Source: Opitutaceae bacterium (lineage in GTDB: Bacteria > Verrucomicrobiota > Verrucomicrobiia > Opitutales > Opitutaceae). From it: a DNA stretch of 35,605 nt. Position numbers and translations under genes: made by a program. Position 1 is the stretch's first letter; every line of letters begins with the position of its first letter. Positions 1 to 35,605 of this stretch are shown piece by piece. The stretch spans positions 1 to 35,605 of the forward strand of contig JACSRI010000049.1 of NCBI GenBank assembly GCA_014879845.1. The letters are read 5' to 3'. The notes below the pieces were generated by a model, which saw nothing but the letters and a program-made list of their open reading frames with translations, had not been told where the DNA came from and did no database searches.

Positions 1-245
1 CGCCGGCGTACGCCGGCGCGTATCCGGCGCATCTGCACATCGACCTGCTCCCCGTCCTGCAGGGCCGCGGAGTCGGCCGGCGGTTGATGGATGCCTTCCT
101 TGGCGCGTTGCGAGTCCGTGGTGTGCCCGGTGTGCACCTCGGCGTGAGCACGGCCAATCCGGGCGCCATCGCATTCTACGAGCGGCTCGGGTTTGCCTGC
201 CTGGAAACCCATCCCGACTGGAGGGCGTATGGGAAGCGGCTGTGA
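1..245 (+). CDS. GNAT-family N-acetyltransferase, C-terminal part
   Basis: The frame is open from the window edge to TGA at 243-245, so only about the last 80 residues are present. They hold the acetyl-CoA binding core of the GNAT fold: LLPVLQGRGVGRRLMDAF (motif A, with the Q/R-x-x-G-x-G loop) and then STANPGAIAFYERLGF (motif B). The stretch YPAHLHIDLLP resembles the acetyltransferase-like domain found in O-GlcNAcase-type proteins and their free-standing relatives. The acceptor substrate cannot be told from this fragment. The missing N-terminus could be a short stand-alone GNAT or a larger protein. The family call is firm; the function is open. Confidence 0.85.
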   Translation, partial: PAYAGAYPAHLHIDLLPVLQGRGVGRRLMDAFLGALRVRGVPGVHLGVSTANPGAIAFYERLGFACLETHPDWRAYGKRL

Positions 246-372
246 CCGGGCGGGGCCGGGCGTTTGAGGTGCCCCGGCGAAGGCCCGGGACGCGGCGTCG
301 GCCATCGTTCAAGCGGGTCGCGCGGCTGGCCGTTACCGGGATGAGGCCTTCGCCGTCTCCATTCGCGACACC

Positions 373-2625
373 ATGATCCGATCGACCATCCGTGCCAGGC
401 GCCCGGGCGTCATCCGCGCCCTCCGGGCCGTCGCGGCTGCGCTCGTCGCGCTCGGGGCCGGCGCCGTCACGCGGGCCCAGGGCACTGCCGGCGGCATATC
501 GGGTGAAAACCTTGCGGTGGAGATGCCGGAGTTGCAGATTGCCGACTCGACCGAGGAGCAGGAGGCCTGGCCGGAGGAGGCGCCGAGCATGTTCCCGTTT
601 CGGCGCAGCCGACTCTTCGGTGTCGTCATCGAGGACGAGGCGGACGATCGCCGCGACGGTCTCGCACTCAACGAGCAACTGGCCGCGCTGCAGGATTTCA
701 ATCCGGGCGAGTTCGCCTCGACTTCGGGCTCGGGCGCACCGCGCGGGTTCACCACGCCGCGGCTGCGCAACGGCCTGAGCCAGGCGGGCTTTCCCGAGAT
801 CATCCTTGGCGGCCGACGCGATCTGCTCTCGGGATTCCTCGCGACCTACTTCGGACGCACCGCACCCGGCGGCATCGTCAACCACATCTCCACGCGCCCC
901 ACACCCAAGCCGACGACTCGCCTGAGCCTCGGCGCCGACGCGATGGGTGAGGTGCGCGCGCTCGGCGAACGCAACGCGCCGCTCGGAGGCGACCCGAGGA
1001 CCAAGCGGAAACCGAAGCTCCACTACCGGCTCTACGGCGAGGCGCGCTGGCGCGAGGGCCCGCAGGATTTTGCCGGGCAGGATGTGCTCACGGGTGGTCT
1101 CGTGTTTCGGTACGCGCCGGATAAGGCCACCGTCTGGATGCTCGAGATCGAGACCGTTCGGGTCGACGCCGACCCCGCCGGCGGCATCGTGCTCGAGCGC
1201 GCCACGCGCACGGCTCCACGCGGCGCGCCGCACCTGGCGCTCGAGGATTTCAACACCAATGGCCCGAATGCCCGGAGCCGGCGCGACAGCGGGATCGTGA
1301 GCCTCTTCATGGAGCAGAAACGCAGCGACGACCTCACGCTGCGAGCGGGGGCCGAGGTGTGGCGGCGCGCGCAGGACGAGCTCACGTTCATCACCGGTGC
1401 GTATCTGCTCGATACGGGCATCTTCGACGGCGTGCGCGAGCCCCAGTACAACGGCCGCGAGGAAGCCGCCGCGGGCCTGCACGTCGAGCTCGACGGCACG
1501 GGCACGCCCGCCGGCATCAATCACCGGTGGGTCGTCGGTGCGGCCTGGAGTCACCAGGACACCGACCGCGAGCAGCGCGCCCTGCCGCGCGCGACGCGCG
1601 ACCAGCTGCCGGCCGCGGTGCGTTTTCTCGACCCGGACGCCCCGGACTGGTCGATCGTGCCGTATTCAGAGGATGTCTACTCGCGCATACTCGGTCTGCG
1701 CGACGAACAGGCGGAGTTCGCCGGCGTCTTCGGCTCCGAGCGTGTCGCGCTGGCCGACGACCGCATCTACGGCACCTTCGGCCTGCGGCAGGACTGGGTG
1801 TGGTCGTCGATCGACGATCTGCGCCCCGCCGCACCGGTGCCGCATGCCACCTCCGACGTGGAGCGTGCGACCTACCATGCCGGCCTCGTCTGGCACGCGT
1901 GGCCGAACCGTCTCGCCGTCTTCCTCAACAACAGCACCGCCTTCCAGCCCGCGCGCCGCGTCGACGCGCGCACCAGTCGCATCATCGGCGACGAGAGCAC
2001 GGCCGGCACCGAGACGGGACTGCGCTACGCCTCCGAGGATGGGAAGACCACGGCCACGGCCAGCGCTTACCGGCTCCTCAACCAGGGCATCACGCGCACC
2101 AATCCGCTCTACAACGATCCCGTGGCCGACCCGCTGAAACTCCAGCCGCAATACGTCTCCTCCGGCGAGGAGCAGTTCACGGGCGTGGAACTCGGTGCGC
2201 GCCGCAAATTCCCGCGCTCGCTCACGCTCTCGGGCAAGGTCGCATGGCTCGAGGCGATCACGACGAGTTCACCGGATCTTCCGGAAGAAGTGGGCCGGCA
2301 GCTGCCGCGCACGCCGGAGTTCACGGCGACGGCCAACGCGCGGTACGCGTTCGAGGCCGGGGCGCTCAAGGGCGCGGACTGCGGCGTGTCCTGGGCGTGG
2401 GTGGGCGACCATGTCGCCGTCTATCCCGCCAGCGGGCGCGCCCGCGTGGCCTACGACGACTACCATGTGCTCGGCCTGAGCGCGGGTTATGCCTGGCAGG
2501 TGCGCAAGACCCGGCACGCGCTTTCGGTCTCCCTGCGCAACGCGCTCGATGAGGACCTCTTCGCCGCGGCCGGCCGCCTCGGCGGTGCCCGGTCGCTGGA
2601 CGCTGGATACACGGTGCGGTTCTAG
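373..2625 (+). CDS. TonB-dependent outer-membrane receptor
   Basis: A 750-residue protein with an N-terminal export signal (basic start, hydrophobic run around residues 18-32, cleavage likely after TRA). It ends in a C-terminal aromatic residue (YTVRF), as outer-membrane beta-barrels do. A plug-like region lies around residues 100-180, including RGFTTPRLRNG and FGRTAPGGIVN, the conserved glycine-rich plug end of TonB-dependent transporters. The rest alternates short amphipathic strands with long loops, as in a 22-strand barrel. The early plug is divergent and no clear TonB box is visible. The in-frame ATG at 373 is the only reasonable start; an ATG at 341 runs into a stop at once. No strong ribosome binding site is seen. 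Downstream on the opposite strand is a pectin acetylesterase, so a plant-glycan oligosaccharide is a plausible ligand, but a siderophore or cofactor is not excluded. Confidence 0.85.
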   Translation: MIRSTIRARRPGVIRALRAVAAALVALGAGAVTRAQGTAGGISGENLAVEMPELQIADSTEEQEAWPEEAPSMFPFRRSRLFGVVIEDEADDRRDGLALNEQLAALQDFNPGEFASTSGSGAPRGFTTPRLRNGLSQAGFPEIILGGRRDLLSGFLATYFGRTAPGGIVNHISTRPTPKPTTRLSLGADAMGEVRALGERNAPLGGDPRTKRKPKLHYRLYGEARWREGPQDFAGQDVLTGGLVFRYAPDKATVWMLEIETVRVDADPAGGIVLERATRTAPRGAPHLALEDFNTNGPNARSRRDSGIVSLFMEQKRSDDLTLRAGAEVWRRAQDELTFITGAYLLDTGIFDGVREPQYNGREEAAAGLHVELDGTGTPAGINHRWVVGAAWSHQDTDREQRALPRATRDQLPAAVRFLDPDAPDWSIVPYSEDVYSRILGLRDEQAEFAGVFGSERVALADDRIYGTFGLRQDWVWSSIDDLRPAAPVPHATSDVERATYHAGLVWHAWPNRLAVFLNNSTAFQPARRVDARTSRIIGDESTAGTETGLRYASEDGKTTATASAYRLLNQGITRTNPLYNDPVADPLKLQPQYVSSGEEQFTGVELGARRKFPRSLTLSGKVAWLEAITTSSPDLPEEVGRQLPRTPEFTATANARYAFEAGALKGADCGVSWAWVGDHVAVYPASGRARVAYDDYHVLGLSAGYAWQVRKTRHALSVSLRNALDEDLFAAAGRLGGARSLDAGYTVRF

Positions 2626-2672
2626 GGTGTGTTTTCAGCACCCAGGATCGGCCTCGGCATTTGGTCAGGCAT

Positions 2673-2760
2673 GGAGGGCCGGGCTCCCGCCCGGCCGCGG
2701 TCGTGGAGCGGCCCACGCCCGTCCGTGCGCACTCGCGGCCGTGCGGGAGCACCGCCCTCG
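2673..2760. repeat. REP-like inverted repeat, 27-nt arms
   Basis: Arms at 2673-2699 and 2734-2760 are inverted copies with about four mismatches, separated by a 34-nt loop. The first arm itself contains the small palindrome CCGGGCTCCCGCCCGG. The element lies in the 305-bp gap between two convergent genes (receptor ending at 2625, esterase ending at 2931), a typical place for repetitive extragenic palindromes or a bidirectional terminator. There is no U-tract. The rest of the gap holds no gene; a 14-nt string at 2886-2899 is shared with the hairpin at 32410. Confidence 0.6.
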
Positions 2761-2930
2761 CTTCGAGGAGCGAGGATTGAAGGCACGCCGTAGTCTGCGA
2801 GCACTCCGGTGCTGAGGCAGAGATGTGTGGCGGAGGCATCCGCGTTGGGAGTTCTCCGTATGCGGCCGAAATCCGCGAGGAACGCGGCGAGGCCTCTGGG
2901 CCGACGGGCGCGTTCTCAATTGCGCACAGG

Positions 2931-4265
2931 CTACGGCACCGGCGTGGTCGGCTTCGGGCCGGAAGATTGCTTGAGATACGCGGGCGGCTCGGCCGGGCGG
3001 GCGGGGGGCATCTCGACGAAGTCGTCGACGATGAAGGAGGCGAGCGCCGGGACGTTTTTCCGGATGTTTGCGGCCATCAGTCGGGCGAGGAGGTAGCCGC
3101 CGTAGCCGCTGAGGTGCGTCTGGTCGGTGAACGCTTCGCCGACGTCGCCGGCCATGGCGGTCCAGAGTTGCTTGCTCGCGGTCCATTGGTCGACCAGCGG
3201 CACTTTGTTCTCCGCGGCGAACTCGCGCATCGCGCGCGCCCAGGCGCCGACGGTATCGCCGTTGGCGCGGCGCTCCATCGGCGTGACGAGTACGAGCGTG
3301 GCGCCGCGGCGGCGCGTCTCGGCGAGGTAGACGCCGAGGTAGGCCTTGAAGGTCGTGGCGGGTTCCGTGTAGCTCTGCGGCCACTGCGGCTTGGAGTCGT
3401 TGTGGCCGAACTGCACGAGGAGGAAGTCCCCCGGTTTCATCTGGCTGAGCACCTTGTCGAAGCGAGCGCCGGTGATGAAGCTCTTGCTCGTCTCGCCGCC
3501 CTCGGCCGCGTTGCACAGCGCGATCGTGGGCTTGAGGAACTGGCAGAGCTGCGTGGGCCAGTTGCCGCCCGGGCCGCCGCGGTGCGGGTCACCGACGGTC
3601 GAGTCGCCGGCGACGAAGAGCGTGGGCGCGGTGTCGTCCTTGACGATCTCCAGACTCTGGAGACACGGGCGCGCGCCGTTGAACTCGATCGTGAGCCGGT
3701 CGTCCCACGTGCGCGACTCCGCCTCGCCGGCGAGGAACATGTGCACGATCGAGGCGCCCGGCGCGTTCGGCGGCGGGGCTGGCAGCTGCGGCCGGCGGAC
3801 GTTGGCGGTGAAGGTGCGCGTGACGGTCTGCCCGGGTTTGGTCGCGAGATCGGCGATCATGAGGCGCGCGGCCTCGGTGCGGATGGTGACGCGCGACTCA
3901 CCCTTCGAGTCGCCGAGCGTGGCGGTGATGCGGTAGTTGCCCTCGGGCACCTTGGCCGAGAAGAAGAACAACGAGCCGTTCGTGGTGACTGCGCGCTCGA
4001 GGTCGACGGACTTGGACCCGAAGTCGAAGCCGTAGCCGAGCTCGTCGGCATAGAGCGTGCCGGCGGGAACACGCGTGAAACCCGGGCGCGCGGGGCCGCG
4101 GCCGAAGTCGAACTTGAGCTCGACGCGAACCGGCGCCTCGGGCGGCGACGGCTTGTCCTCGGCGCGCTGGGCGTGGGCGGAAAACGGGACCAGCCCAGCG
4201 AGGAGTGCGGCGACGAGGAGGGCCGGGCACGTACGGCGGAGGACGAATCGGGATGTGTTCATCAT
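2931..4265 (-). CDS. Rhamnogalacturonan acetylesterase (SGNH/GDSL hydrolase)
   Basis: A 444-residue exported esterase predicted to remove acetyl groups from rhamnogalacturonan I of pectin. A signal peptide covers residues 1-32 (cleavage after SAHA or nearby). Residues 45-170 form a beta-rich domain of the galactose-binding type that precedes the catalytic domain in YesT/RhgT-like enzymes. The SGNH domain follows: AGDSTVGD with nucleophile Ser222, Gly in GGETS around 257, Asn289 in GHND, and the Asp381-His384 pair in DQTHLSGYGG. All four catalytic blocks are intact. Two ATGs start the gene; the second would also serve. It lies 192 bp downstream of the regulator gene on the same strand. The fold and catalytic class are certain; exact substrate preference is inferred from the family. 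Confidence 0.88.
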   Translation of the reverse strand: MMNTSRFVLRRTCPALLVAALLAGLVPFSAHAQRAEDKPSPPEAPVRVELKFDFGRGPARPGFTRVPAGTLYADELGYGFDFGSKSVDLERAVTTNGSLFFFSAKVPEGNYRITATLGDSKGESRVTIRTEAARLMIADLATKPGQTVTRTFTANVRRPQLPAPPPNAPGASIVHMFLAGEAESRTWDDRLTIEFNGARPCLQSLEIVKDDTAPTLFVAGDSTVGDPHRGGPGGNWPTQLCQFLKPTIALCNAAEGGETSKSFITGARFDKVLSQMKPGDFLLVQFGHNDSKPQWPQSYTEPATTFKAYLGVYLAETRRRGATLVLVTPMERRANGDTVGAWARAMREFAAENKVPLVDQWTASKQLWTAMAGDVGEAFTDQTHLSGYGGYLLARLMAANIRKNVPALASFIVDDFVEMPPARPAEPPAYLKQSSGPKPTTPVP

Positions 4266-4457
4266 GCGAACGGGTGAGCCGGGTGCAGGATCTGGCGTGG
4301 TGACGCGGCGTGTCGACCCCGGCCGGCGAGTTGTCCGAAGGATCAGACTTTCTTCACGGGTGGCGGGGTGGTGTCCGTGCGCGGCGCGTCAGGGCGCGAT
4401 AGTCGGCGCCGCGCGGGAAAGGGTCGAACCTGTTGAGCACGGCCTCGTTTCAGGTGA

Positions 4458-6284
4458 TCACTCCGGCCTCGGCGGCCGTTGAGAACGCACGGTGCCACCT
4501 CGTGCCGCGACGATGGCCACGGGGTCGCGCCGGGTGACGAGCGCTTTTCGCGCCGCGCGGCAGCGGCGGACCATCGGGTCGGCGTTCATCGCTGCGAATG
4601 CCTTCTCCGCCGAATCGATCTCCAGCTCGGCTTCGTGCAGGTCACCCGCTTTGGAAAGGAATTCGGCCAGTCGCAGGCGGGCGTGCGCGGCGTTGATACG
4701 CGAGCCCGCATCGAGCCAGACGGAAAGCGCCTGCCGCTGGGCCTCGATGGCGTCGTCGAGTCGATGCTCGGCGAAGGCCAATCCCGCACGTGCCTGATGG
4801 TAGAGAGCTTCGCTGCCGGCGGTATTGCGCAGATCGGATCGCTCGATGAGTTCGTCGAGGGCGGATCGGGCGAGCGGCAGATCACCGGCTTGCGCGGCGA
4901 TGCATCCGAGATGGGCGAGAAGGATCGCGCGGCGCTGGCCGTCCGCCCAGCCGGGCGCCTGCAGGCCCCGCTGCAGTGAGCGAATGGCCGCGGCGAACCG
5001 GCGATTTGCCGCCTGCACGAGTGCCCACCCGGGGAGTGGATGCCAGCCGAGTTCGTGCGCCTTGCGGAAGGCGTCCTGAGCGCCGTCGCAGTCGCCGCGC
5101 AGCAGCCGGATCTCTCCCAGCACACGGAAGGCGTCGCCTTCGGCGTAACGCGCGTTCTCGGAAAGGAGTTCGCGGGCCTTCGAGATCTCTGATTCGGCCC
5201 CGGTCAGCTTTCCTTGGACGCAGAGAATCTCGCCGCGATGGAGCCGGCAGAGCCCGGAGTATCCGTAGCTCGCATGACGGTTTTCCCAGCGGAAGAATTG
5301 GTCGGTCCACTGCCCGGCTCGGTGAGTGTCTCCGCGGTCAAGATACGCCCAAATGACACTGCAGAAGATGTATCCGCACACCCATGGGCTGACGGCGCCG
5401 GCCAGGACGGCGGCGCCCGATTCGTCCAGATGCACGAGGCCGGCGCGAATGTCGCCGGTCGCCAGTTCGATGTGCGCGCGGTAGACGAGGCTGAGGGCCT
5501 CGATATCCGGATCCTCAAGACGCCGAGCGACGCCCTCCGCGGCCTTGGCCAGGTCGAGGCAGGCTGTCAGGTCGCCCTCCATCAGGGCAACACGTGCGTT
5601 GAGCCAGAGTTGCATGCCGTGCTCGCGAGCCTCCTGGTGCTCGTCGCCCAGAAAGACTCCCGCGCGTCGCAGCCAGCCCTTGGCGATAGGCAGCTCGCGA
5701 TCTTCCAGATGGATGTTGGCCAGGGTCTGCGCGGCCCGGGCTGCGCCCACACGATCGGCATCTTGAACATGGGCCGCGACGGCACGTTCGAGCGGGTAGA
5801 TTGCCTCCTTGGGGCGTCCCTGGCAGAGCGCAGCCTGGGCCCACTGTTCCAGGTCGCAGGGCGCCAGGCCGGTGGTGTGGGAGATTTTCTGGTACGATTC
5901 GAGTGCGCTGGCCCACTTGCCGTCGGCATGGGCGCTTCGCGCCCGCGCCAAAAGCGGATCCTCACCGCGGTGCTGTCGTTCGTCGTCCACCGACGCGACG
6001 AACCGGTAGCCTTGGCGGGAAAAGGTCCGGATCGCGTCGGAGCGTGTTTCGGCGCGCAGCAGCGAGCGAATCACGCTCACCGCGCGCATGATCGACGAAT
6101 CCGTCACGATGACCTCCGGCCATATTGCGGAGAGCAACTCGTCCTTGGAGACGACGCGGTCGCGATGGCGCACAAGGTAGAGGAGAACGTCGAAGACACG
6201 CGGTTGCATCTCGATCGGACGTCCGCGCCGGCGCAACTCGCGCCTGGCTTCGTCCAGTTCAAACCCGTCGAAATGGAAAATCAT
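4458..6284 (-). CDS. Winged-helix (OmpR/CadC-type) transcriptional regulator with TPR-like tail
   Basis: A 608-residue soluble protein. Residues 1-98 form an OmpR/PhoB-type winged helix: MIFHFDGFELD at the start, MQPRVFDVLLYLVRH, the recognition-helix region around VTDSSIMRAVSVIRSLL, and the closing wing TFSRQGYRFVASV. Such domains occur in CadC-like regulators. No membrane segment follows, unlike CadC. Residues 110-590 are almost all alpha-helical with repeated helix-turn-helix pairs rich in A, L, W and G, as in TPR-like solenoids of signalling regulators. There is no receiver domain and no Walker A motif. It is divergent from the DUF4242 genes at 6444 and 6791 and upstream of the acetylesterase gene, so both sides are candidate targets. 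The inducing signal is unknown; the solenoid probably binds a peptide or protein partner. Confidence 0.8.
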   Translation of the reverse strand: MIFHFDGFELDEARRELRRRGRPIEMQPRVFDVLLYLVRHRDRVVSKDELLSAIWPEVIVTDSSIMRAVSVIRSLLRAETRSDAIRTFSRQGYRFVASVDDERQHRGEDPLLARARSAHADGKWASALESYQKISHTTGLAPCDLEQWAQAALCQGRPKEAIYPLERAVAAHVQDADRVGAARAAQTLANIHLEDRELPIAKGWLRRAGVFLGDEHQEAREHGMQLWLNARVALMEGDLTACLDLAKAAEGVARRLEDPDIEALSLVYRAHIELATGDIRAGLVHLDESGAAVLAGAVSPWVCGYIFCSVIWAYLDRGDTHRAGQWTDQFFRWENRHASYGYSGLCRLHRGEILCVQGKLTGAESEISKARELLSENARYAEGDAFRVLGEIRLLRGDCDGAQDAFRKAHELGWHPLPGWALVQAANRRFAAAIRSLQRGLQAPGWADGQRRAILLAHLGCIAAQAGDLPLARSALDELIERSDLRNTAGSEALYHQARAGLAFAEHRLDDAIEAQRQALSVWLDAGSRINAAHARLRLAEFLSKAGDLHEAELEIDSAEKAFAAMNADPMVRRCRAARKALVTRRDPVAIVAARGGTVRSQRPPRPE

Positions 6285-6354
6285 GGGTGGTGATCTCGGC
6301 GACGGGTACTCCCCTGGGCGGCGGCACGATTAAGAAAACGGTAAGGCCGCGAAA

Positions 6355-6383
6355 AGGACATTTCCGCGCCGCGCGGCTAGGAT
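6355..6383 (+). promoter_or_regulatory. Candidate sigma-70 promoter for the DUF4242 genes
   Basis: AGGACA (6355-6360) and TAGGAT (6378-6383) are separated by 17 nt in the 159-bp divergent gap between the winged-helix regulator and the first DUF4242 gene. The match is moderate (four of six at -35, four of six at -10). Transcription would begin near 6390, about 55 nt before the start codon. Confidence 0.3.
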
Positions 6384-6443
6384 GGACACGTTCGCCCGCC
6401 CATCCGGGCCGGGCACAGATCCAAAAACCAAACTGCATTCGCA

Positions 6444-6749
6444 ATGAAGACATCAGGTATGAAGACGTATGTGATCTCCCGTGCCAATGGCTGGGGATCG
6501 GAAAAGGAACTGGAAGCCGCGGCCGCCGTGTCAGCGCGGATCGGCAATGAGGAGATGCCGGACAAGGTCCGGTGGATTCGCTCGTATGTGACGAAACACG
6601 AAGGCGGGCGCATCGGCACGGTTTGTATCTATCAGGGCACAGACCCCGAGGCCGTGCGCGAGCACGCCCGCCGCGTGGGCATGCCGGCGGATTCTATCAC
6701 GGAAATCGCCGACACGGTGATCGTGCGGCCGGACCCCGGCAGCGCTTGA
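6444..6749 (+). CDS. DUF4242 (SCO4226-like) small protein
   Basis: A 101-residue soluble protein with no signal peptide. The sequence IRSYVT, then a short loop, VCIYQGTDPEAVREHARRVGMPADSITEI is the core of the DUF4242 family, whose structurally known member SCO4226 is a nickel-binding ferredoxin-like protein. The typical order is seen: a first beta strand (KTYVISR), a helix, W-x-x-SYVT, a short loop, and EHARR. An in-frame ATG six codons in (6459) gives the more usual N-terminus MKTYVISR; neither start has a clear ribosome binding site. The next gene starts 41 bp downstream, so the two are likely co-transcribed. Function is not established for the family; metal binding is a possibility only. 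Confidence 0.8.
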   Translation: MKTSGMKTYVISRANGWGSEKELEAAAAVSARIGNEEMPDKVRWIRSYVTKHEGGRIGTVCIYQGTDPEAVREHARRVGMPADSITEIADTVIVRPDPGSA

Positions 6750-6790
6750 TGCGGTCGCCACGTTCCCAATCCCAACAAACGAAAACCACC

Positions 6791-7402
6791 ATGAAGAAGA
6801 TCGGTATCCTCACCATGCTGCTTGCGGTCCTTGGCCCGGTATCGCGAGCCGAACAGGCCGCCGACGCGGCCGGAAAGACCGTGTTTATCGACGTGCATGA
6901 ATTCACTCCGGGAGCCGTCACGGCCTCCGAGATAGCGAAGGCACATTCGCGCGACGTCGCCGTCGCCGCTCGCTTCGGCGTTCGCTTCATCGAGTACTGG
7001 ATCGATGCGGCGCACGGTCGCGTCTACAGCCTCGTCGAGGCCGCGGATGCGGCGAGCATCACGGCGGCACACGCCAAGGGCCAGGGGCTGAGCCCGGCGC
7101 GCATTCTTGCCGTTTCAGCCGGGGCGGCGTCGAAGGCCCTGGGCGGGCGTCCCCTGTTTCTCGACATCCACGAATTCGGCCCGGGTAACGTCGAGCCTGC
7201 AGCCGTCGCTGGCGCCCACCTGAAGGACCTGGAGGTCGAGTCCCAATACGGTGTGAACTTCATCAACTACTGGGTGGATACGGAGCACGGTTCCGTCTTC
7301 TGCCTGTCTGAGGCGGACACCGCGGACGAGGTGGTGGAGACACATCGCCACGCCCACGGGCTCCTGCCGGCCACCGTCGTGCAGGTCACGCCCGGCCAAT
7401 AG
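6791..7402 (+). CDS. Exported tandem DUF4242 protein
   Basis: A 203-residue protein. The frame is open further upstream, but the ATG at 6791 is chosen because it gives a clean signal peptide (MKKIGILTMLLAVLGP, cleavage near SRA-EQ) and follows the previous stop. The mature part is two copies of one domain, about residues 29-110 and 112-193. They align without gaps, with about 34 identities in 80 positions by eye. Both carry F-x-D-x-HEF, AH-x-x-D, the YW-x-D strand, HG-x-V and a closing LxP. The conserved His and Asp residues could form a metal or small-ligand site. The upstream gene encodes a single cytoplasmic relative, and the divergent winged-helix regulator may control both. No catalytic motif is recognised. 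Family membership is fairly sure; function is unknown. Confidence 0.75.
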   Translation: MKKIGILTMLLAVLGPVSRAEQAADAAGKTVFIDVHEFTPGAVTASEIAKAHSRDVAVAARFGVRFIEYWIDAAHGRVYSLVEAADAASITAAHAKGQGLSPARILAVSAGAASKALGGRPLFLDIHEFGPGNVEPAAVAGAHLKDLEVESQYGVNFINYWVDTEHGSVFCLSEADTADEVVETHRHAHGLLPATVVQVTPGQ

Positions 7403-7428
7403 TCCCGCAAGCCCGAGTCCGGCCCGAC

Positions 7429-7455
7429 CGGCCGCGCGCGTCACCGACGCGGCCG
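7429..7455 (+). terminator. Candidate hairpin terminator after the tandem DUF4242 gene
   Basis: CGGCCGCG at 7429-7436 and CGCGGCCG at 7448-7455 form a perfect 8-bp stem with an 11-nt loop, 26 nt after the stop codon, between convergent genes. No T-run follows, so strength is doubtful. Nothing else is recognised in the 191-bp gap 7403-7593. Confidence 0.35.
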
Positions 7456-7593
7456 AGCCGAGCCGCGTGGCGTTCGCGATCGACAGTGCCGTTGTGCGCA
7501 CGATGAAGGCCCCACGCACGCGAGTCCGAGGCATCCGGATTCGGCGAACGATCGGACCTTTGTGGCCGACGACCGGATGGTCCCCCGTGCAGA

Positions 7594-9534
7594 TCAGGGA
7601 GCGGGTGTCGGGGCCGGTGCAGCGGGCTGTTTCGCGCGATTGGCGAAGGCGCGGTGGAGTTTCGCCCATTCGAGCGAGCCGATGTAGGCCTCCACCTTCA
7701 CCTTGTGGCGTTTGTAGATCGTCGTGATCTCCTTGTCGGCGTCGGTGAGCATGGCGTCCTCTCGGGCGAGGAGCATGCGGTCGTGGATCACCTTCTTCTG
7801 CTCCTCGGTCAGGTCGGGTGCGATCTCGAGGTAGGCGTGGTAGGTGCGCGCCATACCCGGGCTGCGGCTCCATGCCTCCTTCAGCGCATCGATCTGCTCG
7901 GCGCTCAGGGTGGTCGCCAGTCTGTCAAGGAAAGCTCGATACGCCGGCTGGAGCGACGCATAGACGGTGTCGATGCGCTGGGCGATCACCTCGGCGGGAA
8001 ACTCATCCTTCGGCACGACGGCGCGGGCGGCGTTCCACTGTCTCCAGAGGTCGCCAAGCTCGGCGTCGTGGCTCCCATGCCACGCCCAGAGCGTGACGAG
8101 CCAGTCGGCGAGCGTGGCCCGGGCCTGCGCCGCCTTCGTCGCATCCTCGATGCGCAATCCGCCGATCAGCCGCTCCGCCTTGCCCTCCGCGCGCTTGAGC
8201 GCGGCTGCGTCGACGGGGACGGGCGCCGACTGGCCCGTGCGCAGCGCCGGCAGCCAGGCCTCGTAGCAACGGGTGTTGTAGGGAGCATGGGAGTTGTTCT
8301 CATCGCCATGCCCGCCGCGCGGCAGGAGCACGAGTTCCTTGGGTGCGGTGATCTGGTTGAACGCGGCGAGGATGCCCTCGGGCGGGCACACCTCGTCGCG
8401 CAGGCCCGCGCTCACGAGCACGGGGCAGCGGATGTCGGGAGCGAAGTTGGCCACGTCGAAATACCGGCTCGCCTCGCGCACCGCGCCGGCGGCCTTGCCG
8501 TTTGTCCAGTCCCACCACTGCGGCCAGCCGCCCTTGCGACCGACGACCGGGCCGTGCATGTCGCACCCGGCCGGGACGGTGGCGAGCGCGGCCGTGATGC
8601 GCGGGTGCAGTGCGGCGGTGACGAGTGCCTGCATGCCGCCCTGGCTGCCGCCCATGACCACGAGCGTGCGGCCGTCCCAGTCGTCGCGGCCGGCGAGATA
8701 GTCGGCGCCGCGCACGCACGACAGGTACATGCGCAGGTAGTAGCTCGTGTCGCGCGAATCGTTGCCGATCGCCCAGTAGTTCTTGAGCGGGCCGTCGCCC
8801 TGCGCCTTGTAGGAGGCCTCGGGCTCGTCGATCGGCAGCTCGTGCGGCATGACGTTGAGCACGAGCCAGCCTTCGCGGGCGCGATCGGTCACCCAGCTCT
8901 TCTGCAGGCCGTAGACGCCGGCCCATTGCACGATCAGGAGCGCGGGGAATTTCGAGCCGGCGGTCGGACGTGCGAGCTGGGCGTTGAGCGTCGAGCCGCG
9001 GATGTTGTCCATGGTGACCTTCCAATACGCAAGCGAGGCGTCGTCGGCGTCGATCGCGGTGAGCCGCGGGTTGGCCGGCACGGCGCGGAGCTCGGCCAGG
9101 CGCTCCGCCCAGAACGTGGAGAAATCCTCCGGCCGCGGGGCCGAGAGCGCGATTCTCCCGGGTGCGGCGACGACGCCCGAGGTGGCGCGGTCGGCCTTGC
9201 CGTCGTCGCCCGTCCAGGTGACCTCGAGCAACAGCGAACCCGGTCCGGTGAAGGTCGACTCGACGCGGGCGATGCGCTCGGTGAACGCCAGCGAGCCGGC
9301 AGCGGATTCGACGAGCTGACCTCGCGACACGCGGTACCTCGCGTCGGCCGGCACGGCCTCACCGTCCCAAGTGATCGTCCACCGCACGGTCTGACCGGCC
9401 TCGTAGACGCCGTCATCGCGATCGGGCTCGAGGGAGAAGGCCGCTGTCAGGTGTTGGGCCGACGCGACCAGCACAGCGCAGAGGAGAGCGTAGGCGCGAC
9501 ACGAGATGCCGATGCGTTTCATCGTTCGAATCAT
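7594..9534 (-). CDS. Exported CE7-type acetyl esterase fused to a DUF3826 domain
   Basis: A 646-residue protein in three parts. Residues 1-32 are a signal peptide; MKRIGIS at residue 5 is an alternative start. Residues 33-130 form a beta-sandwich-like region. Residues 135-430 are an alpha/beta-hydrolase of the acetyl xylan esterase/cephalosporin-C deacetylase type, with GGSQGG (nucleophile Ser297), Asp380 in SAGLRDEVCPP and His409 in RGGHGDEN. CE7 esterases remove acetyl groups from short xylo-oligosaccharides and similar substrates. Residues 445-625 match my recollection of DUF3826, a helical exported domain seen near pectin-degradation genes in Bacteroidetes (IGGLRIEDATKAAQAR, SPGMARTYHAYLEIAP). 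The gene lies 94 bp downstream of the AraC regulator on the same strand. The esterase call is firm; the DUF3826 call is from memory of the family pattern. Confidence 0.83.
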   Translation of the reverse strand: MIRTMKRIGISCRAYALLCAVLVASAQHLTAAFSLEPDRDDGVYEAGQTVRWTITWDGEAVPADARYRVSRGQLVESAAGSLAFTERIARVESTFTGPGSLLLEVTWTGDDGKADRATSGVVAAPGRIALSAPRPEDFSTFWAERLAELRAVPANPRLTAIDADDASLAYWKVTMDNIRGSTLNAQLARPTAGSKFPALLIVQWAGVYGLQKSWVTDRAREGWLVLNVMPHELPIDEPEASYKAQGDGPLKNYWAIGNDSRDTSYYLRMYLSCVRGADYLAGRDDWDGRTLVVMGGSQGGMQALVTAALHPRITAALATVPAGCDMHGPVVGRKGGWPQWWDWTNGKAAGAVREASRYFDVANFAPDIRCPVLVSAGLRDEVCPPEGILAAFNQITAPKELVLLPRGGHGDENNSHAPYNTRCYEAWLPALRTGQSAPVPVDAAALKRAEGKAERLIGGLRIEDATKAAQARATLADWLVTLWAWHGSHDAELGDLWRQWNAARAVVPKDEFPAEVIAQRIDTVYASLQPAYRAFLDRLATTLSAEQIDALKEAWSRSPGMARTYHAYLEIAPDLTEEQKKVIHDRMLLAREDAMLTDADKEITTIYKRHKVKVEAYIGSLEWAKLHRAFANRAKQPAAPAPTPAP

Positions 9535-9628
9535 GAAGAGATCACTATTCCACCATGTGCCGCTGAGGCGAGCCGCATGCGGATAGCCGACTTCCTGCCG
9601 CCGCTCTCCGAGTAGCCAGCTGGGCGGA

Positions 9629-10537
9629 TCAGGCGGGGCGCCGGTCAGCGGGCTTGGGGCGTGTCGGGCGCGGGCGGGTACCGCGCCGGTAGTCCATGGG
9701 CGAACGGCCGTAGGCCGCGCTGAAGGCGCGGCTGAAGGTGTAGATCGAGGTGAAGCCGCACTTGGCCGCCACCTCGGTGATGCGGTCGGGTGTGAGCCTC
9801 AGCAGCCCGCAGGCGCGCTCGAGCCTCAGCCGACGCAGGTGCCGGCCCAGGCTCACGCCGCACGAGGCCTGAAAGCGTGCGCGCAGGTGGCTCTGGCTGA
9901 TGCCGAGCGTGCGCGCCAGTTCCTTGATCGTGATCGGTGCGTCGACGCGGTGGGCGAGTTGGTTGACTTGGGTGACCAGTCCGGGGTTGGCGTCCGGCGC
10001 CGGCTGGCGCTGGGGCGCGTGCTCCTGGCGGCGCAGGTGCGCGAGCAGGAGCGCGAGCAGCAGCGCCGGGAGCTCGGACGTGCGGCCCTCTTCCTGGTAG
10101 GCGGAGATCAGCTGCCGGGCGTAGTCGCGCACCTCGCGGGTGATCGTGAACGGCTGGTACTGCAGCGCCGCCAGGCCCTGCGCATCGGCCAGGTCGAAGG
10201 TGATGAACGCCCAGTGCAGCGCCCGGTCGTCCTCGAGGGCGAGGTAGTGGTGGAACTGGAAGGGAAACACCAACAGGCCCTCACCCGGGTCGAGGGGGAT
10301 GACGCGATCGTCCACGCACACCGGCACGCCGCCGCGCAGCGCGAGGATGAGCACGAACCGGTGGTGCAGCGCACGGCCGCGGCGCGGGTGATTGAGTTCA
10401 CGGGTCGAGCGTCGCTGGAAGCAGATGATGTTGTCCGGCAGGACGAGCGGACCGGGCCGTCGGCCGAGCAGGGGGTTCGAAGGCTGGGGCAGGGTGGCGG
10501 CGATCGCCTCGAGCGAGGTGCGGACAGGCTGTGGCAT
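9629..10537 (-). CDS. AraC-family transcriptional regulator
   Basis: A 302-residue regulator. Residues 35-125 form a cupin-like sensor domain (LALRGGVPVCVDDRVIPLDPG, then VFPFQFHHYLAL). Residues 190-290 hold the AraC double helix-turn-helix: ITIKELARTLGISQSHLRARFQ, followed by the signature ITEVAAKCGFTSIYTFSRAF and GRSPMDYRR. It is divergent from the N-acetylglucosamine operon with an 87-bp gap containing that operon's promoter, and it precedes the CE7-DUF3826 esterase gene on its own strand. It is therefore the likely regulator of the amino-sugar operon, sensing a sugar ligand. The ligand and whether it activates or represses cannot be read from the sequence. Confidence 0.9.
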   Translation of the reverse strand: MPQPVRTSLEAIAATLPQPSNPLLGRRPGPLVLPDNIICFQRRSTRELNHPRRGRALHHRFVLILALRGGVPVCVDDRVIPLDPGEGLLVFPFQFHHYLALEDDRALHWAFITFDLADAQGLAALQYQPFTITREVRDYARQLISAYQEEGRTSELPALLLALLLAHLRRQEHAPQRQPAPDANPGLVTQVNQLAHRVDAPITIKELARTLGISQSHLRARFQASCGVSLGRHLRRLRLERACGLLRLTPDRITEVAAKCGFTSIYTFSRAFSAAYGRSPMDYRRGTRPRPTRPKPADRRPA

Positions 10538-10567
10538 TTGTGCAAAATCTTTCGGCGTTTCTGCCAG

Positions 10568-10595
10568 TTGTCACGACGCGAGCCAATCCTATGAT
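10568..10595 (+). promoter_or_regulatory. Sigma-70 promoter of the nagB-hex-nagP-nagX operon
   Basis: TTGTCA (10568-10573) and TATGAT (10590-10595) are spaced by 16 nt in the 87-bp gap between the divergent araC-type gene and nagB. Both boxes match five of six consensus positions. Transcription would start near 10602, giving a leader of about 23 nt. No clear direct-repeat operator for the AraC protein is visible; sites would have to lie upstream, overlapping the regulator's own start region. Confidence 0.6.
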
Positions 10596-10624
10596 GCAGG
10601 TCGTCCACCCGCTCCCGTTTCGCG

Positions 10625-12592
10625 ATGAATCCGCTCACTCCGGTCGTCCGTAGTCGTTTCGAGCACGTGCCGCTCGCCGTCTTTGGCAGCAGCGCCGAGG
10701 CTTCCGCCGCGGTGGCCCGCGAGGTCGCCGCCCTCATCCGCTCCCGGCCCAGGGGCCGGCCGCCTGTCGTGCTCGGCCTCGCCACGGGCTCGAGTCCGGT
10801 GGCGCTCTACCGCGAGCTCGTCCGGCTGCACCGCGAGGAGGGCCTGAGCTTTGCCAACGTCATCTCGTTCAATCTCGACGAGTACTACCCGCTCCCGCCC
10901 GAGCACCCGCAGAGCTACCGCTACTTCATGCGGAAGCACCTTTTCGATCACATCGACATCGATCCCGCCAACACCCACCTGCCCGAGGGGACCGTGCCGA
11001 AGGACGGGATCGACGCGCATTGCCGCGCCTATGAGGACAAGATCCGCGCCGCGGGTGGGATCGATTTCCAGGTGCTCGGCATCGGCCGGACGGGCCACAT
11101 CGGCTTCAATGAGCCCGGCAGCCCCGGTCGCTCACGCACGCGGCTCATCGCGCTCGATCCGCTTACGCGGCGCGACGCGGCGGGCGACTTCGGCGGCGAG
11201 GAACAGACGCCCCGACACGCGCTGACCATGGGTGTGCGCACGATCCTCGAGGCACGACGCGTGGTCCTCATGGCCTGGGGCCAGCACAAGGCCGCGATCG
11301 TGCGCGCCGCCATCGAGGTCGACGTGACCGCCCAGGTCACGGCGTCGTACCTGCAGGAGCACGACAACGCCCTCTTCGTCCTCGACCAGGCCGCGGCGGG
11401 TTCGCTCACGCGGTTCCGCGCGCCCTGGCTGCTCGGTCCGCTCGAGGAGCAGGGGCTCGCCTGGGACGAGCGCATGACCCGGCGCGCCATCCTCTGGCTC
11501 GCGGGGAAGTGCGGGAAGGCGATCCTCAAGCTCACCGACGACGATTACAACGAGGCCGGCCTGCAGGATCTCCTGCGCGTGCACGGATCCGCCTACGAGG
11601 CCAACCGCACCGGCTTCTACCAGATGCAGCACACCATCACGGGCTGGCCCGGCGGACGCGATCCCGCCCGCACCCAGCCCGGCGACGCGCTCGCGCGACC
11701 GCTGCGCGCCAAGTCCGCCGGCCTCTTCCCCAAGCGCGTGCTCGTGCTGTCCCCACATCCCGACGACGACGTCATTTCCATGGGCGGCACGCTCTGCCGG
11801 CTCGTCGACCAGGGACACGAGGTGCACATCGCCTACGAAGTCTCCGGCGCCAATGCCGTGTCGGACGAGACGCTTTGGCGGGCGCTGCTTTTTGCGCGAG
11901 ATTCCGGCCTCGGCGGCGACAGGCACGCACCGGCCGTGCGCGCGTGGTGCGACACTTACGAGGCGACTGGCGCGCTGCCGGCTGACGCAGCGCTACGCGG
12001 TTGGAAAGGCCTCGTGCGTCGGCACGAGGCGACCGCGGCCGCGCGCGTGTGCGGCGTGGGTCCGGCCCGGCTGCATTTTCTCGACCTGCCTTTCTATGAG
12101 TCGGCCGTCGCGCGCGGACGCCACACCGGTCCGGAGGATGTGGCGATCATGCGGCGGTTGCTGCAGGAGGTGCGTCCCCATCTCATCTACGCGGCCGGCG
12201 ACCTCGACGACCCGCACGGCACGCACCGCCTCTGCCTGCACGTGCTGCGCGAAGCCATCGCGCAGAGTGCCGGCGAATCCTGGGTGGGTGAGACGGAGCT
12301 CTGGCTCTACCGCGGTGCCTGGGCGGAGTGGGAACTCGACGAGATCGATCTCGCCGTGCCACTCAGCCCGCAGGAAGTGATGCGCCGCCGCCGCGCCATC
12401 TTCCGCCACGAGACGCAGAAGGATCTCGCGCTCTTCCCCGGCGGCGATCGCCGCGAATTCTGGCAACGCACGGAGGATCGGAGTCGCCGCATGGCCGACG
12501 CCTACAACAATCTCGGTCTCGCCGAATACGAGGCCATCGAAGCCTTCAAGCGTTTCTCGCCCGAGGAGTTTCTCCGCCATGTCGCGCTCTAG
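10625..12592 (+). CDS. nagB: Glucosamine-6-phosphate deaminase fused to a PIG-L/LmbE deacetylase domain
   Basis: A 655-residue fusion. Residues 20-290 are NagB-like: GLATGSSP (phosphate loop), NLDEYYPL with Asp85 (Asp72 of the E. coli enzyme), GIGRTGHIGFNEP with His158 and Glu163 (His143 and Glu148), and MGVRTILEARRV. Thr156 stands where E. coli NagB has catalytic-triad Asp141. Residues 290-365 are a helical linker. Residues 370-640 are a PIG-L/LmbE zinc deacetylase: SPHPDDDVISMGG (His378, Asp380, Asp381) and HGTHRLCLHV, with His534 as likely third zinc ligand. NagB converts GlcN-6-P to fructose-6-P and ammonia; PIG-L enzymes deacetylate GlcNAc groups. The same fusion is known from Bacteroidetes. 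It is first in the amino-sugar operon and overlaps the next gene by 14 nt. Confidence 0.9.
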   Translation: MNPLTPVVRSRFEHVPLAVFGSSAEASAAVAREVAALIRSRPRGRPPVVLGLATGSSPVALYRELVRLHREEGLSFANVISFNLDEYYPLPPEHPQSYRYFMRKHLFDHIDIDPANTHLPEGTVPKDGIDAHCRAYEDKIRAAGGIDFQVLGIGRTGHIGFNEPGSPGRSRTRLIALDPLTRRDAAGDFGGEEQTPRHALTMGVRTILEARRVVLMAWGQHKAAIVRAAIEVDVTAQVTASYLQEHDNALFVLDQAAAGSLTRFRAPWLLGPLEEQGLAWDERMTRRAILWLAGKCGKAILKLTDDDYNEAGLQDLLRVHGSAYEANRTGFYQMQHTITGWPGGRDPARTQPGDALARPLRAKSAGLFPKRVLVLSPHPDDDVISMGGTLCRLVDQGHEVHIAYEVSGANAVSDETLWRALLFARDSGLGGDRHAPAVRAWCDTYEATGALPADAALRGWKGLVRRHEATAAARVCGVGPARLHFLDLPFYESAVARGRHTGPEDVAIMRRLLQEVRPHLIYAAGDLDDPHGTHRLCLHVLREAIAQSAGESWVGETELWLYRGAWAEWELDEIDLAVPLSPQEVMRRRRAIFRHETQKDLALFPGGDRREFWQRTEDRSRRMADAYNNLGLAEYEAIEAFKRFSPEEFLRHVAL

Positions 12593-14663
12593 CCTGCTCG
12601 CCGTCACGACCACCGCCCTGTTCCTGTCCGTCGCACCCCGCTCCGCCGTGTCCGCCGTGCCGACCCCCGTAAGTGTCATGCCCTTGCCGCACAGCGTCGT
12701 CGCGGCCGAGGGCCGGCTGCCGATCACGGCGAAACTCACCGTCGCGCTGCGCGGACACGACGATGCGCGCCTGCGTGCCGGTCTCGCCCGCGCGCTGCGC
12801 CGCGCCGAGGAGCGCACGGGACTGACCTTCGCCCGCACGCCGCAGGCCGCGTATGTGATCTCCGGTGACTCGAGCGCCGCGACGCTCGTCATCGAGTGCG
12901 GCGCGGCGGCCGCCGCCGTGCCCGTGCTGGGTGAAGACGAGAGCTACACGCTCGCGATCACGCCGTCTCAGGCGGTCCTGCGCGCGCCCACCGTCCACGG
13001 CGTGCTCCACGGCCTGGAGACGACGCTGCAGCTCCTGCAGGGCGACGCGGGCGGCTGGTTCCTGCCCGCGATGCGCATCGAGGACCGGCCGCGCTTTCCG
13101 TGGCGCGGGCTGATGCTCGATGTCTGCCGCCATTGGCAGCCGATGGAGGTGGTCAAACGCACCCTCGACGGCATGGCGCTGGCCAAGCTCAACGTGCTGC
13201 ACCTGCACCTCACCGAGGACCAGGGCTTCCGCATCGAGTCGAAGTCGTTTCCCCGCTTGCACGAGATGGGCTCGGACGGGCTCTATTTCACGCAGGAGCA
13301 GATGCGCGAGATCATCGCCTACGCGGCCGAGCGCTGCATCCGCGTCGTGCCGGAGTTTGACATCCCCGGACATGCCACGAGCTGGCTCGTCGGCCACCCG
13401 GAGATCGGCAGCGCGCCGGGGCCGTATGTGATCGAGCGCAAGTGGGGCATCTTCGATCCCGTCCTCGATCCGACCAACCCGCGCACCTACGAAATCCTCG
13501 ACGGTTTCCTCACCGAGATGGCGGCATTGTTTCCCGATCCGTACCTGCACATCGGCGGCGATGAGAACAACGGTGTCCACTGGAGCGCCAACGCGAAGAT
13601 CCAGCAATACATCAGGGACCACGACCTGAAGGATCTCCACGGCCTGCACACGCACTTCAACAACCGCGTCCACGCCATCCTCGCCCGCAACGGCAAGCGC
13701 CTCGTCGGCTGGGACGAGATACTCCATCCCGACCTCGCGTCCGGCAGCGTGGTGCACTCCTGGCGCGGCCCCGACGGCATCGCGGCCGCGACGGCGCTTG
13801 GATTCGCGACCATTCTCTCCAACGGCTACTACATCGACCTCAGCCATCCCACGGTCGACCACTACCTCAACGACCCGATCCCGCCCGGCTCGAAGCTCAC
13901 CGAGGCGCAGCAGAAGCTCGTGCTCGGCGGCGAGGCCACGATGTGGGCGGAGTGGGTGACGCCCGAGACGATCGACTCGCGCCTCTGGCCGCGCACCGCC
14001 GCGATCGCCGAGCGCCTCTGGTCGAGGCAGGACGTGCGCGACGTCGACGACATGTACCGGAGACTCGGTTACGTCAGTCGCCGCCTCGAGGAGGCGGGCA
14101 TGCGGCACCTGAGCTACATTGATCCGGCGCTGCGGAGGCTGGCGGGGGATGGGGCGTCGGCGGAAGACCTTGTTCTACTGCGCGAGTTCGTCGACCTGCT
14201 CGAGCCCGTGAAGGTGTATCAACGCGGCCGGCACCAGCCTGACGCGACGCAGCACACGCCGCTCACCGGCCTCGTCGACTGCACGCGGCCGGACAGCCGG
14301 GCGGCGCGGGGGTTTGCCGCGCAGGTGGATTTGTACCTGCGCAACCCCAAGGCTCCTGCGGTGGCGGAGACGCTCTCCGCCCAGCTCAAGCAGTGGGATG
14401 CGATGGCTCGCCGACTTTCTGATGGGCTCGTCAAACGCTCGCCCCGTCTGCGCGAGGCCGAGCCTTTGGTCCAGGCGTTGGGAGCGGCTTGCGGTGCCGG
14501 ACGCGACGCCATCGAAATCCTCACACATGGGACAAAGCCTCCGGCCCGCTGGCGCGAGGCTCAGCTTTCGGCGCTGGAGCGCGCGGGAAAACCCTTCGCG
14601 GCCGTGGAGTTTCCCATCATGCCGGCGATCCGAGCGCTGGTCGAGGCGGCGGCGCAACCCTGA
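12579..14663 (+). CDS. Exported GH20 beta-N-acetylhexosaminidase
   Basis: A 694-residue exported hydrolase that removes terminal GlcNAc (or GalNAc) from chito-oligosaccharides and glycans. A signal peptide covers residues 1-26. Residues 30-165 are the non-catalytic GH20b-type domain, ending in THRE-like VHGVLHGLETTLQLL. The TIM barrel follows: RFPWRGLMLDVCRHW, NVLHLHLTEDQGFRIE, VVPEFDIPGHATSWL, and HIGGDENNGVHW with the catalytic pair Asp328-Glu329 (substrate-assisted mechanism). Further on are LVGWDEIL, SWRGPDG and GGEATMWAEWV. About 180 residues of helical C-terminal extension complete it. GAGGAG at 12563-12568, 10 nt before the ATG, supports this start inside the nagB end and suggests translational coupling. 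Confidence 0.93.
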   Translation: MSRSSLLAVTTTALFLSVAPRSAVSAVPTPVSVMPLPHSVVAAEGRLPITAKLTVALRGHDDARLRAGLARALRRAEERTGLTFARTPQAAYVISGDSSAATLVIECGAAAAAVPVLGEDESYTLAITPSQAVLRAPTVHGVLHGLETTLQLLQGDAGGWFLPAMRIEDRPRFPWRGLMLDVCRHWQPMEVVKRTLDGMALAKLNVLHLHLTEDQGFRIESKSFPRLHEMGSDGLYFTQEQMREIIAYAAERCIRVVPEFDIPGHATSWLVGHPEIGSAPGPYVIERKWGIFDPVLDPTNPRTYEILDGFLTEMAALFPDPYLHIGGDENNGVHWSANAKIQQYIRDHDLKDLHGLHTHFNNRVHAILARNGKRLVGWDEILHPDLASGSVVHSWRGPDGIAAATALGFATILSNGYYIDLSHPTVDHYLNDPIPPGSKLTEAQQKLVLGGEATMWAEWVTPETIDSRLWPRTAAIAERLWSRQDVRDVDDMYRRLGYVSRRLEEAGMRHLSYIDPALRRLAGDGASAEDLVLLREFVDLLEPVKVYQRGRHQPDATQHTPLTGLVDCTRPDSRAARGFAAQVDLYLRNPKAPAVAETLSAQLKQWDAMARRLSDGLVKRSPRLREAEPLVQALGAACGAGRDAIEILTHGTKPPARWREAQLSALERAGKPFAAVEFPIMPAIRALVEAAAQP

Positions 14664-14683
14664 GTCTCTCAGCACTTCTCCCC

Positions 14684-15967
14684 ATGCCCTCCCCATCCGC
14701 CGCTCCGTCGGCACCCCGTCACTACGCGCTGTCGATCGCGATCATCGGCGTGTTGTTCTTCATCTTCGGCTTCGTCACGTGGCTGAATGGAACGCTCATC
14801 CCGTTCCTCAAGCTGACGTGCGACCTCCAGACCGACGCGCAGGCGCTGCTCGTGACCTTCGCGTTCTACATGTCCTACTTCTTCCTCGCGATCCCGTCCT
14901 CCTACATTCTGCGCTGGACGGGCTTCAAGAACGGCATGTCGCTCGGCCTGGTCGTGATGGCGGTGGGCGCCCTCATCTTCATCCCCGCGGCCACGTCGCG
15001 CAGCTTTGCACTCTTTCTCACCGGGCTGTTCGTGCAGGGCATGGGATTGTCGCTCCTGCAGACCGCGTCCAACCCGTACATCTCCGTCATCGGCCCGATC
15101 GAGAGCGCGGCCAGTCGCATCTCGATCATGGGCATCTGCAACAAGGTCGCGGGCGCGCTCAGCCCGATCGTGCTCAGCGCGATCGTGCTCAGCAGTGCCA
15201 ATGAAACCGTGGCGCAGCTCGAGGCCGCCGCCGGTCCCGCCGAGCGCGCGGCCCTGTTGCAGGAACTTTCGCACCGCATCATCATGCCCTACGTGGTCAT
15301 GGCCATCGCGCTCGTGCTCCTCGGTCTGATGATCCGCTTCTCGCCTCTGCCGGAGATCGATGCCGAGACCGAGTCCGACACGGGTGTGTCCGGGGCCGAC
15401 CCGAAGACGTCGATCCTGCAGTTCCCGCATCTGCTTCTCGGCGTGGTGTGCATCTTCGTCTACGTGGGCGTGGAGGTGATGGCCGGTGACGTGATCACAC
15501 TTTACGGCAAGGCCCTCGGCCTCGGTCTCGACAAGACGAAGATCCTCACGACCTACACCATGGTCTCCATGCTCGTCGGTTATACGATCGGCATCCTCAC
15601 GATCCCGCGCTTCATGCGCCAGGAGACGGCGCTCAAGCTCTCGGCCATCACGGGCATCCTCTTCTCGATCGTGGCGTTCCTCGCGCCCGGCATGGTCTCG
15701 ATCACGTTCGTCGCGCTGCTCGGCCTCGCCAATGCGCTGATGTGGCCGGCGATCTTTCCCATGGCGATCGCCGGGCTCGGGCGCTTCACCAAGATCGGTT
15801 CGGCCCTGCTCATCATGGGCATCGCGGGCGGCGCGATCATCCCGCAGGCGTATGGCTATCTCTCGCACGTGATCAGCCACCAGGCCGCGTTCTTCTGGTG
15901 CGTGCTGCCGGGCTATCTCTACATCCTCTTCTACGCGGTGAAGGGCCATCGGGCCGGACGCGCCTGA
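14684..15967 (+). CDS. nagP: NagP-type sugar transporter (MFS, FucP-like)
   Basis: A 427-residue membrane protein with 12 predicted segments. The frame is open further upstream, but that part overlaps the GH20 gene, so the ATG at 14684, 20 nt after the GH20 stop, is used. FFIFGFVTWLNGTLIPFLK in the first helix, GMGLSLLQTASNPYISVIGP in the fourth, and ALMWPAIFPMAIAGLGRFTKIGS near the end are hallmarks of the FucP/glucose-galactose/NagP proton-sugar symporters. Its place between a hexosaminidase and a NagX homologue, in an operon with nagB, points to N-acetylglucosamine uptake across the inner membrane. Fucose, glucose or galactose transport is possible by family alone. Confidence 0.88.
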   Translation: MPSPSAAPSAPRHYALSIAIIGVLFFIFGFVTWLNGTLIPFLKLTCDLQTDAQALLVTFAFYMSYFFLAIPSSYILRWTGFKNGMSLGLVVMAVGALIFIPAATSRSFALFLTGLFVQGMGLSLLQTASNPYISVIGPIESAASRISIMGICNKVAGALSPIVLSAIVLSSANETVAQLEAAAGPAERAALLQELSHRIIMPYVVMAIALVLLGLMIRFSPLPEIDAETESDTGVSGADPKTSILQFPHLLLGVVCIFVYVGVEVMAGDVITLYGKALGLGLDKTKILTTYTMVSMLVGYTIGILTIPRFMRQETALKLSAITGILFSIVAFLAPGMVSITFVALLGLANALMWPAIFPMAIAGLGRFTKIGSALLIMGIAGGAIIPQAYGYLSHVISHQAAFFWCVLPGYLYILFYAVKGHRAGRA

Positions 15968-15985
15968 GGCGGGAGCACCGCCGCC

Positions 15986-17224
15986 ATGGTGACCGCGACA
16001 CCATCCGCCAATCCTGCGCCCGCCGGGTCGGGTGGCCGCCTCGCCTCGCTCGATGCGCTGCGCGGGTTCACCATGTTCTGGATACTCGGCGCCGATATCA
16101 CGGTGATGGCGCTCGCGGGCTGGATCGACATCGCGCCGCTGCGCCTCGCCGCGCACCAGGTGGATCACGCCGCATGGGCTGGGTTCAGGTTCTACGACCT
16201 GATCTTCCCGATGTTCATCTTCATCACCGGCGTCTCGCTGGTGTTCTCGCTGGAGAAGTCTCTCGCGCGCGACGGGCGTTGGACGGCTGTGCGGCACATC
16301 CTCGTGCGCACGCTCGTGCTGTTTCTTCTCGGCATCCTCTACAACGGCGGCCTGGTCCAGGCCTGGCCGGATGTGCGCCTCGTGGGCGTGCTCCAGCGCA
16401 TCGCGCTCGCCTACGGCGCGGCGGCGCTGCTCGTGGTCTTCTGCTCGGCGCGTGTGCGTGTGATCGTCGCCGCGGGGCTACTCGTTGGCTACTGGGCGTT
16501 GCTCACGTTCGTGCCGATCCGCGACATCACGCTCGAGCGCGACGCGATGGCGGCGCGCCTCGGGCAGGAGCGCCCGGCAGCGGAGGCCGTGCACGCGCTC
16601 TACGAAGCGACGGGCACGACGGTCACCGGCCGCTACGAGCCCGGGCTCAATCTCACCAATCACCTCGACTACCTCGTCGTGCCCGGGCGGATGTACGACC
16701 TGTATTGGGATCCTGAGGGTTTGCTCAGCACGTTGCCCGCGATCGCGACCTGCCTGATTGGCGTGATGGCGGGCTCGTGGTTGCGCCGGCGCGACCGCTC
16801 GGAGCGGGAGAAACTCGTGCGGCTGGCGCTCGTGGGCGCGGCGTGTCTCGCCCTCGGCTGGCTCTGGCACCTGCAGTTTCCGGTCGTGAAGAAGATTTGG
16901 ACCTCGTCCTTCGTCCTCGTCGCGGGCGGGTGGAGCCTGCTCTTCCTCGCGGTCTTTGCGTGGATCATCGACATGCGCGGCTGGCGCGGATGGTGCGCGC
17001 CGTTCGTGTGGATCGGCATGAATCCGATCACGCTCTACCTCGCGACCGCGCTCGTGGATTTTGGCCGCATCGCGCGCATGCTCGCGGGCGGGAGCATCGC
17101 GCGCGGGCTCGATGCGGCGCTCGGCGCGGGGGCGTCCGGGTTTGTTCTATCGCTGCTGGTTTTGCTGCTGCTCATCGCGGTGGCGCGGTTTCTCCACCGG
17201 CGCGGCATATACCTGAAGGTATAG
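15986..17224 (+). CDS. nagX: NagX-like membrane acyltransferase (HGSNAT/DUF5009 family)
   Basis: A 412-residue protein with about ten membrane segments. RLASLDALRGFTMFWILGAD at residues 18-40 is the signature opening of the heparan-alpha-glucosaminide N-acetyltransferase/DUF5009 family. Further on, RFYDLIFPMFIFITGVSLVF, RTLVLFLLGILYNGG, GVLQRIALAYGAAALL and FVWIGMNPITLYL are conserved blocks. NagX is encoded in many GlcNAc operons of proteobacteria and Bacteroidetes, where its exact role is not settled; a membrane acetyl-transfer step on glucosamine is the family-based expectation. GGGAG at 15971-15975 lies 10 nt before the ATG. It is the last gene of the amino-sugar operon, 18 nt after nagP. 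Confidence 0.85.
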   Translation: MVTATPSANPAPAGSGGRLASLDALRGFTMFWILGADITVMALAGWIDIAPLRLAAHQVDHAAWAGFRFYDLIFPMFIFITGVSLVFSLEKSLARDGRWTAVRHILVRTLVLFLLGILYNGGLVQAWPDVRLVGVLQRIALAYGAAALLVVFCSARVRVIVAAGLLVGYWALLTFVPIRDITLERDAMAARLGQERPAAEAVHALYEATGTTVTGRYEPGLNLTNHLDYLVVPGRMYDLYWDPEGLLSTLPAIATCLIGVMAGSWLRRRDRSEREKLVRLALVGAACLALGWLWHLQFPVVKKIWTSSFVLVAGGWSLLFLAVFAWIIDMRGWRGWCAPFVWIGMNPITLYLATALVDFGRIARMLAGGSIARGLDAALGAGASGFVLSLLVLLLLIAVARFLHRRGIYLKV

Positions 17225-17320
17225 AGGCGCGGGCGGTCGGTCCCCGGAATCACCTGAACGAGTGACTGTCCGTGCGCGTTCGCGCTTTGCCTGCGGCGCA
17301 AAATTCGTGAGCGTGGGGGC

Positions 17321-19306
17321 ATGTCACCCCGCATCTCCCACGTCCTTGCCTTTGCGTGTTCGCTCAGCTGTCTGGCGGCCGTTCCGCTCGTGGCGGCGCC
17401 GACGCCGACCGTCACGGTCGACACTGCCGCGGCCGGTGCGCCGATCAGTCCGCAGATGTTCGGCGTGTTTTTCGAGGACATCAACTTCGGCGGCGACGGC
17501 GGCATCAGCGCCGAGCTGGTGAAGAACGGATCCTTCGAGTTCGCCGACCCGATCACCGGCTGGCGCAAGGTCGAGCGGCCCGGTGCCGCGGGTTCGTTCG
17601 GATTCGCGAGCGCGGAGGCGCCGTTTCCACGCAATCCCCGCTACGCGCGCCTCACCGTCTCGGCGGTGGGCGAGGGCTTCGGTCTGCGCAACGACGGCTA
17701 CCGCGGCATGGGTGTCACGCAGGGGGCGCGCTATGCCTTCTCCGCCATGGCGCGAGTCGTCGCGGGCGAGGCGCAGACGCTCCATGTCGAACTTCTGGGT
17801 GCAAAGGATGTCGTCCTCGCGAGCGCCGAGGTGCCCGTATCCGCGCGCACCTGGACGCGGATCTCCGCCGACCTCCTTGCCAACGCGACCGAGCCGAAGG
17901 CCACGCTGCGCGTGCAGCTGAGCGCGCCCGGCACGCTCGATCTCGAGGCCGTCTCCCTCATGCCGCACGACACCTGGAAGGGCCGCCGCAACGGCCTGCG
18001 CGCCGACCTCGTGCAGCTCCTCGCCGACCTCAAGCCCGGCTTCATCCGCTTCCCCGGCGGCTGCATCGTCGAAGGCCGCACGCTCGAGAACCGCTACCAG
18101 TGGAAAAACACCGTCGGCCCGGTCGAGAACCGTCCCGTCATCTACAACCGCTGGAACGTCGAGTTCGCCGACCGCGGCAAGGGCGCCTACGACTACTATC
18201 AATCCTTCCGCCTCGGCTTCTTCGAATACTTCCAGGTCTGCGCCGACCTCGGGGCCGCGCCCGTGCCGATCATCAACTGCGGCATGGCCTGCCAGTTTAA
18301 CTCCGGCGAACTCGTCCCGCTCGCCGAACTCGATCCCTACGTGCAGGACGCGCTCGACCTGATCGAGTTCGCCAACGGGTCCGTCTCCAGCACCTGGGGA
18401 CGCGTGCGCGCGGAGATGGGTCACCCGGAGCCGTTCGGCCTGAAGTTCCTCGGCATCGGCAACGAGCAGTGGGGCCCGCAGTATTTCGAGCGCTATGCCG
18501 TCTTCGCCAAGGCGATCCGCGCCCGGTATCCGGAGATCCAGCTCATCACCAGCGCCGGGCCGTTCCCGGAGGATCCGAAGTTCCAGCTCGCGTGGAGCGA
18601 GATCCCGAAGCTGCCGGTCGACATCGTCGACGAGCACAGCTACGCGCCGCCGGAGTGGTTCCTGAACAACTCGCAACGCTACGACCGCCAGGACCGCAAG
18701 GGCCCGAAGATTTTCGTGGGCGAATACGCCGCGCATGTGCCCACGCGCCGCAACAACTGGACGAGTGCCCTCGCCGAGGCCGCGTTCATCACCGGCCTCG
18801 AGCGCAACGCCGACGTCGTGGTCATGTCCGCCTATGCCCCGCTCCTCGCGCACATGGACGCGTGGCAGTGGAACCCGAACCTCATCTGGTTCGACAACCT
18901 GCGCTCGGCCGGGACGGCCAACTACGCCGTGCAGCGCCTCTTCAGCCTGCATCGCGGCGACATCGCCCTGCCGATCAAGGTCGAGGGCGCGCCGGTCGCG
19001 GAGAACGGCCAGCCGCGCCTCTACGCCTCGGCCGCGTGGGATAAGTCCGCGCGCGAGTTGATCCTGAAGCTCGTCAATGCCACGGCCGGGCCGCAGGAGG
19101 TCTCACTCGCCCTCGCCGGCACCTCGGGGCCGATCCGGGGCGGTCGTGCCATCGTGCTCGCCGCGGCGCTCGATGCCGAAAACACGCTCGACCAGCCCGC
19201 CGGTGTCGCTCCGGTGGAGGAGGCGCTCGAGCCGGTCGGTGCTGGCGCGAGACGCACGGTGCCCGCGCACTCCGTCACGGTGCTGCGCCTGCCGGTCGCG
19301 CGCTGA
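17321..19306 (+). CDS. Exported GH51 alpha-L-arabinofuranosidase
   Basis: A 661-residue hydrolase that trims L-arabinofuranose side chains from arabinoxylan, arabinan or pectin. A signal peptide covers residues 1-26. The GH51 barrel begins with ISPQMFGVFFEDINFGGDGG and is interrupted by an inserted carbohydrate-binding-like beta-sandwich at about residues 75-215. It resumes with GFIRFPGGCIVEG, the acid/base Glu382 in LGIGNEQWGP and the probable nucleophile Glu468 in FVGEYAAHV. DEHSYAPPEWF lies between them. The C-terminal 150 residues form the usual beta-sandwich. This is the long eukaryote-like GH51 layout, not the shorter intracellular AbfA type. The 96-bp gap after nagX suggests a separate transcript. 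Confidence 0.92.
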   Translation: MSPRISHVLAFACSLSCLAAVPLVAAPTPTVTVDTAAAGAPISPQMFGVFFEDINFGGDGGISAELVKNGSFEFADPITGWRKVERPGAAGSFGFASAEAPFPRNPRYARLTVSAVGEGFGLRNDGYRGMGVTQGARYAFSAMARVVAGEAQTLHVELLGAKDVVLASAEVPVSARTWTRISADLLANATEPKATLRVQLSAPGTLDLEAVSLMPHDTWKGRRNGLRADLVQLLADLKPGFIRFPGGCIVEGRTLENRYQWKNTVGPVENRPVIYNRWNVEFADRGKGAYDYYQSFRLGFFEYFQVCADLGAAPVPIINCGMACQFNSGELVPLAELDPYVQDALDLIEFANGSVSSTWGRVRAEMGHPEPFGLKFLGIGNEQWGPQYFERYAVFAKAIRARYPEIQLITSAGPFPEDPKFQLAWSEIPKLPVDIVDEHSYAPPEWFLNNSQRYDRQDRKGPKIFVGEYAAHVPTRRNNWTSALAEAAFITGLERNADVVVMSAYAPLLAHMDAWQWNPNLIWFDNLRSAGTANYAVQRLFSLHRGDIALPIKVEGAPVAENGQPRLYASAAWDKSARELILKLVNATAGPQEVSLALAGTSGPIRGGRAIVLAAALDAENTLDQPAGVAPVEEALEPVGAGARRTVPAHSVTVLRLPVAR

Positions 19307-19311
19307 GCAGG

Positions 19312-19336
19312 ACGGCCTCGCCCCACCTTGGGCCGT
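19312..19336. terminator. Candidate hairpin between convergent genes
   Basis: ACGGCC (19312-19317) and GGCCGT (19331-19336) can pair across a 13-nt loop, six bases after the GH51 stop and ahead of the convergent hydrolase gene end at 19363. The stem is short and no T-run follows, so this is a weak candidate for a bidirectional terminator. Confidence 0.25.
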
Positions 19337-19362
19337 TCGCCAGGGCGATCCGAAGCGCCGGC

Positions 19363-20892
19363 TCAGCGGCCCGCGCGTCCGATCAACTGCGGCAGGTCGT
19401 TCGGCCCGAACGACACGTTGTAGCTGCCGTCGAGCACGACCAGGTCGCCGCCGAATTGGAGCTTCACCGTGATCGCATACGGTGTCTCGTAGAAGCAGAG
19501 CTTGGCCACGAAGGTGTCTGGCGAGGCCCAGCCGCCCTGCGCTGCCACGGCGCGCTCGACCAGCACGCGATAGCCCGGCTCGACGTCGGAGCCGAACGTG
19601 GTGCGGCCGCGTATCCACGAGCCGGAGCCGACGGCGATCGGCTTTCCGTCATGGCCTGCACCGCGGACGATGAGCGCCGGTGTCGCGCCCGAGGTGTCGA
19701 GCGTGAGCGACTCGATGTGCCGCTCGTTCTCCGGAAAGACGTAGGTGCGGCCGGAAAACTGCGCCGCCAGGATGCTCGTCGCCGCGGCCTCGGGCGCGCG
19801 CACGGAGAGTCCGGCCAGGCGCTCCGTGAGCGTGCGATGCGTCTCGGGAGCCTCGGGCAGCGGTGTCGAACCCAGCGCGGGCAGGACTTTCTCCCACACC
19901 AGGTTCATCACACCCTGCATGTCGCGTGTGCCGCTGGTGATCGCGAGCACGGCATCGTACTGCGGCATGACGAAGCAGAACTGCCCGAACGCGCCGTCGG
20001 CCCGCGCGAAGCCCGGCCGGCAGCGCCAGAACTGGTAGCCGTAACCCTGATCCCAGTCGCTCGCGGGGCTGCTGCCGTTCGACGTCTGCTTCGCCGTAGC
20101 CTCATCGATCCACGCGGCGGGCACGAGCTGGCGGCCCTGCCACGACCCGCGTTGCAGGAGCAGTTGACCAAAGCACGCGATATCCTCGGTGCGGATACTC
20201 AGGCCCGACATCCCGAGCGTGATGCCCTGGGGCGTAGCCTCCCAGGCGGGATCCTCGATGCCGAGCGGTTCGAACAGGCGGGGCCGCAGATAATCGAGCA
20301 CGGTCTGCCCGGTGACGGATTGCACGATGGCCGATTGCATGAACGTGGCCGGGGAGTTGTAGACGAAGTGCGTGCCGGGCTTGTGCTCGACCGGCAGCGC
20401 AAGAAAGCGCGCGGCCGCCGAGCCCGGTGCGCCGGCGTTGAACGCGGCGATCGCGTCGGCGTGGTGTCCGGTCGACATGATGAGCAGGTCGCGCACGCGC
20501 ATGTTCTCCAGGTTTTCGCTCCGCTCTGCCGGCGCGTCGCTGGGGAAAAACTTCAGCACCGGGTCGTCGATGCTCAGCCGGCCCTCGGCGGCGGCGAGAC
20601 CGACCGCTGTCGAGGTGAAGCTCTTGCTCAGTGAATAGAGCATGTGCCGGTCGGCCGCGGTGTACGGCGTCCACCAGCCCTCGGCCACGACCCGGCCGTG
20701 GCGCACCAGCATCAAGCTGTTCATCGAGTCGACCTGCATGTCGGCCGCCTCGACGAACGCCAGGATGGCGGCGGAGGATATGCCTTGGGACTCAGGTGTG
20801 GCGCGCGGCAGGCGCGGCGCAGCGAGCGCGACGTGCGAGGCGAGGGAGCCGAGGAGCAGTGAGGCGACAAGACCGGGTAGGCGCGGGCACAT
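19363..20892 (-). CDS. Exported serine hydrolase, beta-lactamase/class C esterase family (S12)
   Basis: A 509-residue exported protein. The signal peptide is residues 1-24 (cleavage after ALA). Residues 30-345 form a penicillin-binding-protein-like fold with S-x-x-K as Ser87-Leu-Ser-Lys90 inside HMLYSLSKSFTSTAVG, the second block FVYNSPATFMQSAIV, and GLSIRTEDIACFGQLLLQRG. The third block usually appears as HxG; here DGAFGQFCFVMP fills that place. Residues 375-509 are a beta-rich C-terminal domain common in this family. Such proteins include esterases, D-aminopeptidases and beta-lactamase-like enzymes. Next to a GH51 gene, an esterase acting on decorated glycans is a fair guess, but the real substrate is unknown. 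Confidence 0.85.
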   Translation of the reverse strand: MCPRLPGLVASLLLGSLASHVALAAPRLPRATPESQGISSAAILAFVEAADMQVDSMNSLMLVRHGRVVAEGWWTPYTAADRHMLYSLSKSFTSTAVGLAAAEGRLSIDDPVLKFFPSDAPAERSENLENMRVRDLLIMSTGHHADAIAAFNAGAPGSAAARFLALPVEHKPGTHFVYNSPATFMQSAIVQSVTGQTVLDYLRPRLFEPLGIEDPAWEATPQGITLGMSGLSIRTEDIACFGQLLLQRGSWQGRQLVPAAWIDEATAKQTSNGSSPASDWDQGYGYQFWRCRPGFARADGAFGQFCFVMPQYDAVLAITSGTRDMQGVMNLVWEKVLPALGSTPLPEAPETHRTLTERLAGLSVRAPEAAATSILAAQFSGRTYVFPENERHIESLTLDTSGATPALIVRGAGHDGKPIAVGSGSWIRGRTTFGSDVEPGYRVLVERAVAAQGGWASPDTFVAKLCFYETPYAITVKLQFGGDLVVLDGSYNVSFGPNDLPQLIGRAGR

Positions 20893-21064
20893 GTGGGGTG
20901 GGGTGGACGAGCGTTGAGTCTAGCGCGTCGGCGCCGGGTGTCGGTGCCTCGCTTCGCCTAACCTTCGTGCAGGCGCCTGGTTTCGCGCCGAAGCGACGCG
21001 GACGCCGCCGGCGTTTGGTCTGGACTGCGGCGGGCCATCGTCTGACCTCCCAGTCTTTCCATCG

Positions 21065-21454
21065 ATGAAACCAGCCAGACTCCTCGCCGCCGTGTTGACC
21101 GCGCTCGCATGCGCGCTGCTCGTTGCCTGCAACTCCGGCCAGGGGCCGCTTCTGATCAATGTCAGCGGTGAGGCCGTGCGGTTGCACGTGCAGTCGGACA
21201 ACGGGGAGACCTACGATGGCACCTGCGACGATCAAGCCGCCGTCTGGGTCGGGCGCTCGGGCGCAACGACGACGCGCGTCGAGATCAAGCTGGCGGCGGC
21301 CACCTACGTGCTCGAGGGCGACGACCTGCTCGTGCGCTTCGGAAAAGACAAGGCGACCGCTTTCGCAATCGAATCGTCCGGACCGCGCAAGCTCGAGCTC
21401 CGCGAGGCCGAGGTGCTCATGCGCAACAAGCCGGAGATCCATCGGCCGCACTGA
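21065..21454 (+). CDS. Small putative lipoprotein of unknown function
   Basis: A 129-residue protein with a lipoprotein signal: a basic start, hydrophobic segment and lipobox LLVAC with the acylated cysteine at residue 22. The mature part is about 105 residues of alternating short beta-like strands (LINVSGEAVRLHVQSDNG, VEIKLAAATYVLEGDDLLVRF). It contains one further cysteine, in GTCDDQAAVWVGR. I recognise no family. It stands between a divergent exported hydrolase and a convergent ABC exporter, so neither operon membership nor partner is suggested. Its ATG is preceded by the spacer discussed at 20930-21064. The coding call rests on the signal sequence and codon usage. Confidence 0.7.
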   Translation: MKPARLLAAVLTALACALLVACNSGQGPLLINVSGEAVRLHVQSDNGETYDGTCDDQAAVWVGRSGATTTRVEIKLAAATYVLEGDDLLVRFGKDKATAFAIESSGPRKLELREAEVLMRNKPEIHRPH

Positions 21455-21486
21455 CGCAGGCAAGGCGACGCGCCGCGGAACCGACT

Positions 21487-22827
21487 CTAGTCCGGATCCG
21501 GCGGTGTGTCTGGAATCGTGCCGACGAGGCGCCCGAGAAACTTCTTCGCATACCAGGTGCTGCGCTCGCGCACGATGGCCGGGCTCATTTCGCCACGCAG
21601 GCCGAGTTCCGGAGCGGCGATCACGACTGTCCCGGCGCCCGGCTGCAGCACGACCCAAGCGAGCGCGCGACGCAGTTGATCCTCGTCGAATTGGACGCGC
21701 AGTCGCTCGAAGACGGCGCGCGCGATGTCCGCCTCGGAGAGTTCCTGGCCGATGTCGGCGATCGCCGCCACGCAGAGCAGATTGCGTACGTTCTGGCCTA
21801 TGTCGTCGGTCCGGGCTGGCGCCCACGTATCGAGATGGCGGATCAACTCCTGAATGCGCGGGGTGAGGCGGCGCGTGCTGTGGGCTGGCGCGAGTGGCGC
21901 GTAGATGCCGTCGTCGGGCGGGAGATCCTCGAAGGTGATGCGACTGACTGCCGCGTCATCGATGTCGGCGAACGCCGCGTCGCCGACCAACGTGACCGGA
22001 CCGATGTGTCCGGCGGATACGGCGACACCGCCTGCGACCATCCAGCCTGCGAACGCTGCGCCGACCCAGCCGAAGTCGCGCGGCCGCAACCGCTGGCCGG
22101 TATCCCATTGGAAGAGCCGCCCTCCGGCGAGCGCAGCCGCTGCCCCGATCACCACGAGCATCAGCAAGCTCAGCCCCGCGTGCCGCAGCCCGTAGGGATG
22201 ATTGAAACACGGCTGCAACACCTCCACGGCGTAGCGTCCCGGCATGAAGCACGCGAGCCGCTGCGCCCATTCCGGGAGCACGACGAGGGGTACACCCACG
22301 CCTCCGATCATGATCATCGGCAGGAACAGGCATTGGCCGATCGCCTGTACCGCGGGCACGTCGCGCGCGAGCGCGGCGACGACGAGCCCGAGGCCGAGAA
22401 ACGCCGCGCAGACGAGGAGGAACGCGGCTGCGAGTTGCCACGAGTGAGCCGGCCACGGCGTGCCGTAGATCCAATGCGCCAGCGCGACCTGCATCGCCGC
22501 GGCCAGTGCCACGATCACCACGCGCGCCGCGAGTGTGCCGGCGAGCAGGGCGGGCAGCGGCACCGGCGTGAGCCGAAAATGCCGCCACACGCCGCGCTCG
22601 CGCTCCGCGACGAGGCCCGTCGGCAGGCCGAAGCACGCGCCGCCAAGGATGGTGATGGTGAGCAGCTGCCCCATCTGCCCGAGCAGCGGTGGCTCCGACG
22701 CGCGGAACACGCTGCCGAACGCGAGCAGGAAGAAGAGTGGCACGAGGTAGCCGTAGACGATGGCCTGCCGGCTGCGGAAATTGAGCCGGAGGGCGAGCGC
22801 GGCGTGGTGGAGCAGGGCGGTGGTCAT
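21487..22827 (-). CDS. ABC-2 type exporter permease with extra C-terminal domain
   Basis: A 446-residue protein. Its frame is open far upstream, but the ATG at 22827 is chosen because the ATPase stop overlaps it in an ATGA junction and the upstream translation is arginine-rich antisense-like sequence. Residues 1-240 are an ABC-2 permease with six membrane segments: YGYLVPLFFLLAFGSVF, the conserved GLVAERERGVWRHFRLTPVP loop, and FLPMIMIGGVGVPLVVLPEW before the fifth and sixth segments. A seventh segment at 253-272 leads to about 170 soluble residues, predicted extracytoplasmic. They include ITFEDLPPDDGIYAPL and paired helices around 325-395 (LSEADIARAVFERLRVQFDEDQLRRALAWVVL). I do not recognise this tail. 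The cargo is unknown. Confidence 0.85.
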   Translation of the reverse strand: MTTALLHHAALALRLNFRSRQAIVYGYLVPLFFLLAFGSVFRASEPPLLGQMGQLLTITILGGACFGLPTGLVAERERGVWRHFRLTPVPLPALLAGTLAARVVIVALAAAMQVALAHWIYGTPWPAHSWQLAAAFLLVCAAFLGLGLVVAALARDVPAVQAIGQCLFLPMIMIGGVGVPLVVLPEWAQRLACFMPGRYAVEVLQPCFNHPYGLRHAGLSLLMLVVIGAAAALAGGRLFQWDTGQRLRPRDFGWVGAAFAGWMVAGGVAVSAGHIGPVTLVGDAAFADIDDAAVSRITFEDLPPDDGIYAPLAPAHSTRRLTPRIQELIRHLDTWAPARTDDIGQNVRNLLCVAAIADIGQELSEADIARAVFERLRVQFDEDQLRRALAWVVLQPGAGTVVIAAPELGLRGEMSPAIVRERSTWYAKKFLGRLVGTIPDTPPDPD

Positions 22828-23756
22828 CGCTTCGTGGCCTCCGGCCCGAAGGATTTTCCGGTCAGATGAAGAAAGGCATCCTCGAGACTCGGCGCGGTGA
22901 CGTGCATCTCGAGGATGGCGTGGCCATGCTGCGCCAGGTGTCGCGCGAGCGCGGCGAGCGTGTCGCCGCAGTCGATCGTGTGGATGACGAGCGCATCGTC
23001 GACGGCCGTGCATGCGCGCGCGCCGGCGAGGGCCGCGAGATCCGCCGGCGTGGGCGCCGGGCGGGCGCGCAGTCGGATCCGCGCCGGTGCGCCGGCGCGC
23101 GCGAGCAGTTCGTCCGGTGTGCCCATGGCGATGATACGCCCGCCGTCGATGATCACGATCCGGTCGCAGAGGTGCTGGGCCTCGGCCATGTCGTGGGTGC
23201 TCAGGAGGACGGCGCAACCCTCGTCGCGCCGGCGCCTGATCCGCTCGTGCAGGTCGCGCCGCGCCGCGGGGTCGAGCCCGGCTGTCGGCTCGTCGAGCAC
23301 GAGCACGCGGGGAGTCGGGATGAAGGCGAGCGCGAGCGCCAGCCGCTGGCGTTGTCCGCCTGAGAGGGTGGCGAATGGCTCCCGCGCCTTGTCCCGGAGT
23401 GAGAACTCATCGAGCAGCGCGTCCGCGCGCGTGCGCGGCTGGCCGTGGAGCGAGGCGAACAGGCGCAGAGCCTCGCGCGGCGTGATGGCATCCTGCAGCG
23501 CCGTGGTCTGCAGCACGGCGCCGATGCGTCCCTGGACGTGCGCGGGATGCGCCACCGCGTCGTGTCCCTCGATCGCGATCGTGCCGGAGTCGGGTGTGCG
23601 CAGGCCGAGGAGGCACTCGAGCGTGCTGGTCTTGCCCGCGCCGTTGGGGCCGAGCAGGCCGACGATCTCACCATGTGTCACCTCGAACGACACCTCGCGC
23701 AGGGCGACGAGGTCGCCGTAGCGTTTGCCGAGGTCGCGCACGCAGACAGCGGTCAT
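22824..23756 (-). CDS. ABC exporter ATP-binding protein
   Basis: A 310-residue ATPase with all ABC motifs: Walker A GPNGAGKT at 36-43, a Q-loop near VLQTTALQD, signature LSGGQ at 131-135, Walker B VLVLDEP at 151-157 and the H-loop His188 in STHD. About 85 residues follow the nucleotide-binding domain, including RIRLRARPAPTPADLAAL, as in CcmA/NatA/drug-exporter ATPases of the ABC-2 class. It overlaps the permease start by four bases (ATGA), so the pair is translationally coupled and forms one two-gene exporter. A 114-bp gap separates it from the DedA-type gene. Substrates of this class range from antibiotics to Na+ and lipids; none can be named here. Confidence 0.93.
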   Translation of the reverse strand: MTAVCVRDLGKRYGDLVALREVSFEVTHGEIVGLLGPNGAGKTSTLECLLGLRTPDSGTIAIEGHDAVAHPAHVQGRIGAVLQTTALQDAITPREALRLFASLHGQPRTRADALLDEFSLRDKAREPFATLSGGQRQRLALALAFIPTPRVLVLDEPTAGLDPAARRDLHERIRRRRDEGCAVLLSTHDMAEAQHLCDRIVIIDGGRIIAMGTPDELLARAGAPARIRLRARPAPTPADLAALAGARACTAVDDALVIHTIDCGDTLAALARHLAQHGHAILEMHVTAPSLEDAFLHLTGKSFGPEATKR

Positions 23757-23870
23757 GATCCCGCCGATTGCGTCGGGCCCGGCCGGCGGGCGCGAGTGGA
23801 ATGTATGCGCAAAGGCATGCCTCCGAGCGAGCCTCCGGCCGGCGTCAGCGTCTTCGGGCGGCGCCGTCGC

Positions 23871-24518
23871 TCACGACATGCGCGCTCGCGCCCGCATCGC
23901 GCCGATCACGTCAAACGCGCGCCAGAACGCATACGACACGCCGATCGTCGCGCCGAACGCCACGCACGCCGTCACCAGGGAGTCGCTGGCGGCCACGGCA
24001 TAGACCGTGGCGATCGCGATGTTGGGCAACAGTGTCGCGAGGAAGATCCGCCAGGTCGGCACGCCGGCCGCGGCGGCGATCATGACGGAGGTCTCCGCCA
24101 GCACCGGCACGCTGCGCATGCAGGCGAGGGTGAGCGTGGTGTGGCGCGCCATCGAGTCGCGCAGTCGGGCGAGCTCCGCATCCGGGATGAACTTCGGGGC
24201 CAGCCGCCCGACCGTGGTGCGTCCGACCCAGGCTGAAACGAACACGCCGGCGCAGAGCCCGAGGGATCCGCCGGCGATACCGAGGACCGGGCCCACCTGG
24301 AGCGCGAGGAAGATCAAGACCCAGGCCGACGGCACAGGCAGGATCGCGTCGAGGCCGAGCAGGGCGATGGCGCCGGCGACCAGCCAGCCGGGGTGCTGCT
24401 GGAGTTTTTCGAGGAGCGGCACCAGCGCGTCTTCGCCGAAGATGAGAAACGGCAGGCAGACCACGAGGCTCACACCGAAGACAAGCAGGCAGAGACGGGT
24501 GATGCTGCGGGCGCTCAT
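23871..24518 (-). CDS. DedA/TVP38-type (VTT domain) membrane protein
   Basis: A 215-residue membrane protein with about five hydrophobic segments. The reading frame extends to 24596, but that would overlap the tRNA gene, and the extra N-terminus is hydrophilic and arginine-rich, so the ATG at 24518 (MSARSITRL) is preferred. LLGLDAILPVPSAWVLIFLAL and GSLGLCAGVFVSAWVGRTTVG form the first half of the VTT (SNARE-associated Golgi) domain. The conserved loop is R-S-V-P-V-L-AETSVMIAAAAGVP, followed by WRIFLATLLPNIAIATVYAV. Family members are proposed lipid scramblases or flippases, including undecaprenyl-phosphate transporters. It lies 67 nt downstream of tRNA-Gln on the same strand and may share its transcript. 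Confidence 0.85.
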   Translation of the reverse strand: MSARSITRLCLLVFGVSLVVCLPFLIFGEDALVPLLEKLQQHPGWLVAGAIALLGLDAILPVPSAWVLIFLALQVGPVLGIAGGSLGLCAGVFVSAWVGRTTVGRLAPKFIPDAELARLRDSMARHTTLTLACMRSVPVLAETSVMIAAAAGVPTWRIFLATLLPNIAIATVYAVAASDSLVTACVAFGATIGVSYAFWRAFDVIGAMRARARMS

Positions 24519-24585
24519 GGGCGAGGCGAGGAAACGGTCTCGTCGCGCGCGTACCGAGACCAAACCGGCGGCGCCGGTTTCGGCG

Positions 24586-24659
24586 TGGCTGCCCAACTAG
24601 GACTCGAACCTAGACAAACAGAGTCAGAATCTGTTGTGCTACCATTACACCATTGGGCA
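24586..24659 (-). tRNA. tRNA-Gln (anticodon CTG), CCA encoded
   Basis: On the minus strand the acceptor stem TGCCCAA pairs with TTGGGCA. The anticodon arm is ACAGA-TTCTGAC-TCTGT with CTG at the centre of the loop, reading codon CAG. The T arm is CTAGG-TTCGAGT-CCTAG, and the gene ends with G and encoded CCA (24586-24588). The D arm GTGTAATGGTAGCAC has the conserved GG. All stems are intact. Confidence 0.95.
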
Positions 24660-24675
24660 GTAGCAAAGGGCGCTG

Positions 24676-24703
24676 AGTAAAGGGCCGCTTCGCATGCCGA
24701 CAA
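24676..24703 (-). promoter_or_regulatory. Candidate promoter of tRNA-Gln
   Basis: Read on the minus strand, TTGTCG (24698-24703) and TTTACT (24676-24681) are spaced by 16 nt, and the -10 lies 16 nt before the tRNA 5' end. It sits in the 274-bp gap 24660-24933 between the tRNA and the cbb3 operon. No gene is seen in that gap. Confidence 0.4.
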
Positions 24704-24933
24704 GGAAGAAAATGGACCAGTTTCGCGCGTCGGACGATTCGGAGATTCAGCATGCGTTGTGGTGCTCTCGACCGACTTATAGTCACCGCACCTCCGAGGC
24801 GGCGCGCGGCGCTCACCGTTCCTTGCCCTGCCGCACAAGAAACGCTCACCATTTCGCAAATGCCGGGCAGTGACCTGACCGAGTCATCGCTACGATGCCG
24901 GCTCCTCCCCGCGGTGCACCGCGTCCAGCCTGA

Positions 24934-25128
24934 ATGAACGCCATCCTCCTGACCGTTTTCATCGGCTTCGTGCTCGTCAACTTGTTCGTCGTCCTCTTCT
25001 TGCGTTATCGCAAGGACGCGCCGTTGAGCAGCGCGGAGCGGGACAGCCTGCTGCCCTTTGAGGAGGAAACCTGTCGGCCGGCGACACGCCCCGGACCGGC
25101 GCCTGCGGCCGCGCCTCACGTGCGCTGA
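24934..25128 (+). CDS. Small single-pass membrane protein heading the cbb3 oxidase operon
   Basis: A 64-residue protein. Residues 3-24 form one membrane helix (AILLTVFIGFVLVNLFVVLFL), followed by a basic RYRK anchor and a hydrophilic tail (LSSAERDSLLPFEEE) that becomes Pro/Ala-rich. It starts 57 bp before ccoNO on the same strand. Its size and single helix recall accessory subunits of cbb3 oxidase such as CcoS or CcoQ, but the sequence is not recognisably either. CcoS is otherwise missing from the operon, so a CcoS-like assembly role is worth testing. It could also be a lineage-specific small protein. No clear ribosome binding site is seen. Confidence 0.6.
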   Translation: MNAILLTVFIGFVLVNLFVVLFLRYRKDAPLSSAERDSLLPFEEETCRPATRPGPAPAAAPHVR

Positions 25129-25185
25129 CGACCGCACCTTCCCTGCCTTTCCACCCATCCCCCACAGTCACCGCTCTTCCCACCT

Positions 25186-27552
25186 ATGCCCGGCCAGAAA
25201 GTCACCATCGAGTTCAACGACCGCATTGTGCGGCAGTTCATGATCGCCTCCATCTTCTGGGGGGCCGTCGGCATGCTGGTCGGCGTCATCGTCGCCGCCC
25301 AGCTCGGCTGGTGGGGCATGAACGGGAAGTTTCTCGAATACATCACCTTCGGCCTGATCAAGTCCGAGGGCGTCTCCTTCCTGACCTTCGGCCGTCTCCG
25401 CCCGCTGCATACCAACGCGGTGATCTTCGCGTTCGTGGGCAACATGATGTTCGCGGGCATCTACCACTCGACCCAGCGCCTGGTGAAGGCGCGCCTCGCC
25501 TCGGACTTCCTGTCCAACCTGCACTTCTGGGGCTGGCAGTTGATCATCGTGGCCGCGGCCATCACGCTGCCGGCCGGCCTGACGCGCTCGAAGGAGTACG
25601 CCGAGCTGATCTGGCCGATCAACATCGCGGTCGCCGTCATCTGGGTGGTTTTCGCGATCAACTTCTTCTGGACGCTCGCCATCCGCCGCGAGAAGTCCCT
25701 CTACGTCGCGATCTGGTTCTACATCGCGACGATCATCACGGTGGCGATGCTCTACATCGTCAACCACCTCTCCATCCCGACGAGCCTGCTGCACAGCTAC
25801 CCGGTCTTCGGCGGCGTGCAGGACGCGTTGGTGCAGTGGTGGTATGGGCACAACGCCGTGGCGTTCTTCCTCACCACGCCGATCCTCGGCATCATGTACT
25901 ACTACATGCCGAAGGCGGCGGACCGTCCGGTCTACTCCTACCGGCTGTCGGTGGTGCACTTCTGGTCGCTGGTCTTCCTCTACATCTGGGCCGGCCCGCA
26001 CCACCTCCTGCACACGGCGCTGCCGGAGTGGCTGCAGTCGCTCGGCATGCTCTTCTCGCTCATGCTCTGGGCGCCCTCCTGGGGCGGCATGCTCAACGGC
26101 CTGCTCACCCTGCGCGGCGCGTGGGATAAGCTGCGCACCGATCCGGTGCTGAAGTTCCTCGCGGCCGGCGTGACGTTCTACGGCATGGCGACGTTCGAGG
26201 GACCGCTGCTCTCGATCAAGTCGGTCAACTCGCTCTCGCACTACACCGACTGGACGATCGGCCATGTGCACGGCGGCGCGCTCGGATGGAACGCCCTCAT
26301 GGCCGCCGGCATGTTCTACTGGCTCACGCCGCGCCTCTGGAACACCAAGCTCTACTCGATCAACGCGGCCAACATGCATTTCTGGCTGAGCCTGGTCGGG
26401 ATCATGATGTACATGGGCTCGATGTGGATCGCCGGGCCGACGCAGGGCCTGATGCTCGGCGCCACGGCCGAGGGCGGAACGATCCTGAAGTATCCCAACT
26501 TCGTGGAGACGCTCCTCGAGATCCGACCGATGATGTGGGCGCGTCTGCTTGGCGGCCTGCTCTTCCTCGCCGGCTGGATCATCCTCGCCTGGAACATCTG
26601 GATGACCGTGCGCCGCGGCCAGGCGGTCAACGGCGTGATGGAGGTGCACGAGGAGGCGCACGACCAGAAGGAGGTCACGCTCAAGCAGTCCTTCATCAAC
26701 GCGCCCTTCCTCTACTCGGCCGGCATCATCGTGCTGACGCTGATCTGGGCCTTCTCGCCGCACACGATTTCGCTGCTTGCGCTGCTCATGCTCGCGCTGG
26801 TCTGCATCATGTCGTTCGTCCACCTGCAGGTCAGCGGCAAGACCTGGGGGCAATGGTACGATCAGCTGCTGTGCAGCTGGTTCCCGTTCACCATCCTCGT
26901 CTTCCTCGCCGTCGCCGTTGGCGGCGTGGTGCAGATCGTCCCGCTCGTGACGGTCGATCGCGATCAGGTCGTGGAGGACCGCCTGCAGGTGCCCTACACG
27001 CCGCTCGAACTGGCCGGCCGCGACATCTATGTGCGCGAGGGCTGCTACAACTGCCACTCGCAGATGATCCGTCCGTTCGTCGGCGAGGTGCTGCGCTACG
27101 GCGAGTACTCGCGCCTGGGTGAGAGCATCTACGACCATCCCTACCAGTGGGGCTCCAAGCGCACCGGCCCCGACATCGCGCGCGTCGGAGGCAAGTACAA
27201 CCACGCCTGGCATTACCGCCACATGGAGAACCCGCGCTCGACCTCGGCCGACTCGAACATGCCCAACTACCCGTGGCTGCTCGAGGCGAAGACCGACTCG
27301 GCCGCGCTCCCCTCGAAGATCCGCGTGCAGCGTATCCTCGGGGTGCCGTATCCGGAGATGAGCGACGAGCAGATCGCCGCGCTGTTCGACGAGCAGGCGA
27401 AGAAGATCGCCGCGGAGCTGGCCGCGCCCGGCTCCGACATCTTCGTCGAGCCCGACCGCGAGATCGTCGCCCTCATCGCCTACCTCCAGCAGCTGGGCAA
27501 GTCGCAGCCCTACACCCCGGGCGCCGCGACCGCGGCCGCCGCCAAGCCATGA
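25186..27552 (+). CDS. ccoNO: cbb3-type cytochrome c oxidase, fused subunits I and II (CcoN-CcoO)
   Basis: A 788-residue fusion. Residues 1-480 are CcoN with its haem and copper ligands: His in LRPLHTNAV (low-spin haem b), WWYGHNAVAFF, YIWAGPHHLLHT (CuB ligands, with the helix Tyr) and IGHVHGGALGWN (haem ligands). Residues 485-600 hold an acidic/basic linker (EVHEEAHDQKEV) and about three hydrophobic segments. Residues 600-770 are CcoO, with one haem c site Cys620-Tyr-Asn-Cys623-His624 (REGCYNCHSQMIRP), GPDIARVGGKY and a Met in PNYPW context as probable axial ligand. The enzyme reduces O2 to water with high oxygen affinity and pumps protons in the inner membrane. The ccoQ-like ATG overlaps its stop (ATGA). 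Fused CcoNO also occurs in Bacteroidetes. Confidence 0.95.
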   Translation: MPGQKVTIEFNDRIVRQFMIASIFWGAVGMLVGVIVAAQLGWWGMNGKFLEYITFGLIKSEGVSFLTFGRLRPLHTNAVIFAFVGNMMFAGIYHSTQRLVKARLASDFLSNLHFWGWQLIIVAAAITLPAGLTRSKEYAELIWPINIAVAVIWVVFAINFFWTLAIRREKSLYVAIWFYIATIITVAMLYIVNHLSIPTSLLHSYPVFGGVQDALVQWWYGHNAVAFFLTTPILGIMYYYMPKAADRPVYSYRLSVVHFWSLVFLYIWAGPHHLLHTALPEWLQSLGMLFSLMLWAPSWGGMLNGLLTLRGAWDKLRTDPVLKFLAAGVTFYGMATFEGPLLSIKSVNSLSHYTDWTIGHVHGGALGWNALMAAGMFYWLTPRLWNTKLYSINAANMHFWLSLVGIMMYMGSMWIAGPTQGLMLGATAEGGTILKYPNFVETLLEIRPMMWARLLGGLLFLAGWIILAWNIWMTVRRGQAVNGVMEVHEEAHDQKEVTLKQSFINAPFLYSAGIIVLTLIWAFSPHTISLLALLMLALVCIMSFVHLQVSGKTWGQWYDQLLCSWFPFTILVFLAVAVGGVVQIVPLVTVDRDQVVEDRLQVPYTPLELAGRDIYVREGCYNCHSQMIRPFVGEVLRYGEYSRLGESIYDHPYQWGSKRTGPDIARVGGKYNHAWHYRHMENPRSTSADSNMPNYPWLLEAKTDSAALPSKIRVQRILGVPYPEMSDEQIAALFDEQAKKIAAELAAPGSDIFVEPDREIVALIAYLQQLGKSQPYTPGAATAAAAKP

Positions 27553-27740
27553 GCGAGCGCATCGTCTTCGAATCCTGGCAGCTCGTGTTCCCCGCCGTGG
27601 GCATCGTGCTGTTCATGGGTGTGTTTCTCTGGGTCGTTTTCCGCGTCACGCGCATGAAGCGGCCCGCCGTCGATCATATGCTTCAGCTCCCTATGGAGCA
27701 GGAATCCTCACGCCCCGTCTCCCATGTCCGCACCGAATAA
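27549..27740 (+). CDS. ccoQ: CcoQ-like small subunit of cbb3 oxidase
   Basis: A 63-residue protein starting in an ATGA overlap with the ccoNO stop. One membrane helix spans residues 11-31 (LVFPAVGIVLFMGVFLWVVF), followed by the basic RVTRMKRP, then a polar tail. Position, length and the single helix with a basic stop-transfer match CcoQ/FixQ, which stabilises the CcoNO-CcoP complex. Its end overlaps the ccoP start by 17 nt. Sequence similarity alone is weak, so the name rests mainly on position. Confidence 0.75.
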   Translation: MSERIVFESWQLVFPAVGIVLFMGVFLWVVFRVTRMKRPAVDHMLQLPMEQESSRPVSHVRTE

Positions 27741-28299
27741 ACCGTCCTCCACCGCCTCCGCCGAGGAGCCCGCGCTGCGCCCGCACACCTACGATGGCAT
27801 CTCGGAGTATGATGCGCGCCTGCCGAACTGGTGGCTCTTCACGCTCTATGGCGCCGTCGCGTTCTCGATCGTGTATTGGATGTTCTACCACACGACGGGC
27901 ATGGGGCTGAAGGACGAGCAGGTCCTCGCGCAGAAGATGGAGGCCGTGGCCGAGGCCCGGCTCGCCAGCTCGATGGGCTCGCTCACCGACGCCCAGCTCT
28001 GGGAGATGAGCCGCGACCCGAAGTTCGTCACCGCCGGCAAGACGGTCTTTGCCACCAACTGCGTGGCCTGCCACCTCGCCAGCCTCAAGGGCAAGGAGGA
28101 GAATCCCGCCGCCGTCGGACCCAGCCTGGTCGACAACGTCTGGATCCATGGCGCCAAGCCGACCGACCTGCGCCGCACGGTGACCAACGGCGTGATCGAG
28201 AAGGGCATGCCGACGTGGGCGCCGCTGCTCGGCGACCGCAAGGTGGTGGAGGTCGTCGCCTACGTGCTCTCCTTCCACAAGGAGCCGGCCTCTCCGTGA
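27724..28299 (+). CDS. ccoP: cbb3 oxidase subunit III (CcoP), one-haem form
   Basis: A 191-residue membrane-anchored cytochrome c. The N-terminus has the CcoP family block HTYDGISEYDARLPNWWLFT, then one membrane helix at 36-54. The periplasmic domain has a single haem site, Cys113-Val-Ala-Cys116-His117 (TNCVACHLAS), and the probable axial methionine Met162 in GMPTWAPLL. CcoP passes electrons from soluble cytochrome c to CcoO. Classical proteobacterial CcoP is about 300 residues with two haems; this one lacks the second domain. It overlaps ccoQ by 17 nt. The 80-bp gap to ccoG holds a small GC hairpin (28315-28330). Confidence 0.93.
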   Translation: MSAPNKPSSTASAEEPALRPHTYDGISEYDARLPNWWLFTLYGAVAFSIVYWMFYHTTGMGLKDEQVLAQKMEAVAEARLASSMGSLTDAQLWEMSRDPKFVTAGKTVFATNCVACHLASLKGKEENPAAVGPSLVDNVWIHGAKPTDLRRTVTNGVIEKGMPTWAPLLGDRKVVEVVAYVLSFHKEPASP

Positions 28300-28379
28300 C
28301 GGCGGACCGGTAGGGCCGCCCCGAAGCGGCGGCGGGCTTTGCGCTCGCGGCCGTTTCCCGTTCGTTTCTTTCCGTCACC

Positions 28380-29867
28380 ATGAGCCAGTCCCAGCTTCCC
28401 CGCCGCAGTGCCCCGACGCGCGACACACTCGCCTCGGTGCGCGTGGACGGCGGGCGCGTCTCCATTCATCCGGCCGACACGCACGGCCGGTTCACGCTCT
28501 GGCGCCGGCTCGCGGCCGTGGGGCTCATCGCGATCTACGTATTGCTGCCGTGGATTCCCGTGCGCGGACATCCCGCCGTGTTCCTCGATGTGGCGCACCT
28601 GCGGTTCCACTTCTTCGGGCTGACCTTCGCGGCGCAGGACCTCTGGCTGGGGTTCTTCGTGCTCACGGGCATGGCCTTCGGGTTGTTCTACCTCACGGCC
28701 CTGTTTGGCCGCCTCTGGTGCGGCTGGGCCTGTCCGCAGACGGTGTTTCTCGAGCATGTCTATCGCCGCGTCGAGCGGTGGATCGAGGGTGACGCCCAGG
28801 AGCGCCGCCAGCTCGACAAGGGCGCGTGGACGCAGGTGAAGGTGCTCAAGCGCGGCCTCAAGCTCGCGATCTTCGCGCTCATCTCCTTCGGCATCGCGCA
28901 CGTGCTGCTCGCCTACTTTGTCTCGGTGCCGCAGCTCTGGTCGATGATGACGAGGGCGCCCGGGGAGCACTGGGGCGTTTTCCTTTTCGTGTGTGTGGTC
29001 ACGGGCATGCTGTTCGTGAACTACACCTGGTTCCGAGAGCAGCTCTGCATCATCCTCTGTCCGTACGGTCGCCTGCAGTCCGCATTGATCGACGACGACT
29101 CGGTGACGATCGGCTACGACGAGATCCGCGGCGAGCCGCGCGGCAAGGCGCACCACGGGCCCACCGCCATGCCCGCACCTGTCGGGGCCGGGGAAGCCGG
29201 CAGTGCGAAGGTCGGCGACTGCATCGATTGCTTCAAGTGCGTGCACGTCTGCCCGACCGGCATCGACATCCGCCAGGGCCTGCAGCTCGAGTGCATCGGC
29301 TGCGCCAACTGCATCGACGCCTGCGACGACGTGATGACCCGCCTCGGCCGGCCGCGCGGGCTGATCCGCTACGATTCGCTCAACGGCCTCGCGGGTCGGG
29401 CGCGCCGCATCTTCCGGCCGCGCATCATCCTTTACTCGATCCTGCTGGTGGCCGGAGCCACGGCGGCCGCGTTTTCGGCCGCGCGTTATGCCCCGATGAA
29501 CATGAGCGCGGTGCGCATGGTCGGCGCTCCGTATTTCGTCGATGCCGACTCCGTCCGCAACCAGTTCAACGTGCGTGTGGTCAACAAGCAGACCGAGTCG
29601 GCCACCTACGCCCTCGACGTTACTCCGGTGGCCGGTGCGCCGGAAGGTCTGCGGTGGACGGGGTGGGAGGGTGGCGTGCTCGTCGCACCCGGCGCGGAGG
29701 AGTTGCGCCCGCTCATCCTCCTCGTGCCGCGCGCGAACTACGCGGGCAAGTTCCGCCTGCGTCTGATCGTCAGCGACGCGCTAGGGCAGGCGACGGTCGA
29801 GCGCGAGATTGAGTTCATCGGGCCCGATCCCAGACTGCTCAAGGCCCATGCCGCGCCCGCCCCGTAA
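28380..29867 (+). CDS. ccoG: CcoG/RdxA-type polyferredoxin
   Basis: A 495-residue membrane iron-sulfur protein of the RdxA/FixG family, proposed to act as a cupric reductase in cbb3 oxidase maturation. RLWCGWACPQTVF (Cys114, Cys118) lies after the second of about five membrane helices. TWFREQLCIILCPYGRLQSA follows. The two 4Fe-4S clusters are bound by Cys281, 284, 287, 291 and Cys305, 308, 311, 315 (CIDCFKCVHVCP and CIGCANCIDAC). The last 120 residues form a periplasmic immunoglobulin-like domain (FNVRVVNKQTESATYALDV). It follows ccoP by 80 bp and its end overlaps the small ccoH-like gene by 20 nt. Confidence 0.93.
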   Translation: MSQSQLPRRSAPTRDTLASVRVDGGRVSIHPADTHGRFTLWRRLAAVGLIAIYVLLPWIPVRGHPAVFLDVAHLRFHFFGLTFAAQDLWLGFFVLTGMAFGLFYLTALFGRLWCGWACPQTVFLEHVYRRVERWIEGDAQERRQLDKGAWTQVKVLKRGLKLAIFALISFGIAHVLLAYFVSVPQLWSMMTRAPGEHWGVFLFVCVVTGMLFVNYTWFREQLCIILCPYGRLQSALIDDDSVTIGYDEIRGEPRGKAHHGPTAMPAPVGAGEAGSAKVGDCIDCFKCVHVCPTGIDIRQGLQLECIGCANCIDACDDVMTRLGRPRGLIRYDSLNGLAGRARRIFRPRIILYSILLVAGATAAAFSAARYAPMNMSAVRMVGAPYFVDADSVRNQFNVRVVNKQTESATYALDVTPVAGAPEGLRWTGWEGGVLVAPGAEELRPLILLVPRANYAGKFRLRLIVSDALGQATVEREIEFIGPDPRLLKAHAAPAP

Positions 29868-29979
29868 CCGACTCTGGCTCTACGTCACGCTCGCCTTCCT
29901 CGCGCTCATCGCGGCGTGGACGACGCTGATCATCGTCGCGATTCGCAACCAGCCCGAGCGGATCCCGATCGTGAGATGA
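29848..29979 (+). CDS. 43-residue CcoH-like single-pass membrane protein
   Basis: A very short gene that starts inside the end of ccoG (20-nt overlap) and shares an ATGA junction with ccoI. The product MPRPPRNRLWLYVTLAFLAL... has a basic N-terminus, one membrane helix (residues 9-32, ending TTLIIVAI) and a short polar end RNQPERIPIVR. The position between ccoG and ccoI is exactly that of ccoH/fixH. Full CcoH has a membrane anchor plus a periplasmic domain of over 100 residues; here only the anchor is present. Both overlaps argue that it is translated. It could be a reduced CcoH or an unrelated small protein. Confidence 0.65.
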   Translation: MPRPPRNRLWLYVTLAFLALIAAWTTLIIVAIRNQPERIPIVR

Positions 29980-32384
29980 GCCGCGCGGTCCTGGCTTCGC
30001 CCCGGCCGGACGCGCAGGCGACGGCCACCTGCCGGCATTGCGGCAACACCTTCCATCCGGTGGAGGGGCGCACCGAGTATTGCTGCACGGGCTGCGAATA
30101 TGTGCACCGGCTCATCACCGGGCAGAATCTCGACCGCTTCTACGCGCTGCGGCGCGGCGCCTCGGCGCCGGTGCGCTCGGTCGTCTTCCAGCCGCGCGAC
30201 CTTCGTTGGCTCGAAGGCCTGGTCAAGCGCGCGGAGGAGCGGGCCGTGGGCGACGAGGCCTCGCTCGAACTCGACCTGCAGGGCATCTCCTGCGTGGGCT
30301 GCGTCTGGCTGATCGACAAGCTCGCGCGCGACTTCGCCGGCGTGCGCGGCACGCACATCAACGCCAGCATCGGCCGACTGCGCCTGCGGTGGACGCGCGG
30401 CGCGTGCGACGTCGTGGCCTTCGCCCGCGAGCTGCAACAGTTCGGCTACCTCGTCGGGCCGGCCTCGAAGCTCGTGCGCACGGAGAGCAGCGCGATCATC
30501 CTGCGCCTCGGCCTGTGCGCGGCCTTCGCGATGAACGGCATGCTCTTCTCGCTGCCGCCGTATCTGGGGATGGAGCCGGACTTTCCCTTCGCGAAGCTCT
30601 TCGTCGCACTCTCCTTCCTCTTCGCGACGCTCAGTGTGCTGGTCGGCGGGACTTACTTCCTCGTGCGCGCCTGGCGCAGCCTGCAGCGGCGCGTGCTGCA
30701 CATCGACCTGCCCATCGCGCTCGGCATCCTGGTGGGGTACGGCGGCTCGATCTACGCGTGGACGCAGGCGAGCCTGGGCTTCGTCTATTTCGACTTCGTC
30801 ACCACGTTCACCTTCCTGATGTTGGTCGGGCGCTGGACGCAACTCGCGGCCGTGGAGCGAAACCGCAACCATCTGCTCGGGCTGCGCCAGGACCTGCCGC
30901 CGGTGGAACTCGTCGCAGCCGAGGCAAGTGACACCGCGCATCGCGTCGTCGCGACCAAGCCCGCCGAGGCGCTCGATCGCGGCGACCGCTTCTGCATCGG
31001 CCCGGGCCAGGTCGTGCCCGTCTCGAGCACCCTGCTCGGCCCCGCGGGATCGCTCGGGCTCGACTGGATCAGCGGCGAGTCCGAGGCGCGCGCGGCCAGC
31101 CCCGGGCAGGTCGTGGAATCCGGCGCGATCAACCTCAGCCCGCACCCGCTCCGCCTCGAGGCCCTCGAGCCGTGGGGCACCTCGCTGCTCGCGCGGCTCT
31201 TCGCCGTGCCCACGCCGGCGGAGTGGCGCAACCGCACGCTCGAGCAGGTGATTCGTGTCTACCTCCTGGCCGTGCTCGCTGTCGCCGTCGTGGGCGGCAC
31301 CGCGTGGTGGCTGCTCTCTCAAGACGTGCGGGCGACGCTGCAGGTCGTTGTGTCCGTGCTCGTGGTCTCGTGTCCGTGCGCGATCGGTGTGACGCTTCCG
31401 CTCATCGACGAGCTGGCGGTCGCACGCCTGCGGCACGCGGGCGTGTTCGTACGATCCGAGACGCTCTGGTCGCGGCTCGCCCGCGTGCGCAAGGTCATCT
31501 TCGACAAGACCGGCACGCTCACGCTCGAGTCGCTCGTGCTGCGCGACCCCGAGGCACTCGCCGGACTCGCGACCGAGGCGCGCGTCGCGCTCTGGCAGCT
31601 CGTGCGTCTCGCGCGCCACCCCGTGGCCTCGTGCCTGCGCGAGGCGATGCTGGCGCACGGCCATGCCGATGTGGATACGGCTGCCGCGGTCGATCCTGCG
31701 CGCGAGGAAGTGGGGCTCGGCCTCGAGTGGCGCGATCCCGCGGGGCGCGTCTGGCAGCTGGGTCGCGGCTCATGGATCGAGCCGGGTGCGGCGGTCGCGG
31801 GCGATGTCGCGTTCGGGTGCGACGGCCGGGTCATCACGTGGTTTCAGGTGGCCGAGGAAGTGCGCGACGACGCGGTGGCTGAGGTCGCGCGCCTGCAGGA
31901 GCTCGGGCGGCAGGTGTACATCCTCAGTGGCGACCGCGCGGAGAAAGTCGCGGCCATGGCCGACCGCCTGCACCTCGCGCGCGCCGCGGCGGTCGCGGGG
32001 ATGACGCCGGAGGGCAAGGCCGCGTGGGTGCGGCAGCTCGACGCCGGTGACACGCTCATGATCGGCGATGGCGCGAACGACAGTCTCGCCTTCGACGCGG
32101 CGACCTGCCGGGGCACGCCGGCGATCGAGCGTGGCCTGCTCGAGCATCGCGCGGACTTCGTCTTCCTCGGTCGTGGTCTCTCCGGCATTCGCAAGCTCGT
32201 CGAGGCCGCGCAGGTGCGCCGCGCCGCGATCGAGCGCGTGCTCGGGTTTGCCGTCGTCTACAACCTCGCGGTTGTCGCGGTCGCGCTGTCCGGCCACATG
32301 AACCCGCTGGTCGCCGCCGTCGTCATGCCCGCGAGCGCACTGGTCACGCTCGCCATCGCGACGTGGACGATGCGGCGGGTGTAG
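29976..32384 (+). CDS. ccoI: Copper-transporting P1B-type ATPase for cbb3 oxidase assembly (CcoI/FixI)
   Basis: An 802-residue ATPase that supplies copper for the CuB site. The frame opens upstream, but the ATG at 29976, in an ATGA overlap with the previous stop, is used. The N-terminus has a FixI-type zinc-ribbon-like block (Cys19, 22, 36, 37, 40), then a heavy-metal-binding domain with C-V-G-C at 106-109. The membrane metal site is Cys466-Pro-Cys468 in VVSCPCAIGVTLPL. The phosphorylation site is Asp510 in FDKTGTL; the hinge is GDGANDS. The nucleotide-domain HP pair is seen in ARHPVASCL. Copper is the expected ion, from the CPC motif and context. No ccoS follows. Confidence 0.93.
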   Translation: MSRAVLASPRPDAQATATCRHCGNTFHPVEGRTEYCCTGCEYVHRLITGQNLDRFYALRRGASAPVRSVVFQPRDLRWLEGLVKRAEERAVGDEASLELDLQGISCVGCVWLIDKLARDFAGVRGTHINASIGRLRLRWTRGACDVVAFARELQQFGYLVGPASKLVRTESSAIILRLGLCAAFAMNGMLFSLPPYLGMEPDFPFAKLFVALSFLFATLSVLVGGTYFLVRAWRSLQRRVLHIDLPIALGILVGYGGSIYAWTQASLGFVYFDFVTTFTFLMLVGRWTQLAAVERNRNHLLGLRQDLPPVELVAAEASDTAHRVVATKPAEALDRGDRFCIGPGQVVPVSSTLLGPAGSLGLDWISGESEARAASPGQVVESGAINLSPHPLRLEALEPWGTSLLARLFAVPTPAEWRNRTLEQVIRVYLLAVLAVAVVGGTAWWLLSQDVRATLQVVVSVLVVSCPCAIGVTLPLIDELAVARLRHAGVFVRSETLWSRLARVRKVIFDKTGTLTLESLVLRDPEALAGLATEARVALWQLVRLARHPVASCLREAMLAHGHADVDTAAAVDPAREEVGLGLEWRDPAGRVWQLGRGSWIEPGAAVAGDVAFGCDGRVITWFQVAEEVRDDAVAEVARLQELGRQVYILSGDRAEKVAAMADRLHLARAAAVAGMTPEGKAAWVRQLDAGDTLMIGDGANDSLAFDAATCRGTPAIERGLLEHRADFVFLGRGLSGIRKLVEAAQVRRAAIERVLGFAVVYNLAVVAVALSGHMNPLVAAVVMPASALVTLAIATWTMRRV

Positions 32385-32409
32385 TGTGCACGTGAGGAAC
32401 GGGGCCCTT

Positions 32410-32486
32410 GGTAAGGCGAGGCCTCTGGCCGAGCCGCCACCGTATGCTCATCGTTGACGCGGCTCGGCCGGAGGCCTCGCCCTGCC
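32410..32486. repeat. REP-like inverted repeat with 28-nt arms
   Basis: Arms at 32410-32437 and 32459-32486 are inverted copies with three mismatches (only one in the inner 23 nt) around a 21-nt loop. The core of the first arm is GGCGAGGCCTCTGGCCGAGC. It starts 25 nt after the ccoI stop, so it may terminate the cbb3 operon, but the long arms and absence of a T-run are more like a repetitive extragenic palindrome. The same 14-nt core string occurs at 2886-2899. Confidence 0.7.
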
Positions 32487-32532
32487 GTGTCAATGCCGGG
32501 GAGCGCACACCACGTAGACCGCTCCTTGCCTT

Positions 32533-32559
32533 TCTCTGTGTCCTCTGTGACCTCTGTGG
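32533..32559. repeat. Three 9-nt units with CTCTGTG core
   Basis: CTCTGTG begins at 32534, 32543 and 32552, a strict 9-nt period, followed by GTTCAAATTG. The stretch is markedly poorer in GC than the surroundings and sits 22 nt before the SDR start codon. It resembles a CTCTGTG-rich intergenic repeat that I recall from many environmental bacterial genomes. Confidence 0.6.
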
Positions 32560-32580
32560 TTCAAATTGAAACGCCTTCGA

Positions 32581-33288
32581 ATGAAACCCACCATCGTCAT
32601 TACCGGCGCGTCGCAAGGCATCGGCGCGGCCATCGCGCGTGAGTTTGCCCGCGAGGTGCGCGGCGTGCGGCTCGCGCTCATCGCTCGCAATGCACGCAAC
32701 CTCGCCCGCGTCGCCGCGGCCTGCGCCAAGCTCGGGGCCAAGGCCCGCACGTTCGTCTGCGACGTGACGGACCCCGCGGCGGTCGCGGCCGCCGCCGCTG
32801 CCGTGGATCGTGCGCTCGGCACGGCCGAGGTGCTGGTCAACAACGCCGGCGCCTTCGCGCCCAGGCCATTTCTCGAGGAGACAGTCGAGGGCTTCGATGC
32901 CATGGTCGCGGCCAATCTGCGCAGCGCGTTTCTGATCTCGCGGGCCTTCGTACCCGCGATGGCCCGACGCGGGTGCGGCCACGTCTTCATGATGAGCTCG
33001 ATCGCCGGGCTCGACCCGTATCCCCAGGCCACCGCCTACTGCGCGGCCAAGTTCGGCGTGACCGGGCTCGGTGCGGTGATGCGCCGCGAACTGCGCGCGC
33101 AGGGCGTGCGCGTGACCACGCTCTACCCGGGCGCGACCTGGACGCCGTCGTGGGAGAAATCCGGCGTGAAGCCCGAGCGCCTCATGCCGGCACGGTCGAT
33201 CGCGCGCGCCGTGGTGGAGGCCTGGCGCCTGGGTCCCGATGCGGTGGTCGAGGACATCGTCTTGCGTCCGCCGCTTGGCGACGTGTGA
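32581..33288 (+). CDS. Short-chain dehydrogenase/reductase
   Basis: A 235-residue classical SDR. The nucleotide-binding glycine motif is TGASQGIG at 8-15, the structural NNAG is at 87-90, and the catalytic residues are Ser140 in MMSSIAG, Tyr153 and Lys157 in YCAAKFGV. The Asn of the tetrad is probably Asn112 in AANLRSAF. The post-Rossmann block YPGATWTPSW follows the catalytic lysine. A TTG at 32566 is also in frame, but the ATG at 32581 directly before the first beta strand (KPTIVITGAS) is the natural start. NADP(H) is likely, given the basic residues near the second strand (ARNAR). The substrate is unknown; the gene appears to stand alone. Confidence 0.9.
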   Translation: MKPTIVITGASQGIGAAIAREFAREVRGVRLALIARNARNLARVAAACAKLGAKARTFVCDVTDPAAVAAAAAAVDRALGTAEVLVNNAGAFAPRPFLEETVEGFDAMVAANLRSAFLISRAFVPAMARRGCGHVFMMSSIAGLDPYPQATAYCAAKFGVTGLGAVMRRELRAQGVRVTTLYPGATWTPSWEKSGVKPERLMPARSIARAVVEAWRLGPDAVVEDIVLRPPLGDV

Positions 33289-33310
33289 GCGCCGTCCCTG
33301 CGCCGATCAC

Positions 33311-33333
33311 CGACGCCGGGACGTGCGGCGTCG
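33311..33333. terminator. Candidate hairpin between convergent SDR and cytochrome genes
   Basis: CGACGCCG (33311-33318) and CGGCGTCG (33326-33333) form a perfect 8-bp stem with a 7-nt loop, 22 nt after the SDR stop and before the convergent cytochrome gene end at 33376. No T-run follows. Confidence 0.4.
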
Positions 33334-33375
33334 CGCCGCCTTCCGCGGAGGGCGTGGGGAAAGCGGAGCGAGGCC

Positions 33376-35605
33376 CTATGGCCCCGCGCCCGATTGAAGC
33401 TGACGCAGCAACGCCGTGGACGGCTGGTGGTGCGGATCGATCGCGAGCGCGCGGCGCGCAGCGGCGACGGCCTCGTCGCGCCGTCCGGCCTGCAGCAGGA
33501 TCGTGGCTGCCGCGTAGGGGATATCTGGATCCGCGGCTCCCTGCTTCTCGCCGTGGGCCAGGGCATCGAGCGCCTCGGCCGGGCGTCCGGTCTGGTTGAG
33601 GAGCAGGCCGAGATTGTACCAGGCGCGGCCGTGGGACGGGTCGCGCCCGACGGCGCTGCGCAGGTGCTTCTCGGCCTTCGCAAGATCGCCCGCCGCGGCC
33701 CAGGCCAGCGCGGCGAAGTAGGGCGGGCCGGCCGAGGCGGGCGCGAGCTCGGCCGCGCGTTCAAACTGCGCGGCGGCCTCGGCCGGGCGATCGGAGTCGT
33801 CGAGGATGAACCCCAACGTCTCCGGCAACGGCGCCGAGAGCGGATCGAGTCGGATCGCGCGCTGGAGATCGGCGATGGCTTCGGCGGCCCGGCCGCGGCG
33901 GAAGCGATCCTGCCCCCGGCGCATCAGGCTGACCGGACTGTCGATGAAGACATCGAGGTAGGCGTCGAGTTCGCGGCGCTCGGGGGAACCGGCCGCGAGC
34001 TCGGGCGAGAGCGGCCAGGCCGCATCGAGGCGGACCAGGCGTGATGGGTCCTTCAGGGCCGCCTGCAGCTGCGGGCGGAAGCGCGCGCCGGCCCCGGTCT
34101 GGCCGAGTGCGCGCACCGCGGCGGCGCGGATGAGGTTGTCTGGATCGCTGCGCAGGCGCATGGCCATCGGCGCGACCGCGGCGCCGTCGGGATCAAGGCC
34201 GCGGGCGAGTTCGAGGAGCGAGGCGCGCCAGGCCGGGACCCTCTCCTCGTCGATCAGGCGCAGCAGCTCCGGCACCACCGTGGCGTCCCCGGCGTAGGCG
34301 CGGGCGACGGCGCGGGTGCGCGCGCGGCGCGGGGCGGCCTTGCCGCTCGGCCCGTACCATTTTTCCCAGGCCTCGATGTTCCAGTCGACCGACTTGTCGG
34401 CGTGGCACTTCGTGCAGGAGTCGGGGATGCCGAGTTCCTTGTTGAGGAGCGGATCGGGCGTGATGAACCCGTGGTCGCGGCGCGGATCGCGCTGCATGTA
34501 GGTCGTCTCGCGCATGTGGCACTCGACGCAGCGGTTGCCGGTGCTCTCGGGCTTGTGGAAACTGTGGGCGGTCGGGTTGATTACCGGCGCCTTGCGCTCG
34601 TTGCCCTCGGCGTGGCACTGCATGCAGAGCGCGTTGCCCTCGAGCGGGAGCTTGAGTTTGCCGGTGTGGGCGTTGTGGCAGTCGAGGCAGGTCGCGCCCG
34701 CGGTGTGCATGCGGCTGTGTCGGAACGAACCCCACTCGAAGTCTTCGTCGCGTATCTGACCGTCGGCGTAGTAGGTCGGGTCGGCCATGAGCTGCAGGCG
34801 GAAGTGGTCCTCGAAGGCGGCGCCCGGCGGCATCGAGGCCGTGAGATCCTCGGCGCGCGCGTGGCAGGCGGCGCAGGTCTCCATCATCCGCGCGGGTTGG
34901 CGGGAGATGTTGTCGACGCGCTGCATGGCCTTGCCGCCCGACTCATGGCCGGTCATCGGGCCGTGGCACTGCAGGCAGCCGATGCCCTGCTCGCCCCAGG
35001 TGGACTGGTAGCGGTCGGTCGCCTCGTCGTAACCTTTGTGATACGCGGTCATGTGGCAGCGCGCGCACATGGAGTTCCAGTTCATCGACTGGCCGGTCCA
35101 GTGGCCCCACTCGCCGGGGTTGCGCTCCTCCATGCCGAAGACGCCGAACCACTCGAGCTTGTGCGGATCCCAGGCGACCTCCGTGGCCTGGAAGCGGCCT
35201 GTCGTGTCGGGCACGAGAAACTGCCGCAGCGTGCCGTAGGCGATCATCATGGAGGGCCGGTGGTCGATCACGGTGCCGTCGCGGCGTTCCTCGCGGATGA
35301 TCGGGCCCTGCTCGGCGCCGCCGTGCGCGAACGTGTAGCCCGCGGCATGGGTGGAGGCGGTCTGTCCGAGAAACGACGCCCCGGGTCGTGCGGCCGAGAT
35401 CTCCTGGTTGGCGAGATGGTGGAGCGAGCCGTTCCACGCGGTGCCGGCCTCCTTGTGGCAGGAGATGCAGTAGGCCGAGTCCAGGCGTCCCTCGCGGATT
35501 CCGGCCACCCACTCAGGCGCCGGGACGGGCTCGCCGTAGCGCACGCGTGGGCCGACGACCGCGGTCGCGATCGCCACGGCGAGGGCGAGCCCGCCGCATC
35601 CCGCC
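33376..35605 (-). CDS. Octahaem c-type cytochrome with HEAT and TPR repeats (5' end outside the window)
   Basis: The frame is open to the window edge and the first visible residues are a hydrophobic run (GGLALAVAIATAVVG), probably a signal or anchor, so the true start lies beyond; a GTG at 35577 is a less likely start. Eight haem c sites appear in order: CISCH, CARCH, CLQCH, CAACH, CLDCH, CMQCH, CVECH and CTKCH, with many extra His residues (HHLANQE, HNAHTGKL) as possible axial ligands. The order resembles cytochrome c554-type multihaem proteins. About 110 residues of HEAT-like helices follow (RAAAVRALGQTG), then four or five TPR units (AEAIADLQRAIRLDP, GRAWYNLGLLLNQTGRPAEAL). A periplasmic electron-transfer or small-molecule redox role with a protein-binding tail is inferred; the substrate is unknown. 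Confidence 0.88.
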   Translation of the reverse strand, partial: AGCGGLALAVAIATAVVGPRVRYGEPVPAPEWVAGIREGRLDSAYCISCHKEAGTAWNGSLHHLANQEISAARPGASFLGQTASTHAAGYTFAHGGAEQGPIIREERRDGTVIDHRPSMMIAYGTLRQFLVPDTTGRFQATEVAWDPHKLEWFGVFGMEERNPGEWGHWTGQSMNWNSMCARCHMTAYHKGYDEATDRYQSTWGEQGIGCLQCHGPMTGHESGGKAMQRVDNISRQPARMMETCAACHARAEDLTASMPPGAAFEDHFRLQLMADPTYYADGQIRDEDFEWGSFRHSRMHTAGATCLDCHNAHTGKLKLPLEGNALCMQCHAEGNERKAPVINPTAHSFHKPESTGNRCVECHMRETTYMQRDPRRDHGFITPDPLLNKELGIPDSCTKCHADKSVDWNIEAWEKWYGPSGKAAPRRARTRAVARAYAGDATVVPELLRLIDEERVPAWRASLLELARGLDPDGAAVAPMAMRLRSDPDNLIRAAAVRALGQTGAGARFRPQLQAALKDPSRLVRLDAAWPLSPELAAGSPERRELDAYLDVFIDSPVSLMRRGQDRFRRGRAAEAIADLQRAIRLDPLSAPLPETLGFILDDSDRPAEAAAQFERAAELAPASAGPPYFAALAWAAAGDLAKAEKHLRSAVGRDPSHGRAWYNLGLLLNQTGRPAEALDALAHGEKQGAADPDIPYAAATILLQAGRRDEAVAAARRALAIDPHHQPSTALLRQLQSGAGP

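Follow-up and report, generated by a model that had tools for sequence, protein, structure and literature searches.

The window, by which we mean the whole 35,605-nt stretch of Opitutaceae DNA analysed here, carries a regulatory module in which a three-repeat operator ties a winged-helix/TPR regulator to a one-domain SCO4226-like (DUF4242) protein, and this core unit of regulator plus one-domain protein is conserved beyond the phylum. The regulator, the operator and the promoter layout are well supported computationally. As to function, we lean, if only just, towards a thiol- or sulfide-response regulon with the DUF4242 protein as its core target and an exported two-domain relative as an Opitutaceae addition. 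The sulfur role itself stands at about even odds.

The gene trio and its distribution

The regulator P0003 (4458-6284, reverse strand, 608 aa) combines an N-terminal PhoB/OmpR-type winged helix (Trans_reg_C, 53.6 bits, Pfam cut-off 26.2) with a long TPR region matched by TPR/SNAP families; these were its Pfam matches at E<=0.001, and no receiver domain was recognised among them. Divergently from it are encoded P0001 (6459-6749, forward strand, 96 aa, without a signal), which has one match to PF14026 (69.9 bits, Pfam cut-off 28.5), and P0002 (6791-7402, forward strand; 203 aa, 6791-7399), which matches the same family in two stretches (120.7 bits in all, same cut-off), its domains covering about residues 30-112 and 121-203. 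Pfam now names PF14026 'SCO4226-like', DUF4242 being the older name. The three genes are thus where the first-pass annotation had placed them, but the gap to the regulator, given there as 159 bp, measures 174 bp because aligned homologues of the one-domain protein begin at M-x-(T/L)-(Y/F), i.e. at 6459 (an alternative ATG at 6444 is possible and gives 101 aa).

P0002 starts with basic residues, a hydrophobic stretch and SRA/E, and the first 25 residues of its AlphaFold model (pLDDT 87.3) fall under pLDDT 50; both features predict export. The predicted signal peptide (6791-6850, forward strand) is MKKIGILTMLLAVLGPVSRA, with the cleavage position deduced from the sequence. Hydrophobic leaders also begin the other three doubles (G003, G033 and L024, the last starting at the ATG at 5328), and the leader of the G003 protein ends in GAGC, possibly a lipobox. 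The kinship of the two exported domains, claimed from 34 of 80 positions, was upheld by alignment (34 identities in 84 columns). The one-domain protein is only a remote relative of these domains (18/77 and 22/80 identities, alignment scores -7 and 9), so that a recent origin as a copy of either can be dismissed.

The AlphaFold model of the one-domain protein (pLDDT 91.4) has 4oi6 as its closest solved structure (Z 11.4, rmsd 1.9 over 80 residues); the protein is small and ferredoxin-like and is expected to dimerise. Trp39, Arg41, Tyr43, Cys56 and His69 are among the residues invariant in 40 one-domain sequences, a set that suggests a ligand pocket or an active site. Domain 1 of the double superimposes on 4oi6 with Z 14.9 and rmsd 1.2 over 81 residues, and the second domain carries an invariant H-x3-H (His185, His189). 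Sulfur oxygenase reductases, too, align with the double model (Z ~10, tied with ovorubin and siroheme decarboxylase); this likeness was set aside as functional evidence because the fold is shared.

The host genome (G000) amounts to 5.4 Mb in 277 contigs. It is one of eight among 57 genomes that carry PF14026; two others, G003 and G033, share the set of one single and one double protein. The trio exists in four Opitutaceae genomes, the window's own, G003, G033 and L024, a recurrence in the latter three that exceeds chance. Compared with the window, G003 and G033 have one-domain proteins 82 and 77 %, doubles 54 and 50 %, and regulators 61 and 59 % identical. At L017, gene calling by third-position GC misses the one-domain and double genes, and both were read directly from the sequence. 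A full-length double was found in 3 of 387 Verrucomicrobiota genomes, the host included, with partial or weak matches in three more; the L024 double is an extra case from a genome outside that sample. What is conserved at the heart of the module is thus not the 'matched inside/outside pair' proposed earlier, and the exported double, though real, is a narrow Opitutaceae elaboration.

The core unit is much more widespread. When each species was represented by a single genome and two strict peptide patterns were searched, which gives a lower bound, at least 50 one-domain loci came up, distributed over Verrucomicrobia, Proteobacteria, Actinobacteria and a single Acidobacteria bin. At 16 of the 50 the regulator is adjacent, L042 adding a degraded copy, and the pair spans Verrucomicrobia, Gamma-, Beta- and Alphaproteobacteria and the Acidobacteria bin (L045, whose contig has only 3.5 kb and is possibly mis-binned). 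At L042 (3778-4895) the regulator is split over two frames, with no winged helix recognised and the operator intact, which reflects a recent loss or an assembly error. In the order of Bradyrhizobium, 8 of 249 genomes, that of L056 among them, have the one-domain gene, and the regulator is adjacent in six of the eight. Contig 42 (C42) of the host carries a second unit without a double: a paralogous regulator (45 % identical to P0003, running off the contig end), a one-domain protein (47 %) and, 0.29 kb downstream, mddA, the gene of the methanethiol S-methyltransferase MddA. A plasmid search gave two remote matches only (33 and 38 % identical). At L053 (3847-4872), L072 (3634-4944) and L142 (5739-6827), a gene read as GlxA-like (DJ-1/AraC type) is divergent from the one-domain gene and the TPR regulator is missing. 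The neighbourhood search suggested by the first-pass annotation thus returned the whole trio in three further Opitutaceae genomes and, beyond the phylum, the regulator/one-domain pair; with the neighbourhood conserved in relatives, the idea of a real module with its own regulator stands, and it has now gained a specific cis-element.

The operator and its promoter

When the intergenic sequence of contig 42 was aligned with those of the four trios, the sole conserved island in an otherwise poorly conserved region proved to be three direct repeats with a period of 11. In the window this operator (6331-6359, forward strand) reads TAAGA-N6-TAAGG-N6-AAAGGAC and is oriented toward the one-domain gene. 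A 24-position consensus of the five sites was used to score the 200-bp stretches that precede other one-domain genes; the five consensus loci were excluded, L027 was omitted (its upstream region has only 67 bp), and most test loci had previously been scored with an earlier consensus. All 20 loci with an adjacent regulator, L042 being counted among them despite its broken regulator and L038 and L039 being near-identical, score 16-23 of 24 upstream of the one-domain gene, 18 of them at p<=0.01 against 300 dinucleotide shuffles and the other two at 0.023 and 0.037. Among the 34 loci lacking an adjacent regulator, a score of at least 16 was reached once (L052, 19), the rest lying at 12-15. L052, an Amaricoccus locus counted in the latter group, was therefore expected to have the regulator elsewhere in its genome, and a later search found one (417 bits; TPR part 273 bits). 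The regulator is absent at E<=1e-30 from 13 genomes, drafts that may be incomplete, drawn from the 33 other regulator-less loci. The operator remains before the one-domain gene though the arrangement of the genes varies between divergent, tandem and convergent (L138).

Within three mismatches, the host genome has three sites, the window operator among them, against one in a reversed control. At up to two mismatches, 18 genomes contain 22 pattern sites versus 2 in the reversed control; by manual count 17 of the 22 precede a one-domain gene, two an EamA gene, one an OsmC gene and one mddA, with one unassigned. For the site in G433:C14 (L126) no target was recognised, and chance is its probable origin. 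G425 (L026) has no site within two mismatches of the pattern; its upstream region nevertheless scores 20 of 24. Across 125 Opitutaceae genomes, 12 operator-pattern sites occur in nine genomes (control 5), and the two-mismatch sites in G1087, G013, G019 and G266 were dropped as they look like chance. In 369 genomes from the class of G432 (Plasticicumulans), up to one mismatch gave two matches, one being the starting genome, and a control of one, so that the module is rare there.

A -10-like hexamer, TAGGAT (6378-6383, forward strand), lies 18 bp past the window operator. Of 32 operator sites, which are mutually related and do not amount to 32 independent events, 28 are followed at 18-19 bp by the general form [TC]ANNNT; at non-overlapping spacings the same hexamer occurs in at most 4 of the 32 (shuffled mean 1.2, maximum 6). 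With the box at this distance, the third repeat overlaps the predicted -35 region. Repeats with an 11-bp period over the -35 and a -10 at fixed spacing are the layout expected of a PhoB-type activator, and binding of the protein is predicted; that the operator acts in repression instead is conceivable.

Candidate regulon and possible signals

In the mechanism that we propose, the trio would work by itself as a one-component regulatory module, whose winged-helix/TPR regulator would bind the three repeats over the -35 of the one-domain promoter and activate it in a PhoB-like manner, with the one-domain SCO4226-like protein as core target; in Opitutaceae, the same transcript would additionally carry the exported tandem-domain relative. 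The signal would be toxic low-molecular-weight thiols or sulfide (methanethiol, H2S), which the DUF4242 proteins might bind or convert inside the cytoplasm and, in Opitutaceae, outside too. The compound would be sensed by the TPR part with its two invariant cysteines: Cys308 and Cys346 are conserved in 24 of 24 aligned regulators, at identities down to 30 %, which fits thiol sensing. However, the signal perceived by a TPR regulator can also be a protein or the redox state rather than a small molecule.

A thiol or sulfide signal appears most likely because the operator precedes genes for MddA, EamA and OsmC proteins and because CysK(-glutaredoxin) genes recur nearby. CysK makes cysteine from sulfide, both glutaredoxin and OsmC depend on thiols, and EamA-type carriers export metabolites, cysteine included in some cases. 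Methylation of H2S and methanethiol is the reported activity of MddA, with detoxification of both as its proposed role (PMC12904073). In three genomes mddA lies downstream of the one-domain gene on the same strand, at ~0.29 kb (C42), 0.5 kb (L056) and 1.3 kb (L140), the last two identified by phmmer; the C42 and L121 proteins exceed the cut-off of 270 for NCBIfam NF045656 (318.6 and 319.5 bits). In the L024 genome an operator site is found 355 bp upstream of the MddA start, and in G314 at ~307 bp. Reading of the operator-mddA leaders of L121 and G314 recognised no lost one-domain gene. The G314 locus (L176, 4674-7396) presents a perfect operator flanked by MddA and a divergent regulator that has the winged helix in common (151 bits), while its C-terminal part is without a TPR-profile match even at E 1; no PF14026 gene was found in the 14 kb of sequence around it. 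Here another sensor part may have been joined to the same DNA-binding head, and a likeness confined to the winged helix counts against the preferred reading. So does the count over all Verrucomicrobiota mddA genes above cut-off, seven in 6 of 387 genomes: the operator accompanies two and is absent from five. The window's own genome has a second MddA gene above cut-off, at G000:C61:169-879 (L147), without an operator.

In the host genome an operator site also occurs ~40 bp before an EamA-family transporter gene. At L035, L038, L136, L137 and L139 the operator likewise precedes EamA, divergent from the regulator, and except at L038, where the contig ends, a CysK-glutaredoxin fusion stands beside them. 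This fusion, a cysteine synthase with a C-terminal glutaredoxin domain, was seen at L035 (465-1988), L136, L137, L139 and L178 (6037-8505). In the L052 genome an operator lies ~250 bp upstream of OsmC, with the regulator and CysK-glutaredoxin 5-8 kb away, and Competibacter (L031) has the order one-domain gene, OsmC, flavoprotein (named from sequence reading), CysK. Within the fetched flanks, CysK is found at 16 of 50 loci. A weakness of this association is that 12 of the 16 belong to one family, the Rhodobacteraceae (L033, L034, L036, L040, L043, L044, L046-L049, L051, L058), where CysK adjoins the one-domain gene without the three-repeat operator. A different winged-helix regulator of ~520-530 aa is nearby at 10 of these 12, those with a long enough flank; the same function may have been rewired here independently. 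A further point against sulfur is that the CysK matches lie just below the NCBIfam cut-off (343.7 and 342.7 versus 350.95) and those of OsmC and EamA well below theirs; they pass Pfam's, and sulfur compounds are thus only putative substrates. Moreover, the neighbours of the window trio include none that was recognised as a sulfur gene, and within the fetched flanks the actinobacterial one-domain genes have no regulator, operator, CysK, MddA, EamA or OsmC neighbours. By eye, a single frame at 10625-12592 of the window seems to join a glucosamine-6-phosphate deaminase to a PIG-L-type deacetylase.

Much of the same evidence could be read, though we consider this unlikely, as a general response to redox or electrophile stress, in which the regulon, with its glutaredoxin, OsmC, cysteine synthase, flavoprotein and exporter, would replenish thiols that oxidants or electrophiles have depleted, and the regulator cysteines would sense the attack. 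The CysK-glutaredoxin fusions, the OsmC genes that follow the operator or adjoin the one-domain gene and the invariant Cys308 and Cys346 would all suit such a role, as would the reported down-regulation of SCO4226, the Streptomyces coelicolor member of the family, under oxidative stress in an HbpS-SenS-SenR-dependent manner (PMC4991794). However, MddA spends S-adenosylmethionine on methylating thiols, which suits an excess of thiols rather than their loss, and reading of the genes beside the operators recognised no catalase, thioredoxin reductase or peroxiredoxin.

Metal handling, one reading first suggested for this locus, was rejected as the first choice on the ligand and equivalog results and is now distinctly unlikely. 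It would have both DUF4242 proteins sequester a metal as SCO4226 does, under a metal-responsive regulator. SCO4226 is reported to bind nickel with a Kd of 10 uM and to be nickel-induced (PMC4186839), which favours a metal and weighs against a thiol signal; its authors themselves rate the affinity as low and leave the cellular function open. Both window proteins belong to the same Pfam family, and among solved structures nickel-bound SCO4226 ranks first for the single protein and, by VIA-align, for the double (second by Foldseek). The best-conserved nickel site of SCO4226, Ni-1, consists of Asp43, Ser46 and His76 (PMC4186839). By hand mapping, Asp43 corresponds to Thr45 and His76 to Thr81 in the single protein, and Ser46 has no clear equivalent. 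The double keeps Asp43 in both domains (Asp72/Asp163) and equivalents of His23 (His52, His143), along with further invariant histidines, but has Leu106/Val197 for His76; at the Ser46 position it has His75 (His in 3/4 doubles) and His166 (1/4). Against the NCBIfam nickel equivalog NF033706, P0002 scores 85.9 for a cut-off of 125 and P0001 has no match, and none of the identified operator-linked genes was recognised as a metal gene. Nickel handling by the window proteins is thus not supported, and the operator and neighbour genes suggest thiols and sulfide instead.

About as unlikely is that the one-domain protein acts as a partner or antagonist of the regulator in a feedback loop, the metabolic genes being secondary, lineage-specific recruits without a fixed chemical theme: the one-domain gene and the regulator are the most constant pair, G314 has operator and MddA with only the winged helix shared, and protein distances correlate over 24 loci (Mantel r 0.77, 0/2000 permutations; L143 stands in for L056, same genome), but shared ancestry would give this correlation too, so that it is not proof of interaction, and G314 lacks the one-domain gene within 14 kb while actinobacteria have it without the regulator.

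A thiol- or sulfide-response regulon thus remains our preferred reading. Literature searches covering titles and the beginnings of abstracts gave no description of this winged-helix/TPR regulator, its operator or its regulon and no account of mddA regulation; judged by such listings, module, operator and promoter are undescribed. (The identifier 'PF14026' mostly retrieves Plasmodium papers, in which, as far as listed, it appears to be an unrelated identifier of the same form.) Tentatively, and with less confidence than in the regulon as such, the regulator may represent an undescribed, cysteine-sensing one-component family that governs defence against methanethiol and sulfide through a cross-phylum operator, the DUF4242 proteins being new thiol or sulfide trappers or converters, one of them deployed outside the cytoplasm in Opitutaceae. 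If so, 'nickel protein' would be a misnomer for this branch of PF14026, a family for which the listings yielded one studied member, the low-affinity nickel binder (PMC4186839). For this branch, sequence alone now supplies a regulator of its own, an operator, the layout of the promoter and a set of candidate genes. A transcriptional switch for MddA, by which H2S and methanethiol are converted to dimethylsulfide, would be testable in culturable Bradyrhizobium or Xanthobacter, for instance X. autotrophicus DSM 432 (L038).

Comparison with known systems

SCO4226 (PDB 4OI3/4OI6, PF14026, NF033706) shares Pfam family and fold with both window proteins. It differs in that its Ni-1 set is not conserved in them, that they stay under the equivalog cut-off and that the window has a tandem, exported form; its own gene lies beside phoU-phoR-phoP, a context unlike that of the trio. 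MddA (NF045656) is found downstream of the operator or of the one-domain gene, on the same strand, in five genomes (the host's C42, the L024 genome, G314, L056 and L140) and is a regulon candidate in some lineages, outside the window trio.

SqrR, BigR, FisR and CstR are known sulfide sensors, and no such names occur among the Pfam and NCBIfam matches of P0003, as judged by match names alone. CadC/HilA-type one-component regulators resemble it in joining an N-terminal winged helix to a large C-terminal part, which in CadC is a membrane sensor; P0003 matches the CadC (NF007540) and HilA models at its N terminus with 54.3 and 38.6 bits, far under the cut-offs of 400 and 589, and the targets differ from those of the window regulator. 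With PhoB/OmpR-type activators, for which the pho box offers the comparison in repeat layout, the module has in common Trans_reg_C, direct repeats of 11-bp period that overlap the predicted -35 and a -10-like box at fixed spacing. Unlike these response regulators, the window regulator has a TPR region where no receiver was recognised, and its operator type comprises three repeats, TMAG...TMAG...GGAAAGGAC.
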